Shown in pieces: positions 1 through 64,000 of a stretch of DNA of 64,000 bases. The translations under genes were made by a program, and so were the position numbers. The DNA is from Senegalia massiliensis (GTDB lineage Bacteria; Bacillota; Clostridia; Tissierellales; SIT17): the NCBI RefSeq assembly GCF_009911265.1, contig NZ_QXXA01000006.1, forward strand, positions 62,001 to 126,000, given 5' to 3'. Positions within the stretch are counted from its first letter, which is position 1; every line of letters starts with the position of its first letter. The notes beneath the pieces were generated by a model. That model was not told the origin of the DNA. It did not search any database and was given only the letters and a program-made list of their open reading frames with translations.

Positions 1-71
1 TAATCTATAAATTTCTTTTCTAATTTTTTAATATTTGGTCTTATATATTCATATTCATTAAATTTTTTCAA
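1..71 (-). CDS. M3-family oligoendopeptidase, N-terminal fragment (runs off the window)
   Basis: Only the first 23 codons lie in the window. Reading leftward from a TTG start, the peptide is MKKFNEYEYIRPNIKKLEKK followed by FID. The short FNEYxYxRPN pattern near the start is what I know from M3-family oligoendopeptidase F-like proteins, which are cytosolic zinc peptidases that cut short peptides. A good ribosome binding site (AAAAGGAGTG) sits 8-10 bases ahead of the TTG, and no ATG serves better. The catalytic HExxH region is outside the window, so the family call rests on the N-terminus alone. The gene is divergent from the reductase that follows. Confidence 0.55.
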   Translation of the reverse strand, partial: MKKFNEYEYIRPNIKKLEKKFID

Positions 72-190
72 AAATATTCACTCCTTTTATCTTCTACTTA
101 TATCATATCACTATTTATTGCTTTTTTTCTACTATAATATAAATATATCTGGGTAATAATAAGTTGAATATATAGAAAGAAGGGATATAA

Positions 191-1192
191 ATGAATGATG
201 CAAAATTTAAAGCATTTTTTGTAGAACAAGATGGAGAAAACTTTAAAAGAAGTATAATCTCAAAGCAAATAAGTGATTTGCCAGAAGGTGATATTACTAT
301 AAATGTAAAATATTCTTCTTTAAATTACAAAGATGCATTGTCATCAATAGGAAATAAAGGAGTAACTAGAAATTATCCTCATACTCCTGGAATCGATGCA
401 GCTGGAATTGTAGTAGAGAGTAATGATAATAATATAAAAGAGGGAGATAAAGTATTAGTTACAGGATATGATTTAGGTATGAATACTGATGGTGGATTTG
501 AAGAATATATTCGTGTTCCTAGTAAATGGGTAGTTAAACTCCCCGAAAATTTATCATTAAAAGAAAGTATGATATATGGTACAGCAGGTTTTACTGCTGC
601 TATATCTGTATATAAACTTATGAAATTAGGAAGAGTAAAACCTGAGGATGGAGAAATATTAGTAACTGGTGCTACTGGTGGAGTTGGTAGTACTGCTATA
701 AAGATATTATCTAAATTAGGATATGATGTAATAGGTGCTACAGGAAAAAAAGAAGAAAAAAATATGATAGTTAATATGGGAGCAAAAGACATCATAAATA
801 GACATGAATTTGAAGATGAAAGTGGGAAACCTATTTTAAAATCTAGATGGGCTGGAGTAATTGATACCACTGGAGGAAATATCCTTTCAACTGCAATAAA
901 AACTACAAATTATGGTGGTAGTGTAACTACATGTGGAAATGTGGCTGGTCATAAATTTGATGCATCTGTTTATCCATTTATATTAAGAGGTGTATCACTT
1001 CTTGGTGTTGACTCAGTAAATGTAGATAATGAACTTAGAAATATATTATGGAGCTTACTTTCAAATGACTGGAAGATAGATACTCTACATGATAATATAA
1101 ATGAAATTGGACTTAGCAACTTAAATGATGAAATCCATAAAATGTTAAATGGATCTCATAAAGGAAGAACTATTGTAAATTTAGAAATATAA
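191..1192 (+). CDS. AcuI/YhdH-type NADPH-dependent quinone oxidoreductase (acrylyl-CoA reductase-like)
   Basis: A 333-residue medium-chain dehydrogenase/reductase of the zinc-free YhdH/AcuI group. Residues about 40-72 (YSSLNYKDAL then HTPGIDAAG) form the GroES-like catalytic half. GATGGVGSTA at 160-169 is the NADPH-binding loop of the Rossmann half. The Cys/His zinc ligands of alcohol dehydrogenases are absent, and the length is normal. AcuI proteins reduce acryloyl-CoA to propionyl-CoA, while YhdH homologues reduce quinones or enones, so the substrate here is open. The ATG follows GAAAGAAGGG at good spacing. The gene stands alone and ends at a perfect bidirectional terminator. Confidence 0.85.
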   Translation: MNDAKFKAFFVEQDGENFKRSIISKQISDLPEGDITINVKYSSLNYKDALSSIGNKGVTRNYPHTPGIDAAGIVVESNDNNIKEGDKVLVTGYDLGMNTDGGFEEYIRVPSKWVVKLPENLSLKESMIYGTAGFTAAISVYKLMKLGRVKPEDGEILVTGATGGVGSTAIKILSKLGYDVIGATGKKEEKNMIVNMGAKDIINRHEFEDESGKPILKSRWAGVIDTTGGNILSTAIKTTNYGGSVTTCGNVAGHKFDASVYPFILRGVSLLGVDSVNVDNELRNILWSLLSNDWKIDTLHDNINEIGLSNLNDEIHKMLNGSHKGRTIVNLEI

Positions 1193-1232
1193 AAAATAAT
1201 GACATCATATTAATATGATGTCATTATTTTTT
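1191..1232. terminator. Bidirectional terminator between convergent genes
   Basis: A perfect 42-bp palindrome (2 x 21) with an A-run on the left and a T-run on the right. Its core is GACATCATATTAATATGATG. It serves the reductase on the plus strand and the NSS-metS pair on the minus strand. Confidence 0.9.
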
Positions 1233-1235
1233 ATA

Positions 1236-1334
1236 TTAACTTTTATCTTTTATGGCTATAGTAACAGTAACTGCTATGCCACCCCATAATACAATTGCTC
1301 CAAATAAGAAAAATGCTATAGAAGTCCCTGTCAT
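1236..1334 (-). CDS. metS: MetS-like small subunit of an NSS transporter
   Basis: A 32-codon gene. The product is one hydrophobic helix (starting MTGTSIAFFLFGAIVLWGG) with a charged tail ending KDKS. Its ATG overlaps the stop codon of the upstream NSS transporter (TAATG), and AGGAGG lies just ahead, so the two are translationally coupled. Such 30-60-residue single-span proteins beside NSS transporters are known as MetS/NSS small subunits, from the MetPS methionine/alanine importer of Corynebacterium, where the small protein is needed for transport. The role here is inferred from size, topology and position. Confidence 0.8.
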   Translation of the reverse strand: MTGTSIAFFLFGAIVLWGGIAVTVTIAIKDKS

Positions 1335-2851
1335 TAAATTGCCTCCTCTTCATCTTCAATATTTTTTTCTAATACTCCTTTATGCCATTTTGTACTCTTA
1401 GCTATAAAGGCTGCTATAATTATAAATCCTATAATTCCCCATCCTAATATCATAAGAGCATTAGTTGGGTATCCTTCATAAGGATTCTTTATTTCATTAA
1501 TTATCTTTGTAATAAGCATTACACCTAGTATTGCCGGTGTTACAAACTTAATCATTACTTCCCACCATTTACCTATACTATAAATAGATACTGAGTTAGT
1601 ATGTTTTCTGATCTTATCTGCACCAATTATCCAACCTAATATTATAGCTTCAAGTAAGCCTACAGTTACTAAACTAAATGAATTAATAAATGCATCAACT
1701 ATGTCTAGTACAAATACTCCAGCACCTGTTGCATATATTACACATACTAAATATCCTACTATGGAAGTTATAGTAATTACTTTTTTTCTACTTGCTCCAG
1801 ACTTATCTATTACTGCACTAGAAAATGCCTCTAATAAGGAAATACTTGATGTAAGTCCTGCAAATACTAGTGCTAAGAAGAATAATACTCCAAATACTGT
1901 ACCAACTGGCCCCATTAAACTAAATACTTTTGGGAAAGCTACAAAAGCAAGACCAATTCCTTGTGTTGCAACATCTTCAATTGGTATCCCTTGGCTAGTT
2001 GCCATAAATCCTAATATTCCAAATACTCCAATAGCTGATAAAAATTCAAATCCACTATTTGAAAATGCAGTTATAAATGCACTATTATTTATATCTGACT
2101 TTTTAGGTAAATAAGATGAATATGTTACGAGTATTCCCATAGCTAAACTAAGTGAGAAAAATACTTGACCATATGCATCTATCCATACATTTAAATCTTT
2201 TACCTTTGACCAATCAGGTGTAAATAGTTTATTTAATCCTAAAGATGCTCCAGGTAGTGTAACTCCTCTAATAACTATAATAATCATAATTCCAAGTAAT
2301 GTAGGTATGAGTACTTTATTTAATCTTTCTATTCCTCCAGAAACACCATTATATGATACAAACCAATTTATAGCCCAAATAACTGTAATACCTATGAATA
2401 TTGGCCATCTCATTCCTGATATATCAAATGGTCCAGATGAAGCTTGTAAAAATTCACCAAAGAAAAATGCATTAGTATCAGAACCCCAAGTTTGACCAAA
2501 TGAAAAGAATAAATAATTAATTGCCCAACTTAATATTGCAGTATAATATGAAAGTATTATAAAAGAAGTAACACTAGGCCACCATCCAAGCCACTCAAAT
2601 TTTTTATTACCTCTAGCAAATGATAATGGAGCAGACCCTCTAAACTTATGTCCAAATCCATATTCTAATATAACTAAAGGAATACCCGCTGTAAATAAAG
2701 CTATAAAATAAGGTACTAAAAATGCACCTCCTCCATTGGTATATAAGAGATAAGGGTATCTCCAAATATTCCCTAAACCAACTGCTGAACCTATAACTGC
2801 TAAAATAAAACCTAATTTTGAACCCCATTGTCCTCTGTCATTGTTTTCCAA
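1334..2851 (-). CDS. Sodium-dependent amino-acid symporter, NSS/SNF family (MetP-like)
   Basis: A 505-residue polytopic protein of the sodium:neurotransmitter symporter family (LeuT fold), importing an amino acid with Na+ at the cytoplasmic membrane. The first helix carries the diagnostic substrate/Na+ site, GFILAVIGSAVGLGNIWRYP, at about residues 14-33. Around a dozen hydrophobic segments follow, then a short acidic tail. At about 500 residues it is of the longer MetP/AlaP-like bacterial type, and the coupled metS-like gene downstream supports that. The substrate (methionine, alanine or another small neutral amino acid) cannot be read from the sequence. The ATG lies about 10 bases after AAGTAAGGAG. 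Confidence 0.9.
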   Translation of the reverse strand: MENNDRGQWGSKLGFILAVIGSAVGLGNIWRYPYLLYTNGGGAFLVPYFIALFTAGIPLVILEYGFGHKFRGSAPLSFARGNKKFEWLGWWPSVTSFIILSYYTAILSWAINYLFFSFGQTWGSDTNAFFFGEFLQASSGPFDISGMRWPIFIGITVIWAINWFVSYNGVSGGIERLNKVLIPTLLGIMIIIVIRGVTLPGASLGLNKLFTPDWSKVKDLNVWIDAYGQVFFSLSLAMGILVTYSSYLPKKSDINNSAFITAFSNSGFEFLSAIGVFGILGFMATSQGIPIEDVATQGIGLAFVAFPKVFSLMGPVGTVFGVLFFLALVFAGLTSSISLLEAFSSAVIDKSGASRKKVITITSIVGYLVCVIYATGAGVFVLDIVDAFINSFSLVTVGLLEAIILGWIIGADKIRKHTNSVSIYSIGKWWEVMIKFVTPAILGVMLITKIINEIKNPYEGYPTNALMILGWGIIGFIIIAAFIAKSTKWHKGVLEKNIEDEEEAI

Positions 2852-3011
2852 AAAATATCAACTCCTTACTTAAAAATTGTTGTGTAAAGCCCCTATCCCC
2901 CTTTCTGTATATTCAGAATATTTTGTATCATTAGTTTAACATATGACAATTATATACGATTTATTTCAATTTAGCAATACTTTAAATTATATTTTTTACT
3001 TTTTATTAATA

Positions 3012-3046
3012 ATTAAAATCACCTATATAATATAGGTGATTTTAAT
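3012..3046. terminator. Hairpin downstream of the YgiQ gene
   Basis: Arms of 16 bp (ATTAAAATCACCTATA and its complement) around a 3-base loop, lying 9 bp past the YgiQ stop codon. It is AT-rich at both ends. It probably ends YgiQ transcription. Confidence 0.7.
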
Positions 3047-3054
3047 CGTTATAT

Positions 3055-4842
3055 TTAAGGTTTTATAAGACATTTTTTAGAAAAACCAATTAAATCTTCT
3101 CTATTTTCTTTCAAAAGAGCTTCTTTTACAAGCTTATAATTTCTACGGTCACTATATTGAATTAATGCTCTCTGTATAGCTTTTTCATGTGGTGATTTTG
3201 CCACATATACTTTTTTCATAGTTCTAGGATCAAGACCTGTGTAATACATACAAGTAGAAAGAGTAGAAGGGGTTGGATAAAAATCCTGTACTTGTTCTGG
3301 TCTGTGTCCTATCTTATTTAAATATTCTGCAAGGGATATAGCATCTTTTAAAGTTGAACCTGGATGAGAACTCATAAGATATGGAACTACAAATTGTTCT
3401 TTTCCTATCTTTTTATTTATATTTTCAAACTTATTTATGAATTTTTCATAAACTTCTTTTTTAGGCTTTCCCATTTTTTCTAATACATTCTCTGAAATGT
3501 GTTCTGGTGCAACTTTTAATTGACCACTTATGTGATGCTTACATAATTCCTTAAAAAAGGTATCATTCTTATCATGTATAAGATAATCATACCTAATTCC
3601 TGAACGAATAAATACTTTTTTTACATTAGGAATATTTCTAAGTTTTCTTAAAAGATGTAAATAGTCCTTATGATCTATTTCAAGCTGAGTACAAGGACTA
3701 GGAAATAAACATTGTTTTTCTTTACATACTCCATATTTTTCTTGCTTTTTACAAGCTCTTTTCCTAAAATTAGCAGTAGGTCCTCCTACATCGTGAATAT
3801 ATCCTTTGAAGTTTTCATCTTCAACTATTTTTTCTGCTTCATCTAATATAGACTTATGACTTCTTGATTTAACTACCCTTCCTTGATGAAAAGCTAAGGC
3901 ACAGAAATTACAGTTTCCAAAACAGCCTCTATTACTTATAATACTAAATTTAACCTCATTTATTGCAGGTATTCCACCCTGTTTTTCATATATAGGATGA
4001 TAATTTCTAGTATAAGGAAGATTATATATATCATCTAAATCCATATTTTCTATAGGTCCTTGAGGTGGATTTTGTACAATATAGTAATTACCTTCATAGG
4101 GTTCTACTAGTGGTTTGCCTTGTATACTATCCATATTTTTATATTGAATCATAAAACTTTCTGCATATTTTTTCTTATTATTAGTTATTTCACTATATGA
4201 AGGCAAGAAAATAGGTTCATAAGCCCTATCCTTATCTTTTGTCTTATATACTGTACCTTTTATATATGTTATTTCTTCTATAGGTATACCACTTTCCAAG
4301 GATTCAGCTATCTCTACTATTTGCTTTTCTCCCATTCCATATACTATTAAGTCTGCTCTTGAATCTATTAGTATACTCCTTCTAACACTATTATCCCAAT
4401 AATCATAGTGAGCAAATCTCCTAAGACTTGCCTCTATTCCTCCAAGTATAATAGGCACATCCTTATATGCTTCTTTAATTTTATTACTATACACTATAGA
4501 AGCTCTATCAGGCCTATAACCTGAATTGCCTCCAGGTGAATATAAGTCATTTCTTCTTTTCTTTTTTGCTACTGTATAATGGTTTACCATAGAATCAATA
4601 TTTCCACTTGTTACAAGAAATGCTAATCTAGGCTTCCCTAATTTTTTGAAGTCTTTTAAACTTTTCCAATTAGGTTGAGATATTATTCCAACTTTATATC
4701 CATATCTTTCTAATACTCTTCCAATTATTGTAGTTCCAAATGATGGGTGATCTACATATGCATCTCCTGATACAATTATAAAGTCTAATATATCCCATCC
4801 TCTATCTTTCATATCCTTTTGTGATATTGGTAAAAATTCCAT
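3055..4842 (-). CDS. YgiQ-family radical SAM protein
   Basis: A 595-residue cytosolic radical SAM protein of the UPF0313/YgiQ family. The N-terminal part (about 1-290) carries the family-specific YgiQ domain. C307-x3-C311-x2-C314 (in [11 protein letters not shown]) is the 4Fe-4S cluster motif that cleaves S-adenosylmethionine. A second cysteine cluster ([11 protein letters not shown], then C..PSPC) follows at about residues 370-395, as in the family, and may hold another cluster. Length and layout are complete. The reaction catalysed by YgiQ is not established as far as I know. The gene is monocistronic, with hairpins on both sides. Confidence 0.9.
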
Positions 4843-4904
4843 TTATATTCATCCTTTGTATTATAATATAGTTATTATATACATTATAATACTTTTAAGC
4901 AACA

Positions 4905-4932
4905 AAAAACCGCCTTAAATAAGGCGATTTTA
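4905..4932 (-). terminator. Intrinsic terminator of the NADH oxidase gene
   Basis: Seven-bp arms CGCCTTA/TAAGGCG (4911-4926), with a T-run on the minus strand, directly after the flavoprotein stop codon. Confidence 0.85.
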
Positions 4933-4936
4933 AAAT

Positions 4937-6262
4937 TTATGCATTTAAACCTGGTAAATTTAATAAGTTCCATGGTTTATTATAATGTGGTTGGAAAAAG
5001 AAATCAGTATATGCAAGTTCATCTAAAGTCATTTTATTTTGTATAACTACTGACATAGTATTCATATACTGTGTTAAATCTGCATCTGATATAATTTGTG
5101 CACCTAATATTCTTCTTGTACCTTTTTCATATACCACCTTTAATGTAGCTTCTTCATGTGTTGGCATAAATTCAGGTCTATATTTATCTTTTACTGTAAC
5201 AGTATCAAAGTCTAAACCAGCTTGTTTTGCTGCTTCTTCTGTAAGCCCTGAAGAAGAAATATTATGATTATATATCTTTATACCAGAAGTTCCTTGAGTA
5301 CCCATATATCTAGCTTTATTTTCTAAGAGATTTTTAGATGCTATAGTTCCCATTCTTACTGCATTTGTAGCTAATGGTATGTATCTATGCTCTCCTGTTG
5401 GGTTATAAATTATTGCTGAATTGTCTCCTGCTGCAAATACGTCTTCTTTACTTGTTCTCATATATTCATCTACTTTTATTGCACCATTACCTAACATTTC
5501 TACTTGATCCTTAAGTAAAGAAGTATTTGGTTTGAAACCAATACATAATATAACTAAATCTATATCATACTCACCCTTATCAGTTATAACCTTTGATACT
5601 TTACCATCATTTCCTTCAAATTTTGTAACTTTTTCACCTAACGCAAGTTTTATTCCTTTTTCTCTAAAAGTATTTTCAGCTATATCAGTATATTCTTTAT
5701 CTAAATATTTACTTAGTATTCTATCAGCCATATCTATAAGAGTAACATTTTTATCATTTAAATTAAATGCTTCCGCAAGCTCTACACCAATATATCCTGC
5801 ACCTATTACTGCTATATTCTTTGCATTTTTAGCTCTCTCTATAATAGTATTTGAATGATTATAATTTTTAGATAATAATATGTTATCCAAGTCTATACCT
5901 TCAAAAGGAGGTATAATTGGCCATGAACCTGTTGTAACTATTAATTTATCATAAAGCTCTTCAAATTCTTCTCCTGATTTCATATCTCTAACTTTTATTT
6001 TCTTTTTGTCAGTATCTACATCTAATACATCATGCTGCATCTTGGTATTAACTCCAAGTTTAGCAAGTTCCTTTGGTGATGAATAAAATAATCCTTCTGG
6101 ATCTTCTATAAATCCACCTACATATAATGCTATACCACAAGAAAGAAAAGAAATATTATCATTTCTTTCGTAAACTGTAATTTCTGCATCAGGATACATC
6201 TTAGCAGCATTTACTGTTGCCGCTGTTCCTGCATGTGTACATCCTATTACTACTATTTTCAT
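4937..6262 (-). CDS. FAD-dependent NADH oxidase / CoA-disulfide reductase family protein
   Basis: A flavoprotein of the pyridine nucleotide-disulfide oxidoreductase family, 441 residues. It has an N-terminal FAD-binding dinucleotide fold (MKIVVIGCTHAGTAA), one redox cysteine in SFLSCGIALYVGG that falls at residue 42, a second nucleotide fold (GAGYIGVELAEAF) for NAD(P)H, and a C-terminal dimerisation domain. Cys42 is the position used by water-forming NADH oxidases and CoA-disulfide reductases. There is no C-terminal rhodanese domain. In an anaerobe it would remove O2 or keep CoA reduced; sequence alone does not decide which. I take ATG 6262: an in-frame GTG 9 bases earlier lies inside the ribosome binding site AAGGAGTG. 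Confidence 0.85.
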   Translation of the reverse strand: MKIVVIGCTHAGTAATVNAAKMYPDAEITVYERNDNISFLSCGIALYVGGFIEDPEGLFYSSPKELAKLGVNTKMQHDVLDVDTDKKKIKVRDMKSGEEFEELYDKLIVTTGSWPIIPPFEGIDLDNILLSKNYNHSNTIIERAKNAKNIAVIGAGYIGVELAEAFNLNDKNVTLIDMADRILSKYLDKEYTDIAENTFREKGIKLALGEKVTKFEGNDGKVSKVITDKGEYDIDLVILCIGFKPNTSLLKDQVEMLGNGAIKVDEYMRTSKEDVFAAGDNSAIIYNPTGEHRYIPLATNAVRMGTIASKNLLENKARYMGTQGTSGIKIYNHNISSSGLTEEAAKQAGLDFDTVTVKDKYRPEFMPTHEEATLKVVYEKGTRRILGAQIISDADLTQYMNTMSVVIQNKMTLDELAYTDFFFQPHYNKPWNLLNLPGLNA

Positions 6263-6541
6263 AAAATACACTCCTTGATTGTTAAATTTAAAATTATTTT
6301 ATTTGCTGCTATATTAATAGTACCCACAATTTTTAGAAATAAACTTTAATTGATAATTATTTTCAATAAAATATAAAAATTTAATGATAATATAAAAATT
6401 AGTATTACTCAAATGGTCATAAAAACTTAAGTACGTTTAATTTTACTATTTATTGTTATATTAACATAATCATAGTTTGAATTAATTTTTATTTAATACA
6501 CATAATAATATGGCAGCAAAAATTTTAAAGGAGTGAAAACT

Positions 6542-6754
6542 TTGAAAAATAAAATGGGAAATAATCAAGGTAAAAATGCTAGACAAAGAGTTCAAGGAGT
6601 TACAGGCCAACTTCAATCTTCAGTAAGCGAATTAAATCAAGCTCTTTCTTCTGTAGAAAAGCCAGAAAACAAGCAAAAAATCCAAAACACTCTTAACTCA
6701 GTAAATAATGCATTACAATCTGCTAATGATACATTATCAAACTATAAAGAATAA
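6542..6754 (+). CDS. Small soluble helical protein, function unknown
   Basis: A 70-residue, Gln/Asn/Ser-rich hydrophilic protein with a basic start (KNKMGNNQGKNARQR) and two amphipathic helical stretches with leucines at heptad-like spacing (VSELNQALSSVEK and IQNTLNSVNNALQSANDTL), suggesting a short coiled-coil hairpin. It has no cysteine, signal peptide or membrane segment. The start is taken as TTG 6542, eight bases after AAAGGAG; an in-frame GTG at 6533 overlaps that site. It is monocistronic with its own terminator. I do not recognise the family. Small helical proteins like this are sometimes sporulation or stress proteins, but nothing here shows that. Confidence 0.7.
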   Translation: MKNKMGNNQGKNARQRVQGVTGQLQSSVSELNQALSSVEKPENKQKIQNTLNSVNNALQSANDTLSNYKE

Positions 6755-6765
6755 TATATTTATTT

Positions 6766-6789
6766 AAAAAGGAGCTTAGGCTCCTTTTT
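6766..6789 (+). terminator. Intrinsic terminator
   Basis: Ten-bp arms AAAAAGGAGC/GCTCCTTTTT around TTAG, 11 bases after the stop codon of the small helical protein. Confidence 0.9.
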
Positions 6790-6864
6790 AAATTCTAAAT
6801 ATTACATTTGATTAATATTTAGAATTCTACTATAATATAAATATTAATCAAAGGAGGTGAGAAT

Positions 6865-8217
6865 ATTCGTGATAAATGGTCTTCAAATTTAGGTTTTATT
6901 TTAGCAGCATCTGGTTCTGCAATAGGTTTAGGTAATCTATGGAAATTTCCATATAATACTGGTTCAAATGGTGGCGGAGCTTTTGTTTTATTATATATAT
7001 TATTTCTAGTAATTATAGGTATCCCTTTAATGCTTGCAGCCATAACTCTTGGACGAAAAACTGAATTATCTGTTTTTGGTGCATATAGAAGCATTGATAA
7101 AAGATGGGCTTTTGTTGGTACTCTAGCAATAATATGTGGTTTTATTATACTTGCCTTTTATTCTACTGTAGGAGGTTGGGTTATATTTTATCTAAAATCA
7201 GCAATAGTAGGTGATCTAAGTACCACTGATTCAGCATATTTAAATAGCCTTTTTGATAATTTACTTAATTCACCTATAGAATTATTGTCATATCAATTTA
7301 TTTTCATGATAGCTACCATATTAATAGTTTTAAAAGGTATTAGTGGTGGAATTGAAAAAGCTTCAAAAATAATGATGCCGGCTTTATTCATAATGATTAT
7401 AATTATAGCTGTAAGAAGTATTACTCTTAAAGGTGGTATAGAAGGTATAGAGTTTTTATTTGTACCTGACTTTTCGAAAATTAATATGAATGTAGCAATG
7501 AATGCTCTAGGTCAAGTATTCTTTTCAATTTCTATAGGAATAGGAACTATGATTACTTATGGAAGCTATCTAGATAAAAAAGATAACCTCTTATCTACAG
7601 CAACTCTTATTCCAGTGTTAGATACAATTATTGCTATACTCGCAGGACTTGCAATACTACCTGCCGTATTTGCCCTTGGTTTTGAGCCTACAGACGGTCC
7701 AAAACTTATGTTTGTAACATTACCTGCTGTATTTTCATCTATGCCATTTGGTTACTTTTTCAGCTTATTATTCTTTATATTAGTATTATTTGCAGCGCTT
7801 ACTTCTTCTATATCAATGCTAGAAGTAGCTGTATCATATTTTGTAGATGAAAAAGGTAAAAAGAGAGTACCAACAACTATAATTACAGGTGGATTTATAT
7901 TTTTACTTGGAGTACCCTCTTCACTTTCTCTTGGAGCTTGGTCATTTAAAGTATTAGGTAATTTAAACTTCTTTGACCTTTATGATAAATTAGCTTCAAA
8001 TATACTTTTAACAACAGGTGCATTCTTACTTGCAATATTTGTAGGATGGGTTTTAACTCCAGAAAAAGCAATAGAAGAAATAGAGAGCTCTAAAATAGAA
8101 TTTAAATTAGCTAAAATATGGTCTTTACTCATAAAATATGTAGTTCCTATTGCTATAGGTATAATATTAGTTAATTCTTATATAGATTTTATTAAATCAG
8201 TTCTTGGCATAGAATAA
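6865..8217 (+). CDS. Sodium-dependent symporter, NSS/SNF family, with probable AUU start
   Basis: A 450-residue LeuT-fold Na+ symporter. The family's essential first helix (LGFILAASGSAIGLGNLWKF) begins only eight residues after codon 6865, which is ATT. AGGAGG lies at 6852-6857, seven bases ahead, which is ideal spacing. No ATG, GTG or TTG exists in frame between the upstream stop (6838) and this point. The first ATG in frame, at 7030, would remove helix 1 and part of helix 2 and so the substrate and Na+ sites. I therefore read (M)RDKWSSNLGF with AUU initiation. The protein is shorter than the MetP-like paralogue at 1334-2851 and has no metS-like partner gene. Its substrate is unknown. Confidence 0.85.
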   Translation: MRDKWSSNLGFILAASGSAIGLGNLWKFPYNTGSNGGGAFVLLYILFLVIIGIPLMLAAITLGRKTELSVFGAYRSIDKRWAFVGTLAIICGFIILAFYSTVGGWVIFYLKSAIVGDLSTTDSAYLNSLFDNLLNSPIELLSYQFIFMIATILIVLKGISGGIEKASKIMMPALFIMIIIIAVRSITLKGGIEGIEFLFVPDFSKINMNVAMNALGQVFFSISIGIGTMITYGSYLDKKDNLLSTATLIPVLDTIIAILAGLAILPAVFALGFEPTDGPKLMFVTLPAVFSSMPFGYFFSLLFFILVLFAALTSSISMLEVAVSYFVDEKGKKRVPTTIITGGFIFLLGVPSSLSLGAWSFKVLGNLNFFDLYDKLASNILLTTGAFLLAIFVGWVLTPEKAIEEIESSKIEFKLAKIWSLLIKYVVPIAIGIILVNSYIDFIKSVLGIE

Positions 8218-8253
8218 AATAATCCCTGCATATTAATATGCAGGGATTATTTT
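8216..8253. terminator. Bidirectional terminator between convergent genes
   Basis: A perfect 38-bp palindrome (2 x 19) with core AATCCCTGCATATTAATATG and flanking A and T runs. It is shared by the NSS gene and the convergent S9 peptidase, whose stop codon it touches. Confidence 0.9.
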
Positions 8254-10190
8254 TATTTTAAGTATTTATCAAACCAATTAGTTATTTGTTCAAGTCTTTC
8301 TATTCTACTTTTTGGCTTACCACTTCTACTAAGTTCATGATTTTCATCTTTAAATATACATAATTTACTTTCAATATTATGATATTTAAGTGCTGTAAAC
8401 ATCTGTATCCCTTCAACTACCCAACATCTATAATCTTTTTCTCCATGAATAAAAAGCGTAGGTGTATTTACTTTATCTGCATATTTAAGGGGAGAATGCC
8501 ACCATAATTTTTCATTATCACTCCAAGGAGTTTCACCAATTTGATCCTCTGTAAAGTAATATCCTATATCTGTAGTAGAATACATACTCGTCCAATTAGA
8601 TATACTTCTTTGAGATGCAGCTGCCCTAAATCTACTAGTATGACCTATTATCCAATTTGTCATAAAACCTCCATAAGATCCACCTGTAACTCCTACCTTG
8701 TCTTTATCTATAAAAGAATACTGTTCAAGTACTTTATCAGTAAATTTCATTATATCATCATAATCAATTGTTCCATATTTCCCTCTAATATCTGCAAAAT
8801 CATTTCCTTTTCCATCACTACCACGAGGATTACAGAAAAACACTACATAACCTTGATTTGCCCAATATTGCATTTCATGATAAAAAACATTTCCATATAC
8901 AGTTTTTGGTCCTCCATGAATATCCAATATAGCTGGATACTTTTTACTTTTATCAAAATTAACAGGTTTAATTATGAATCCATCAATAGTAATCCCATCA
9001 TTTTCTACACTATAATTTTCTACCTGGGATAATGTTCTTTCTTTTTGTAACCAGTTATTAAAATTAGATATCTGAATTTCTTCTTTTTCATCTAATTTAT
9101 ATATTTCTTGTAATTTTAAATCGCGAAGCCCTATAAAATATATTTCTCCATTTTTTACACTAAATCCATCTACTGAACCTTTATTCTTTACTAGCTTTTG
9201 TATATTACCATTCTCATCTATTCTATTTATATATGAACTGTCATTTTCTGTAGTAATAAAATAAAGATAATTTCCATCTGCCTTTACACTAGATGACGCA
9301 CCATATCTTACATCTGAACCCACTGAATTCCATACACTTTTACCAAAATCAGGAGTTATACATTTCATTTCATCTTTATTTAAATCATAAGTATAAAACT
9401 TACCATTTTCATTTATACCATAATTTTTCATATTTGTAGCATTTATTATTAACTTATCATCTTTAATAAATCTAGCATAATCATATGAAAAACCATTACT
9501 ATCTATATTTTTCAATTCATCATTTTTTATATCATAAATATATAAAGAATCAGTTAAGTCCATTTTATTTTCAAATTTATTAGATATAAATACTACTTTA
9601 TCTTTATTATCATTTAATGAAAATTCACCTATATTTGTAATGTCATCTGTAAGAGCTTTATATTCTTCTTTTTCTAAATCATAAATATATAATCTGCTTC
9701 TTTTTTTATTCGTATAACCACTGCCATTAGACCAAAAAGGTATTTCATCTAATTCAATAAAACTTTTTTTATCTTTATTTTTATCTTCTTTATCATAGCT
9801 AGCTGTAAATATAAACTTATTCTCAGTTAATTTTTCAATATTAATTACATTTTTATCTATTTCAAAATACTTTTTGGCCTCTCCTCCATTTATATTTATT
9901 TTATAAAATTTAGTAATTTCTTTTTTTGTCTCTTTACTCTTATCTATTTCATCTCTATTGCTTGAAAATATTATCTCTTCATCATTTAACCATATAAATG
10001 AACTTTCCTTATCAAATGTAGTAATCTGTCTTAAATTTCCTTTATAATATAACCAAATATTAGATAAGTATTTATTTTCTTCTTTATCAATATTATGTAC
10101 TACAAAAGCAAGTTTCCCTTTTTCTTTTCCATGTTTAATACCTGATAAAAACTTATACTTTGTAAAATCATCTAATTTTAACTTTTCCAT
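8253..10190 (-). CDS. S9-family prolyl oligopeptidase-like serine peptidase (acylaminoacyl-peptidase type)
   Basis: A 645-residue cytosolic serine peptidase. Residues 1 to about 400 are a WD/DPP-like beta-propeller with repeated short beta stretches that gates access. Residues about 410-645 are the alpha/beta-hydrolase domain. The nucleophile is Ser505 in GGSYGGF, the acid is Asp586 in HGEKDYRCW, and the histidine is His618 in DENHELSR, all present and correctly ordered. There is no signal peptide. Such enzymes cut short or N-blocked peptides, consistent with peptide catabolism. The ATG follows AGAGGGGGAATTTT. It is convergent with the NSS transporter and divergent from the M29 aminopeptidase. 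Confidence 0.92.
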   Translation of the reverse strand: MEKLKLDDFTKYKFLSGIKHGKEKGKLAFVVHNIDKEENKYLSNIWLYYKGNLRQITTFDKESSFIWLNDEEIIFSSNRDEIDKSKETKKEITKFYKININGGEAKKYFEIDKNVINIEKLTENKFIFTASYDKEDKNKDKKSFIELDEIPFWSNGSGYTNKKRSRLYIYDLEKEEYKALTDDITNIGEFSLNDNKDKVVFISNKFENKMDLTDSLYIYDIKNDELKNIDSNGFSYDYARFIKDDKLIINATNMKNYGINENGKFYTYDLNKDEMKCITPDFGKSVWNSVGSDVRYGASSSVKADGNYLYFITTENDSSYINRIDENGNIQKLVKNKGSVDGFSVKNGEIYFIGLRDLKLQEIYKLDEKEEIQISNFNNWLQKERTLSQVENYSVENDGITIDGFIIKPVNFDKSKKYPAILDIHGGPKTVYGNVFYHEMQYWANQGYVVFFCNPRGSDGKGNDFADIRGKYGTIDYDDIMKFTDKVLEQYSFIDKDKVGVTGGSYGGFMTNWIIGHTSRFRAAASQRSISNWTSMYSTTDIGYYFTEDQIGETPWSDNEKLWWHSPLKYADKVNTPTLFIHGEKDYRCWVVEGIQMFTALKYHNIESKLCIFKDENHELSRSGKPKSRIERLEQITNWFDKYLK

Positions 10191-10329
10191 AAAATTCCCC
10201 CTCTATTATTCTAATTTATATTATATAATAATATCAGAATTATTAAAACATTATAATATTTGAGAATTTAAATGACTTTTTAGAAAATTTAATATAAAAT
10301 AATATTAAACTATATGAAAGGATGATAAA

Positions 10330-11562
10330 ATGAACAATTTCAATGAATTATTAAAAAAATATGCTGATATTGCAATTAATATTGGTGTAAACATTCAAAA
10401 GGATCAAATTCTTTATATTAATGCTCCTATTGAAAGCAATGAATTTGTAAGAGCTCTTTCAAGATCTGCCTATGATGCAGGTGCACGTGATGTTATGGTT
10501 AATTGGAATGACGATGAATTAGCCCTTATAAGATTTTTAAATGCACCAGACAAAGCATTTAAAGAATTTCCACAATGGAAGGCAGATGGATTAGCAGAGC
10601 TTGCAAAGGATAATGCTGCTTTTATATCAATTACTGGTAATGATCCAGACATATTTAAAGATGTAGATCCTGAAAAAATGGCAACAGATACTAAAACAAA
10701 ACTTAAAGCCCTTCAAGAATATAGAAAATATACAATGGCTAGCAAAGTAGCTTGGTGTGTTATAGCTGCTCCTTCAAAAGCATGGGCTAAAAAAGTTATA
10801 GGTATTGATGATAGTGAAAAAGCTATAGAAAAGCTTTGGGATAAAATATTTAAAATAGTTAGAGTAGATAGAGAAGAACCTGTAGAAGCATGGAAGGAAC
10901 ATACTACAAATTTAGAAAATAGAGTAAAATATCTAAATAAAGAAAACTTCAAGAAATTACATTTCAAATCCTCTATTACAGATTTAGAAGTAGAACTACC
11001 AAAAGGCCATATTTGGGCAGGTGGAGGAGAAAAGAATGATAAGGACACATATTTTGTAGCTAATATTCCAACAGAAGAAGTCTTTACTATGCCTCATAGA
11101 ACTGGAGTAAATGGTGTAGTTAAAAATACTAAACCATTTAATTATAATGGCAATTTAATAGATGACTTTACACTTACACTTGAAAATGGTAAAGTTGTAG
11201 ATTTTAAAGCAGAAAAGGGCTATGATGTACTTAAAAAAATGTTAGAAACTGATGAAGGAGCATTACATTTAGGTGAAGTTGCCTTGGTACCACATGATTC
11301 TCCTATATCAAATTTAGATACAATATTCTATAATACATTATTTGATGAAAATGCATCTTGTCATTTAGCTTTAGGAAAAGCATACCCTACATGTATAGAA
11401 AATGGAAGTGATATGGAAACAGAAGAGTTAACAGAAAAAGGTGCAAATGATTCACTTATACATGAAGATTTCATGATAGGTTCAGCTGATATGAATATAA
11501 TAGCTGAAAAACAAAATGGTGAAAAAGTACAAATATTTAAAGATGGTAATTGGTCTATATAA
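10330..11562 (+). CDS. M29-family aminopeptidase (PepS/AmpS/aminopeptidase T-like)
   Basis: A 410-residue cytosolic metallo-aminopeptidase of family M29. Its recognisable C-terminal metal-binding stretches include EVFTMPHRTGVNG, LGEVALVPHDSPIS, the central FDENASCHLALG and HEDFMIGSADMNI, which supply the Glu, His and Asp ligands of the two-metal site. The length matches the family (about 410). The ATG at 10330 follows GAAAGGATG. It releases N-terminal amino acids, extending the peptide-degrading set in this stretch (S9, M29). It is monocistronic with a strong terminator. Confidence 0.93.
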   Translation: MNNFNELLKKYADIAINIGVNIQKDQILYINAPIESNEFVRALSRSAYDAGARDVMVNWNDDELALIRFLNAPDKAFKEFPQWKADGLAELAKDNAAFISITGNDPDIFKDVDPEKMATDTKTKLKALQEYRKYTMASKVAWCVIAAPSKAWAKKVIGIDDSEKAIEKLWDKIFKIVRVDREEPVEAWKEHTTNLENRVKYLNKENFKKLHFKSSITDLEVELPKGHIWAGGGEKNDKDTYFVANIPTEEVFTMPHRTGVNGVVKNTKPFNYNGNLIDDFTLTLENGKVVDFKAEKGYDVLKKMLETDEGALHLGEVALVPHDSPISNLDTIFYNTLFDENASCHLALGKAYPTCIENGSDMETEELTEKGANDSLIHEDFMIGSADMNIIAEKQNGEKVQIFKDGNWSI

Positions 11563-11568
11563 AATTAC

Positions 11569-11597
11569 AACCACTAGGACTTAACCTAGTGGTTTTT
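11569..11597. terminator. Terminator between convergent genes
   Basis: Ten-bp arms AACCACTAGG/CCTAGTGGTT around ACTTAA, then a T-run on the plus strand. It lies between the M29 aminopeptidase and the chemoreceptor stop codon. Confidence 0.88.
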
Positions 11598-11599
11598 TG

Positions 11600-13132
11600 T
11601 TATTTAATCAATTCATTCATTTGTACAGCTATGTCTTTTAAGTTTTCAGCATTTGCCGAAAGTTCTTCACTCATTGCTGCACTTTGTTGAATTGATTGAA
11701 TTAAAGTATTAAATTCTCCTATTGTACTTTCTGTATTTTCATAAATGTTTTCATTGAAATTTACTATTTCTTTTGTTTTATTAAGTTGTCCTTTAGTCAT
11801 AACATTTATATTTTTTATAGTTTCAGTAAAATCTTTTAATTCTGATATCATATCTTTTACATTATGTACAGTATCACCTACTATATTATTTCCTTCAGTT
11901 ATATGATTATTATTATTAGTCATTAAATCTTCTACATCAGAAATTTTTGTTTTTAACTCTGTAGTTATTCCAGCTACATCTTTCAACGAATGCTTAGTAT
12001 TTTCAGCAAGTTTTCTTATTTCTTCAGCTACAACTACAAATCCTCTTCCAGATTCCCCAGCTCTAGCAGCTTCTATTGAAGCATTTAATGCAAGTAAATT
12101 AGTTTGTTCAGCAATATTTCCAATAATAACTAATATCTCATCTACTTCTTCAGCCTTATCCTGAAGTTTTCTTGTAGCATCAAAAGTGAATTCTATTCGT
12201 TCCTTTATTTTATTCATAATGTTAGATGCTTCATTTAATGATATTTCATTTTTATTGGATTTTTCTATAAGTTCTAAAGCTATACTTCTACTATTATTTG
12301 TTTTGTTATGTATACTCTCATTCTCTGATAGTAACTCATCTAATATATTTGTATTCTTTTTAGACTTATCTAACATAGAGTTACTCGATTGTAGTACATT
12401 ATCACTAGTATAAGCTATTTCTTGCATAGCTGTACTTTCTTCTTCTGCTATAGTTGACACCATTTTACTAGAGTCTAATAATGAATCTGCAAATTCAGAA
12501 GTTCTATTAAAAATATTTGATATTTTTTGATTGTTATTTGCTAGTTCTTCTTCTCTTTTTTGTATTTGATTAAGTATATTAGAAGCAAACAATGTAAATA
12601 TGAATATACCAAAAGAAGTTAGAGTAATTATTATTGCTCTGATTACAAATTCTTGTATTATCAATTCTTCTGATGGAAGTGTGTTAGAATTAAATGTAAA
12701 TATAGCTATTTGGCTTATAATTCCAGTAATTATAAATGCAATATTTAATTTAACATCTAAAAATAATGCTCCTAAAATAATAAAGTAAAATATGCTCATC
12801 CATAATTCCTTAGATGGTATCATAAATACTAAATATAAGTAATTTATAAAAGTCATAATAAATATTATATACTTTAAAATATTAAAATTCTTTTTATTAA
12901 AATTTCCATTATCAACAGTCTTTCTATGCATTAAATAAAAAATAATAGATTCAACTATAATTAAAAGTCCAAATAAAGACAAATCTAACCATTTAATTGA
13001 ACTATATAACCCTAAATATTTCATAACTGAAAAAGTTGTTGCAGCTAATAATCCACTTATTGAATAAATAATAAGTACAAATTTCAAAGTTTTTTTCTGA
13101 TAATCTATTATTGTATTAGTATCTTCTCTCAT
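11600..13132 (-). CDS. Methyl-accepting chemotaxis protein with membrane-embedded sensor
   Basis: A 510-residue chemoreceptor. The N-terminal ~190 residues are about six closely spaced hydrophobic segments with no sizeable extracellular domain and no clear HAMP, so sensing is probably in the membrane or of internal signals. The C-terminal half is the signalling domain, with the hairpin tip [20 protein letters not shown] followed by [16 protein letters not shown], which binds CheA and CheW. The start is ATG 13132 with AAGGAGG six bases ahead; in-frame upstream ATGs run through that site. It lies 21 bp behind the FabH-like gene, so both should be read from the mRNA carrying the c-di-GMP riboswitch. 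Confidence 0.9.
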
Positions 13133-13153
13133 ATTAACCTCCTTCATAAACAT

Positions 13154-14158
13154 TTACCATTTATAACTCAATGCTTGCATAGTATAACCTGCTGCAACAG
13201 AACAAAATACTATTAAATCATCTTCTATAAAATTTTCTTTTTCTAACCTTTCATTTAGAGCCATTATTGGACTGGCACTACCAGTATATCCATACTTATC
13301 TGCTATAAATGTAGCTTTTTCTAAAGTATTACCTAATTTTTCTAAAGTAACTTTTATATCGTCTTTAGAAAATTGTGACATAAAATAATGTGATACATTT
13401 TCTGGAGTATATTCATTTTCTTTTAGTAAGTTAACTACTAATTCTGACCACTCATCTGAAAGAAAACTAAAATCAAAAGGTTTCCATTGCATCTTTCTAT
13501 CATAACTTGTTAGATTTGTATCAACTATATTTTCAAGGCCACATTCTGGAAATCTTATAGTATCATTGTAATTATCATCAGTAAACATTCTTGTTGCTAA
13601 AAATCCTCTTTGTTTGTCTTCTTCTATAGATTCTAAAATAATTGCAGCAGCACCATCTCCTACAATAGAATATGTAATCATATCATCTTCCCTAGCAAAA
13701 GGACTTACGTGCAAAGAACCAATTATTAAAGCTCTTTTAAATTTTTTATCAGTTTTTAAATATCTAGTTGCTACATCAATAGCACTTATCATTCCAACAC
13801 AGTTATTATTCAAGTCAAAAACTGAAGTTGCATTAGTAGCCTTTAATTCATTTCTCATCATCAATGCACAAGAAGGCATTAAATATTGTGGTGTATCTGT
13901 AGCAGATATTATTATATCTATATCTTCAGGAGAAAGATTTGCATTTTTCAATGCTTTTTTAGCAGACTTAACCCCCATACCTATCATAGTTTCATTATTA
14001 TCAGCTTGCTTTCGTATGTCTCTACCTAATTTCTTCATTAAATTAGTTACATGATCATCTAGTTCATACTTTTTAAAGTGATTTATAACTTCTTTATTTT
14101 TCACTTCTTTTGTTGGATTATATGAACCAACACCTTTTATTAATACATTTTGATACAT
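13154..14158 (-). CDS. FabH-like (3-oxoacyl-ACP synthase III) protein with altered catalytic residues
   Basis: A 334-residue thiolase-fold protein of the KAS III group. The nucleophile Cys120 is present in LNNNCVGM. The usual active-site His (HQAN motif) aligns with Ser261 in HYFMSQFSKDD, and the usual Asn (GNTSAAS) aligns with Tyr291 in YGYTGSASP, so two of the three catalytic residues look replaced. It may therefore not condense malonyl-ACP, but could transfer an acyl group or do other chemistry. No fab genes lie nearby; the partner downstream is a chemoreceptor, and the leader carries a c-di-GMP riboswitch. The ATG follows AAAGGGGAGTGT. Confidence 0.8.
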   Translation of the reverse strand: MYQNVLIKGVGSYNPTKEVKNKEVINHFKKYELDDHVTNLMKKLGRDIRKQADNNETMIGMGVKSAKKALKNANLSPEDIDIIISATDTPQYLMPSCALMMRNELKATNATSVFDLNNNCVGMISAIDVATRYLKTDKKFKRALIIGSLHVSPFAREDDMITYSIVGDGAAAIILESIEEDKQRGFLATRMFTDDNYNDTIRFPECGLENIVDTNLTSYDRKMQWKPFDFSFLSDEWSELVVNLLKENEYTPENVSHYFMSQFSKDDIKVTLEKLGNTLEKATFIADKYGYTGSASPIMALNERLEKENFIEDDLIVFCSVAAGYTMQALSYKW

Positions 14159-14203
14159 TTTACACTCCCCTTTAGTTTAATTACTAAGAAGATGCACAAA
14201 AAG

Positions 14204-14239
14204 TAAAATAGATAACTCTAAGTAGAGCTATCTATTTTA
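14204..14239 (-). terminator. Terminator of the riboswitch expression platform
   Basis: On the minus strand, AAAATAGATA-G-CTCT pairs with AGAG-T-TATCTATTTT around a short loop, followed by CTTTTTG. It lies between the c-di-GMP aptamer and the FabH-like start codon, the position for ligand-controlled termination. Confidence 0.8.
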
Positions 14240-14244
14240 TAGCA

Positions 14245-14334
14245 ATCAACTTAGCGGCTTGGCAATCATAGATTCATTCCTTAGACCCATAGCTTTGCGT
14301 CCTTAACTTTCGATAAGTTTGCCTTTATTAAGTT
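14245..14334 (-). promoter_or_regulatory. Cyclic di-GMP-I (GEMM) riboswitch aptamer
   Basis: Read on the minus strand, the segment has the GEMM-I signatures in order: GGCAAAC, then a hairpin capped by the GAAA-type loop (TCGAAAG), GGACGCAAAGC, a GGTCTA joining segment, and GCCAAGCCGC at the 3' side. A closing P1 helix forms between AACTTA and TAAGTT at the two ends. A terminator follows at once, so it should control readthrough into the FabH-like gene and the chemoreceptor. Whether ligand turns the operon on or off needs the alternative pairing to be worked out. Confidence 0.88.
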
Positions 14335-14402
14335 ATATAATTCGACAATATTTTACTAGATTATAATATCATATAAAGTATCTTTTTCCAATATATTTAA
14401 AA

Positions 14403-14443
14403 CAAAAAAGATGAGAATTGAATCTATCAATTCTCACCTTTTT
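14403..14443 (-). terminator. Terminator of the 36-residue membrane protein gene
   Basis: Nine-bp arms GAGAATTGA/TCAATTCTC with A and T runs outside, immediately past the stop codon of the small gene. Confidence 0.88.
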
Positions 14444-14445
14444 TA

Positions 14446-14556
14446 TTAATATTTGTGACCAAAGCTAGGGAAAATAAGGAATATAACTACAATCACACAA
14501 ATTATAAGTAATAAATCATCATCCAATCCAAAGAAGCCTTTTGTTGTTGCTGACAT
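14446..14556 (-). CDS. Small single-span membrane protein, 36 residues
   Basis: The peptide begins MSATTKGFFGLDDDLLLIIC, continues as one hydrophobic helix and ends FPSFGHKY. An AGGAGG ribosome binding site lies eight to ten bases ahead and a dedicated terminator follows. Short proteins with a DDLLLII...FGH pattern resemble the YjcZ-like small membrane proteins linked with spores in Bacillaceae, but that is a resemblance only. It sits directly downstream of the NhaC gene (stop 14610) and may share its message. Confidence 0.75.
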   Translation of the reverse strand: MSATTKGFFGLDDDLLLIICVIVVIFLIFPSFGHKY

Positions 14557-14609
14557 TTACCACACCTCCTAATAATATATGATATGTTTTAAAACAAATA
14601 TTGCTACTC

Positions 14610-16304
14610 TTAGAAGGTAACTTTTTTTCCAAATAAATATACAAATGCTATTACTACAATTAATGCTGATGGAAGAACAAGATAAACTGGGACTCCAAGT
14701 CCTACTGGAATATAACCAAATAATATTGTAATTATACCAACAGTTATAGCATAATATAATTGAGTTTTTACATGATCTATATGATCACATGCAGCACCCA
14801 TTGAAGATAATATTGTAGTATCTGAGATAGGTGAACAATGGTCACCAAATATAGCTCCTGTAAGTACTGCTCCTGCATTCATTAACATATATGAATTTTC
14901 TGGAGATATAGAAAATGCTAAAGGTATTGTAAGTGGCATAAGTATACCCATTGTTCCATAGGATGTACCTGTAGAAAATGATATTATTGCTCCAAATATA
15001 AATATTACTGATGGAAGTAAAAACTCAGGCATTTTATCACTTAGTATTGATATCAAAAATTTACTTGTTCCTAAATCTTTGATCACTCCTGAAAGTGACC
15101 AAGCAAGCACTAATATAACACCAGTAATAAGTAATGATTTTAAACCATGTATAAAAGTATCAATACCTTCATTTACTGTAAATATTTTTTGTTTTATTCC
15201 CATTAAAAGTGCTACAATACTTGCTAAAAGTGCTGCTTGAAATAAAACTATACTAGCATCTGATGCTCCAAATGTTTCTCTTATAGCCATAAGTGATAAA
15301 GGAGAATCCTTTATCATTTCTATCATATTAGCATCTTCTGCTAAAGCTATATATCCATTATAATAAAATCCTGCAAAAGCTGATATCATAAGCACAAGTA
15401 TTGGAACCAGTGCATTTTTTATTTTTAATTTAGTACCTTCATTTGGTTCTAAGTTTTTATCATTATCACTCATCATTGGACTTGAATCTTTTCTTAATAC
15501 CTCACCTTTAATTCTAGCTCTTTTTTCTACTTTATACATTGGTCCAAATTCTTTCATAAGAATTGCTGTTGCTACTATAAATATAAGTATAAGTATATTA
15601 TAAAATCTATAAGGTATTGTAGATACAAATATGCCATATGCATTTACATTTTGTCCTATTGATTCATATGCATCCTTTATAAGACCTACCTCATATCCAA
15701 TCCAAGTAGATATAAGTGCAATCCCTGCAATAGGTGCTGCTGTTGCATCTATAATAAATGCTAATTTTTCTCTTGAAATTCTCATTTTATCAGTGACAGG
15801 TCTCATAATAGGACCTACTATAAGTGCATTTGCATAATCATCAAAGAATATAAAAAGTCCTAATATCCAAGTAATTATTTGTGCACTTACAGGTGATTTA
15901 GCCTTTTTAGCTAAAGACTCTGCAATAGCTTTTGCTCCACCCATTTTTGAAATCAAAGCAATCATTCCACCAATAGTTAAACATTGAAGAATAATTCCTG
16001 CATTCCAGCTATCTGCAAGAGATGAAACCATATATACTATTAAGTCTAAAAAACTATGAATTAATGCTCCAAATACATTATAATTATTTAATGATAGAAT
16101 AAATGCTCCAGTAAGAACTCCTATAAATAATGATATAATTACATTTTTACTTATAAATGCAAGAACTATAGCTATAAGTGGTGGTAAAAGAGTCCAAATA
16201 CCAAATTTTTCTGCATTAAGCTTTGCACTATCTACTTCATCTGCTAAAGCATAAGTAGAAATAAAAATTAAAATTAATACTAATAACAATACTTTTCTCT
16301 TCAA
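14610..16304 (-). CDS. NhaC-family Na+/H+ antiporter
   Basis: A 564-residue polytopic membrane protein of the NhaC/ion transporter superfamily. It starts with a signal-like hydrophobic segment ending in ALADEVDSA, then carries about a dozen transmembrane segments split by a hydrophilic loop (about 250-300, rich in K/E/N). Family-typical stretches include FFDDYANALIVGPIMRP and GDHCSPISDTT, which carry the charged and polar membrane residues of the transport site. It would extrude Na+ or exchange a substrate such as lysine, malate or tyrosine against cations; the substrate is not readable. It fits the Na+-based bioenergetics suggested by the NSS carriers. The ATG or TTG start lies behind AAAGGAGGG. 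Confidence 0.88.
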   Translation of the reverse strand: MKRKVLLLVLILIFISTYALADEVDSAKLNAEKFGIWTLLPPLIAIVLAFISKNVIISLFIGVLTGAFILSLNNYNVFGALIHSFLDLIVYMVSSLADSWNAGIILQCLTIGGMIALISKMGGAKAIAESLAKKAKSPVSAQIITWILGLFIFFDDYANALIVGPIMRPVTDKMRISREKLAFIIDATAAPIAGIALISTWIGYEVGLIKDAYESIGQNVNAYGIFVSTIPYRFYNILILIFIVATAILMKEFGPMYKVEKRARIKGEVLRKDSSPMMSDNDKNLEPNEGTKLKIKNALVPILVLMISAFAGFYYNGYIALAEDANMIEMIKDSPLSLMAIRETFGASDASIVLFQAALLASIVALLMGIKQKIFTVNEGIDTFIHGLKSLLITGVILVLAWSLSGVIKDLGTSKFLISILSDKMPEFLLPSVIFIFGAIISFSTGTSYGTMGILMPLTIPLAFSISPENSYMLMNAGAVLTGAIFGDHCSPISDTTILSSMGAACDHIDHVKTQLYYAITVGIITILFGYIPVGLGVPVYLVLPSALIVVIAFVYLFGKKVTF

Positions 16305-16430
16305 GAATAATCCCTCCTTTCTTAAATATATATTCGATAACTTTTAAAAATATCCTAATTGTAAGTTTACATTTAAATTTAATTATTATATATTATGTAT
16401 TATAAATAGCTTCGTAGAAAGGAAGATTTT

Positions 16431-17987
16431 ATGAGTATTTTAACAGTTAAAAACCTAACTCATGGTTTTGGTGATAGAGCCTTATTTGATAATGTATCAT
16501 TTAGATTATTAAAAGGTGAGCATATCGGACTAATTGGGGCAAATGGAGAAGGTAAATCTACATTTATGAATATAATTACAGGAAAAATAACACCAGATGA
16601 AGGTGACATTGAATGGTCTAAGAGAGTAAGAATAGGATACTTAGATCAACATACAGTTTTAAAAAAAGGCATGACTATTCGTGATACATTAAAGTCTGCT
16701 TTTAGTTATCTTTTTGATTTAGAAAAAGAAATGAATGCTATATGTGATGAAATGGCTAATGCTACTCCTGAAAGATTAGAAATACTTTTAGAAGATATGG
16801 GGACAATCCAAGATATTCTTACAAATAATGATTTTTATATAATAGATGCAAAGGTAGAAGAAATAGGAAGAGGTCTTGGACTTGATGCTATAGGGTTTGA
16901 AAAAGATGTAAATGATTTAAGTGGAGGACAAAGGACTAAAGTACTACTTGCAAAATTATTATTAGAAAAACCAGATATATTACTATTAGATGAGCCTACA
17001 AACTATTTAGATTATGAACATATAGAATGGTTAAAAACTTATTTAAATGATTATGAAAATGCATTTATACTCATTTCTCATGACATACCATTTTTAAATA
17101 GTGTAATAAATCTAATCTATCATATGGAAAATCAAAAATTAGATAGATATGTTGGAGATTATGATGATTTTATGAAAGTTTATGAAATGAAAAAGAAACA
17201 AATAGAAGCAGCATATAAAAAACAACAACAAGAAATAGCAGGACTTAAAGATTTTGTAGCAAGAAATAAGGCAAGAGTATCTACTAGAAATATGGCTATG
17301 AGTAGACAAAAAAAGCTTGATAATATGGATATAATAGAATTAGATAGAGAAAAGCCAAAGCCAGAATTTAATTTTAAAGAAGCAAGAACTCCATCAAAAT
17401 TAATTTTTCAAACTAATGATTTAGTTATAGGATATGATGAGCCTCTTACTAAGCCTTTGAATATTCGTATGGAAAGAAAACAAAAAATAGCTATAGTTGG
17501 AGCAAATGGTATAGGTAAAACTACATTATTAAAGAGTATATTAGGTGAAATAAAACCTATATCAGGTACAGTTGAAAAAGGTCAAAATCAATATATAGGA
17601 TACTTTCAACAAGAAATAAAAAAAGATAATTATAATACATGTATTGATGAGATGTGGAGTGAATTCCCTGGATTTAATCAATATGAAATAAGATCTGCAC
17701 TAGCCAAATGCGGACTTACTACAAAACACATTGAAAGTAAAGTAGTTGTCCTAAGTGGTGGAGAACAAGCAAAAGTTAGATTATGCAAACTTATAAATAA
17801 AGAAACTAATATATTAATTTTAGATGAGCCTACAAATCATCTAGATAAAGATGCAAAATCCGAACTGAAAAGAGCATTAAAAGAATACAATGGAACAATA
17901 CTTTTAATCTCACATGAACCAGAGTTCTACAATGATATTGTAACAGATATTTGGAATTGTGAAAATTGGACAACAAAAATAGTTTAA
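16431..17987 (+). CDS. ABC-F family ATPase (two ABC domains, no membrane part)
   Basis: A 518-residue protein with two ATP-binding cassettes. Domain 1 has Walker A GANGEGKST (about residue 37), signature LSGGQRTK and Walker B LLLDEPTNYLD. Domain 2 has Walker A GANGIGKTT, signature LSGGEQAK and [11 protein letters not shown]. The ~80-residue linker (K-rich, residues about 240-320) is the segment that reaches into the ribosome E/P site in this family. ABC-F proteins act on stalled ribosomes or protect against ribosome-targeting drugs, and this one could be either type. It is one of three ABC-F genes in the window. The ATG follows AGAAAGGAAGA, and its own terminator follows. Confidence 0.9.
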   Translation: MSILTVKNLTHGFGDRALFDNVSFRLLKGEHIGLIGANGEGKSTFMNIITGKITPDEGDIEWSKRVRIGYLDQHTVLKKGMTIRDTLKSAFSYLFDLEKEMNAICDEMANATPERLEILLEDMGTIQDILTNNDFYIIDAKVEEIGRGLGLDAIGFEKDVNDLSGGQRTKVLLAKLLLEKPDILLLDEPTNYLDYEHIEWLKTYLNDYENAFILISHDIPFLNSVINLIYHMENQKLDRYVGDYDDFMKVYEMKKKQIEAAYKKQQQEIAGLKDFVARNKARVSTRNMAMSRQKKLDNMDIIELDREKPKPEFNFKEARTPSKLIFQTNDLVIGYDEPLTKPLNIRMERKQKIAIVGANGIGKTTLLKSILGEIKPISGTVEKGQNQYIGYFQQEIKKDNYNTCIDEMWSEFPGFNQYEIRSALAKCGLTTKHIESKVVVLSGGEQAKVRLCKLINKETNILILDEPTNHLDKDAKSELKRALKEYNGTILLISHEPEFYNDIVTDIWNCENWTTKIV

Positions 17988-17991
17988 AAAG

Positions 17992-18023
17992 AAAAAATCC
18001 TGATTTATAAATCAGGATTTTTT
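17992..18023 (+). terminator. Intrinsic terminator
   Basis: A perfect 32-bp palindrome with core ATCCTGATTTATAAATCAGG, flanked by A and T runs, after the ABC-F stop codon. Confidence 0.9.
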
Positions 18024-18061
18024 CTAATCATTTAGTTTTCTTACATTTATTCTTATTTATA

Positions 18062-19429
18062 TTATTTTTCATTATATTTTTCTATATCAATATTGTTCAT
18101 AACCTTACTTGAAACCAGTCCTGCAAGCATAGAACCACTTACATTTACTGCAGTTCTACCCATATCAATTAATGGTTCAATTGCTATTAAAAGTCCTACA
18201 AGCCCAACAGGAAGTCCCATTGTAGATAAAACTATTAAAGCTGCAAATGTTGCTCCTCCACCTACACCTGCAATACCAAATGAGCTAAGTGCTATTACTA
18301 TTACAAGTTTAATTAAAAATGCTGGCGCTAAAGGGTTTATTCCTACAGTTGGTGCTATCATAACAGCAAGCATAGCTGGATAGATTCCTGCGCATCCATT
18401 TTGACCTATACTTGATCCAAGAGATGCTGATAAATTTGCATGGCCTTCTGATACTCCGAATTTATCTGTTTGAGTTTCAACATTTAATGGAATCGCTCCT
18501 GCACTAGTTCTAGATGTAAATGCAAATGTTAAAACTGAAGCTGATTTTTTAAGATATGTCATAGGATTTAATCCAAATATAGCTAGTATTACAAAGTGAA
18601 TAATAAACATAATTATAAGTGCTACATATGAAGCTATTACAAATTTAAGTAACCTTGCAATTTCACTAAAATTACTTGTAGAAACCACCCTTGTCATAAG
18701 AGCTAAAACTCCATATGGAGTAAGTCTTAATACTAAAGTAACCATTCTCATAACTACATCATGAAGTGTAGATATTATTTTCGCAAAATGTTCTGCTGAT
18801 TCTGGTTTCTTTCTTCTAAGACCAAGTGTTGCAATAGATATAAATGCTGCAAATACAACTACTGAAAGAGTAGCTGAACTTCCCTGACCAGTCATTGCAT
18901 AAAAAGGATTTATTGGTATTATCTCAACTATTTGTTCAGGAATAGGTTTTGCTGTAAATTCTCCTAATCTGTTTTCTAGATTATCTGCTGCTTGTGATTC
19001 ATCTTCTCCCACTTGAAGTCCTTCTGCAGAAAGATCAAATATAGATGCTGTACCTACACCTACTAAAGCTGCAATACCTGTAGTTAATACTAATACTAAT
19101 ATTATAATACCTGCCATCTTACCTAAATCTTTTCCAGTTTGTTTTATTATGGCTCCAGTTATGGCTATAAATACAAGAGGAATTACAATCATTTTAAGAA
19201 GTCTTACATATGCTGTACCTACTATTGAAATCCATGTATTAGATTGAATAACAACCTCTGAGTTTGGACCATAAATTAATTGCAGTACTGCCCCAAATAC
19301 TATACCACCAAGTAATGCTAAAAGTACTCTTTTGGTAAATGATACATATTTCTTTTGCATCATAAATAACCCAAATGTTATAGCTAAAAATACTAAAATG
19401 TTTATTATGGTTAAAAATATATCATTCAA
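18062..19429 (-). CDS. tcyP: L-cystine / dicarboxylate:cation symporter (TcyP-like)
   Basis: A 455-residue glutamate-transporter-fold symporter. The N-terminal order (two long helices, then RLLKMIVIPLVFIAITGAI), the serine-rich reentrant stretch TFAFTSRTSAGAIPLNVETQ, and a second hairpin near VGGGATFAALIVLSTMGLP are those of the TcyP/YdjN cystine carriers rather than GltP. It imports cystine using the ion gradient. A palindrome-like element overlaps the promoter, consistent with sulfur-dependent control. The ATG follows AGGAGGCAATA. No other sulfur gene is adjacent. Confidence 0.85.
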   Translation of the reverse strand: MNDIFLTIINILVFLAITFGLFMMQKKYVSFTKRVLLALLGGIVFGAVLQLIYGPNSEVVIQSNTWISIVGTAYVRLLKMIVIPLVFIAITGAIIKQTGKDLGKMAGIIILVLVLTTGIAALVGVGTASIFDLSAEGLQVGEDESQAADNLENRLGEFTAKPIPEQIVEIIPINPFYAMTGQGSSATLSVVVFAAFISIATLGLRRKKPESAEHFAKIISTLHDVVMRMVTLVLRLTPYGVLALMTRVVSTSNFSEIARLLKFVIASYVALIIMFIIHFVILAIFGLNPMTYLKKSASVLTFAFTSRTSAGAIPLNVETQTDKFGVSEGHANLSASLGSSIGQNGCAGIYPAMLAVMIAPTVGINPLAPAFLIKLVIVIALSSFGIAGVGGGATFAALIVLSTMGLPVGLVGLLIAIEPLIDMGRTAVNVSGSMLAGLVSSKVMNNIDIEKYNEK

Positions 19430-19459
19430 TATTATTGCCTCCTTCTCTTTTTTTATATT

Positions 19460-19484
19460 ATACCATACTATTCCGGTATGTAAA
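19460..19484 (-). promoter_or_regulatory. Promoter of tcyP with an embedded inverted repeat (possible Rrf2/CymR-type operator)
   Basis: On the minus strand, TTTACA (-35) and TATAAT (-10, forward positions 19457-19462) are 16 bases apart. The inverted repeat ATACC-N10-GGTAT (19460-19479) fills the spacer and touches the -10, the place for a repressor. The placement before a cystine carrier suggests a cysteine-responsive Rrf2 regulator, but the match to a known site is from memory only. Confidence 0.4.
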
Positions 19485-19497
19485 TAGGGAATTAAAA

Positions 19498-21303
19498 TTA
19501 TTCTATATTTACACCTGCCATTTTCATAAGATATATTGCATTTCTAGTAGTTGATACACCCCTCCTTAACTTATAATCAAAATGTATTTCTCCTCTTTCA
19601 TAGTATTCCTTGAAATGATAATTTAGTACATTACCCAAAGTCTCCTTTTCCATTTCACCTAATTCTAAATCATGAGTAGAAACAAGGCCTATAGCTTTAT
19701 TCTTATAAAGCTGTTTTAAAAGCATTTTTGCACCAATATGTCTATCATATGAATTGGTACCTTTAAATATTTCATCTAATAAGAAAAATACTTGCAAATC
19801 TTTATTTGACTTTTCTACTATACTATTTATTCTCTTAAGCTCGCCATAGAACGAAGAAATACCTGCTTCTAAGTCATCACTTATTCTCATACAGATTTGT
19901 AAATTCATTATAGATAAATTCATACTTTCTGCACATACTTTACAGCCACAATAGCCAAGCACTATATTTATTCCAATAGTTCTTAAAAAAGTACTCTTCC
20001 CTGCCATATTTGAGCCTGTTACAAGTATTACTCTAGAAGGATCTTCTATATTTATACTATTAGCTACTCCTTTTCTTAAAAGAGGATGAGCTATACTTTT
20101 TGAATTAAAAATTGAATCTTTTTTTTCTATATTTGGAAATACCCAATCTCTATTATCAAAACTAAGTCCTGCAAAAGAACTTAATTCTTCTAACTCTCCT
20201 ACTATATTAATCCATTTTTCAACATTATCCCCTGATTGTTCTTTCCATTTATATAAAGATATTAAACACTGATAATCCCATAAAAGTAATACATTTATAG
20301 GAAAGAAGATCATATTTTTTCGATTTAGAGATCTTTCAACTATTTTCTCAAGTTTTCTTAATTGATTAGAAGCATCCTCATTATTTTTATTTTTTAAACC
20401 ATCTCTTAAATCTAAAATATATTTAGATTTAAAATTACCTTTTTCAAATTTTTCTATCATCTTTGCATAGGTTTTTATATCATCTCCATATTTATATATT
20501 TTGTCAAATTCCTTATTTAAGTTGTTAGAGTTAAGTGCTCTCATCAAAAATTGAATTGCTACAAATGATAATGCTACTATTTTTGGTATAGCTAAAAATA
20601 CATATGCCCCTAAAAGTAAAATAATAGTTATTAATGGTAATACTTTAAAAAATATATTAGTACTTTTTTTAGTATATATATCTTCTTTATGTTTCGACCA
20701 TAATATTATATCTGTATTATCTCTATTACCCTTCTTTTCCTTCTCTATAGCTGATGCAGCAAATCTTTGTCGCCACCACCTCTTTTTTGCTAACTCTTCT
20801 ATAGCTTCTTGTCTACTTTTTATAACTTCTATATCTCTAGGAGGATTCTTTAAAATATTTGCTAACTTTTCTTTCCCAATAGGAGTATATGTCCTATTTA
20901 TATATTGAAAAAGTGAATTTTTACCGAATATATCTAAGTCATAACTAAATCTATGATTCATATCAATAAACTCTTTTCCATCTTCTTTGAAATTTTTCCA
21001 ATTCCAATTTAACCTTTCTATTCCATTACTATTTATATCTCGTATAGATGATATATATCTATAATAATTTTTTAAATAATTATGTATTTTTACAAGATAT
21101 AAAAATAATAATAATGAAATAGTAAATAATCCCCATAATACTAAATCACCTAAATCTCTAGCTAAAAATATCCCTAGCATTATAATAACTGCAGCTGTTA
21201 AAAGTCTAATAGTACTAATTATATTCATTGTTTTATTTGTACCTTTTAATAAATCACTATACTTTGCTGTTCTTCTTTTATATATATTTATTGGCTCAAC
21301 CAA
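19498..21303 (-). CDS. Membrane-anchored MutS-like ATPase
   Basis: A 601-residue protein with the C-terminal ATPase of the MutS family: Walker A TGSNMAGKSTFLR, Walker B FFLLDEIFKGTNS and the histidine switch STHDLELGEME. The N-terminal mismatch- and connector domains are missing. Instead there are two pairs of hydrophobic helices near residues 25-75 and about 220-260. This is the layout of the MutS-related membrane family common in Firmicutes and Bacteroidetes; its function is not known to me. TTG 21303 is preferred, eight bases after AAAGGTGG; an in-frame GTG 12 bases upstream lies in that site. It is divergent from amrB. Confidence 0.85.
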   Translation of the reverse strand: MVEPINIYKRRTAKYSDLLKGTNKTMNIISTIRLLTAAVIIMLGIFLARDLGDLVLWGLFTISLLLFLYLVKIHNYLKNYYRYISSIRDINSNGIERLNWNWKNFKEDGKEFIDMNHRFSYDLDIFGKNSLFQYINRTYTPIGKEKLANILKNPPRDIEVIKSRQEAIEELAKKRWWRQRFAASAIEKEKKGNRDNTDIILWSKHKEDIYTKKSTNIFFKVLPLITIILLLGAYVFLAIPKIVALSFVAIQFLMRALNSNNLNKEFDKIYKYGDDIKTYAKMIEKFEKGNFKSKYILDLRDGLKNKNNEDASNQLRKLEKIVERSLNRKNMIFFPINVLLLWDYQCLISLYKWKEQSGDNVEKWINIVGELEELSSFAGLSFDNRDWVFPNIEKKDSIFNSKSIAHPLLRKGVANSINIEDPSRVILVTGSNMAGKSTFLRTIGINIVLGYCGCKVCAESMNLSIMNLQICMRISDDLEAGISSFYGELKRINSIVEKSNKDLQVFFLLDEIFKGTNSYDRHIGAKMLLKQLYKNKAIGLVSTHDLELGEMEKETLGNVLNYHFKEYYERGEIHFDYKLRRGVSTTRNAIYLMKMAGVNIE

Positions 21304-21410
21304 AATTATATCCACCTTTCTTTTATCTCTATATAATAATTGTATCTAAAAAGGGTAAATATATCCATAAGAGATTTAATTTTTTGAAATTAATTTGGAG
21401 GTGAAGAAAT

Positions 21411-22238
21411 TTGAGCATAGAAGGTTTTTATTTACTCCCCCACCCTCCTATAGTTATTCCAGAGGTTGGAAGAGGAGAAGAGCAGAGAATAAAAGAAACT
21501 TATGAAAGTTTAGAAACTGTAGCAAAAGATATAAAAAAAATTTCTCCTAACACTATTATTTTAGTAACTCCACATGGTACTATGTTTAGAGATGCCATAT
21601 CTATTTCATATGGTACTACTATACATGGAGATTTATCAGATTTTGGTGTGAATAATGTAAGCATGGATTTAGATATTGATTTGTCTCTCACTGATAAAAT
21701 TTATGAATTAGCTGAGAACAAAGAAATTCCCATATTAAAATCAACATCTTCATTACTAGATAGTTATGATGCTTCTTTTTATTTAGACCACGGAGCAATA
21801 GTTCCATTATATTTTATAAATAAATTATACACTGATTATAAAATAGTCCATATAACTTATGCTCCAATAGAAGATGAAAAATTATATGAATTTGGAAAAG
21901 TTATAAAAGAAGCAATAGAAAATATGGAAACAAAATCAGTATTTATAGCTAGTGGAGATTTATCTCATAGACTTAAAGATAGTGGTCCTTATGACTATCA
22001 TCCAGCTGGAGAAAAATTCGATAAAGAAATATTAAATCTTTTAACTAAAGGACAAACTAAAAAAATATTTAATATGGACAAAGAAATGATAAAAGATGCA
22101 GGAGAATGTGGAATGAGATCAATTCGTATACTTTTAGGTACGCTTTCTAATATGGACTATAAAGGTACACTTTTAAGTTACGAAAATACTTTTGGTGTAG
22201 GATATGGAGTGATGAAATTTGACTATAAAAGGAAATAA
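21411..22238 (+). CDS. amrB: AmmeMemoRadiSam system protein B (MEMO-like dioxygenase fold)
   Basis: A 275-residue MEMO1-family protein related to extradiol ring-cleavage dioxygenases. Recognisable stretches are LLPHPPIVIPEVG near the start, TPHGTMFRDAIS, SYDASFYLDHGAIVPLYF with the conserved histidine, and ASGDLSHRL followed by GPYDYHPAGEKFD. The start codon is TTG, preceded by GGAGGTGAAGAAA. It heads a three-gene operon with amrA and amrS; the next gene starts within its last 20 bases. The system's reaction is not settled; the three proteins co-occur widely in anaerobes. Confidence 0.92.
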   Translation: MSIEGFYLLPHPPIVIPEVGRGEEQRIKETYESLETVAKDIKKISPNTIILVTPHGTMFRDAISISYGTTIHGDLSDFGVNNVSMDLDIDLSLTDKIYELAENKEIPILKSTSSLLDSYDASFYLDHGAIVPLYFINKLYTDYKIVHITYAPIEDEKLYEFGKVIKEAIENMETKSVFIASGDLSHRLKDSGPYDYHPAGEKFDKEILNLLTKGQTKKIFNMDKEMIKDAGECGMRSIRILLGTLSNMDYKGTLLSYENTFGVGYGVMKFDYKRK

Positions 22239-22749
22239 CCCTTATGTAAAATTAGCAAGAGAAAATTTAGAAAGCTATATAAATAACAGACATATATTAA
22301 ATACTTTACCTGATTATATAACAAAAGAAATGCAGCAAACTAGAAGAGGAGTATTTGTAACTCTTCATAAAAATGGTAATTTAAGAGGTTGTATTGGTAC
22401 AATTTTCCCTGTAACCGAGTCCGTAGTTGACGAAATTATAAGAAATTCTATAGAGGCAGGAGTTTATGATCCTCGATTTCCTGCAGTTACAAAAGATGAA
22501 TTAAAAGATATACAATTTTCAGTAGATGTACTATCAAAACCAGAAAGAACTAGCAGAGAGAATTTAGACCCTAAAAAATATGGAATAATAATTACAAGTA
22601 ACAGAAAAAATGGAGTATTGCTTCCTGATTTAGAAGGAGTAGATACAGTGGATCAACAAATTAATATAACGCTTAAAAAAGCTCAAATAAGTCAAAGTGA
22701 AAATTATGAAATAGAAAGATTTACAGTTACAAGATATGAAGAAGAGTAG
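22219..22749 (+). CDS. amrA: AmmeMemoRadiSam system protein A (AMMECR1 domain)
   Basis: A 176-residue single AMMECR1 domain with the family hallmark LRGCIGTI at about residues 55-62 and TRRGVFVTLHKNGNLRG just ahead of it. The start is TTG 22219, overlapping the end of amrB, with GGAG nine bases ahead inside amrB, so translation is coupled. AMMECR1 supplies a conserved surface around LRGCIG thought to be an active site, in complex or sequence with MEMO and the radical SAM partner. Confidence 0.92.
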   Translation: MTIKGNNPYVKLARENLESYINNRHILNTLPDYITKEMQQTRRGVFVTLHKNGNLRGCIGTIFPVTESVVDEIIRNSIEAGVYDPRFPAVTKDELKDIQFSVDVLSKPERTSRENLDPKKYGIIITSNRKNGVLLPDLEGVDTVDQQINITLKKAQISQSENYEIERFTVTRYEEE

Positions 22750-22757
22750 GTGATATT

Positions 22758-23624
22758 ATCAAAAAAGAAGCTATGTTTTATGAAAAACTAGATGATAAAA
22801 AAGTACATTGCTATTTATGCCCACATAATTGTGTAATAGAAAATGAGAATGTAGGTAAATGTAGTGTAAGATTGAATGAAGATGGTAAGCTTTTTTCTAC
22901 TAATTATAGAGAAGTTACAGCTATAACAGTTGATGCTATAGAAAAAAAGCCTCTAAAATTCTTTCGAGAAGGATCAAATATATTATCTGTAGGTACATTT
23001 GGATGTAATTTAACATGTGCTTTTTGCCAAAATTATTCTATAGCTCAATTTACAGATTATCATGCACATAGTCAAAGGATAACAGAAGAAGAATTAGTAG
23101 ATTCAGCACTTAATACCAGTAATAATATAGGACTTGCATTTACTTATAATGAGCCTACGATTTGGTATGAATATGTATATGAAACAGCTAAATTATTAAA
23201 AGAAAAGGATAGCACTAAATCTGTAGTAATAGTTACAAATGGATTTATAAATAAAGAGCCCTTAGAAAAATTGCTCCCATATGTAGATGCAATGAATATA
23301 GATTTAAAAGGATTTAATAATGAATACTATACTGAAATTTGTGGTGGCAGATTAAATCCAGTACTAGATTCAATAGAAATAGCAGCAAAAAGTACCCATG
23401 TAGAAATAACTACACTATTAGTTACAGGAGAAAATGATAATCTAGATGAAATAGAAAACTTAACAAAATTTCTATCTAATATAGATAAAACCATCCCCTT
23501 ACACATTACAAGATATTTTCCAATGTATAAAATGGATAATCCACCTACAGATTTAAATATAATGTATAAAGCAAAAGAAATAGCAGAGAAATATTTGGAT
23601 AGAGTAGTTTTAGGGAATATATAA
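22758..23624 (+). CDS. amrS: AmmeMemoRadiSam system radical SAM enzyme, probable non-AUG (AUC or AUU) start
   Basis: A radical SAM enzyme of the AmrS family (PFL-activase-like). The cluster motif C-x3-C-x2-C lies in FGCNLTCAFCQNY, and an extra cysteine set near the N-terminus (CYLCPHNC) is typical. The first ATG is 22773, but the family's usual N-terminus (KEAMFYEKL) starts upstream of it. The in-frame codons there are ATT 22755 and ATC 22758, placed right after AGGTGAT. I therefore start at ATC 22758 (288 residues); ATG 22773 (283 residues) has only a weak site. It is the last gene of the amrB-amrA-amrS operon. Confidence 0.85.
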   Translation: MKKEAMFYEKLDDKKVHCYLCPHNCVIENENVGKCSVRLNEDGKLFSTNYREVTAITVDAIEKKPLKFFREGSNILSVGTFGCNLTCAFCQNYSIAQFTDYHAHSQRITEEELVDSALNTSNNIGLAFTYNEPTIWYEYVYETAKLLKEKDSTKSVVIVTNGFINKEPLEKLLPYVDAMNIDLKGFNNEYYTEICGGRLNPVLDSIEIAAKSTHVEITTLLVTGENDNLDEIENLTKFLSNIDKTIPLHITRYFPMYKMDNPPTDLNIMYKAKEIAEKYLDRVVLGNI

Positions 23625-23652
23625 AGCTGAACTTTTATTAGTTCAGCTTTAT
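23621..23652. terminator. Bidirectional terminator between convergent operons
   Basis: Twelve-bp arms ATAAAGCTGAAC/GTTCAGCTTTAT around an 8-base loop, between amrS and the convergent DUF4179 gene. Confidence 0.88.
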
Positions 23653-23655
23653 GCA

Positions 23656-25059
23656 TTACTTTGATAAATCTATAGTAAAAGGCTCTAATTTTTTATTTTC
23701 AATAAAACTTGTGAAATCAAATCGTAAAATAGTATTTTCTAATGAGAAATCTTCTATCTTTTCTTCTCCATCAAGTTCAAATACTGATTGAAAATGATAA
23801 TTATCTTTATCAATTAATTTTACATTATTTCTAGATATACTATGACCTTTAGGTAAAAAAGGATTTTCTGGATCAATGTCATTGATAAAGTCTTTATCAA
23901 CTAAAGAAAAGCTATAAGATAGATTGTGAGCTAATATATCAAATTTATCCTTGCTTAAATTTTCCTTTAGCCCCTTAAAATTATAATCAACAATTAGTGT
24001 ATTTCCTTCTTCAGTAATATTTTTTACTTTAATTTTAAAATCTGTACGTTTACTTTCTAATATAAATGATCTTTTATTTAAAGTCTCTTGAACGGGAGTC
24101 TCAGATATTAAAAGAGACGGATAAAGTTTAATTGATTTTATATCTTTATCAATTTTATTAATATTTTTCCTGTAAATATTATAATGATTATCTTCCTTTA
24201 CTAAGGTAGAAAGTTTAGTATTATTTTTATAGTTAAATAATTCATTCCCATTTTCATCTTCTGCTTTATAAATATCTATATAATCATTTTTATATTTTGA
24301 TACAGTTTCAAAAATCATATTGGAAGTTTCTCTTGCTACATTAATTTCATCAATTTTTATTTTAATTTCTTCGTCTTTATAAAACTTAGATTTATTAACC
24401 ATTAATGTCTTATTTATATCTTGTTTAATAGGAACATCAAAACTCCAATTTCCTTTTATACCATTAATATTATGAATAGAAACAGGTAATGTGAAATCTT
24501 CTTTAATCTCTCCATAAGGATATTTTAATTTCCATTGAAAGTCATATCCATCTTCTGATTCATGTATTCCAGTTGACATATTATTAAGCCATGAATCTTC
24601 CTTATCCCCTTTATTATTTTCAAAATTAACATCAAAATGTAATTCTCCTTTTTCAATATTTCCACTTACATGTCCTATAATTGAAACATTATCACCATCA
24701 AAATATGCATTCTTTAATTTAACTGTCACTCCATTTTGAGTTATTTCTTCATCTAATTCTGTTACTAATTCATCTTTAGCTAATTCTACTCCTAAGTTAT
24801 CTCCAAATTCTTCATATATTCTTCCAATAAAGGGTGCACTAGCTAATACTTGATTCATACTGGGAATGAAAAAACCTGATAAAAAAGTAATACCACAAAT
24901 AGATGCAGCAGCTACACAACTAATTATTAATTTCTTTTTAGTAGATTTTTTTGTTTTAGTTTGACTCTCTCTTTTTATTCCTTCATCAATTGCATTGAAA
25001 ACATCTTCTTTTGGTACTTCTATTTTATTAATAGATGACTTTATATATTTATTATCCAT
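23656..25059 (-). CDS. DUF4179-type anti-sigma factor, single-span membrane protein
   Basis: A 467-residue protein encoded directly behind an ECF sigma factor. Residues 1-45 are cytoplasmic (sigma-binding part), then one transmembrane helix (KLIISCVAAASICGITFLSG), then a long extracytoplasmic beta-rich part that fits DUF4179 with a C-terminal domain of immunoglobulin-like layout. It would hold the sigma factor at the membrane until an envelope signal releases it. ATG 25059 is chosen because AAAGGGAG lies eight bases ahead; an in-frame TTG upstream overlaps that site. It overlaps the sigma gene by eight bases, so they are coupled. Confidence 0.85.
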   Translation of the reverse strand: MDNKYIKSSINKIEVPKEDVFNAIDEGIKRESQTKTKKSTKKKLIISCVAAASICGITFLSGFFIPSMNQVLASAPFIGRIYEEFGDNLGVELAKDELVTELDEEITQNGVTVKLKNAYFDGDNVSIIGHVSGNIEKGELHFDVNFENNKGDKEDSWLNNMSTGIHESEDGYDFQWKLKYPYGEIKEDFTLPVSIHNINGIKGNWSFDVPIKQDINKTLMVNKSKFYKDEEIKIKIDEINVARETSNMIFETVSKYKNDYIDIYKAEDENGNELFNYKNNTKLSTLVKEDNHYNIYRKNINKIDKDIKSIKLYPSLLISETPVQETLNKRSFILESKRTDFKIKVKNITEEGNTLIVDYNFKGLKENLSKDKFDILAHNLSYSFSLVDKDFINDIDPENPFLPKGHSISRNNVKLIDKDNYHFQSVFELDGEEKIEDFSLENTILRFDFTSFIENKKLEPFTIDLSK

Positions 25060-25585
25060 AACTTCTCTCCCTTTCAAATTTCTTTTTTAGTTCTGCTTTA
25101 CCTCTACTTAAATAAGTCTTTACAGTCCCTTCTGGTATGTTCATCATTTTACTAATAGTTTTTATAGAATAATCATGATAATAAAAAAGTATAATTGGTG
25201 TTCGGTAATTTTCCTTTAATTTACCTATAGCTTCTATAATATATAAAGAATCATTATCTACTACTCCAATATCAGAGTTTAACTTAAAGGAAATACCTTC
25301 TGTTAAAGAAACAATATTTTCCCTTCTTGAAAGTACTTGACCGGCACATCGAATTATAATCTTTGTAAACCAAGTCATGAAATACTCTGGATGTTTTAAG
25401 GTATGAATAGATATTAACGCCTGATAAGTTGCTTCTTGAACAATATCTAAGGCATCTTCTTTGTTATGTACATATAAATAAGCTGTGCGATAAATTTGTT
25501 CATAATTTTTCTTAAGTAATCTTTCAAAAGCATTTTTATTCCCTTTTATTGCTTTTTTTATTAATTTATAATCTTTTTCTTCCAT
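25052..25585 (-). CDS. ECF-type RNA polymerase sigma factor
   Basis: A 177-residue sigma-70 family protein with region 2 (FERLLKKNYEQIYRTAYLYV, then EDALDIVQEATYQAL) that melts the -10, and region 4 (ILFYYHDYSIKTISKMMNIP, then EGTVKTYLSRGKAELKK) that contacts the -35. It has the SigV/SigW-like short linker. The partner anti-sigma gene follows with an eight-base overlap. It probably autoregulates, but no clear ECF promoter was identified upstream by eye. The ATG follows GAAAGGAGTTATGAA. Confidence 0.9.
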   Translation of the reverse strand: MEEKDYKLIKKAIKGNKNAFERLLKKNYEQIYRTAYLYVHNKEDALDIVQEATYQALISIHTLKHPEYFMTWFTKIIIRCAGQVLSRRENIVSLTEGISFKLNSDIGVVDNDSLYIIEAIGKLKENYRTPIILFYYHDYSIKTISKMMNIPEGTVKTYLSRGKAELKKKFERERSYG

Positions 25586-25660
25586 TTCATAACTCCTTTC
25601 AATACATTAGTGGGCAAAATGGATAAAAAAGTTTCAACTTTTTTAAATTTTATCATAAAA

Positions 25661-25691
25661 AAACTAGAACGGATTTAATCCATTCTAGTTT
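25661..25691 (-). terminator. Terminator of the M28 peptidase operon
   Basis: Composite stem AAACTAGAA / GGATT / AATCC / TTCTAGTTT with one internal mismatch, followed on the minus strand by a T-run. The ACTAGAA arm recurs in the terminators at 42823 and 44378. Confidence 0.82.
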
Positions 25692-25736
25692 CTTGTTTTT
25701 CTTTTCAATTAATATATATATCATATTTTATATAAA

Positions 25737-28700
25737 TTATTTAAAAAGATTTTGTTCATTTAATTGGCCTCTTTCTACTCCCCATTCTAAGCTGTAAGGA
25801 GCATATAAAGTTGACAATAATATCATATTTATTATTGTAAATATAACAAATGTTTTTAACAATGCTTTATTATTTGTCTCTTTCAAGTAGGAAAATGTAA
25901 TTATCAAAGCACATATTGCTATGATAATAGGTACTATTATATACTCCATTGAATATCCAAATACATAATTCTCTCTCATGGATATTATTTCAAATAAAAT
26001 ATTGATTATTAAACTACTAAAAACTACAACTTTAAGATATTTAGAGTTTTCTTTTCTTAATAACCTATATATCCCGAGAACTATTAATCCTGGTAATACC
26101 AAATACATTCTACTGACTAAAAATACAGGCATCATAATTATATTTTGTATTATATTTCCTAATTTTATAAAGAAATCTACCTTTTTCTCATCATTTCCAA
26201 ACTGAGAGTCTGATGATGAAGATTTCAAAGTATAGTTATTTCCCTTACCTTCCATCCAAAAAACATAACTATAGTTACTTGAATCTAAAATTTGTAAATC
26301 TTTTATATTTACTTTATCTTTTTTGTATATTAATTTTTCCTCAGTAACTCTTCCATTATATAAATTTCTTAAAAATATATAAGATACATTATTTTTATCC
26401 TTGCCTTTTGCTACTAATGATATCTCTCCATCTTTATCCATATCTTTATTTATAGTTAAATTTATATCTTTATCTACTTTAATGCCACTATTTCCAGTCA
26501 ATTCTAATTCCTTAAAAGATCCAATAGTTGAGCTTCTTGACCCTAAATTAAATGTCCCATACTTAATAGTTTTTTTATCGTTTGTAAATATATAACCCTT
26601 ACCTATATCTATCCCAAATTGAATATCATTCTTTTTATCTATTTTTCCTATTGATTTGATTTCTCCTATTTCTTCATTAGAATTACTATATAAGTATAAT
26701 AATTCAGTATTTGAATCTTGTTCTCTTTCTAATAGTATATGAATATTTTTATTTCTATCTTCTTTAGCCTTAATACTTTCAATACCAGAAACAACTTTTT
26801 CTCTCACTGAGCCTTCATTTATTAAATATAGCCTTTTTCCATCAGATGCTATTATATAAGGTGTCTTACCTTTTCTTAATACATCAAATCCAATAATATT
26901 ATCTTTTATTTTTTCAACTTCATTTCTATCATTTATTTTAGAGAGTGTGTTTTTGTTTATAAAATATACTTTATTGTCTAATATTTTTATATCTTCTGAT
27001 GATATATTATCAAGATTTAACTCCTCCCTATCACTTAATTCACCTTTTTTATTTATTGTTAAGTTAGCTATATTTTTATTATCATTTATAACTATATTTA
27101 TATTTTCATAAAAATCAGAGTCATATATACCCTGAGCTTTAGTGATATTTTCAGTGTCCTTCCATGGCTTGCCTTTATATTTATCTGTATTTATCATCCT
27201 AGTAACTCCATACTGTTCGTATTCATAGAAGGTATTATAAAATAAAATTAAAATCATTATCACAATTAAAAGTATAATAGTAAGTATAGGTTTGCCCTTT
27301 TTCTTTCTATATTTTAATAATAATAGAAAAACAAAAATTATAAAGAATAATGATACTATTAATATATATATATTCTTATTTTGAGTATCAGATATACTTC
27401 TATTTATTAAATCTTTAGCTTTAACTCCATAGTAATCCGTTATCCATAATACAAGCTCTCCAGGTTGTTTTAATCTTTCTTTATCAATATTATCTATATC
27501 ATCACTGTATGTATGAATAAGTTCCATTGATGGATGATTTAATGTTATAGAAGGAATGTCTTTCTCTCCAAATACAGCATGATCACTAGAAGCTGAAGGA
27601 TTAAGCTTTAAATCCTCTCCCCACTTATCTTTTATTTCCTTTGCTAAATCTTTACTAGTTTGGCTATTGGGAAAATAGTCTATATACAGGTCTAGATTTT
27701 CTTTAGATCCTATCATATCTAGATTGATAATCTTACTTCCTATTAAATCAAAAGGTCTAGACCTAGTATAATAAGTGGAACCTTTAAGTCCACTTTCTTC
27801 TCCATCAAAGGCTACAAATACTATATTTTTCTTAGGAGATATATTGCTTTCTTTAATACTCCTAGCTATTTCTAATAACATACCTATACCTGACGCATTA
27901 TCTAATGCACCATTAAATACTTTTCCATCTGCATCATAGCCTACATGATCATAATGCGCTGTTATTATCAAAGCTTCTTCTGTTTCCTTGTCTTTAGCAG
28001 GGATATAACCTATCACATTTCTCATATCTACCTTTTTCACATTTAAATCCATATTAAATTTAATGGTATATCCCTCTTTAGTATATTTTACTAATTCACT
28101 AAAAACATCAGATTTAACTAAAATTCTAATTAATTGAGATTCTTCGGTATCATCAGTCTTTCCATCCGTTATTACAGTTTTAAGAAATTTCTTTTCACTA
28201 TTATCTTTAGATGGACTTATTACTAGATTAACTCCTAAACTCTTTAATTTTTCTATGTCAATATGGTTATAAAAAGTTTTAGAACTTAATATTATTTTAC
28301 TATTCTCTTCTATCTCATCAAGTGATTTAACTATAGTTGCATTACCTTCTATTAACCCACCTACAGTATTATTCACAGGAAGTTCAGTATAGTCATCTCT
28401 GATACTATATTCATGAGCTATATTTCCGTTTTTATCTATAACTTGAAAAGTAGATTCTTCTTCAAGGATAGGAGAGTAGTCTTGAAATTCTTGAAAGTAT
28501 TCATTTCTCTTATGTATAGGGGCAAGTCCCATTTCTCTAAATTCATTAGCTATATATTCTGATGCTTTTCTATGTCCCTCTGCCCCAGGGAGTCTACCTT
28601 CATATTCATCAGATGATAACTCTTTTATGTGGTTATAAGCATTGTCTTCATTAAACTTTAAATTATTAGTATTGCTACAACCCATAAGAGTAACAATCAA

Positions 28701-28751
28701 ATATATTAAAATAAATATTAGAATTAATTTTTTTCTATTTTTCCTATCCAT
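25737..28751 (-). CDS. M28-family peptidase lipoprotein with a C-terminal sensor-like membrane module
   Basis: A 1004-residue exported protein. The signal peptide ends in a lipobox (LIVTLMGC; Cys about 24), so it is lipid-anchored outside the membrane. Residues about 35-430 are an M28 zinc aminopeptidase with an inserted PA-like domain: TAHYDHVG and GALDNASGIG (zinc ligands), FDGEESGLKGS (catalytic Glu) and SSDHAVFG. A transmembrane helix near 470 is followed by a ~330-residue extracytoplasmic beta-rich region and several C-terminal membrane helices, so the protein ends in the membrane. This tail has the same layout as the protein at 55710-57344. ATG 28751 starts two bases after the upstream lipoprotein stop codon. 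Confidence 0.85.
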   Translation of the reverse strand: MDRKNRKKLILIFILIYLIVTLMGCSNTNNLKFNEDNAYNHIKELSSDEYEGRLPGAEGHRKASEYIANEFREMGLAPIHKRNEYFQEFQDYSPILEEESTFQVIDKNGNIAHEYSIRDDYTELPVNNTVGGLIEGNATIVKSLDEIEENSKIILSSKTFYNHIDIEKLKSLGVNLVISPSKDNSEKKFLKTVITDGKTDDTEESQLIRILVKSDVFSELVKYTKEGYTIKFNMDLNVKKVDMRNVIGYIPAKDKETEEALIITAHYDHVGYDADGKVFNGALDNASGIGMLLEIARSIKESNISPKKNIVFVAFDGEESGLKGSTYYTRSRPFDLIGSKIINLDMIGSKENLDLYIDYFPNSQTSKDLAKEIKDKWGEDLKLNPSASSDHAVFGEKDIPSITLNHPSMELIHTYSDDIDNIDKERLKQPGELVLWITDYYGVKAKDLINRSISDTQNKNIYILIVSLFFIIFVFLLLLKYRKKKGKPILTIILLIVIMILILFYNTFYEYEQYGVTRMINTDKYKGKPWKDTENITKAQGIYDSDFYENINIVINDNKNIANLTINKKGELSDREELNLDNISSEDIKILDNKVYFINKNTLSKINDRNEVEKIKDNIIGFDVLRKGKTPYIIASDGKRLYLINEGSVREKVVSGIESIKAKEDRNKNIHILLEREQDSNTELLYLYSNSNEEIGEIKSIGKIDKKNDIQFGIDIGKGYIFTNDKKTIKYGTFNLGSRSSTIGSFKELELTGNSGIKVDKDINLTINKDMDKDGEISLVAKGKDKNNVSYIFLRNLYNGRVTEEKLIYKKDKVNIKDLQILDSSNYSYVFWMEGKGNNYTLKSSSSDSQFGNDEKKVDFFIKLGNIIQNIIMMPVFLVSRMYLVLPGLIVLGIYRLLRKENSKYLKVVVFSSLIINILFEIISMRENYVFGYSMEYIIVPIIIAICALIITFSYLKETNNKALLKTFVIFTIINMILLSTLYAPYSLEWGVERGQLNEQNLFK

Positions 28752-28753
28752 AT

Positions 28754-30070
28754 CTAATTTCCTTCTACTTGAGATAACCATTCATCTTCTAATTGGATTA
28801 AATCTTTCCCATATACTTTGATAAAAGAATCATTTAATCCTTTCTCTGTATTCGTCTCATAAAGCTCAATATATCTGTCTAATCCATATGTATCTACAAG
28901 ATATTTAGAAAATAAAGTAAGTTCAGTTGCTACTATATCCCAATCTAATTGTCTATCTATAATATAATCAGACATATAACTAAATTGAATATACTTATCC
29001 TCTTCTATAACCTTTTCTATATCTAACTCTATATCCAATTCACTTTCAACTCTATCCATAGTTATATAATAAAATAGACCATATTCTATAAACTGGTTTA
29101 GTGGGAACCCCTTTTGACTATTAATTGCTTGATATATTCGGGCCATAATACTTGAATCTTCTCCATAAACTTCATAAATACTCCCCAAATAAGAACTATT
29201 ATGATTTCCATACACTACTTTATTTTCTACTTGCTTAAAGTCAAGCAAAATATAATCACTTATTTTTTCAGGATTTTTAAATCCTAATTTATCAGATATA
29301 TTATCATAAATTTCTTCTCTCTCTTTCATTATTTTTTCTATATTTTCATTTACATCCGTATTAAATTCACTATATATAAATTTGAAATTGTCACTTTCTT
29401 TAACTATATTATTCTTATCAGAATAATCATTATCACCTAACTGAACTTTCCATTCATCATCTTCTTTAATAAAATCTCCTTTATATCTTTCATTTTCATT
29501 AATTTTTATATCATAATCTTCTCTTATACTATTATCTTGATTTATAGCAATATATTCATTGTTTAATGAGCCATTTATCCATACATATTTATTAGTATTT
29601 AAAGGATTTGGATGAATATAGTTAAACATTACTTTATCTCCTGTAAATATTTTATCCCCAGCTATTACTTCATCACCATCTATATATATTGGCAATTTAT
29701 CATTGATTTCTTTATACATAGAATTTACTGATGGATTACCTGTTAAAATAATATGGGTATTTTTAATATCTTCTTCACTCACTTCACTATCAGATTTAAT
29801 TATTATGTTATCTGTAGAATTTACCTTTAAAAGTTTAAGCATAAGATTTTCATAACCATAAGCAGATTTTTCAGAAGACAAATTTTCTTCCTCACTTCCT
29901 ATAGTGCCATAAACTATAACGACCTTATCATTATTTTCACGAACACTAATAAAAAAATCTTCATAATTCATATCATCATTTAATTTCGTACCTACTTTAT
30001 CAGTTTCACTACATCCAATTAAAAGAATAGTAATTATACTTATTATTAAAATACCTTTAATTAATTTCAC
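28754..30070 (-). CDS. Lipoprotein of unknown function, partner of the M28 peptidase
   Basis: A 438-residue lipoprotein with signal IISIITILLIGC-SETD (lipobox LIGC). The body has an N-terminal region with short beta/alpha stretches (VVIVYGTIG, and THIILTGNPSVNSMY) and a C-terminal part (FIYSEFNTDVNENIEKIMKE onward) reminiscent of gluzincin peptidase scaffolds, but without a visible HExxH motif, so any peptidase activity is doubtful. GTG 30070 is chosen because it sits directly before the signal sequence (KLIKGILIISI) and behind AAAGGGG. It is cotranscribed with the M28 gene, so it may bind or present the same extracellular peptides. Confidence 0.7.
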   Translation of the reverse strand: MKLIKGILIISIITILLIGCSETDKVGTKLNDDMNYEDFFISVRENNDKVVIVYGTIGSEEENLSSEKSAYGYENLMLKLLKVNSTDNIIIKSDSEVSEEDIKNTHIILTGNPSVNSMYKEINDKLPIYIDGDEVIAGDKIFTGDKVMFNYIHPNPLNTNKYVWINGSLNNEYIAINQDNSIREDYDIKINENERYKGDFIKEDDEWKVQLGDNDYSDKNNIVKESDNFKFIYSEFNTDVNENIEKIMKEREEIYDNISDKLGFKNPEKISDYILLDFKQVENKVVYGNHNSSYLGSIYEVYGEDSSIMARIYQAINSQKGFPLNQFIEYGLFYYITMDRVESELDIELDIEKVIEEDKYIQFSYMSDYIIDRQLDWDIVATELTLFSKYLVDTYGLDRYIELYETNTEKGLNDSFIKVYGKDLIQLEDEWLSQVEGN

Positions 30071-30120
30071 CTCTAAACCCCTTTCATTTAAATGAATCAT
30101 TTTGTTTAATAAATTAGTAT

Positions 30121-30636
30121 TTATAAGATTTTAGGCCTAATAACTTCATTATAATAATATGAATATTTTTTGTCATTAATTACTACATTATTAATTGTTT
30201 GATATTCTTCTTTATTTCTTAGTTGACTTATAAGTCTGTTATTATCTAAACATATTTTAGAATACACTTTTATTAAATTTAACTCTTGGAAACAAAAATT
30301 AATAATCATTTGACCTACTAAAGATCCATAACCTAAGCCTAACCTATTTTCTGATATTAGTATACTATATTCTGCATTCCCATTTACCCAATTTATATTT
30401 TCAATAGAAGCATAACCTAATGTTTTATAACTTTTAGTTAAAACTAAAAAATAAATATTATTACTTTTTACCGAAGTTAAATTGTTATAAAAATAATTAT
30501 AAAGTTTATCTTCATCCATATTTGCACCAAATTTCTCCGATAAATATTTTGAAGATTCTCCTTTTAAAACTTCTATAACCTTAGATATATTTTCTTCAAA
30601 GAGCGGTTTTAATATTATTTTTCTTCCATAGATCAT
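30121..30636 (-). CDS. Divergent GNAT acyltransferase-like protein A2 (RimJ/RimL type)
   Basis: A 171-residue protein of RimJ/RimL-like GNAT layout. It starts MIYGRKIILKPLFEENISKV, continues with a central strand pair around LGYASIENINWVNGNAEYSI, the acyl-CoA-binding region near GLGYGSLVGQMIINFCFQEL (the Q/R-x-x-G-x-G/A loop is degenerate), then the tail INLIKVYSKICLDNNRLI. It resembles the protein at 32302-32766 in the middle third (INWVNGNAEY against IDWENRNCQM), so I call these the A type. ATG 30636 follows AGGGGGAT and overlaps nothing; the preceding gene ends 13 bases earlier. It is the last gene of the RiPP-like locus. Confidence 0.6.
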   Translation of the reverse strand: MIYGRKIILKPLFEENISKVIEVLKGESSKYLSEKFGANMDEDKLYNYFYNNLTSVKSNNIYFLVLTKSYKTLGYASIENINWVNGNAEYSILISENRLGLGYGSLVGQMIINFCFQELNLIKVYSKICLDNNRLISQLRNKEEYQTINNVVINDKKYSYYYNEVIRPKIL

Positions 30637-30649
30637 TATAATTATCCCC

Positions 30650-31105
30650 CTAATCATCTTGTGATAAAATCAATAAATCATGGTATTTATTTTGTTTGTA
30701 TATATGCTCTTTTAGTATTAATTCTGTTTTAAAGTTTAATATATCAGCAATTAATAATCCTTCTTTATCAAAACTATACATTCTCACAAAACTAACCTTA
30801 TACTTATTTACATATTCTAGTATAATACTTTTAAACTTTTTACAATTATTATATATTACATTTATATCAGATATTGAAATAGTCATAAATCTGTTATCAA
30901 ATTTCTCCTTAAAAGCAACTAAGCCTATCAATTCCGTACCATAAAAAATTGTTCTAATATCTTTAAATTGATGTAAAATACTTTTTATATTTCCTTCAGA
31001 TAAAGAATTGGGGCGTTTAGTATCAAAATAGAAGTTTTCATTTTGAAATAAAGTAAATACCTCTTTCAAAAATATATCTTCCATTTTTTTTAATTCTATA
31101 AGCAA
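30650..31105 (-). CDS. Divergent GNAT-like protein B2
   Basis: A 151-residue protein with a weak GNAT pattern: a helical N-terminus, the central strand TIFYGTELIGLVAFKEKF, and a C-terminal region VRMYSFDKEGLLIADILNFK where GNATs place their last helix and strand. It is similar in layout and in several short stretches to the protein at 32780-33262 (NFYFDTKRPN against DFYFFTTNPD; ELIGLVAFKEKF against QVIGLAFIKEF). Both are called type B. The TTG start is eight bases after GGAG. A promoter of its own lies at 31175-31203. It is translated directly before type A2. Catalytic competence is not evident. Confidence 0.5.
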   Translation of the reverse strand: MLIELKKMEDIFLKEVFTLFQNENFYFDTKRPNSLSEGNIKSILHQFKDIRTIFYGTELIGLVAFKEKFDNRFMTISISDINVIYNNCKKFKSIILEYVNKYKVSFVRMYSFDKEGLLIADILNFKTELILKEHIYKQNKYHDLLILSQDD

Positions 31106-31174
31106 AATATCAACTCCAGTATAATATATTTATAATTCAAATCTTTTTTATTATTAAATTTTATATTAGTGTAA

Positions 31175-31203
31175 TTAATATTTATTTTAATTTTATTGGT
31201 CAA
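31175..31203 (-). promoter_or_regulatory. Promoter for the second GNAT pair
   Basis: On the minus strand TTGACC (-35, forward 31198-31203), a 17-base spacer and TATTAA (-10, forward 31175-31180) lie about 75 bases ahead of the TTG start at 31105. Confidence 0.55.
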
Positions 31204-31740
31204 ATTCATATTTTAAAATCTTGTATTATTAAATAAGAAGCTATTAAATAACCTCTAAGTCAAAAAGTTTCAAAATTCCAATATCTTCAATTTATCTTAT
31301 CACTCTATTTAATAAATATTTATAATTTTTTATTGATGTTTCTAACTCAAATACCAGATTCTTTATCCACTCTTCAAATAGATTACTAATTTAATATTAA
31401 TACTTATCTAAAGCTCTGTAGATTAATTTTAAAATTGCGGTTCTATTTGTTATACAACAACTATTCAAATAAAAAAATATAGGATTATAGTTTTTATTTC
31501 TAATACTTTATTACTAACTATAACAAAAATTCAAGTATTAACACAATGAAAAATGCCACAATTAATGTTATTTTTATAGACAAAACTGATTATATCTATA
31601 ATATTGTATATTCTATAGGATTATTTAAAACCAGTTTATAAATATTAAATATTTCAAACAATAGTAGTTTATTTAACGTTGCTATTTTTCACTAAAATCT
31701 TAATTATAATAATAAAATCAAAACAATTTAGTTTAACTTA

Positions 31741-31763
31741 AAAAACTCACTATTTTTTAGTGA
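31741..31763 (-). terminator. Intrinsic terminator downstream of the precursor peptides
   Basis: On the minus strand TCACTA, five A, TAGTGA, then G and a T-run. It is a short stem about 190 bases past the last precursor stop codon and a backup to the hairpin at 31853. Confidence 0.55.
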
Positions 31764-31852
31764 TATTTAGAATTTAAATTATTTTGAATAAAATCAACTC
31801 TTCCTAGATGATCATCATTTCTAATATATTTACTTATATTAATCTTACTAAT

Positions 31853-31900
31853 ATCAATTATACCTTTTTATATAATTATATAAAAAGGTATAATTGATAT
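31853..31900 (-). terminator. Large perfect hairpin after the precursor genes
   Basis: Two perfect 22-bp arms (starting ATATCAATTATACC) around a 4-base loop, 55 bases after the stop codon of the second precursor. The arms contain T5 and A5 tracts, so transcripts from either strand could terminate. It may equally protect the 3' end of the precursor mRNA. Confidence 0.7.
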
Positions 31901-31954
31901 TTAATATATAATAATTAGATGAAACCAATACATATTTAACTAAAAGTTAATTTA

Positions 31955-32083
31955 TTATGCAAAAAAACCACAAGGATAATCTATATAAGAATTAACACAA
32001 GTCTCATATGCATAAATATCTTTGTTATCTTCTTTTTCATATAATGGCTTCTTGTAATCCAAAACCTTTTTTACCTCTAACAT
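31955..32083 (-). CDS. Candidate RiPP precursor peptide 2 (42 residues)
   Basis: The 27-residue leader starts MLEVKKVLDYKKPLYEKEDN and ends KDIYAYE. It is identical to that of the neighbouring precursor. The following 15 residues, TCVNSYIDYPCGFFA, form a different putative core with two cysteines. The leader is lysine/glutamate-rich with no signal peptide, so processing and export would rely on the cluster's own protease and transporter. The ribosome binding site AAAGGAGAG is nine bases ahead of ATG. The identity with the upstream copy also covers the untranslated leader. The cysteines are obvious targets for thioether formation by the radical SAM maturase; no modification can be proved from sequence. 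Confidence 0.8.
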   Translation of the reverse strand: MLEVKKVLDYKKPLYEKEDNKDIYAYETCVNSYIDYPCGFFA

Positions 32084-32267
32084 AATACTATCTCTCCTTT
32101 CTGTATTTATTAATATCCACCTGGATCATATGGTCTACCTGAATAAGAAGGATAACAATTATAACAAATCTCATATGCATAAATATCTTTGTTATCTTCT
32201 TTTTCATATAATGGCTTCTTGTAATCCAAAACCTTTTTTACCTCTAACATAATACTATCTCTCCTTT
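32002..32267 (-). repeat. 99-bp perfect direct repeat covering ribosome site and leader of the two precursors
   Basis: Bases 32002-32100 and 32169-32267 are identical over 99 bp with a 167-bp period. The identity begins just upstream of the ribosome binding site and stops at leader codon 27, after which the sequences diverge at once. The copies encode the same leader but different cores, which points to recent duplication or gene conversion with change confined to the core. Confidence 0.95.
32110..32250 (-). CDS. Candidate RiPP precursor peptide 1 (46 residues)
   Basis: It has the same 27-residue leader as precursor 2 (MLEVKKVLDYKKPLYEKEDN, then KDIYAYE), followed by the core ICYNCYPSYSGRPYDPGGY. 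This 19-residue segment has two cysteines three apart, five tyrosines and a Gly-rich end. Ribosome binding site and start are as in the second copy. The gene lies about 50 bases behind the GNAT-like A1 gene and 27 bases ahead of precursor 2, so all are on one message. The core differs fully from that of precursor 2, the usual pattern for multi-product RiPP loci. Confidence 0.82.
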   Translation of the reverse strand: MLEVKKVLDYKKPLYEKEDNKDIYAYEICYNCYPSYSGRPYDPGGY

Positions 32268-32301
32268 TTTTGTTTGGTTACATCTAATTATAGTCAATAG
32301 C

Positions 32302-32766
32302 TTATAAAATTCTCTCAAAATAATTAATTTCAAATTCATTACTTATATTTTTTTTATGAAAATGATTATTTACTGCATTATAATAAATATTATCTTTTTT
32401 TAATAACCCCCATACTTTATGCATTCTAATTTCATTTTTACAAAAGTTTAGTAATAGTTTAATATATTGATTTAAATCTTCTCTATCATCAAAATAATCA
32501 CTTAGAATTCTTCCTATCATTTGACAATTTCTATTTTCCCAATCAATATTATATATACATAAAATCAGATCGGGTTTATAGTTTGATTTCTTATTTTTTT
32601 GTTTGAAAATAAATGGATATAATGATTTACTTAGAATTAGATTAGTTACACTTTTTTTCGAATAGTCAGCTATTAATCCCCTGCTACTAATAATTTCATA
32701 TTGATCTATTGTACTTAAAATTAAATTACTATATTCTTCACTAGGTCTTTCGAGTAATAATTTCAC
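32302..32766 (-). CDS. Divergent GNAT acyltransferase-like protein A1
   Basis: A 154-residue protein. The central strands and helix (LILCIYNIDWENRNCQMIGR, then DDREDLNQYIKLLLNFCKNE) and the ending IRMHKVWGLLKKDNIYYNAV match the layout of RimJ/RimL-type GNATs, especially the sister protein at 30121-30636. The N-terminal 60 residues are less alike. The start is GTG 32766 behind GGTGAT. It sits 13 bases after the B1 gene and directly ahead of the precursor genes, so in context it is likely a peptide- or lysine-acylating enzyme or an immunity-type acetyltransferase; neither is shown. Confidence 0.5.
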   Translation of the reverse strand: MKLLLERPSEEYSNLILSTIDQYEIISSRGLIADYSKKSVTNLILSKSLYPFIFKQKNKKSNYKPDLILCIYNIDWENRNCQMIGRILSDYFDDREDLNQYIKLLLNFCKNEIRMHKVWGLLKKDNIYYNAVNNHFHKKNISNEFEINYFERIL

Positions 32767-32779
32767 TTATATCACCATT

Positions 32780-33262
32780 TTATATGATTTTTTTATTTTT
32801 TGCTAAGTTAAAGATATAACTATCCCAAAAAACACCTTCTTTAAATATATCTTTCTTTTTGATTATCTCTTCATTGATACCTAATTGATTATAAAAATCT
32901 AGCTCATATTTATCAAATCCATAAACTACAGTTTCTATCCTTTGAATATTTTTATATTTTTTAAATAGAAATATTAAAAATTCTTTAAAAGCTAATCTTC
33001 CTACACTCTGATTTAAATCTGATTTTATTATTTTAAATTTATATAATATATATTTGAGATTAAATTCTTTAATAAAGGCAAGTCCAATTACTTGAAAATC
33101 TCTATCTAGTATTTTATATGTTTTACCATTTAACATTAAAAAACTGTTAAGTTCTTCATAAAAAACTATATCAGGATTAGTAGTAAAAAAATAAAAATCA
33201 TCTGTGAATAGAGATATAATATTCTCAAATTCATCTCTTTTTAACTCCTTTATAAATCGCAT
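32780..33262 (-). CDS. Divergent GNAT-like protein B1
   Basis: A 160-residue protein with GNAT-like order: N-terminal helices, strand QVIGLAFIKEFNLKYILYKF, a basic helix region SVGRLAFKEFLIFLFKKY, and a C-terminal IETVVYGFDKYELDFYNQLG typical of the final GNAT strand-helix-strand. No perfect acetyl-CoA loop is visible. It is paired with A1, just as B2 is with A2, so the AB pair is duplicated within the locus. The start is ATG 33262, with AAAGGAGAG eight bases ahead. The 22-base element at 33281-33302 lies in its leader and can pair with 33610-33630. Confidence 0.5.
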   Translation of the reverse strand: MRFIKELKRDEFENIISLFTDDFYFFTTNPDIVFYEELNSFLMLNGKTYKILDRDFQVIGLAFIKEFNLKYILYKFKIIKSDLNQSVGRLAFKEFLIFLFKKYKNIQRIETVVYGFDKYELDFYNQLGINEEIIKKKDIFKEGVFWDSYIFNLAKNKKII

Positions 33263-33320
33263 TAAGAATCTCTCCTTTATTATAAAATTGAGGTTGAATT
33301 TAATTAATATTTAATCAAAA

Positions 33321-33365
33321 TTAAGCATCAGGATAAGCTTTAGCATTTGGTAGTATAATATCCAT
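33321..33365 (-). CDS. Mini-gene 2: 14-residue peptide MDIILPNAKAYPDA
   Basis: The frame reads MDIILPNAKAYPDA and stop. AAAGGAG lies nine bases ahead of the ATG. A longer in-frame ATG at 33422 exists but has no ribosome site. The first ten residues equal those of mini-gene 1. Their codons differ at four positions, all synonymous (ATA/ATT, TTA/CTA, AAG/AAA, GCA/GCT), so the ten-residue sequence appears to be kept by selection while the tail varies. It contains one Lys and no Cys. The product may be a leaderless precursor, a cofactor-like substrate (in the manner of PqqA) or a signal. Confidence 0.7.
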   Translation of the reverse strand: MDIILPNAKAYPDA

Positions 33366-33457
33366 ATATAACAACTCCTTTAAATTATTAATCTTATTTT
33401 GCATACATTTTCTAATTGCCATTTAATTAAATTATTACTTAAATTCGATTTAGTAGA

Positions 33458-33508
33458 CTAAAACCAAGGTTGAGGTCCTGCCTTAGCATTTGGTAATATT
33501 ATATCCAT
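33458..33508 (-). CDS. Mini-gene 1: 16-residue peptide MDIILPNAKAGPQPWF
   Basis: The frame reads MDIILPNAKAGPQPWF and stop. A strong site, AGGAGGG, lies eight to nine bases ahead of ATG. It shares MDIILPNAKA with mini-gene 2 and differs in the last six residues, which end in an aromatic pair. It is encoded 127 bases after the ACP gene and in the same direction. A conserved front with a variable tail mirrors the leader/core split of the longer precursors, but the whole peptide is shorter than a normal leader. Confidence 0.72.
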   Translation of the reverse strand: MDIILPNAKAGPQPWF

Positions 33509-33635
33509 ATTCTCTTCCCTCCTATATTCAATTTTATGAAGAAATATTATTGAGCTTTAACTTTTAATTCTATTTAAAAATGACTAAATCTATTCATACT
33601 TGAATGATTTAAAATCAACCTCAATTTATAGCAAT

Positions 33636-33902
33636 TTAACAATTTATAAACAATTTATTATATATATATTCTCCTAAAGTCTCTATACTTTCGAACAAAT
33701 CTACTGAAAGTTCTTCATCTTCTATTTCTATGTCAAATTCATCTTCTATAGCAAATACTACTCTTATAGTAGCTAATGAATCAAATCCAAGTTTCCCCTC
33801 AAACAACAATTCTTTATCAGCTATTTCATCTTCACTCATTTCTAAATTTAAAATATTAATCAAAACTTTTTTTAGTTTCCTTTTTATTGAATCTTTATTC
33901 AC
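33636..33902 (-). CDS. Acyl carrier protein of the peptide locus
   Basis: An 88-residue acidic four-helix carrier. Ser42 in GFDSLATIRVVFAIEDEF is the phosphopantetheine attachment site (D-S-L motif), followed by the typical acidic helix II/III (DIEIEDEELS). It differs from a housekeeping AcpP by a basic N-terminus (KDSIKRKLKKVL) and sits far from any fab gene. Its ATG lies within the last codons of the subtilase gene, so the two are coupled. In this setting it would carry an acyl or aminoacyl group for peptide modification. From memory, clostridial Cys-rich peptide loci have such a carrier-related family. Confidence 0.85.
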   Translation of the reverse strand: MNKDSIKRKLKKVLINILNLEMSEDEIADKELLFEGKLGFDSLATIRVVFAIEDEFDIEIEDEELSVDLFESIETLGEYIYNKLFINC

Positions 33903-35838
33903 TTTTACTTACCTCCTTTAAACCTTGAGAATAAGATAGAGAATGTATAATATGTTCAACTAAATTATATACATCATTATTATAGTAAGTATCAAAAACA
34001 GGAATATTAAATTTATTTTCTATTTTATTTTTTTTAATAAAGTAATCATCAGCACTAATTTTTTCATTTATTATTAATTCACTAGTGTTAAAACCAACTT
34101 TTTTCTTAGATATTCTTCCCATAGATATTGCTATTACTTTTCCCTTTCCTATAAATTCAAGTGCTTTCAAACTCTCTTCTATATATTTAAGTGAATCTGA
34201 TGGATTAACAGTTAAAATATACGCATCAGCATTTATTCCCATTAGAAAAGCAATGCTAGGTAAAGTATAGTTATCTCTAGGTATAGTATATATACCATAT
34301 GGTATAATCCCTGATTGAGATCCTGCTATAATAATATCTGGCTTTTTCAAAGCAACTTTCTTAATTATATAATCTAAATACGATATATAATTATCTATAG
34401 GAATCTTGATATCCCCTTGAAAACCTAATGGAAAAGTTTCATCTATCCCAAATAACTCTGAATGAGGTTCAGTACCTATTTGACCAACTTTATAGTTATA
34501 TTCTTGTAGTTTATTTCTTATTGCTAATTGAGTAGTAAATTTTCCCTGATTTGAGCTTGTTCCGAATATTCCTAATATAGGAACTTTTATCTTTTCATTT
34601 TTTATGTATCTATAATAATCTTCATATTCCTTCCAATTATCTTCATTTATTAATGGATATTTTATTATCTGATTATTTTTTTTAGCTAATTCTAATAATT
34701 TTGAATACTTTTTATTTGTTAAACTGCTAAAGCTAAAAACATTTTTACCTGATTCTATAGAAATTTTTAAATATTTAAATAATATATCTTCATTATAAAT
34801 ATTACTAATTTTTTCTAAATGTCCTAAAATAACTGTATCGCTATCCTTAATAGCTTCCTTAAATTTAGTTTGAATCAGTAGACCATTTTCTTTACCTCTT
34901 ATAATCATTCCTGTATCTTTGCCTTTTGTTCCTTTACCTTTAATATCACATACATTTTTTATTTTAAAATCTAATAGCTCTTTAAAGTTTAACAAGGAAT
35001 GCATCTCTTTATTAAAAGGAAAAACCGTCGCTTGTTTTATCCATTTAATATTTTCTTTTTTTAAAACTCTATACATCAATGAATTTGTATATTTTAACTC
35101 TTTTATATTTTTATTTGATAAAAAGATTAAAGTTTTTTTAATATCTTCTGTTTTTATTCCATAGTCTAATAACAATGATACACAAGCACTCATATGTGGT
35201 GCGGCAAAGCTTGTACCATCTAAAAAGATATATTCTGGTACAGTCCAACAAAGCTTCTGTCTATCTCCTCTACAAATAAATCTATCTCCTAATGAGTCTC
35301 TTTGATAATAAAAATTAAATTTACCTCGTACATCTCCACCTCCTACTCTTATTGTATTCTTAAGAGATGCTGGGTAACTAACATGGCCTGTGTTTGATTC
35401 TGAAGAGATTATATTAATTTTGTTTTCTTCTGCAATATTAATTATTCTTTTTATTTCTTTTAAATTTTTTTCTTCTGTAGTTCCTAGGCTTAGATTTATT
35501 ATATCTACATCTTTGTTTATTGCTACTTCAATAGCTTTTACTAATATTCTATGATTACACTTTAATTTTTCTTGAAAAATCTTTATAATAAATAATTCTA
35601 CATTTGGAGCTTTTCTTACAATAATACCTGCGGTTGCGGTTCCATGTCCAATATTATCATCAAAATTTTTGCTAATTATAATTTCTTCTTTTGAATTTAA
35701 TTTAAGTGAGCATCCTTTTACTCTTGTATTTTTAAAAATTTTGTGTGTCATATTAATCCCACTGTCAATTATAGCAACTTTAACCCCTTCTCCCGTTTGT
35801 TTTGACAAATCAAAATTATTTAATATTATTTTAAACAC
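33895..35838 (-). CDS. Subtilisin-like (S8) protease fused to a DUF1611-like P-loop domain
   Basis: A 647-residue two-domain protein with no signal peptide or prodomain. Residues about 10-275 are an S8 protease with the full triad: Asp25 (IDSGINMTH), His65 (GHGTATAG), Ser209 (DGTSFAAPHMS) and oxyanion Asn148 (ESNTGHVSYPA). Residues about 280-640 resemble DUF1611, with a Walker-A-like GTSSNQGKFTTQLA at 425-438 and the following GQIGTEPHSELF, as in DgcN-like proteins. The start is uncertain: GTG 35838 overlaps the exporter stop codon; a longer frame to 35889 would overlap the exporter and lacks a site. It is the likely leader peptidase, since the exporter has no C39 domain. The fused domain may act on the released end. 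Confidence 0.82.
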   Translation of the reverse strand: MFKIILNNFDLSKQTGEGVKVAIIDSGINMTHKIFKNTRVKGCSLKLNSKEEIIISKNFDDNIGHGTATAGIIVRKAPNVELFIIKIFQEKLKCNHRILVKAIEVAINKDVDIINLSLGTTEEKNLKEIKRIINIAEENKINIISSESNTGHVSYPASLKNTIRVGGGDVRGKFNFYYQRDSLGDRFICRGDRQKLCWTVPEYIFLDGTSFAAPHMSACVSLLLDYGIKTEDIKKTLIFLSNKNIKELKYTNSLMYRVLKKENIKWIKQATVFPFNKEMHSLLNFKELLDFKIKNVCDIKGKGTKGKDTGMIIRGKENGLLIQTKFKEAIKDSDTVILGHLEKISNIYNEDILFKYLKISIESGKNVFSFSSLTNKKYSKLLELAKKNNQIIKYPLINEDNWKEYEDYYRYIKNEKIKVPILGIFGTSSNQGKFTTQLAIRNKLQEYNYKVGQIGTEPHSELFGIDETFPLGFQGDIKIPIDNYISYLDYIIKKVALKKPDIIIAGSQSGIIPYGIYTIPRDNYTLPSIAFLMGINADAYILTVNPSDSLKYIEESLKALEFIGKGKVIAISMGRISKKKVGFNTSELIINEKISADDYFIKKNKIENKFNIPVFDTYYNNDVYNLVEHIIHSLSYSQGLKEVSKSE

Positions 35839-37579
35839 CTTCTTTCTGCATGGAATGATTATAAAGCGTCTGATATGTTTCAGATACATTAACTAACGAA
35901 CTGTGATTTCCAAATGATTCAATTAATCCATTATTTAAAACGATTATCTTATCAAATTTTTTTATTTCTCTTAAATCGTGTGTAATATATATACATGTCC
36001 TATTACTACTTACATTACTTATAATATTAGTCAATTGTGAGCTTGCAAGTGCATCTAACCCTGTTGACATCTCATCAAATATTATAACTTCAGGATTCCT
36101 CAAAAGGACTCTTGCTATAGACAATCTCTGTCTCTGACCTCCTGATAAATTATTAGCATTATCTATAAGATTAGTATAGTATTTATTGGGCAAACTATTT
36201 ATATATTCATGCATACCTACAGTTTTACATACTTTTATTACATCTTCTATTTTATAGTTCTCGTTATTTAATCTAATATTTTCTATTATAGTATTTTTAA
36301 AGAATATAGATTTTTGAGGTACTATTCCTATTTTATCTCTCCACAAATCTATATTCATATCAAAAATATTATATCCATTAATTAATACTTGTCCTTTACT
36401 TACAGTGTAAAAACCTGAAATTATATCAATTATAGTAGATTTACCATCTCCATTTTTACCTACTATAGCTACATTTTCATTCTTATCGATAGTAAAATTT
36501 AAATTCTTAAATAAGCATATATTATCTTTATATATGAAATTTACATCCTTAAATTCTAAACTCTCAAATTGATCTATTGAGAAATTATTGTTTGTTTCCA
36601 CACTATGTTGATATAATATTTTACTTATTCTTTTATAAGATACTTTTGATCTTTGAAGTGAAAAATGAATATTTTTTATAAAAGATATAGGCTCATTTAA
36701 TCTAGCATAATAACTAGAAAAAGCTACAATCCCCCCTATAGTTATAAGATCATTTAAATATAAGTATCCACCATATCCAAATATCATAATAGTTCCAGTA
36801 AATATTAGCCATCCTACTATTGCTCCAGATGTTATAGTAGCCATATTAGATTTAATTATTTTTTCTTGTAATTTAGTTATGTTTTCCAAAAAAATTTCTT
36901 TAATGTATTTCTTATAATTAAATAACTGTATAGTCTTGACTTTAGAGATACTATCATAAAAAAAAGTGTTATACTTGGATCTCATAATTTGTTGATTTTG
37001 ATGAAATACTTTTATTTTCTCTGAATATAAGCGATTTAATATTAAGACAAAAATATATATTGATACTACTAGCAAAGTAAGTCTTACGCTAAGATAAAAC
37101 AATAAAGTTGTTATTCCAAAAATCATTAAAAGGTTATATATCGACATTGGCAATATGGTGGCAATAAAGTCTTGTACTACCCCCACATCATTATTAATTA
37201 TTGTAAATATATCTCCTTCATTATACTTTTTAAAGAAGCTAATTGGTAACTTTAATGTTTTATTAAATAATTCATTTTTAATATTTTTTTCAACTTTTAG
37301 TAATAGTTTTACATGTATATATTCTCTAATAACTTTAAGAATAAACTGTAAACAGTTTAATAGAATCATCAGCATAACTATTTTTATAAGTTCTAATGGC
37401 ATTGTATTTTTTATTAGACTATCAATAGTTAATTTAATTAAATATGGTATTCCTAAAAATGATATAGACTCTAATATAGATATAAATATGAAAATCATCC
37501 ATAAAATTTTTACTTTAAATAATTCATTTAAGAAAAACTTTTTTTCTCTATGTTTAATTTTTATATTTTCTTCAATCAT
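35831..37579 (-). CDS. ABC-type peptide exporter (fused membrane and ATPase domains, no C39 peptidase)
   Basis: A 582-residue half-transporter. Residues about 20-320 have six transmembrane helices (exporter type I fold). Residues about 340-575 are the ATPase: Walker A GKNGDGKST, signature NLSGGQRQRLS, Walker B EVIIFDEMSTGLD and switch YITHDL. The N-terminus (MIEENIKIKHREKK) begins directly before helix 1, so there is no C39 protease domain of the bacteriocin-processing kind. It should export the matured peptide as a homodimer. The start is ATG 37579 after AGGAGTGACAC. It lies 25 bases behind the maturase. Confidence 0.9.
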   Translation of the reverse strand: MIEENIKIKHREKKFFLNELFKVKILWMIFIFISILESISFLGIPYLIKLTIDSLIKNTMPLELIKIVMLMILLNCLQFILKVIREYIHVKLLLKVEKNIKNELFNKTLKLPISFFKKYNEGDIFTIINNDVGVVQDFIATILPMSIYNLLMIFGITTLLFYLSVRLTLLVVSIYIFVLILNRLYSEKIKVFHQNQQIMRSKYNTFFYDSISKVKTIQLFNYKKYIKEIFLENITKLQEKIIKSNMATITSGAIVGWLIFTGTIMIFGYGGYLYLNDLITIGGIVAFSSYYARLNEPISFIKNIHFSLQRSKVSYKRISKILYQHSVETNNNFSIDQFESLEFKDVNFIYKDNICLFKNLNFTIDKNENVAIVGKNGDGKSTIIDIISGFYTVSKGQVLINGYNIFDMNIDLWRDKIGIVPQKSIFFKNTIIENIRLNNENYKIEDVIKVCKTVGMHEYINSLPNKYYTNLIDNANNLSGGQRQRLSIARVLLRNPEVIIFDEMSTGLDALASSQLTNIISNVSSNRTCIYITHDLREIKKFDKIIVLNNGLIESFGNHSSLVNVSETYQTLYNHSMQKEGV

Positions 37580-37603
37580 GTGTCACTCCTAATTTTAAAT
37601 CCA

Positions 37604-38725
37604 TTATATTGCATGTTCTTTATTTTCAACAAATTTCTTTCTGAAAAAATCTGAATTCTCTAAATATAATTCATCTAATATTTTTCTCATTAAATTTATT
37701 ATAGTTCTTTGATAAAAACAAAATAATCCATTAACCCTATAAAAACTCCCAGTATTATTTTCATTTAAAGCTATGCATTTATAACATACACCAAACAAAT
37801 CACAATCTTTACATTCATGTTGATTATAGTCATATATTAAGTTATTACTAATATGCTGTGCATTCTGAATATTATGGACATCTCCTATACGATATTTCTT
37901 TTCTAGTAACCTTGCACATAAATATTTGTTCCCATCTGCATCAATAGTATACATTACAGTTCCAGCGCCACAATAGGATTTAGTATTAGGTTTAATTATT
38001 CTTTTCATAGTCTGATTAAATACAAAAATATCTTTTTTATCATTTTGAATGATAATTTCTTTATAATATTTAGCTAATTTATTAAGTTCATGTTCTAACT
38101 CTCTACCCTCAATGTCTGTCCAATTTTCAGTTATATCTAAATCAAAATTAACTTTTTTGAATCCTAAGTCAAATAAAGATTTAATATCCATATAAAGATA
38201 TTTTACTGTTTCTTTAGTAGCCGTATGACGTACTTGTATACTGTTTTTTAAAATGTTCTGATAATCTAAAAAGTAATGCATATTTTTTTCAATCAAATTA
38301 TATGATCCAGAACCAGATTTTGTAATTCTATTTAAATTGTGTGTTTTTTTACTACCATCGATACTTAAAAGAACCCCTACTTTATTTTCTACTAAAAATT
38401 CAAATATTTCTTTGTTCATTATAGTACCATTAGTAGTTATACTAAATAAGAATTCTCTTTCACCTTTAATCTCTAGTGATTTTGTGTATTTTAGAATTTC
38501 TTTCATTAATTTAAAGTTTAATAATGGTTCACCACCGAAAAAAGCTATATTATAATATATTGATTTATTTAATATTTTATTGTTTTCTTTATCACTAATC
38601 AACATATCTATAGATTTTTTAGCAGTCTCAAAATCCATTGTTTTTTTACGCTTGTCCAGCCCTTCAAAGCAATATTTACACTGTAAATTACAATCCTCCG
38701 TTAATAAAAGATTTAGACCTTTCAA
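37604..38725 (-). CDS. Radical SAM/SPASM peptide maturase
   Basis: A 373-residue enzyme. The SAM cluster motif C12-x3-C16-x2-C19 (TEDCNLQCKYCFEG) lies at the very N-terminus, with GGEPLLNF near residue 67. A C-terminal SPASM domain (about 250-350) has cysteines in YCGAGTVMYTIDADGNKYLC, HECKDCDLFGVCYKC and LFCFYQ for two auxiliary 4Fe-4S clusters. There is no room for an N-terminal RRE (PqqD-like) domain. SPASM maturases of this kind make thioether or C-C bonds on Cys-rich peptides; the Cys-containing cores at 31955-32250 are the obvious substrates. The start is TTG 38725 behind GGAGGAGTAGG. Confidence 0.9.
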   Translation of the reverse strand: MKGLNLLLTEDCNLQCKYCFEGLDKRKKTMDFETAKKSIDMLISDKENNKILNKSIYYNIAFFGGEPLLNFKLMKEILKYTKSLEIKGEREFLFSITTNGTIMNKEIFEFLVENKVGVLLSIDGSKKTHNLNRITKSGSGSYNLIEKNMHYFLDYQNILKNSIQVRHTATKETVKYLYMDIKSLFDLGFKKVNFDLDITENWTDIEGRELEHELNKLAKYYKEIIIQNDKKDIFVFNQTMKRIIKPNTKSYCGAGTVMYTIDADGNKYLCARLLEKKYRIGDVHNIQNAQHISNNLIYDYNQHECKDCDLFGVCYKCIALNENNTGSFYRVNGLFCFYQRTIINLMRKILDELYLENSDFFRKKFVENKEHAI

Positions 38726-38800
38726 AACCTACTCCTCCTTTATAGTTATAATTATTCGTTTAGTAGATTATTTATATTAATTCCTCACCCATGAGTACTG

Positions 38801-38828
38801 ACTTAAATAAATATCCCCTTATTTAAGT
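38801..38828 (-). terminator. Hairpin between the signal peptide gene and the maturase
   Basis: Perfect 10-bp arms ACTTAAATAA/TTATTTAAGT around ATATCCCC, overlapping the stop codon of the 39-residue peptide. No long T-run follows, so it may be an attenuator or processing site that lowers expression of downstream genes rather than a full stop. Confidence 0.5.
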
Positions 38829-38938
38829 TCCATATCAGTAACCAAAAATATCTCAGGTATATCATCTCCTGCATAATTTAATTGTGGAGTTAATATAAGT
38901 AAAGTTAATATTAATATTAATATTCTGAATATTCTCAT
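38819..38938 (-). CDS. Secreted signal-peptide precursor, 39 residues (putative RRNPP pheromone)
   Basis: The product starts MRIFRILILILTLLILTPQL, then NYA, a likely signal-peptidase site, and ends GDDIPEIFLVTDMELK. A two-Arg start, a long Leu/Ile core and an A-G cut give a classic export signal, leaving a 16-residue acidic tail. The gene lies divergent from, and 160 bp away from, an HTH-TPR regulator, the arrangement of PapR/Phr/SHP-type pheromones. The ribosome site is AAGGGGTGA. A consensus-like promoter (39035-39063) precedes it. It contains no Cys, so it is unlikely to be a maturase substrate. The active form is probably a short C-terminal fragment. Confidence 0.75.
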   Translation of the reverse strand: MRIFRILILILTLLILTPQLNYAGDDIPEIFLVTDMELK

Positions 38939-39034
38939 GTCTATTCACCCCTTAAATTTTAAAAATTATTATATAAATAATTAAAATAGTATTTTTTGGG
39001 TAATTATGTATTAAATATTTCTTACTTAGTTTAC

Positions 39035-39063
39035 ATTATAAAATATTTAAAATAATCAAACAA
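39035..39063 (-). promoter_or_regulatory. Promoter of the peptide operon
   Basis: On the minus strand TTGTTT (-35, forward 39058-39063), a 17-base spacer and a perfect TATAAT (-10, forward 39035-39040), about 97 bases ahead of the 39-codon gene. The palindrome at 39066-39077 abuts the -35, a position suited to an activator. Confidence 0.7.
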
Positions 39064-39065
39064 TA

Positions 39066-39077
39066 CGAAAATTTTCG
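39066..39077. promoter_or_regulatory. 12-bp palindrome, putative operator of the HTH-TPR regulator
   Basis: CGAAAATTTTCG is perfectly self-complementary. It lies two bases upstream of the -35 of the peptide operon and 21 bases ahead of the regulator ATG. Binding there could activate the operon and repress the regulator. Confidence 0.5.
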
Positions 39078-39098
39078 GCATTTTATAAGGGGGGTAAC

Positions 39099-40058
39099 AT
39101 GTTTGAAACTTATGATTTGAAAAATTTTGGTGCAAGAATAAGAAAAATAAGAAAGTCATTAGGTTATAGTCAAACACAAGTTTCTACAGAAACGGGTGTT
39201 CATAGAGATACTTTGAGAAGAATAGAAAATGGGAATAATATTGTGACCTTTGATACATTAAATAAATTATCCATGTTCTTCAAAAAAGACTTATTTCACG
39301 AGATAGCTCATTATAATACTAACAGAAACTTACTAAATTATTATGAAAAGATAGATGATATTATAAGTTCATATGATTACGATAAACTTATTAATATATC
39401 TAATGATTTTGAAGTTAATTTTAAAGATAAATCACCTTCTGATTTTAGCTTATATGAAGGTGGGGTTATTGAGCAATTCAGATTAATTGTTAAAGGAATT
39501 GAAAAATTAATTAAAAAAGATCAGGATAATAAAAAAATAATGAGTATCTTTAAAGAAGCATTAAAACTTACTCTAAAAGATTTTAATTTATATAATTTCT
39601 CTAAGTTTAAATATAATCTATTTGAAATTCGTATATTAATTATGATAGCAGTGGCTCTTAAAAGAGATAATAATTATGAAAAAAGTAATGAAATTTTAAA
39701 GTTTGCACTTAAATCTTTAGATTTTAGTGAAGAATCACTTCTAAATGAAAAAAAGCTTATAATTAAATGTTTTTCTAATATTTCATATAATTATCATAAT
39801 ATGAATAATTATATGAAATCTCTAGAGTATGCTATTAAAGGCATAGTCTATGCTATTAACCAAGATATTATATATGCTTTAAACCATCTATATTATAGAA
39901 AAGGTATTGCAGAATATTTACTTGATAAAGATGAAAGTATTTATAAAGATTCTCTTAATAAAGCCATACATATATTAGAAATAAAAGGATATTATGAATT
40001 AGCTAAAAAGTATAAAGAGATTACTAAAGATAGATATAACATATATTTAGATAGGTAA
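39099..40058 (+). CDS. HTH-TPR transcriptional regulator of RRNPP (Rgg/PlcR) type
   Basis: A 319-residue cytosolic regulator. Residues about 10-65 are an XRE-type helix-turn-helix (RIRKIRKSLGYSQTQVSTET, then GVHRDTLRRIENGNN). The remaining 250 residues are helical repeats (for example NISYNYHNMNNYMKSLEYAI) of TPR type that bind signalling peptides. The length and two-part layout are those of the RRNPP family (Rgg, NprR, PlcR, PrgX). The divergent gene encodes a secreted small peptide, its likely ligand. The start is ATG 39099 behind AAGGGGGG. It ends before a very large palindrome. Confidence 0.9.
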   Translation: MFETYDLKNFGARIRKIRKSLGYSQTQVSTETGVHRDTLRRIENGNNIVTFDTLNKLSMFFKKDLFHEIAHYNTNRNLLNYYEKIDDIISSYDYDKLINISNDFEVNFKDKSPSDFSLYEGGVIEQFRLIVKGIEKLIKKDQDNKKIMSIFKEALKLTLKDFNLYNFSKFKYNLFEIRILIMIAVALKRDNNYEKSNEILKFALKSLDFSEESLLNEKKLIIKCFSNISYNYHNMNNYMKSLEYAIKGIVYAINQDIIYALNHLYYRKGIAEYLLDKDESIYKDSLNKAIHILEIKGYYELAKKYKEITKDRYNIYLDR

Positions 40059-40189
40059 TAATATTTAAAAAGTAATAATATTTTTCTTCTATTTCTTAAC
40101 TCTTTTCAAGTGGAAAAATCATTCAGCACTTTCTTTCATAGCAAACTTCTCTATAATTTAATTTAATCTTCTAGTTCTTCTACATCTAA

Positions 40190-40241
40190 ATTTAAAGCTT
40201 GTATGGTTCTATAATATTATAGAACCATACAAGCTTTAAAT
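40190..40241. terminator. Perfect 52-bp palindrome, bidirectional terminator
   Basis: Two perfectly complementary 26-base halves without a spacer (core GGTTCTATAATATTATAGAA), between the convergent regulator and CPBP genes. Such a long perfect palindrome is rare outside terminators or site-specific recombination sites. Confidence 0.75.
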
Positions 40242-40303
40242 GAATCAATAACCAGTTCTAGGTTAGATAAATATACTAATTTATTTAACGTTAATATAAT
40301 TAT

Positions 40304-40984
40304 CTACTGCACCCTTATTCTTTTCTTCTTTACATTAAAATAAATAGAGCCAGTAAGATTAATGAGAATATGCATCAAAATGCTCATCCACAGTGATGAT
40401 GTGAGTAAAACTAGATAACCTATAGCATTTCCCACAATAAAAATCATAATGAATCTCAATATAGAATTTCTATTGAATTTAAATTCTCTCTCATAATTAA
40501 TATGAAACACAGAAAATAATAATGAGCTTATCATTACAAATGGTTCCTCATATTTCAATATTGGAAACATATTTAGCAAGCTCATTAAAATAATACCTCT
40601 AAATAGAATCTCTTCAAAAATAGGTACTACAAAAGAAAAATAATAGAATTCTGAACTATTCCAACTATGAGCTGCAGCAGTACCATTTAGATTTTGATCA
40701 GTTAAAAAATAAAATATTAAAATTCCTGATATCCAAGAAAATATATGCTTAATGGCTTCTTTGATATATAAAATATTTCTCCAAGGTTTATATTCACCAG
40801 GAATTATAAAAATAAGTACTATGAATAATATAGAACCCCAAAGAAAAGCCCACTGACTAGACCAAAGCAAACTATTTTTACTTAAAAAATTCTTCTTATG
40901 TAAAAAGAACTCTAGAATTGTATAGAGAAAAAGTGAAAAAATCATTATAATTATCCATAACATAATATTAATTTTGTATGACAT
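40304..40984 (-). CDS. CPBP-family intramembrane metalloprotease (CAAX/bacteriocin-immunity type)
   Basis: A 226-residue polytopic protein of about seven to eight helices. It carries the CPBP motifs: E124-E125-x3-R129 (PIFEEILFRG), H161 (SVFHINY) and a third His in SILMHILINLTG. This family includes Rce1-like proteases, immunity proteins for bacteriocins, and pheromone-processing enzymes (Eep is a different family). Lying next to the RiPP-like locus, it may give self-protection or trim the signal peptide. The start is weak: no ribosome site lies close to ATG 40984; a strong AAGGGGAG instead serves a 16-codon frame (40951-41001) overlapping it. Confidence 0.85.
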   Translation of the reverse strand: MSYKINIMLWIIIMIFSLFLYTILEFFLHKKNFLSKNSLLWSSQWAFLWGSILFIVLIFIIPGEYKPWRNILYIKEAIKHIFSWISGILIFYFLTDQNLNGTAAAHSWNSSEFYYFSFVVPIFEEILFRGIILMSLLNMFPILKYEEPFVMISSLLFSVFHINYEREFKFNRNSILRFIMIFIVGNAIGYLVLLTSSLWMSILMHILINLTGSIYFNVKKKRIRVQ

Positions 40985-41289
40985 CTATAAAAGAAAATCA
41001 TACTCCCCTTATATAATATATTTAGATTTTAAAGATAATCTATAAACTTTATGCAATAAAACATTTAATTATTAATTAAGACGATTTTATGTTTTTTAAC
41101 AGTTCTAATAAAGCTAGTGAAGTTGATGAGTAATATTCTTAATTAACAAATAGTTAATTCTTCAAATTAGAATTTTTATGAATTATATCTAATAAAAAAC
41201 TTTAATATGATATAATTATAATACAAAAAAGGTATAAGTAGGAAATTATTTTGAAAAAAATAAATTATATTATAAAGGGAGGGATAAAT
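40985..41289. other. Divergent intergenic region
   Basis: 305 bases between the CPBP gene and a small membrane protein gene. It contains the 16-codon frame MIFFYRCHTKLILCYG (minus, 41001-40951) with AAGGGGAG seven bases ahead, which could be a leader peptide. A TATAAT near 41213 (plus) may serve the small gene. Nothing else was recognised. Confidence 0.4.
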
Positions 41290-41547
41290 ATGAGAAATAA
41301 TGTATCTTTTTATATGACTGTTATAATAATATTTACTGCCATATTAAGTAGAATAAATATACATAGGCACGAAAAAAATTATAATAAGCTTTTAAATGAA
41401 CTCAAAAAAGAATACAGCCAATATAATAATGAATTAAATATTATTACAAATTATGTGAAGAAACATTATGAAATTCAAGAAAATAATCAAGGCACCTATG
41501 TATTAGTACTAATATTAACATTAGGAATATTATATATGAACATATAA
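41290..41547 (+). CDS. Small membrane protein of unknown function
   Basis: An 85-residue protein with two hydrophobic helices, one near the start (SFYMTVIIIFTAILS) and one at the end (YVLVLILTLGILYM), separated by a ~45-residue charged helical segment (NRLN-like HEKNYNKLLNELKKEY). ATG 41290 is used because GGGAGG lies eight bases ahead; an upstream in-frame TTG at 41251 lacks a good site. The two ends probably span the membrane with the charged part in the cytoplasm. No family is recognised. It is followed directly by a gene remnant. Confidence 0.6.
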   Translation: MRNNVSFYMTVIIIFTAILSRINIHRHEKNYNKLLNELKKEYSQYNNELNIITNYVKKHYEIQENNQGTYVLVLILTLGILYMNI

Positions 41548-41552
41548 TTTAA

Positions 41553-41798
41553 GCAGGAAATAAATATGCTAATTGTAAAGATTTTATTATAAATAATGAA
41601 AAGATAGAGTTTGTCCCTATTGGAAAGGGCATTATCAATTATAAGACAATCTTTAATATGTTAAGTCAAGAAGGTTTATTTCGTAGAAATATAACCATAA
41701 GTGTGGAAACTCATGCATCAGAGGAAAAATATAAATACATATATTCGAAAGAATCATTTGAATATATGACAAAAATATTGGAGGTTAGTAATGATTAA
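41553..41798 (+). pseudogene. Remnant of a sugar-phosphate isomerase/epimerase (C-terminal part)
   Basis: An 81-codon open frame without start codon or ribosome site, running into TAA at 41796. It reads in part VPIGKGIINYKTIFNMLSQE, then GLFRRNITISVETH, which resembles the end of xylose-isomerase-like TIM-barrel epimerases, where G-G/K-G, the I/V-x-x-E-x-H metal-site strand and a final helix occur. About 200 N-terminal residues are missing. Its stop overlaps the ATG of the next gene, as in an intact operon, so a deletion must have removed the front. Confidence 0.55.
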
Positions 41799-42516
41799 TT
41801 TACAGACAATACTTAATTTTCCTATAATAAATGAAGGTGATATTATTAGTGATATCATTATGGATTGTATAAAATATAATAAAATAACTTTACAAAATAA
41901 TGATATTTTATGTGTAGCTTCCAAAATTGTATCTATAGCAGAAAGTAGAATTCTTTCTTTAGAATCTATAATTCCCTCACCATTAGCTTATGAAATACAT
42001 AAGAAAGTGCCGAGAAAAGACCCGAGAATCATTCAACAAATAATTAATGAAACAGGTGCAGCAGATGGGTCTAGAGTAGAGGTATCAGATAATTATATAG
42101 GTGCTTGGTTGCCTAATGGAATGAGACTAACAAGTGCCGGTATAGATAAATTTAGTGAAGATAAAATAATTTTGCTTCCTATAAATCCTGACGAGAGTGC
42201 TAAAAATATAGGCGAGAAAATTTTAAATAAATTAGGCATAAATGTTGCCGTTATAATCACCGATAGTGACGGAAGAATCGAAAAAAGAGGAGCTACTCAA
42301 ATTGCAATCGGCATCTACGGTTTAGACCCATTAAGAACCACTTCTTTTAATGGAAAAATAATTGAAGAAACCATTTGTGATATGTTTGCCGCCTCTGCTG
42401 GTATATTGATGGGACAAAGAGGAAACAACAAACCTGTTGTAATTATTTCTGGATATGAATTTGATTTTAATCAAAGTTCTTGTATTAATTCAGCACTTGC
42501 AAAAAATAAAGATTAA
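41791..42516 (+). CDS. CofE-like gamma-glutamyl ligase family protein
   Basis: A 241-residue protein of the F420-0:gamma-glutamyl ligase (CofE) family. Signatures are ILCVASKIVSIAESRI, ADGSRVEVSDNYIGAWLPNG (a G-rich GTP/metal region), AVIITDSDGRIEKRGATQIA with the D-x-D, and a GQRGNNKPVVIISG end. CofE adds glutamates to coenzyme F420, but no F420 biosynthesis gene is visible and clostridia generally lack F420. Stand-alone homologues in bacteria probably add amino acids to another substrate. GTTAGTAATG with TTGGAGG ahead gives a good start inside the end of the sugar isomerase remnant. Confidence 0.85.
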   Translation: MINLQTILNFPIINEGDIISDIIMDCIKYNKITLQNNDILCVASKIVSIAESRILSLESIIPSPLAYEIHKKVPRKDPRIIQQIINETGAADGSRVEVSDNYIGAWLPNGMRLTSAGIDKFSEDKIILLPINPDESAKNIGEKILNKLGINVAVIITDSDGRIEKRGATQIAIGIYGLDPLRTTSFNGKIIEETICDMFAASAGILMGQRGNNKPVVIISGYEFDFNQSSCINSALAKNKD

Positions 42517-42912
42517 TCAATATCTCAGTTCATTAGAAAATAGTTTAAACCTTTAAATTCTGGATGAATTTGTAAATAAATTAAGTTACTTATATTTTTT
42601 TCAAATGCAATTAACTCTTTGAATATGTCTATTTTTCGTTTAAAGTAATTAATAATCTTATACTATCCTCTTTTAAATAGAGTTTAGTTTCGGTTGTTGG
42701 CTTTTTAGATACTCAGAAAACTATGTATTTCTGTAGAAGTGTTTGCTCACTACATAAATTATAGAAACTTGCTTAATAGTATTAAAATTATAATTTAAAT
42801 CTTTTTTTATACTCTCAGTGATGTAAAAAACTAGAATAGTTTTACCCATTCTAGTTTTTCTTCTTTATTTGTTTTATATATTCCCTTTATATATTATAAA
42901 ATTATATTACAT
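42517..42912 (-). other. Gene-poor interval with a possible coding remnant
   Basis: No complete gene. On the minus strand a 45-codon frame (42662 to stop 42525-42527) without start codon ends LIYLQIHPEFKGLNYFLMN, reminiscent of the C-terminal HTH of Spo0A-like proteins (HP/KG/YF spacing). I consider it a doubtful remnant. A terminator is at 42823-42860. Confidence 0.3.
42823..42860 (-). terminator. Terminator of the ECF sigma/anti-sigma pair, repeat copy 1
   Basis: AAACTAGAAT and ATTCTAGTTT arms around AGTTTTACCC. 32 bp (42823-42854) are identical to 44378-44409. Confidence 0.85.
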
Positions 42913-43812
42913 TTATTTATTTATATCATTTTTAATTTTTGCGAAATAATTCTTATATATTAACAATATAAATATACTAAATAATAATATTCCTATTATG
43001 ATAATAAAGAGAAAATCTCTAATCATGTGATAAGTTGTGCCATTAGTTCCTAATATAATAATATGTGATAATATATAAGATAAAGCTAATATCATTATTG
43101 GAGTAGTTATTTTATTTATTCTATGATTTTTTCTAAATATTAATGATAAAATCATGAATATAATAAAAACTATTCCTGCTATCACAAAATAATAATTAAT
43201 AGTTAGTCTTGGAAGAGTAATTGTATTTTTTTCAAAAGATTCACCATAAATAAGTTTATCTAAACTACCATCTTGATTTAAATAGTATACTGTATCAACT
43301 TTATCTTCTTTAACATTTATTACCGCATTTTTCACCTCTCCTGTATCAAATATACTACTCAAATAAGTTGTCCAGGCAACAATATCATAATGAACTTCTC
43401 CATAATATTCAGAGTAATTAATTTCATAATTAGATACATCTTCACTAAATTCTATGAACACTTTTCCGTCTTCTTCTTCTATTGATTCAACAGCTTTGGA
43501 ATAAACTATAGGGATAGGTTTTGTAAGTTTATCAAATGCTATAAATAAAAATAGAGAGACGATAAGTGCTGTTAAAATTCCTATATAGATATTTCTATTT
43601 TTAAGTTTTCTTTTAACATTTTTTAAAGGAATAGCTTCTAAATCCTTTTCATTTTCAAAGTCTATTTCAGTTGATTTTAGTTCTTTATATTCACATCTAC
43701 ATCGTTCACATTTTTCTAGATGTTCATTTATAATATTTACTGTATCTTCACTCGCTAAATCTTCTGCTACTAAAGGCAATAGATCTTGAATTGTATTACA
43801 ACTTAATTTCAT
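42913..43812 (-). CDS. Zinc-finger anti-sigma factor, membrane protein
   Basis: A 299-residue protein. The N-terminus carries the ZAS anti-sigma motif H31-x3-C35-x2-C38 (HLEKCERCRC), with Cys5 as the possible fourth ligand. A transmembrane helix near residue 75 (IYIGILTALIVSLFLFIAFD) is followed by an extracytoplasmic ~120-residue domain and three further helices at the C-terminus (from LTINYYFVIAGIVFIIFMIL). It should bind and silence the sigma factor encoded immediately upstream, whose gene overlaps its start by four bases. The membrane-spanning tail is longer than in most ZAS proteins. The signal is unknown. Confidence 0.88.
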   Translation of the reverse strand: MKLSCNTIQDLLPLVAEDLASEDTVNIINEHLEKCERCRCEYKELKSTEIDFENEKDLEAIPLKNVKRKLKNRNIYIGILTALIVSLFLFIAFDKLTKPIPIVYSKAVESIEEEDGKVFIEFSEDVSNYEINYSEYYGEVHYDIVAWTTYLSSIFDTGEVKNAVINVKEDKVDTVYYLNQDGSLDKLIYGESFEKNTITLPRLTINYYFVIAGIVFIIFMILSLIFRKNHRINKITTPIMILALSYILSHIIILGTNGTTYHMIRDFLFIIIIGILLFSIFILLIYKNYFAKIKNDINK

Positions 43813-44312
43813 GATTTTCCCTCCAATTCTTTTTGTATTTTCTTCCTTGCTCTATGATAAGTGACACAAGCCCAGTTATCAGTTTTTCCAAATATATTTC
43901 CTATTTCTTTAAAGCTTAATTCATCATATACTCTTAATCTAAATATTTCATTGTAAGGCTCTTTAAGTGAAGAACGAATAATATTACTTATTTTTATAAA
44001 CCCTTCATTGGATATTATATCTTTTTCAAAAAGGTCAGCTTCTTCTTTTTCTATAATATCGTCTAAATCTTTCCTAAAATCTACTTTTTTATTTTTTCTT
44101 AAATATGAAAAATATTCATTTTTTGCAATTTGACATAGCCATACTCTAAGCTTAGTATCTCCTCTAAATTTATCGATAGATTTTATTGCTTTTAGGAATG
44201 TCTCAGAAGTTATATCTTCTGCTATATGTTTATCCTTAGATAAACTTAACATATAATAATATATATCTTTAAAATAAATTTGGTATATATTTTCAAATTC
44301 TTCACTTGTCAC
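43809..44312 (-). CDS. ECF-type RNA polymerase sigma factor
   Basis: A 167-residue sigma factor with region 2 (FKDIYYYMLSLSKDKHIAED then ITSETFLKAIKSIDKFRG) and region 4 (RLRVYDELSFKEIGNIFGKT then DNWACVTYHRARKKIQKEL). It is paired with a zinc anti-sigma gene by an ATGA-type overlap. It is a second ECF module in the window, unlike the DUF4179-type pair at 25 kb. The ATG follows AGGAGGTGAAAAAG. Repeated terminator copies on each side suggest it was inserted beside the V-ATPase operon. Confidence 0.9.
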   Translation of the reverse strand: MTSEEFENIYQIYFKDIYYYMLSLSKDKHIAEDITSETFLKAIKSIDKFRGDTKLRVWLCQIAKNEYFSYLRKNKKVDFRKDLDDIIEKEEADLFEKDIISNEGFIKISNIIRSSLKEPYNEIFRLRVYDELSFKEIGNIFGKTDNWACVTYHRARKKIQKELEGKS

Positions 44313-44377
44313 TTTTTCACCTCCTCATATATAAGACGCATAAAGAATAAATATCTTACAAGTTTTTTAACTAAACG

Positions 44378-44415
44378 GTAAAAAACTAGAATAGTTTTAC
44401 CCATTCTAGCTTTTT
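44378..44415 (-). terminator. Terminator of the V-type ATPase operon, repeat copy 2
   Basis: The same 32-bp core as at 42823-42854 (ACTAGAATAGTTTTACCCAT within it), directly past the subunit D stop codon, with a T-run on the minus strand. Confidence 0.85.
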
Positions 44416-45028
44416 ATTTCTTCTTTTCCTTAACTTTTTTAAGTCTAAAAAAGTCTTCTCTTTCTTTTTCTTCTAATGTTTCTTCTATATATTTAATTTG
44501 TTTTTTATATTTTGGTATTTGAATTTTATCTAAAGCATTGGCTCTTTTTTGAGTTCTTTGTATTTCTGTTGCTAATTTAAATACTGAGTTTTCTATTTCA
44601 GCTAATCTATATATTAGATATTTTATGTTTTGAAAATCAATTACTGCTGTATCTAGTGCTGGATTTGATCTAAATATACCATATTGAGCTTTAAAGTCTT
44701 TTTTATCATATTTAACCTCTGGTATTTCCACTCCCATTACACTACGAAGTAATATTTCAAAATCATCTTCTTTATTTATAGAAAGGGCTATTTCTTCTAC
44801 ACTGTTTATACCCATTGTGACATTTGCATCTTGTAATGCTTTATATGAATCGCTAAATGTAGATCTAATTTTAGATTGTATCTCTTTCGCTTCATCTATT
44901 AGATTCATCATTTCTCCTATTAATATAGTTCTTTTTTTATCTAATAAATCATATCCCTTTTCAGCTAATTTTTTTGAACTTTGAGCTTTCATTAAATTAC
45001 TCTTAGTTGGAACTTTTCTCTTAGCCAT
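44414..45028 (-). CDS. atpD: V-type ATPase subunit D (central stalk)
   Basis: A 204-residue, almost wholly helical protein starting KRKVPTKSNLMKAQSSKKLA, a recognisable V/A-ATPase D N-terminus that inserts into the A3B3 head. The C-terminal helix (AEIENSVFKLATEIQRTQKR ANALDKIQIP) forms the other half of the rotor coiled coil. Length is normal. It is the last gene of the nine-gene operon, two bases after subunit B, and is followed by a terminator. Confidence 0.92.
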   Translation of the reverse strand: MAKRKVPTKSNLMKAQSSKKLAEKGYDLLDKKRTILIGEMMNLIDEAKEIQSKIRSTFSDSYKALQDANVTMGINSVEEIALSINKEDDFEILLRSVMGVEIPEVKYDKKDFKAQYGIFRSNPALDTAVIDFQNIKYLIYRLAEIENSVFKLATEIQRTQKRANALDKIQIPKYKKQIKYIEETLEEKEREDFFRLKKVKEKKK

Positions 45029-45030
45029 TA

Positions 45031-46416
45031 TTATTTGTCCTTTCCATAATGTCCATACTTTTCTATAATCTTTGGATCTATACGATCTAATTCATTTGGA
45101 GGTAATATAGCTAATATCTCCCAAGCTAAGTTTAGAGTTTCTTCTATAGTTCTGTTTTCTGAATTCCCTTGCTTTAAAAATTTTTCTTCAAAATTTCTTC
45201 CAAATTCCATATACTTTTTATCCTCATCTGACAAATCATCTTCTCCTATAATCTGTGCTAATTCTCTAATATCAATTACTTTAGAATATGAAGAAAAAAG
45301 TTGATTTGAAACATCAGGATGATCTTCCCTTGTGTAACCTTCCCCTATACCATCTTTCATAAGTCTTGAAAGTGATGACAATATATCAACTGGAGGATAT
45401 ATATTTTTAGTATCTAAATCTCTAGCTAGAACTATTTGTCCTTCTGTAATATATCCTGTTAAATCAGGGATAGGATGAGTTATATCATCATTTGGCATTG
45501 TAAGTATTGGTAAGAATGTAATAGAACCTTCTCTATCTTTAAGCATTCCTGCTCTTTCATAAAGTGCCGCTAAATCTGAATAAAGATATCCTGGATATCC
45601 TTTTCTACTTGGTACTTCTTCTCTAGCTGATGAAATTTGTCTAAGTCCTTCACTATAGCTTGTTATATCTGTCATTATAACGAGTATTTCCATATTTTTT
45701 TCAAATGCCAAATATTCTGCTGCAGTTAATGCACATCTTGGAGTAGTAATTCTTTCTGCTATAGGATCATCTGCATAATTTATATACATTACTACATTAT
45801 CAAGTACTCCTGATTCTTCAAAACTCTTTATGAAAAAGTTAGCATCATCATGTTTTGAACCAATACTTGCAAAAACTATAGCAAACTCTTTATCCTCATC
45901 TGAACTTATTTTAGCTTGATTTACTATTTGAGCTGCAAGTTCATTATGACTTAGTCCATTTCCTGAAAATATAGGTAATTTTTGCCCTCTTATAAGTGTT
46001 GTTAAGCAATCTATAGAAGATATGCCAGTTTGTATGAAATTTCTAGGGTATTTTCTCGCTACAGGATTTATAGGCCTACCATTTATATTATAATCTTTCC
46101 CAGTATAAATATTACCTCCACCATCTATAGGTTCACCTAATCCATTAAAAACTCTACCCATTATATCTTTTGATAATTTTACTGTAAATGGCTTTCCTGT
46201 AAATCTTATTTTTGTGTCTTCTGTGCTCATACCTGATGTAGTTTCAAATACTTGAGCTACCATATTATCTTCTTCTATTTTTATAATTTTTCCAGTTTTA
46301 TGTTCATTATCTTCAGTTTCTATATTTATAAGTTCACCATATCCTACCCCTTCTATAGAATTTAAGGATATGAGTGGTCCATCTATAGATTTGAGTCCCA
46401 TATAAGACTTTTTCAT
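45031..46416 (-). CDS. atpB: V-type ATPase subunit B (regulatory, non-catalytic)
   Basis: A 461-residue RecA-fold subunit. It carries [17 protein letters not shown], the nucleotide-site remnant [15 protein letters not shown] in place of a true Walker A, as expected for a B subunit, and [40 protein letters not shown] and [11 protein letters not shown]. It alternates with A in the hexameric head. Its ATG overlaps the A stop codon (TAATG). Confidence 0.95.
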
Positions 46417-48209
46417 TAAATCACATCCTCATTTCCATCATCTTTATATTTTGACAGTAAATTTGTATAATAAGACTTAATCTTTTCCTCTAGTTCGTCT
46501 ATTTTTTCTAGCTCATTATTAGGAATATTATATTTCATTTTAGTGACTTCATTAAATAATTGATCATTTTTTACTTGAGATATTGCAATCCCTTCTCTTA
46601 TATTATTACTTGTCATTTTATATAAATAATCTATAGCCTTTAACATTTTATATTGTTTTTTAAGTGGTACATAAGTATCTTCTTTATGAAATGCATTTTG
46701 TTGTAAAAATCCATTACGAATAACTTTTGCTATTTCTAATACCAACCTCTGATCATCTGGTAATACATCTTCACCTACAAGAGAAACTATATCCTTTAAT
46801 TTATCTTCTTCTTGAAGCAATCTCATAATATTAGCTCTTAATTTAAATGCATCATTTGCTACATTTTCCGTATACCATTCATCTAACACTTTAATATATC
46901 CACTATAGCTTTCAAGCCAATTTACTGCGGGATAATGTCTTGCATATGCTAAATCTTTATCTAGAGCCAAAAATACATTTACAAACCTTTTAGTGTTTTC
47001 AGTTACAGGCTCAGAAAAATCTCCTCCTGCAGGAGATACTGCTCCTATTATAGTGACTGAACCTTCTTTCCCATTTAATGTGTCAACATAGCCACCTCGC
47101 TCATAGAACTCAGCAAGTCTTGTTGGAAGATATGCAGGATATCCTTCTTCTGCTGGCATTTCTTCAAGTCTACCTGATATCTCACGAAGAGCTTCTGCCC
47201 ATCTTGAAGTAGAATCTGCCATTATTGCTACATGATAACCCATATCTCTAAAGTATTCTGCCATAGTAATTCCTGTATAAATACTTGCTTCTCTTGCTGC
47301 AACAGGCATATTTGAAGTATTTGCTATAAGTATTGTTCTCTCCATTATAGGTTTGTCTGATTTAGGGTCAATAAGCTTTGGAAAATCTTCTAAAACCTCT
47401 GTCATCTCATTTCCTCTTTCACCACAACCTATATATATTATAATATCTGCATCAGACCATTTAGCAAGTTGATGCTGAGTCATTGTTTTCCCTGTACCAA
47501 ATCCACCTGGAATTGCGGCAGTACCACCCTTTGCTATAGGAAAAAATATATCTATAACCCTTTGACCTGTAACAAGTGGTCTCTCTATCTGCCTTCTTTT
47601 CATCACCGGCCTAGGTTCTCTTACTGACCAATATTGATACATCTTTATATCATGATTATTGCCCTTATTATCTTTTAAAACTATAAGTGTTTCTTCTATA
47701 TTGTATTGTCCATCTTCTTTTACTTCTACTACTTCTCCATTTAATTTAGGCGGAATCATTATTTTATGAGTCACTAAAGAAGTTTCTTCTACTTCTGCAA
47801 AGATATCTCCTGATTTTAGCTTTTCTCCCTTTTTAACATTGATTTTTACACTCCATAATTTTTCTTCATCAATAGATAAAAGGCCTATTCCTTCAGGTAT
47901 AAAATTTTGTGAAATTTTATTTATTTTTTGTAAAGGTCTCTGTATGCCATCAAACATATTCCCAAGCATTCCAGGTCCTAATTTAAGTGATAAAGGTCTA
48001 CCTGTAGGATAAATTTTCTCATTAAGCTTAAGTCCCTCTGTTTCTTCATATACTTGAATAGTCCCTATGTCACCATTTATTGATATTACTTCTCCAATTA
48101 ATTTATCATTTCCTACTGTCACCATTTCTCTCATTCTAAAATTGCTCATAGATTTTCCTTTTATAACAGGTCCATTAATTTGTGATATTATGCCATATTT
48201 ATTTTTCAC
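46416..48209 (-). CDS. atpA: V-type ATPase catalytic subunit A
   Basis: A 597-residue catalytic subunit. It has an N-terminal beta-barrel, the long non-homologous insert (about 115-200), Walker [13 protein letters not shown] near residue 232, Walker B region [20 protein letters not shown], and [20 protein letters not shown]. The P-loop reads GGFGTGKT rather than the usual GAFGAGKT or GPFGSGKT. I prefer the second of two GTG codons (48209), behind GAGAAGGTGAAG; GTG 48218 lies inside that site. It overlaps the subunit E end. It hydrolyses or makes ATP with Na+ or H+ flow. Confidence 0.95.
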
Positions 48210-48834
48210 TTTCTTCACCTTCTCTCAATGCTTCATATAACATTTTTCCTATATACTCTTTATTCTGTTCCAATTTATCTAGAAGGCTAAGGTCCAAAAT
48301 AGCACGATTACTTTTATCAAATAATATCATTCCACCAATTATATCTTCACCTGATTCCAATATATTTATATTCTTAAAACCATTGTCTAATATTATAGTT
48401 TTTATATCTTCTTTATTATTTTTCATATCATATTTAGAAATTTTCACTTCTATATTATTTTTGTTACTCATTTCCTTCAATCCATTTTCCACAATATTTC
48501 TCAGATAATTTTTATATTTATTAGTAGTTATAAATATTGTTAATTTGTTTTCTATATCCTCTATAAGCTTATTAAATAGTCTATTCTTTTCAAGCATAAT
48601 TTCCTTTTTAATTTGTCCTTTTTTCTGAGAAACTTGTTTATCATTTTTTTCTTTTTCTTTTTTTATTACCTCTTCTGCGTATGATTTCTTTTCTTGTTCT
48701 ATTTTATATCTATGTGCGTCCATTTGCTCTTTGTTGTGTTGTTCTATTTTCCTTATTTTTTCTTCGCTAGTTCCCCTAATCTCTTCAAAAACATGTTTGG
48801 AAAAGAGATTTAATTTTTCTTCAATGGTTATCAA
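48199..48834 (-). CDS. atpE: V-type ATPase subunit E (peripheral stalk)
   Basis: A 211-residue protein with a long charged N-terminal helix (KIRKIEQHNKEQMDAHRYKI and so on, to about residue 100) and a small alpha/beta head ending with GGMILFDKSNRAILDLSLLD. This is the usual E subunit pattern, partner of the H/G-type stalk helix. The start is TTG 48834 behind GGTGGTAA, 12 bases past subunit F. Length is normal for bacterial E (about 190-210). Confidence 0.88.
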   Translation of the reverse strand: MITIEEKLNLFSKHVFEEIRGTSEEKIRKIEQHNKEQMDAHRYKIEQEKKSYAEEVIKKEKEKNDKQVSQKKGQIKKEIMLEKNRLFNKLIEDIENKLTIFITTNKYKNYLRNIVENGLKEMSNKNNIEVKISKYDMKNNKEDIKTIILDNGFKNINILESGEDIIGGMILFDKSNRAILDLSLLDKLEQNKEYIGKMLYEALREGEESEK

Positions 48835-48846
48835 ATTACCACCACC

Positions 48847-49155
48847 CTATATTTTTATTCCTATAGATTCATTTATATATTTAGTTATAAAATCCTCTTT
48901 ACTTGAAAATCCATGTCTATCAGGTATTGTAACTATAAGGTGATTATTTTCATTTATCCTTACTTCCATTACCCTATCCATGATTTTATCTTGTATTTTC
49001 TCTGTTATTATTATAATTCCTATATTTTTATCTTTTAGTGCAGAGTTTAGCTGTTTTAAAATTTCTTCTTTCTCATGTGCTATTATTCCATCAATTCCTG
49101 CAAGTCTCATTGCAAGAAGTGTATCTCTATTGTCACTTATTAAAAATGATTTCAT
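48847..49155 (-). CDS. atpF: V-type ATPase subunit F
   Basis: A 102-residue Rossmann-like subunit: MKSFLISDNRDTLLAMRLAG, then IIAHEKEEILKQLNSA, and IGIIIITEKIQDKIMDRVME. It binds the central stalk. ATG 49155 is chosen since AGGTGAT lies just ahead; an in-frame GTG at 49164 is inside that site. It is separated from K by nine bases. Confidence 0.9.
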   Translation of the reverse strand: MKSFLISDNRDTLLAMRLAGIDGIIAHEKEEILKQLNSALKDKNIGIIIITEKIQDKIMDRVMEVRINENNHLIVTIPDRHGFSSKEDFITKYINESIGIKI

Positions 49156-49164
49156 AAATATCAC

Positions 49165-49593
49165 CTATACAAAAAGTATAAATATAGATACAATTAATCC
49201 ATATATTGCAACACCTTCTGCAAGTCCTACAAATATAAGAGTTTTACCTAGTATTTTAGGATCTTCTGATACTGCACCAAGTGCTGAGGATCCAACTGCT
49301 CCAACTGCATAACCCGCACCTATTGTTGCAAGTCCTGTAGATAGTGCTGCTGCAATATATTGAAGTCCAGAAGCACTAGTTTCTTCTGGTGCCCTAGTAG
49401 CAGCTCTTACAGCATCTGGCATTAGTATAGTAAGTGCTCCTAAAAGTAAAGGTATAAATACAAATAGATTTATTCTTAAAGCTTTACTTATTTTTAATCC
49501 TGTATGGTGGTTTCCCTTATTTAAAAAATATAAACCTGTTGCTATAGTAGCAATTACTAAAATAGTTGTCATAATCATTATTGCAATAATCAT
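49165..49593 (-). CDS. atpK: V-type ATPase membrane rotor subunit K (c-ring), with N-terminal extension
   Basis: A 142-residue membrane protein. The last ~70 residues form the helical hairpin of c-type subunits (TGLATIGAGYAVGAVGSSAL, EDP loop, LIFVGLAEGVAIYGLIVSIF), with the ion-binding carboxylate in LAEGVAIYG. Two further hydrophobic segments stand in front (MTTILVIATIATGLYFLN and INLFVFIPLLLGALTI) but have no carboxylate and do not look like a second hairpin. So one ion site per ~140 residues is expected. The Na+ signature is not decisive: a Tyr at Glu+5 agrees with Na+ binders but a Gly replaces Ser. ATG 49593 follows GGGAGAG. Confidence 0.88.
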   Translation of the reverse strand: MIIAIMIMTTILVIATIATGLYFLNKGNHHTGLKISKALRINLFVFIPLLLGALTILMPDAVRAATRAPEETSASGLQYIAAALSTGLATIGAGYAVGAVGSSALGAVSEDPKILGKTLIFVGLAEGVAIYGLIVSIFILFV

Positions 49594-49611
49594 TTTTATC
49601 TCTCCCATAAT

Positions 49612-51573
49612 CTATTTATTTTCTTCATGTATTTTAAAAGGTTTGTAAGGTCTCCCTTCTCCTCTATAATATTTACTAAACAATTCATAATACTCAAGTC
49701 TGAGTGCTTGAATACCAACTATAAGACCTTCTAAAGCAATTATTACTATATTCCCAATAGTTAATACTATTATGCTAAATCCTAAATTACTTAAAATATC
49801 AGATATAACTTGAAATGCCATAAATAATCCTACATGTGTTAGAGCAAATGCTCCAATCCTTATAAAAGAAAGTGTATTACTAATCATACTAAGTAATGTT
49901 TCAATTATTTCAAATGAACTTTCTATATAATAAGCACCTATATCTTCAGAATATAAAGGTTTATTCCCAAAAATAATATTTGTTAAAGGCTCTCTTAATA
50001 TCATTAATGCTATTAAAATTAAGGATATTATAATTCCTAAAAATGTTGAAATTTGAGGTAGGTTTAAGAAATTTTGTGCTACCAAATAAAGTACAATTCC
50101 ATAAAACAAGCCACCAACAATTCCATTTTTCCCAAATAAGGCATCTTCATATTCACTTAATCTTATTCCATTAATAATATTAAATATATAAGCTATAAAT
50201 ACTAAAAACACACCTGCTGAAACTGAAGCTATTAAAACCGTTTGTATATTTTCAAAAGGTCTAATTACTAATGCAGGAATTATCTCTTCAAAACCAAATA
50301 CACTTCCATATAAAAAACCAAATATCATAGAGCTTATACCAATTCTTGATATAAGTTTTGCAAATTTACTTCCATTTTTTCTACCTAAATAAATCCCTCC
50401 AATTGTTATCACAAAACCTTGGCCTATATCACCAAACATAGCTCCAAAAAATAACATATATGTTATTGCTAAGAAAGGAGTAGGATCTAATTCCTTGTAT
50501 GAAGGCGTTGCATACATCTCTATAAGGTATTCAAAAGGAGATAATAACCAATTGTTTTTTAATTTTGTAGGAGGATTTAATGCAGTAGTTAAATTTTCTT
50601 CCTTTTCATAATGAATAGTTATATCAAAATCCTTTAATCTTGATTCAAACTCCTCTGTACAATTGGTAGGTATCCATGCGGATAAATAAAAAAAGTATTT
50701 AGTTGCTACCATTAACTTTTTTAGGCTATTTACTCTTTCCTGTAATTTAAATATTGAATAACATCTTTCAATGGTTTTTCTATTTTCTTGTTTGAAATTT
50801 TCTAGTTTTTCTATAACTTTTAATAATTCTGACTTTTTATTGTGTTTTTCTTGATTTAATTGTTGTATTATATCTTTAGGTTTGCCTTTAAATCCTTTTT
50901 TAATATCTAATTTTTTAAAACTTAAAGAACGTAATATTCTTTCAGTTTCTTTCCCTAAGTCAACTGGATATATTACAAGATATAGTTCGCCAGAGTTTAG
51001 AGTGTCTTCATGTAAAACTATAGCTGGAATATTTTCATAATTTTTTTTCAATTTTATTCTGTTTTCTTTAGATAATAATCCAAAGTAATAATTAAATCTC
51101 TTCATATCATCTAATTTTTCAAGCTCTATATCTAATCCCTCTATTAGCTTTATATTATCAAGTGATTTTTGTATATTATCTATATCATTTTTGATCTTTT
51201 CTCTTTTATTCATTATAGGCAAAATTTTATTATACAGCTCATCCATATTTTTTTCCATAGCATCTAAGCTACAATTTTCATTTATATATTCTTCCTTTAT
51301 ATCAAAGCTTTCATCATATATTTTTTCTATTAGTTTCATTTTTTCAAGAGCCTTTTTATAACCTTCATGTAAAGTTAAGGGATGAACACTTGCCATTCCT
51401 GCCAAACTTTCTACATTTTTTTCTGTTACATCTAAATTAAATCTACTTTGTTTTATTTCATTTAATGCACTTACTACATCTAAGTTTCCAGAAAGTATAA
51501 TTTGTCTTGAAATTTTATCTACATCTTCAATTGAACCTACTAAATTTATCATAGACATTTTTTCTATACTCAA
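49612..51573 (-). CDS. atpI: V-type ATPase subunit I (a-subunit, ion channel stator)
   Basis: A 653-residue protein. The N-terminal ~340 residues are soluble and partly coiled-coil (ENCSLDAMEKNMDELYNKIL). The C-terminal half has about eight membrane helices, including FFGAMFGDIGQGFVITIGG, then NTLSFIRIGAFALTHVGLF, which holds the conserved Arg opposite the c-ring, and the ending LQALRLEYYELFSKYYRGEG-like stretch. Length matches (about 650). The start is TTG 51573 right after the C stop codon, behind GGGGGTGAAA. Confidence 0.93.
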   Translation of the reverse strand: MSIEKMSMINLVGSIEDVDKISRQIILSGNLDVVSALNEIKQSRFNLDVTEKNVESLAGMASVHPLTLHEGYKKALEKMKLIEKIYDESFDIKEEYINENCSLDAMEKNMDELYNKILPIMNKREKIKNDIDNIQKSLDNIKLIEGLDIELEKLDDMKRFNYYFGLLSKENRIKLKKNYENIPAIVLHEDTLNSGELYLVIYPVDLGKETERILRSLSFKKLDIKKGFKGKPKDIIQQLNQEKHNKKSELLKVIEKLENFKQENRKTIERCYSIFKLQERVNSLKKLMVATKYFFYLSAWIPTNCTEEFESRLKDFDITIHYEKEENLTTALNPPTKLKNNWLLSPFEYLIEMYATPSYKELDPTPFLAITYMLFFGAMFGDIGQGFVITIGGIYLGRKNGSKFAKLISRIGISSMIFGFLYGSVFGFEEIIPALVIRPFENIQTVLIASVSAGVFLVFIAYIFNIINGIRLSEYEDALFGKNGIVGGLFYGIVLYLVAQNFLNLPQISTFLGIIISLILIALMILREPLTNIIFGNKPLYSEDIGAYYIESSFEIIETLLSMISNTLSFIRIGAFALTHVGLFMAFQVISDILSNLGFSIIVLTIGNIVIIALEGLIVGIQALRLEYYELFSKYYRGEGRPYKPFKIHEENK

Positions 51574-52638
51574 TTATTTCACCCCCTTGCTAATTTCTCT
51601 TATAATATATTTTTCTGTTTCTTTTTTATCTAAATCATATCTTATAGATTCAGCTATAGATATTATATCTCTTATTTCATATTCTAATAAGTGGATATAG
51701 CTTACAGCAACCATTATATTCATTTTGCCTTGATTGAAATAATCTAAAAATCTATTATACATATAAGTTTCTAATTTTATTTCCATATATAAATCTATTG
51801 TATTTTTATCTTCAAATAAAAAATAATACGGGGTAGTAGCTACTATTTCTATAAAGTCTTGTTCAGAGTTTGCATAGCTAAGTTTTTTAATTAAATTATA
51901 ATTTGTTATCTTGCCACCCTTTAAAGCATAATTTACGAGTTCTTCTTTAGATAAATTGAAAAATTTACTCCCTCTATATAACCACTCTATATTTAAAAGA
52001 TCTATATTTATACCTAATATACCCTCTAAAGTTTTTCTATCTGTGCTTTTTAAATGCTCAATCTGTTCATATAATTTTGTAAAATAAAGTCTATCTAGGT
52101 TCATCTCAATATAAAACATCAATCTATCTTCTTCTTCGTCTAAATAAGGATGAAGTCTATCATAATATATTGTTCCTTTTAAATTTTCTATTAACTCAGA
52201 AATATTTTTTGACTTAATTAACTTATCATGGTCAACAATACTATAACTTCCCTTATAAAGTATCAAATCTTTTATAGAATCTAAATCTTTTCCTCTAGCA
52301 AGAGTTCTTAAATATAATTTTAAATCTTCTATCTCAAATTTTTTAAATAATATTTTAAATAGTTTTCTATATTCACCAATAAAAAAATGAATTATTTTCT
52401 CATACTGATTTATCATATATTTTTTAAGATATATTTCTATCTTATCTCTATGTATACCTTTTATATTCACTTGTCCTAACGCTTCACTATATCCTGTGTT
52501 AGATTTTAAATAATCTACAAAGTCTTCAATAGTATTCTTTGATATTAAATTTTCATAATCATTCAATGTAAGCATTTTTCGTTTCAATGCTCTTATTTTA
52601 GTATTTACAGCAGCAAATTTTGTAACACTACTCAACAT
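51574..52638 (-). CDS. atpC: V-type ATPase subunit C (rotor-to-ring adaptor)
   Basis: A 354-residue, mostly helical protein of the C/d/AC39 family: NTKIRALKRKMLTLNDYENL near the start, repeats of Y/F-x-x-LL patterns, and SYIHLLEYEIRDIISIAESI followed by RYDL near the end, which is the recognisable conserved end. It sits as a funnel between stalk and ring. ATG 52638 follows TAAGGAGTGAAT; the in-frame GTG two codons earlier is in the ribosome site. Confidence 0.9.
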   Translation of the reverse strand: MLSSVTKFAAVNTKIRALKRKMLTLNDYENLISKNTIEDFVDYLKSNTGYSEALGQVNIKGIHRDKIEIYLKKYMINQYEKIIHFFIGEYRKLFKILFKKFEIEDLKLYLRTLARGKDLDSIKDLILYKGSYSIVDHDKLIKSKNISELIENLKGTIYYDRLHPYLDEEEDRLMFYIEMNLDRLYFTKLYEQIEHLKSTDRKTLEGILGINIDLLNIEWLYRGSKFFNLSKEELVNYALKGGKITNYNLIKKLSYANSEQDFIEIVATTPYYFLFEDKNTIDLYMEIKLETYMYNRFLDYFNQGKMNIMVAVSYIHLLEYEIRDIISIAESIRYDLDKKETEKYIIREISKGVK

Positions 52639-52658
52639 ATTCACTCCTTAGATGAAAA

Positions 52659-52970
52659 CTATATTTCTAATATTTGTTTTAGCGCTTTCTCAATCATTTT
52701 CTCTTTATTTTCATTATATACCTTTTTGAAACTTGAAATCTTTCTTTCTTTTTTATTTTCCATAAATTTAATAGTTTTATAAGTCTCTTGTCTTATCAAA
52801 CTTGTTTCTTTTCGTATCTTTTCTTCTGCTTTTTTTTGCTCCTTATTCTCTATATCTTGAAAATACATTCTCAAGTTATTTTGTTTTCGTTCTATTAAAT
52901 CCTTAGTTCTTTGTTCTAAATCAATTGCTTCTTTATCTATATCAATTATTTTTTTTATAATTTGTTCCAA
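52659..52970 (-). CDS. V-type ATPase peripheral stalk subunit H/G-like
   Basis: A 103-residue single long helix with a heptad pattern (KKIIDIDKEAIDLEQRTKDL, then EKIRKETSLIRQETYKTIKF), K/E-rich, the pattern of G/H (NtpF-like) stalk proteins that pair with E. It is first in the operon, 20 bases ahead of C. TTG 52970 is used because AGAGGTGATATAT lies ahead; an in-frame GTG at 52979 overlaps that site. Sequence conservation in this subunit is low, so the call leans on position. Confidence 0.8.
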   Translation of the reverse strand: MEQIIKKIIDIDKEAIDLEQRTKDLIERKQNNLRMYFQDIENKEQKKAEEKIRKETSLIRQETYKTIKFMENKKERKISSFKKVYNENKEKMIEKALKQILEI

Positions 52971-53087
52971 ATATATCACCTCTATTGATTTTAAATTTTC
53001 ATATAATTATATTATATCTCTTTAAATTTTAAATTCAACTCTACACTAATAATATACCCATTACACAAAAAAAAGACTCCAACTAAA

Positions 53088-53651
53088 TTAAGCCTTTTTT
53101 ATAACAATATATATTGAATCTTTATATTCCATTTCAGTATAATATGCTATATCTAAAATTTTAAATTTTTTACTAAACAAATTTATTAATTCATCTTTAT
53201 CATAATATACAAATTTTAATCCATCTACTATTTCTTCTGTTTCTCCTCTCCAAAAACTATGAAGAGCTATACCATCATTATTCAATATATCATATTGTTT
53301 ATTTATAGATTCCTTTAGTTCATCTTTATCTAAATGAATAAGAACCTTATTTGAATAAATTGAATCAAATTTTCTATCTATATTTAAAGTTTTATCATCA
53401 AGTAATAACAGTTCTATATCTTTATTTTCATCACTATATAAATCTAAAAAAGCCTTTGATTTATCAGAACCAGTAACTTTATAATCTTTTTTAAGTAAAT
53501 TTAAATCTTTTCCTGGTCCCATACCCAATTCTAAAATAGTAGAACCTTTCTGTAAATACTTCTTTAATATGTTAACTAAATAAGTTCCATCTATTCCTTC
53601 TGCCATATTAATATATTCTTTTGCATTTTCCATATTATCGAAATATGCCAT
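53088..53651 (-). CDS. Class I SAM-dependent methyltransferase
   Basis: A 187-residue protein with a Rossmann methyltransferase core: motif I ILELGMGPGKDLNLL (about 40-54), motif II acidic GSDKSKAFLDL, motif III region FDSIYSNKVLIHLDKDEL, and a C-terminal beta part. The substrate is unknown. Small enzymes of this kind often act on metabolites. ATG 53651 follows AAGGGGGGATTAT. It is a monocistronic gene between the V-ATPase operon and the ABC-F gene. Confidence 0.82.
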   Translation of the reverse strand: MAYFDNMENAKEYINMAEGIDGTYLVNILKKYLQKGSTILELGMGPGKDLNLLKKDYKVTGSDKSKAFLDLYSDENKDIELLLLDDKTLNIDRKFDSIYSNKVLIHLDKDELKESINKQYDILNNDGIALHSFWRGETEEIVDGLKFVYYDKDELINLFSKKFKILDIAYYTEMEYKDSIYIVIKKA

Positions 53652-53705
53652 ATAATCCCCCCTTAGCTTAGCATAGTATATGAATTATATAGTTATTATA
53701 TACCC

Positions 53706-53736
53706 AAAAAACTCAGGAAAATTTCCTGAGCTTTTT
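53706..53736 (-). terminator. Intrinsic terminator of the ABC-F gene
   Basis: Nine-bp arms CTCAGGAAA/TTTCCTGAG with A and T runs, right past the stop codon at 53739. Confidence 0.9.
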
Positions 53737-53738
53737 AA

Positions 53739-55652
53739 TTAATATTTACTTTTTATTTTTTCTTCTTCTATTTTTTCAGCTAACCCATTTAAATATATCC
53801 ATCTTTCCATCTTTTCTTCTAACTTTTCTTCCAGTACTTCCTTTTCTTTTAATAGCTCTTGTAATAAAACATAGTCTGAAGTAGTATCATTTATTTTTTG
53901 ATCAATTTCTTCTATTTTAGTTTCTAAATCTAATATAATATCGTCTATTTCCTCATATTCTTTTTTTTCATTATAAGAAAATTTTAATTTTTGACTTTTA
54001 GATTTCTCTTTATTTTTCTTTTCATTTTTGGTTTTTTCTTCTTTTTTAAATAATGTATTTATTGCTTTATCTCTACTTTTTTTAAATGCAGTATAATTAC
54101 CTGTATGTTGTACTATTTCACCTTCACCTTTAAATTCAAATAATTTTTCTGCTATTTTATCTAGAAAATATCTATCATGTGAAACTGCTATTACAGCTCC
54201 ATCAAAGTTTTCTAAATAATCTTCTAATATTCTTAAAGTTTCTATATCTAAATCATTTGTAGGTTCATCTAATAATAATACATTAGGTGTCTCCATAAGA
54301 ACCCTTAAGAGATGTAACCTTCTTTTTTCACCACCAGAAAGCTTAGATATATATGACCATTGTAAATCTTTTGAAAAGAGAAAGTTCTCCATCATTTGAG
54401 ATGCAGTTATTTTATCTCCATCTCCTGTTTCTATATATTCTGCTCCTTCTTTTATATATTCAATTGCACGCTGATTTCCATCAATATGAGAAGTCTCTTG
54501 AGAAAATAATCCTATTTTAACAGTTTCACCTATCTCTACTTTCCCAGCATCAGGATTTGTAATTCTATTTATTATATTTATCAAAGTAGATTTACCTATT
54601 CCATTTTCTCCTATTATACCTACTCTATCATCTCTTAATACTGTATAAGTAAAGTCTTTTATTATTTTATTTTCACCATAAGCTTTAGATATGTCTTTTA
54701 ATTCAACAATCTTTTTACCAAGTCTTCTACTTCCAACTGATATATCTATATTTTCTTTTGTAGTATCTATTTTACTTTCTTTCAAATTCTCAAATCTATT
54801 AATTCTTGCTTTTTGTTTTGTAGTTCTTGCTTTTGCACCAGTTCTTATCCATTTTAATTCACTATTATATAACTTTTTTCTTTTTTGCTCTTCTTTTTCT
54901 AAAAGTTCTTCTCTTTCTAATTTCTTTTCTAAAAAGTAATTATAGTTACCCATGTATTCATATATATTCTTGTTATCTAATTCTATTATTTTGTTCACTA
55001 TTCTATCTAGAAAATATCTATCATGGGTTATCATTAGTAAGGCACCTTTTCTATTATTTAAATATTCTTCTAGATAATCTATTGAATCATTATCTAAATG
55101 GTTTGTAGGTTCATCTAATATTAATAAATCACATGGTTTTATAAGAGCAGATGCAAGAGCTATTCTCTTTTTTAAACCTCCAGATAAATTATCTACTTTT
55201 CTAGTAAAATTACTTATGCCTAATTTAGTTAATATTGCTTTTGCTTCACTTTCTAATTCCCATGCATTTTTCTTATCCATTTCCGATGATAATTTTATTA
55301 TATTTTCGTTTGAAGTATTTTTATCTTCTATAGCCCTATTGTATTCTCTTATAGTTTTCATAATATCACTATTACCTTGAAAAACTTGCTCCAATATAGT
55401 TGCACCTTTTTCAAAATGAGGATTTTGACTTAAATATTCTATTCTTATATCATTTCTTTTAATAATTCTACCACTATCAGGACTTTCTTTCCCTGTAATT
55501 ATTTTTAATAAAGTGGATTTACCTGTTCCATTTATTCCAATAAGACCTATCTTATCTTCTTCATTTATTCCAAAAGTTATATTATTAAATAATTCTTTTT
55601 CTCCATATCGCTTTGATATATTTTCTAAAGTTAATAAATTCAATTCTTTCAC
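53739..55652 (-). CDS. ABC-F family ATPase with C-terminal coiled coil (Uup/YfmR-like)
   Basis: A 637-residue protein. Two ABC domains: Walker A GINGTGKST (about 38) with LSGGLKKRIAL and [11 protein letters not shown], and GENGIGKST with LSGGEKRRL and LLLDEPTNDLD. The inter-domain arm carries the ABC-F stretch KWIRTGAKARTTKQKARINR. After about 540, a lysine-rich segment and a coiled coil (EEIDDIILDLETKIEEIDQK) form the Uup-type C-terminal domain. It probably relieves ribosome stalls or binds branched DNA, as for E. coli Uup. The start is ATG/TTG 55652 region after AAGAGGTG; the site is part of a long hairpin. Confidence 0.9.
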   Translation of the reverse strand: MKELNLLTLENISKRYGEKELFNNITFGINEEDKIGLIGINGTGKSTLLKIITGKESPDSGRIIKRNDIRIEYLSQNPHFEKGATILEQVFQGNSDIMKTIREYNRAIEDKNTSNENIIKLSSEMDKKNAWELESEAKAILTKLGISNFTRKVDNLSGGLKKRIALASALIKPCDLLILDEPTNHLDNDSIDYLEEYLNNRKGALLMITHDRYFLDRIVNKIIELDNKNIYEYMGNYNYFLEKKLEREELLEKEEQKRKKLYNSELKWIRTGAKARTTKQKARINRFENLKESKIDTTKENIDISVGSRRLGKKIVELKDISKAYGENKIIKDFTYTVLRDDRVGIIGENGIGKSTLINIINRITNPDAGKVEIGETVKIGLFSQETSHIDGNQRAIEYIKEGAEYIETGDGDKITASQMMENFLFSKDLQWSYISKLSGGEKRRLHLLRVLMETPNVLLLDEPTNDLDIETLRILEDYLENFDGAVIAVSHDRYFLDKIAEKLFEFKGEGEIVQHTGNYTAFKKSRDKAINTLFKKEEKTKNEKKNKEKSKSQKLKFSYNEKKEYEEIDDIILDLETKIEEIDQKINDTTSDYVLLQELLKEKEVLEEKLEEKMERWIYLNGLAEKIEEEKIKSKY

Positions 55653-55695
55653 CTCTTAAAAATTTCTATATATATATTATATCATTTTTAAGAGG
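55646..55695 (-). promoter_or_regulatory. Hairpin that can hide the ribosome site of the ABC-F gene
   Basis: CCTCTTAAAAAT (minus, forward 55684-55695) pairs perfectly with ATTTTTAAGAGG (forward 55652-55663), and the second arm includes the AAGAGG of the ribosome site AAGAGGTGAAAG. The loop contains a TATAAT, so whether the first arm is transcribed depends on where the promoter starts. Confidence 0.4.
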
Positions 55696-55709
55696 TATGA
55701 AAAAACTAT

Positions 55710-57344
55710 CTAAAATCCAAAGAGTCTAAATATAGTCAAAAATGGTACATATAATATATTGTTTAAAAATACATCTATTATTATAAAAAATGTAGGATAT
55801 GCTATAAATGATAGTTCCATGCCTTTTTTCTTAGATTCTTTATAGAATATAAAAGTAGCTAAGCCTGAAATAATATTCATAGCTAAAGGTCCTAATAATC
55901 TATAAAAATTGCTAAAAAAGAAATTTGGATAATATATTTCATTCCCTTGCGTAAAATATATAAATTTAAATACTATTATATTTGCAATTATATATATACC
56001 TATCATGACTGCTATCTTTATAGAATCTTTACTATACCCCTTGTTAAAGTAAGTAAAATAAAATATTCCTAAAGGTAATGCCATCACAAAAATTATCATA
56101 AGTCCTCTAATCACTGTATACATTATTGATATAAAAGGTATAACTACTGATTTTAAGCCAGCTGATAAATAATCTTCTCTTGTTATGCCTTCTTTAGCCA
56201 TCATTTCCTCTGAGTCACTAAATATTCTAAGATCATCACTGTCATAAACCACATCATTAAATACGACATATTTATTTCCATTAAACTTTACTATTTCAAT
56301 CTGGTTTGAATATTCATCAGTAGTAGAGATAAACTCTACATTTTTAACTTCACCATTTTTCTTAAGTGTCATATCAAATATATCGTTTTTATCTGATGAA
56401 TATTGATTTCTTGAGTTTTCTCCCGATCCTATTATATGAATTTCATTATTTACCACATAGGTTTCTATATCTGATTCCAAATTATATATATCATAATTAT
56501 CTAGATAATATTTAGTACTCTCAAAATCCAAGGTATCTTTATCAATTCTAATATTATTTATTTGATAGTCTTTGCTTCCATCTTTATTTAATCTTTTTAA
56601 ATAAGTTACAACTAATCTGTCTTCTAAATTATCTATATTTATATCTTTTATACTATATCCAGTGTATTTATTTATATCAACTAAAACAATATTTTCATTT
56701 TTTTTCTCATTAAAAAGAGTTAATAATTCTCTATCTCTACCTTTATCCTCTACGGATATTAAAAGGTTATCTTCTGGACTATAATATGCGCTCTTTATAT
56801 TTCTATCATTTTCTTTTTCAAATATATTTTCTAACTCTTCATTTTGAAATTTATAAGCTAATACTTTTTCATCGTTAGATGTAGTTATTATTATATTTTC
56901 ATCTATCATACGTACAGTTAAATAATTTACATTTTCAATTATTTTTATAGGTTCTAAAAACTTATCTCCATCAAATGTAGACATATATACATTATTTTTG
57001 TAAAGGTAAATATATTTATCTTTTATTAAATATGATTGATTTACATTCTTATACTCAAAATTAGAAATTTCAGTAGTCCCACTATCCTTCACTTCACCTT
57101 TTTTATCTATAATATTAAAATTAAATTTATTAGGTTTTTCTATATTTAAGTTGAGTATGTTATCTTCTAATGAAGATAATTTAAAATCATCATCATTCGT
57201 TTCACCTATTTTAAAGTCTTCACTCCAATCATCTGTAAAGCTTATTTCACTAATATTTAGAAAATTATAAAAATGCATAGAAATCATTACAATTACTAAT
57301 ACAACTACTATTAATATAGTTCTAAAAAATATTTTATTTTTCAT
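55710..57344 (-). CDS. Membrane protein with extracytoplasmic beta-rich domain, function unknown
   Basis: A 544-residue protein. An N-terminal signal anchor (FFRTILIVVVLVIVMISMHF) is followed by about 350 extracytoplasmic residues rich in short beta strands with K/N/D loops, resembling propeller repeats (YLIKDKYIYLYKNNVYMSTF, and so on), then five or so C-terminal helices (from VIPFISIMYTVIRGLMIIFV). The C-terminal half of the M28 lipoprotein at 25.7 kb has the same order. I do not recognise a family. ATG 57344 follows GGGGGATAGT; an in-frame ATG 12 bases earlier lies in that site. It lies directly upstream of the ABC-F gene and may share its message. Confidence 0.65.
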   Translation of the reverse strand: MKNKIFFRTILIVVVLVIVMISMHFYNFLNISEISFTDDWSEDFKIGETNDDDFKLSSLEDNILNLNIEKPNKFNFNIIDKKGEVKDSGTTEISNFEYKNVNQSYLIKDKYIYLYKNNVYMSTFDGDKFLEPIKIIENVNYLTVRMIDENIIITTSNDEKVLAYKFQNEELENIFEKENDRNIKSAYYSPEDNLLISVEDKGRDRELLTLFNEKKNENIVLVDINKYTGYSIKDINIDNLEDRLVVTYLKRLNKDGSKDYQINNIRIDKDTLDFESTKYYLDNYDIYNLESDIETYVVNNEIHIIGSGENSRNQYSSDKNDIFDMTLKKNGEVKNVEFISTTDEYSNQIEIVKFNGNKYVVFNDVVYDSDDLRIFSDSEEMMAKEGITREDYLSAGLKSVVIPFISIMYTVIRGLMIIFVMALPLGIFYFTYFNKGYSKDSIKIAVMIGIYIIANIIVFKFIYFTQGNEIYYPNFFFSNFYRLLGPLAMNIISGLATFIFYKESKKKGMELSFIAYPTFFIIIDVFLNNILYVPFLTIFRLFGF

Positions 57345-57540
57345 ACTATCCCCCATTATCTAAATTATATTTATTTATATAATTTTATCATAATTTCAAT
57401 GTATAATATGTCTGAAAATTATGAAGAAATTGAAACATATTATTTATTCTTTAAATTATCTAATTTAATTTTTATATTCTATAAAAGTATGTATATTCCT
57501 TTTTTTATTCTATATGAAGTTATAAAATATTATGATATAA

Positions 57541-59167
<1,627 letters not shown>

Positions 59168-59183
<16 letters not shown>

Positions 59184-59632
59184 TCTTCTTTAACCTTTTT
59201 ATCCATATTAGCTCCTATTACTAAACCTATACTTGTTCCTAGTCCAGTACCAATAGGTATTCCTAGTCCAATATTATCAAATATAAGTAATCCTATACTT
59301 ACTCCTAATCCTGAACCTATACTTATTCCTAAGGCTGTATATATCCCAGTATAATAGTCTTCTTGTATAATATTATGTCCTTCCCTAAGGTGTGTAGTTA
59401 TATCATTTATTAATTCATCATTTCTTTTATAGATGTCTTTAGTTAAACTATATTGATTTTCTTCTAAAAATTGAATATGCTTTTCTAATCTATTTAGGTA
59501 ATCACTACATTCCTTGCAATCATTAGAAAAAGTTTTCAATTTTTTATATAATTTCTCTAATAAATCTAAATTAAGCTTTTTTACCTCTTTCTCATTTAAA
59601 TTTATTTTTAACTTATTTATAGTTTTAATCAT
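59168..59632 (-). CDS. Glycine-zipper protein, function unknown
   Basis: A 154-residue protein. The first ~95 residues are hydrophilic and helical (a coiled-coil-like stretch with CKEC at about 40). The rest is a Gly-rich membrane hairpin with repeated G-x-x-x-G units (GISIGSGLGVSIGLLIFDN, IGLGIPIGTGLGTSIGLVIG), then a KKVKEE tail. Such glycine-zipper hairpins are membrane-inserting or structural. The ATG follows AGAAGGTGATTAT. It is the last gene behind the hem operon; its role is unknown. Confidence 0.7.
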
Positions 59633-59643
59633 ATAATCACCTT

Positions 59644-59994
59644 CTATAAAAACTTTTGTACTTCTATAGTATATCCATTATTATCCTTTAAAAAGAAATG
59701 GTATATATTAAATTTTTCGTTCTTTTTAGGTTTATCTTCTATATTTATGCCCTTATTTTTAATACTTTCATACATTTTATCTACATCATTAACTATTAAT
59801 GTGAGAATAGAACTTTTCTTATCTATAGTTTTATTTATATGAGTGCAAAACCCAATAGATGACCCTTGATTTATTTTATAAATCATACATGTTTTTTGGT
59901 CTTTATAAAGTTCAAGTTCTAATACATTTCTATAAAAATCATCAGTTTCTTTTAGATTATCTGTTCCTAGAAATAATATAAACTCATTATACAT
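59644..59994 (-). CDS. VOC-superfamily (glyoxalase/dioxygenase-like) protein
   Basis: A 116-residue protein with one vicinal-oxygen-chelate domain made of two beta-alpha-beta-beta-beta modules: FILFLGTDNLKETDDFYRNV with LELYKDQKTCMIYKI, and ILTLIVNDVDKMYESIKNKG with NGYTIEVQKF. The usual His/Glu metal ligands are only partly visible (Glu in TIEVQ). ATG 59994 is preferred, with AGAGGTGAAAA just ahead; a longer in-frame start would overlap hemL. It lies ten bases behind hemL, so it is cotranscribed. Substrate unknown. Confidence 0.82.
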   Translation of the reverse strand: MYNEFILFLGTDNLKETDDFYRNVLELELYKDQKTCMIYKINQGSSIGFCTHINKTIDKKSSILTLIVNDVDKMYESIKNKGINIEDKPKKNEKFNIYHFFLKDNNGYTIEVQKFL

Positions 59995-60004
59995 TTTTTC
60001 ACCT

Positions 60005-61297
60005 CTATTTTCTAAAAGCCACTTTAAATGCCTCTCCTGCTGCATCTATTGTTTTTTCTATATCGCAATCTGTATGTGCTGTTGATAGGAATAATCCTTC
60101 AAATTGTGCTGGTGGTAAAAGAATTCCTTGCTTTAGCATTTCTTTAAAGAATATTGCATATTTATCTGTATCTGATTTCATAACTTGACTGTAACTATCT
60201 ACAGGTCCTTGTGACATAAATATACATATCATAGCTTTTACTCTATTTATAGTCACATCTATATTTAATTTTTCTATATGTTCATTTAATCCTTTTTCTA
60301 ACTTCTTGGCTTTTTCTTGTAAATCATCATATATATCTTTATTATTTTCAAGTATTTCTAAAGTATTATATCCCATATACATTGCTAATGGGTTCCCTGA
60401 AAGTGTTCCTGCTTGATATACACCACCTAATGGTGCTATCATATCCATTATCTCAGCTTTTCCACCATAAGCACCTACTGGAAGTCCTCCGCCTATAATT
60501 TTCCCAAAGCAAGTGAGATCTGGATTTATATCATATATTCCCTGGGCACCAGAGTATGATAATCTAAACCCTGTTATAACTTCATCAAATATAAGTAGAG
60601 AATTATATTCCTTTGTTACTTTTCTTAATTCTTCTAAAAATTCTTTCTTGGCTTCAACTACTCCCATATTTCCTGCTACTGGTTCTACTATTACTGCTGC
60701 TATATCATCTGAATCTTGAAATGCCTTTTTTACTGAATCTATATTGTTATATTCGCATACTATTGTATCTTCTATTACTGTAGAATTTACTCCAGGGCTT
60801 GTAGGAATTCCATAAGTAAGTGTACCTGAACCTGATTTTACAAGTAGTCCATCTGAATGACCATGATAACAACCCTCAAATTTTATTATTTTTTTCTTTT
60901 TGGTATAAGCTCTTGCAAGTCTTAAAGCACTCATTGTAGCTTCTGTCCCTGAGTTTACCATTCTAACTTTTTCTACTGAAGGATATGCATCTACTATTTT
61001 TTTTGCCATTTTAGTTTCTATTTGTGTAGGGAGTCCATAGCTTGTACCTTTTTTAAATTCATCTTCTATTCCATTTACTAACTTTTCATTACTATGTCCT
61101 AATATAAGTGGTCCCCATGAGCAAATATAGTCAATATATTCATTTCCATCTATATCATATATTTTACTTCCTTTAGCTTTTTCTATAAAAATTGGAGCTA
61201 TATCCACAGAACCAAAAGCTCTTACAGGACTATTTACTCCTCCTGGAATATATTTTTTAGCTTCATCAAATGCTTTCTTTGACTTTTCAAATTCCAT
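60005..61297 (-). CDS. hemL: Glutamate-1-semialdehyde 2,1-aminomutase
   Basis: A 430-residue PLP enzyme that turns glutamate-1-semialdehyde into 5-aminolevulinate, the committed precursor of tetrapyrroles. PGGVNSPVRAFG near the N-terminus is diagnostic. LLIFDEVITGFRLSYSGAQG, and CFGKIIGGGLPVGAYGGK with the PLP lysine (about 267), follow, then GTLSGNPLAM. The ATG overlaps the hemB stop codon region (stop and start share bases at 61297). It is last of the hemC-cobA/hemD-hemB-hemL set. Confidence 0.96.
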   Translation of the reverse strand: MEFEKSKKAFDEAKKYIPGGVNSPVRAFGSVDIAPIFIEKAKGSKIYDIDGNEYIDYICSWGPLILGHSNEKLVNGIEDEFKKGTSYGLPTQIETKMAKKIVDAYPSVEKVRMVNSGTEATMSALRLARAYTKKKKIIKFEGCYHGHSDGLLVKSGSGTLTYGIPTSPGVNSTVIEDTIVCEYNNIDSVKKAFQDSDDIAAVIVEPVAGNMGVVEAKKEFLEELRKVTKEYNSLLIFDEVITGFRLSYSGAQGIYDINPDLTCFGKIIGGGLPVGAYGGKAEIMDMIAPLGGVYQAGTLSGNPLAMYMGYNTLEILENNKDIYDDLQEKAKKLEKGLNEHIEKLNIDVTINRVKAMICIFMSQGPVDSYSQVMKSDTDKYAIFFKEMLKQGILLPPAQFEGLFLSTAHTDCDIEKTIDAAGEAFKVAFRK

Positions 61298-62274
61298 TAA
61301 TTTCTCCCCCTTAGTTTTTCTGCTATTTCTTTTGCAAAATATGTTATTATTATATCTGCTCCTGCTCTTTTTATAGATAATAATGATTCATATATCACTT
61401 TTTCATCCATTAATCCATTTTTTATAGCCATCTTAATCATGGCATATTCACCACTTACATTATATGCTGCTATTGGTATATTATATTTTTCATCTACCCT
61501 TCTTATTATATCAAGGTAAGAAAGTGCTGGTTTTACCATTATAATGTCTGCACCTTCATCTATATCAATCTCTGCTTCTCTTAACGATTCCTTAGGGTTT
61601 GTAAAATCCATTTGATAACTACTTCTATCTCCAAATGATGGTGTTGAATGAGCTGCATCTCTAAATGGTCCATAAAATGATGACGCATATTTTATACTAT
61701 AACTCATAATAGGTGTATCTTTAAAACCTTCACTATCAAGTTCTCTTCTCATATGAGCTATTCTTCCATCCATCATATCTGATGGAGCTACCATATCTGC
61801 TCCAGCTTTTGCATGACTTACTGCTATTTTTGATAGCTTTTCAACTGTAGTATCATTTTCTATTTTCCCGTCCTCAGTTAATAATCCACAATGACCATGA
61901 TCTGTATATTGACACATACATATATCTGTAATTATATATATATCTGTAATTTCTTTTTTCACTTCTATTATTGCACGTTGAACTATTCCATCATCACTAT
62001 ATGCACTACTACCTATATTATCCTTTTTATCAGGTAAGCCAAATAACATTATATAATGAATACCTAATTTAGTTAATTCTTTTACTTCTTCAACTAATTT
62101 GTCTATTGAAAAATGATAATTATTTGGTAGTGAAGGAATTTCTTTTTTTATATTTTCTCCTTCCACTACAAATAATGGATATACTAAATCTTCTATGTTT
62201 AACTTAGTTTCTCTTACTAAATTTCTTATTATTCCATTTGTCCTTAAACGTCTTGGTCTGTTTTTTAATTCCAC
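61297..62274 (-). CDS. hemB: Porphobilinogen synthase (delta-aminolevulinic acid dehydratase)
   Basis: A 325-residue enzyme that joins two 5-aminolevulinates into porphobilinogen. [20 protein letters not shown] at the start, [16 protein letters not shown] (metal cysteines C-x-C-x7-C), PSDMMDGRI with neighbouring Schiff-base lysines near [18 protein letters not shown] and [16 protein letters not shown] are all present, so the zinc-type active site is intact. It sits between cobA/hemD and hemL and is coupled to both. Confidence 0.96.
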
Positions 62275-62285
62275 TTTTTCACTTC

Positions 62286-63776
62286 CTAATTGTTTAATAT
62301 AGAGCTTATTATTCCATCTATTGTATATTCCTTTGCTTGACTAAATACTTTAAATCCAAATTCCTCTATTGCAGATGACGTAACAGGTCCTATTGATATT
62401 AGTTTTGCGTTACTTAATAACTTCTTATTTTCTTTACCTATAATTTCAAAGAAATTTTCAACAGTAGATGAAGATGTAAATGTAATATAATCTACATCTT
62501 TAAAATTATCTATAAACTCATCACTTTTACTATCATCTATAACTGTGGTATATGTATGTATTTCACATACATTTGATATTTGGTTTAATTTTTCTACTAT
62601 AAACTTTCTTCCTTTAGCTGACCTAGGCAAAAGTATATTGTCATCTTTTTTCACTTTATCTTTTAATAAACCATACAATTCTTCTTGTTTGTAAGTTTTA
62701 GGCATTATATCTGCTATTATTCCAAATTGTTTTAATTTTTCTGTAGTAGATTTTCCTATTGATACTATTTTAGAGTTTTTAAGCCACCTACTATCATAAC
62801 CCATTTTATATAATTCTTTAAAAAATATTTCTACTCCATTTTCACTTGTTAGTATTATATAATTATATTTATCTATATTTTTTATTTCATTTATTAACTT
62901 TGTATTTTCTAATTTTTCTATTTTTATTGTTGGAAACTCTATTGGATTTGCTCCTAATTCTCGTAATTTTTTTATCATAGAACTATTTTGAGCTCGTGAA
63001 CGTGTTACAACTATATTTTTACCATGTAGTGGTTTTTTCTCAAAGAAGCTTAATTTTTCTCTATAGTCTACCACATCACCTATTACTATAAGACTTGGTG
63101 AAGACATATTTTTCTCCACTGCATAATCATATATCTTATTTAATCTTTCAGTAATTACTTTTTGATTATTTCTAGTAGCCCAATTTATTATTGCAACAGG
63201 AGTATCAGGGTTTTTACCATATTCCATTAATCCCTTAGTTATTTTTTCTAAATTTTTCATTCCCATTAAAAAAACTAAAGTTCCATTTAATTTAACTATA
63301 GATTCAAAGTCAAATTCTTTTTCATCATCACTTAAATGACCTGTGAAAACATGAAATGAGGTTGCAACGTTTCTTTGAGTAATAGGAATTCCAGCATAAC
63401 AAAGCCCACCAATAGCTGAAGTAATTCCTGGTACTACTTCAAATTCTATATTATTTTTATATAATTCCTCTCCTTCTTCTCCACCTCTACCAAAGACGTA
63501 AGGATCTCCACCTTTTAACCTTACTACTGTTTTACCTTCTTTGGCTTTTTCAACCAATAACTTATTTATTTCACCTTGCTTAAGTGTATGATGATTTGGT
63601 TTTTTGCCTACATATATCATTTCACATTCTGTTTTAGATTCTTTTAAAAGGCTATCATTTACTAATCTATCATATACTATTACATCAGCTTCCTTTAATT
63701 TTTCCATTCCTTTTACTGTAATAAGACCTATATCCCCAGGTCCTGCTCCTATAAGATAAACTTTACCTTTATTCAT
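62286..63776 (-). CDS. cobA-hemD: Fused uroporphyrinogen-III C-methyltransferase / uroporphyrinogen-III synthase
   Basis: A 496-residue bifunctional protein. Residues 1 to about 245 are CobA (SUMT): [60 protein letters not shown]. Residues about 250-496 are Hem[56 protein letters not shown]. Together they close the uroporphyrinogen III ring and methylate it towards precorrin-2, for siroheme and cobalamin. The fusion is common in Clostridia. ATG 63776 overlaps the hemC stop, behind GGAG. Confidence 0.95.
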
Positions 63777-64000
63777 CTCCAAACTCCTCTAATACAGTTT
63801 TTGCAAGTTCTAATCCTAGTTCTTCTGCTTCACTAATTTTTGAACTCTTTGTTTTTCTAACTAATTTTTTACCATCTTCATCTCCAAATAATGTGTCAAG
63901 AATTATTTCATCACCATTTATAGTTGCATATGCTCCTATTGGTATATGACAGCCTCCATTAACACCTTTTAAAAATGCTCTTTCAGCTTTTACTTGAATA
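63769..64000 (-). CDS. hemC: Porphobilinogen deaminase, C-terminal part (runs off the window)
   Basis: The minus-strand frame enters from the right edge and ends at TAA 63769-63771. It reads in part IQVKAERAFLKGVNGGCHIP then IGAYATINGDEIILDTLFGD. NGGCHIPIGAYA contains the cysteine that holds the dipyrromethane cofactor, which makes hydroxymethylbilane from four porphobilinogens. The 77 C-terminal residues in the window end [15 protein letters not shown]. It overlaps the start of cobA-hemD (GATGAATAA), so it is coupled and upstream in the same operon. The N-terminus is beyond the window. Confidence 0.95.
   Translation of the reverse strand, partial: IQVKAERAFLKGVNGGCHIPIGAYATINGDEIILDTLFGDEDGKKLVRKTKSSKISEAEELGLELAKTVLEEFGDE

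Follow-up and report, generated by a model that had tools for sequence, protein, structure and literature searches.

Paired 16- and 14-codon mini-genes in a radical SAM peptide cluster of Senegalia massiliensis as a candidate second, ultra-short precursor type

Introduction

A gene cassette for Cys-rich peptides is known from clostridia, and consists of genes for a radical SAM protein (TIGR04068), a TIGR04066 protein, an acyl carrier protein (ACP)-related protein (TIGR04069), an S8 protease and an ABC transporter (PMC4573289; PMC10731318). In the passages of these sources cited here, the cassette is described in Roseburia intestinalis L1-82 (PMC4573289) and Paenibacillus polymyxa SacP23 (PMC10731318), and in the former strain the structural gene was reported to be not immediately obvious (PMC4573289). 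Concerning very short genes, most precursors of microcin C are peptides of 7 residues according to the cited part of PMC6495379, and a leaderless peptide has been suggested to control a biosynthetic cluster in Firmicutes (PMC10518010, in the section cited). Here we describe a pair of mini-genes found within a cluster that has the same five gene kinds as the clostridial cassette. The cluster is located in a 64-kb stretch of S. massiliensis DNA, the whole of which was analysed and is referred to below as the window.

Results

Two mini-genes with a common N-terminus

The two mini-genes are as follows.

33458..33508 (-), mini-gene 1, MDIILPNAKAGPQPWF, 16 codons, stop codon TAG
33321..33365 (-), mini-gene 2, MDIILPNAKAYPDA, 14 codons, stop codon TAA

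The first ten residues of both are MDIILPNAKA, followed by tails of unequal length, GPQPWF (6 residues) in mini-gene 1 and YPDA (4 residues) in mini-gene 2. A GGAG sequence is present 10 nt upstream of the ATG in mini-gene 1 and 9 nt upstream in mini-gene 2, in agreement with the original prediction, made from the letters of the DNA, that each has a ribosome site. The coordinates, lengths, sequences and silent differences of the paired frames were likewise confirmed. In the 60 nt read upstream of mini-gene 1 there is no ATG, GTG or TTG between the nearest in-frame stop and its ATG, and the frame is therefore not extendable in this direction. Mini-gene 2 is nested within a 33-aa frame (33422-33321), whose upstream ATG (33422) has no ribosome site in the preceding 25 nt. 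The peptides contain no Cys and a single lysine, Lys9, inside the constant part.

A degenerate search for MDIILPNAKA gave 2 matches in the window and 0 in 100 shuffles. When extended to the whole 3.1-Mb genome, the search again gave 2 matches, both of which are the mini-genes. Sixteen GGAG-preceded ATG ORFs of 8-25 aa are present in the 64 kb, and more than two common leading residues were found only in the mini-gene pair. Aligned in register, the two form a 51-nt direct repeat (D3, 76%), in which the likeness extends a few bases beyond the stop codon of mini-gene 2. The flanks are unrelated, with matches at 14 of the 40 nt upstream of the starts and at 9 of the 40 nt downstream of the stops, random pairs giving 13.1 ± 3.0 matches per 40 nt.

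Silent and replacing differences between the mini-genes

The ten common codons contain 4 differences, of which 4 are silent and 0 replacing. In codons 11-14, compared in register, 3 of the 4 codons differ at 6 nucleotides, all replacing, with one Pro codon unchanged, and codon 15 is Trp in mini-gene 1 and the stop in mini-gene 2. If four substitutions fell at random in codons 2-10, the probability of every one being silent was 0.0016-0.0071 across 12 settings, the value depending on the model and being uncorrected for the many ORFs among which a reader might have chosen. The contrast between the constant part (4 silent/0 replacing) and codons 11-14 (0/6 nucleotides) gave a Fisher p of 0.0048, and 0.029 when counted by codons (4/0 vs 0/3), values that carry the same lack of correction. 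All these probabilities are optimistic because the boundary between constant part and tail was picked after viewing the alignment. As the flanks are unrelated, the coded peptide, and not a DNA or RNA element, looks conserved, insofar as one pair shows. The original prediction that selection acts on a real short peptide is supported, here in one pair from one genome, by differences that are silent only and by flanks that are unrelated. A conserved leader with a variable core among paralogues, a criterion for RiPP precursors, is seen in this one pair with the boundary set post hoc.

That the mini-genes are known from one genome, and that the pair is the whole sample, would also fit a non-functional origin, an old duplicated DNA segment that has kept its frame by chance. 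We regard this as very unlikely, because the changes in the constant part are silent only, with the probabilities given above, GGAG is present at both mini-genes despite their unrelated flanks, and no other GGAG-preceded short ORFs of the window are alike.

The gene cluster around the mini-genes

The mini-genes are on the same strand as the cluster and directly follow the ACP gene. The other features of the region are listed below.

39099..40058 (+), HTH regulator, divergent from the cluster (HTH_3 47.2 bits, cut-off 23)
38819..38938 (-), 39-aa ORF with a signal-peptide-like N-terminus (judged by eye), AAGGGGTG upstream, putative classical pheromone precursor
37604..38725 (-), radical SAM/SPASM-like peptide maturase with PapB as its nearest model (NF047865 247.7 bits, cut-off 340)
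35831..37579 (-), ABC transporter, membrane domain and ATPase (PF00664 and PF00005 above cut-off)
33895..35889 (-), S8 protease fused to a TIGR04066/DUF1611-like P-loop domain (PF00082 above cut-off)
33636..33902 (-), ACP (PF00550 32.3 bits, cut-off 20.8), GFDSL present
32780..33262 (-), weakly GNAT-like protein a1 (PDB diamine N-acetyltransferase, E 0.0096, marginal)
32302..32766 (-), weakly GNAT-like protein b1 (similar to 30121-30657 in one comparison, E 0.005)
32110..32250 (-), putative Cys-containing precursor 1, leader with KKPLYEKEDNKDIYAYE
31955..32083 (-), putative Cys-containing precursor 2, variable C-terminus
31850..31901 (no strand assigned), perfect palindrome that may serve as a terminator downstream of the last precursor (fold z -8.15; the call of the scan is restricted to the + strand)

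The cluster looks built for making modified peptides. In the radical SAM protein, PF04055 was above its cut-off, the SPASM domain PF13186 scored 17.2 against a cut-off of 21.5, and CX3CX2C is present at residues 12-19. The scores of the cassette families were 149.8 bits for TIGR04068 on the radical SAM protein (cut-off 500), 124.3 bits for TIGR04066 on the fused protein (cut-off 200; 2-360 of the 361 profile positions aligned) and 27.8 bits for TIGR04069 on the ACP (cut-off 70). As all of them are below cut-off, we regard the cluster as a variant, and not a member, of the cassette. The ORF of the fused S8 gene overlaps the ABC gene, and its start codon is therefore uncertain. Strand and spacing suggest that the cluster is co-transcribed; a promoter scan found sites no more frequently than in shuffles (92 vs 92.5).

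The first 27 codons of the two Cys precursors are identical and their ends different. The pair (31955-32250) is a recent duplication of 133 nt at 92%. No NCBIfam precursor family matched either of them. The mini-peptides, which share no leader with these precursors and lack Cys, have therefore no obvious site for a radical SAM enzyme.

The original prediction had raised the possibility that the mini-peptides are a substrate for acylation. The ACP, which adjoins the mini-genes and carries GFDSL, presumably the phosphopantetheine motif, together with the two weakly GNAT-like genes immediately downstream, would suit a reaction in which the whole mini-peptides are acylated by the GNAT-like proteins using an ACP-bound acyl group. 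However, the GNAT identity is weak, the single-sequence models being of low confidence (mean pLDDT 40.8 for a1 and 44.6 for b1). No acetyltransferase was found among the PDB matches of b1, and neither protein had a Pfam match above cut-off. The Pfam-scanned cluster proteins include none for fatty-acid or polyketide synthesis other than the ACP, and as an ACP-related protein is part of the known cassette, the ACP is not specific evidence for acylation. In addition, the only lysine sits in the constant part and would be absent from any product released from the tail. The proposal is left without specific support, and we consider acylation of the mini-peptides very unlikely. Past the palindrome, two genes on the - strand, one for a GNAT protein (30121-30657) and a small one beside it (30650-31105), are weakly like 32302-32766 and 32780-33262.

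As an RRNPP-like regulator is present and leaderless peptides are known, a role as intercellular signals is possible, in which the peptides or their tails would be exported and sensed by the regulator at 39099-40058, which would control the cluster. The regulator matches HTH_3 and, weakly, RNPP_C and is transcribed away from the cluster, an ABC transporter is present, and leaderless communication peptides encoded by very short genes are known in Firmicutes (cited section of PMC10518010). On the other hand, RNPP_C is below cut-off (17.3 bits, cut-off 26.5), and a distance of ~5.6 kb, occupied by several other genes, separates the mini-genes from the regulator. A better-placed candidate ligand is the ORF at 38819-38938, which has a signal-peptide-like start and adjoins the regulator, making the two a candidate pheromone precursor-receptor pair. 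Furthermore, the leaderless peptides described are of 8-9 residues and hydrophobic, or aliphatic plus aromatic (PMC10518010, in the section cited), whereas the mini-peptides have 16 and 14 residues and contain Asp and Lys. We consider a signal role unlikely, and less likely than that of a precursor. A Rce1-like CAAX-type protease is also encoded near the regulator (40304-40984, - strand).

An inverted repeat bracketing the pair

The stretch that holds the mini-genes is 373 nt long, its listed ORFs do not exceed 36 aa, and an inverted repeat brackets the pair.

33285..33308 (no strand assigned), inverted repeat arm, 24 nt, just before the ribosome site of the next gene
33604..33627 (no strand assigned), inverted repeat arm, 24 nt, just after the ACP stop codon

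The arms are 88% complementary with a 13-nt perfect core. Their score was reached in 0 of 200 shuffles and in 1 of 167 window tiles, the tile that holds this repeat. The 19-nt pattern of the repeat had one further match in the genome, with two mismatches, the reversed-pattern control also gave one match, and the 13-nt core at two mismatches was not enriched in the window (3 found vs 4.57 expected). Three readings of the repeat are conceivable, namely a long stem in the RNA, a segment that can invert, or what an insertion left behind.

In another reading the mini-genes are regulatory leader ORFs, whose translating or stalling ribosomes would control translation of the downstream GNAT-like and precursor genes. 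The position of the mini-genes upstream of a GNAT-like gene in a stretch otherwise poor in ORFs, the end of the inverted repeat beside the downstream ribosome site, and the fold of the whole stretch, which is somewhat better than in shuffles (z -1.65, equalled by 4 of 100), would agree with this. However, the local fold at each mini-gene falls short of the mean of shuffles (z +1.30 and +1.48), a terminator scan found no terminator-like hairpin between the mini-genes and the next gene, and Rfam gave no match at E ≤ 1 in the stretch, sub-threshold matches occurring only at 40167-40253, outside it. As replacing-only changes in the tails are also not predicted by such a function, we judge it improbable.

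Relatives of the fused protease

The fused protease is rare. In a protein search (E ≤ 1e-25) of 249 genomes of the order, it was found in its own genome along with two partial or unfused matches. Five of 391 genomes of the class were matched at the same threshold; a long fused frame is present in the own genome, G440 and G301, the two others are partial, and G440 carries a second, unfused match. The 22-genome family of G440 contains no matches beyond its own two (E ≤ 1e-40). Profile searches (E ≤ 1e-40) of a second draw of 392 class genomes gave the own genome, G1123 and G1141 (long) and G1085 (partial), and those of 398 genomes of the phylum the own genome alone. In three congeners there was no fused-protease match at E ≤ 1e-20 and no match to a relaxed mini-gene pattern. 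Viral contigs gave no fused-protease match, a tblastn search of plasmids and phages no record covering 80% of it, and Cys precursor 1 no plasmid match.

The slot occupied by the mini-genes was compared in five other fused S8-TIGR04066 loci, L012 (G440), L013 (G301), L025 (G1123), L026 (G1141) and L027 (G1085). L004, L005, L010 and L011, which are partial or unfused, and L014, which is cut by a contig end, were left out of the count. The S8 motifs, which we take to form the active site, are invariant in the fused proteases of the window, L012 and L013. A small Cys peptide gene is present between the ACP and fused genes in three of the five loci (L012, L025 and L026); in L026 the listed fused ORF shares its first 31 nt with this gene. 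L013 has three precursor copies upstream of the fused gene and the ACP elsewhere, and in L027, a partial fused-protease match, no small Cys peptide gene was seen. A Lys-Pro leader together with Cys, as found in the precursors of L012, L013 and L026, is present in both Cys precursors of the window and absent from the mini-genes.

The copies in L013 (5165-5525) are three tandem 26-aa precursors ending in IWCC, VHCC and VVCC. Between copies 1 and 2, three codons of the body are changed silently, and codons 23 and 24 of 26, close to the C-terminus, are replaced; copy 3 has one more silent change, in the last codon. In the pair of L012, codons 9, 11 and 20 are changed silently and one codon is replaced between them (13 of 24). 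The pair thus speaks for purifying selection, but as the replacement is mid-peptide it gives no support to a variable end. Paired Cys-rich precursor-like ORFs of 56 and 58 aa were also observed near a TIGR04066 match in L089 (8186 and 8679, - strand).

Searches for counterparts of the mini-genes

A relaxed GGAG-ATG pattern was run against 84,980 species genomes (contigs of at least 3,000 bases) and found no relative of the mini-genes, pattern scans finding only what fits the pattern. The sole match in this collection came from an archaeal MAG, where it falls within a long gene, and was attributed to chance. The evidence for selection therefore consists of one pair. Conservation in other genomes, a further criterion for RiPP precursors, was not seen with the patterns tried. 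With the relaxed pattern, 125 genomes of the order gave the two known copies alone, and viral contigs had no match to the strict pattern.

We also screened 40 loci, comprising 32 regions around TIGR04066 matches and eight earlier loci, for paired short ORFs and LPN-type motifs, without accepting any ORF as a counterpart of the mini-genes. Run over the 20,845 short ORFs of these loci, the motif screen gave many loose matches, none of which was accepted. A lone ORF ending in PNAK in L079 (10419) has no ribosome site and was not accepted. A short ORF pair sharing MIVHSPLVF in L016 was rejected as a duplication by-product, because it lies within a 114-nt duplicated stretch (96%). Repeated MLLNYE... 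ORFs in L013 were also rejected, being out of frame with the precursor copies, whose ends they overlap. Paired short ORFs in L077 and L089 (+ strand) were set aside and not taken as counterparts. Two plasmid neighbourhoods of radical SAM matches, from 187 records, proved to be other kinds of cluster. A search for MDIILPNAKA in one collection of papers found nothing.

Discussion

The reading we favour, on evidence from sequence comparison, is that the mini-genes encode precursors of a second, ultra-short kind, in which ten constant residues would serve recognition and 4-6 variable ones would form the product, a proposal to which we give about an even chance of being correct. MDIILPNAKA would be recognized by a cluster enzyme or by the protease or exporter, and the tail, GPQPWF or YPDA, would be released by the S8 protease, possibly modified, and exported by the ABC transporter. 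We infer co-transcription and translation of the mini-genes, and recognition, cleavage after the constant part and export of the mini-peptides. The combination of a silent-only constant part, a replacing-only tail and unrelated flanks points to a precursor. So do the small Cys peptide gene found in the like slot of three of the five other loci, and the Cys precursors of the window, which likewise form a pair with a constant start and different ends. Microcin C offers a precedent for precursors of very small size (cited part of PMC6495379). Against this, the mini-peptides offer the radical SAM enzyme no obvious site, a 10-residue leader is short for recognition by an enzyme, the tails differ in length, no relative outside the genome was accepted, evidence for selection comes from one pair, and L012 has no variable end.

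The earlier interpretation is supported in part, as regards selection on a short peptide, whereas acylation has no specific support. The term leaderless is probably wrong, as a constant N-terminal part with a variable tail is a leader/core pattern, one that is also seen in the Cys precursors of the window and the three copies of L013. It is the pattern expected of natural-product raw material, here at an unusually small size. A possible but rather doubtful extension is that one cluster handles two substrates, the Cys precursors serving the radical SAM enzyme, while the S8-DUF1611 protein cuts a minimal precursor of tag and product. The mini-peptides would then be among the shortest leader-plus-core precursors, and annotation would miss such genes. 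Should the peptides be produced, such clusters would contain precursors under the usual gene-calling limit, which could account for the Roseburia cluster reported, in the passage cited, to have no immediately obvious structural gene (PMC4573289). They would also provide a very small, synthesisable substrate with which to probe the S8-TIGR04066/DUF1611 protein and the ACP. In one collection of papers, a search combining DUF1611, radical SAM and peptide found none.

Compared with the clostridial cassette, the cluster differs in that the S8 protease and TIGR04066 form one protein, in that its radical SAM protein is nearest PapB, and in the presence of ultra-short and GNAT-like genes. With PapB ranthipeptide systems it shares NF047865 as the best NCBIfam model of the radical SAM protein. 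Ranthipeptide thioether chemistry needs Cys; unlike in those systems, the maturase of the window is under the NF047865 cut-off and the mini-peptides contain no Cys. As with the leaderless peptides of Firmicutes that have RopB-type receptors, the genes are very short and encode no signal peptide, but those leaderless peptides, in the section cited, are of 8-9 residues with a receptor gene nearby (PMC10518010), whereas those described here are of 14 and 16 residues and ~5.6 kb from a weakly RNPP-like regulator. No MccB/ThiF-type family was found among the families listed for the cluster proteins (the best 25 for two of them). Unlike the microcin C peptide MRTGNAN, the tails lack a terminal Asn and follow a constant-plus-variable design. 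With microcin C, whose MccA precursor is described in the cited part of PMC6495379, the mini-genes have in common the use, in their case putative, of ultra-short genes as RiPP precursors.
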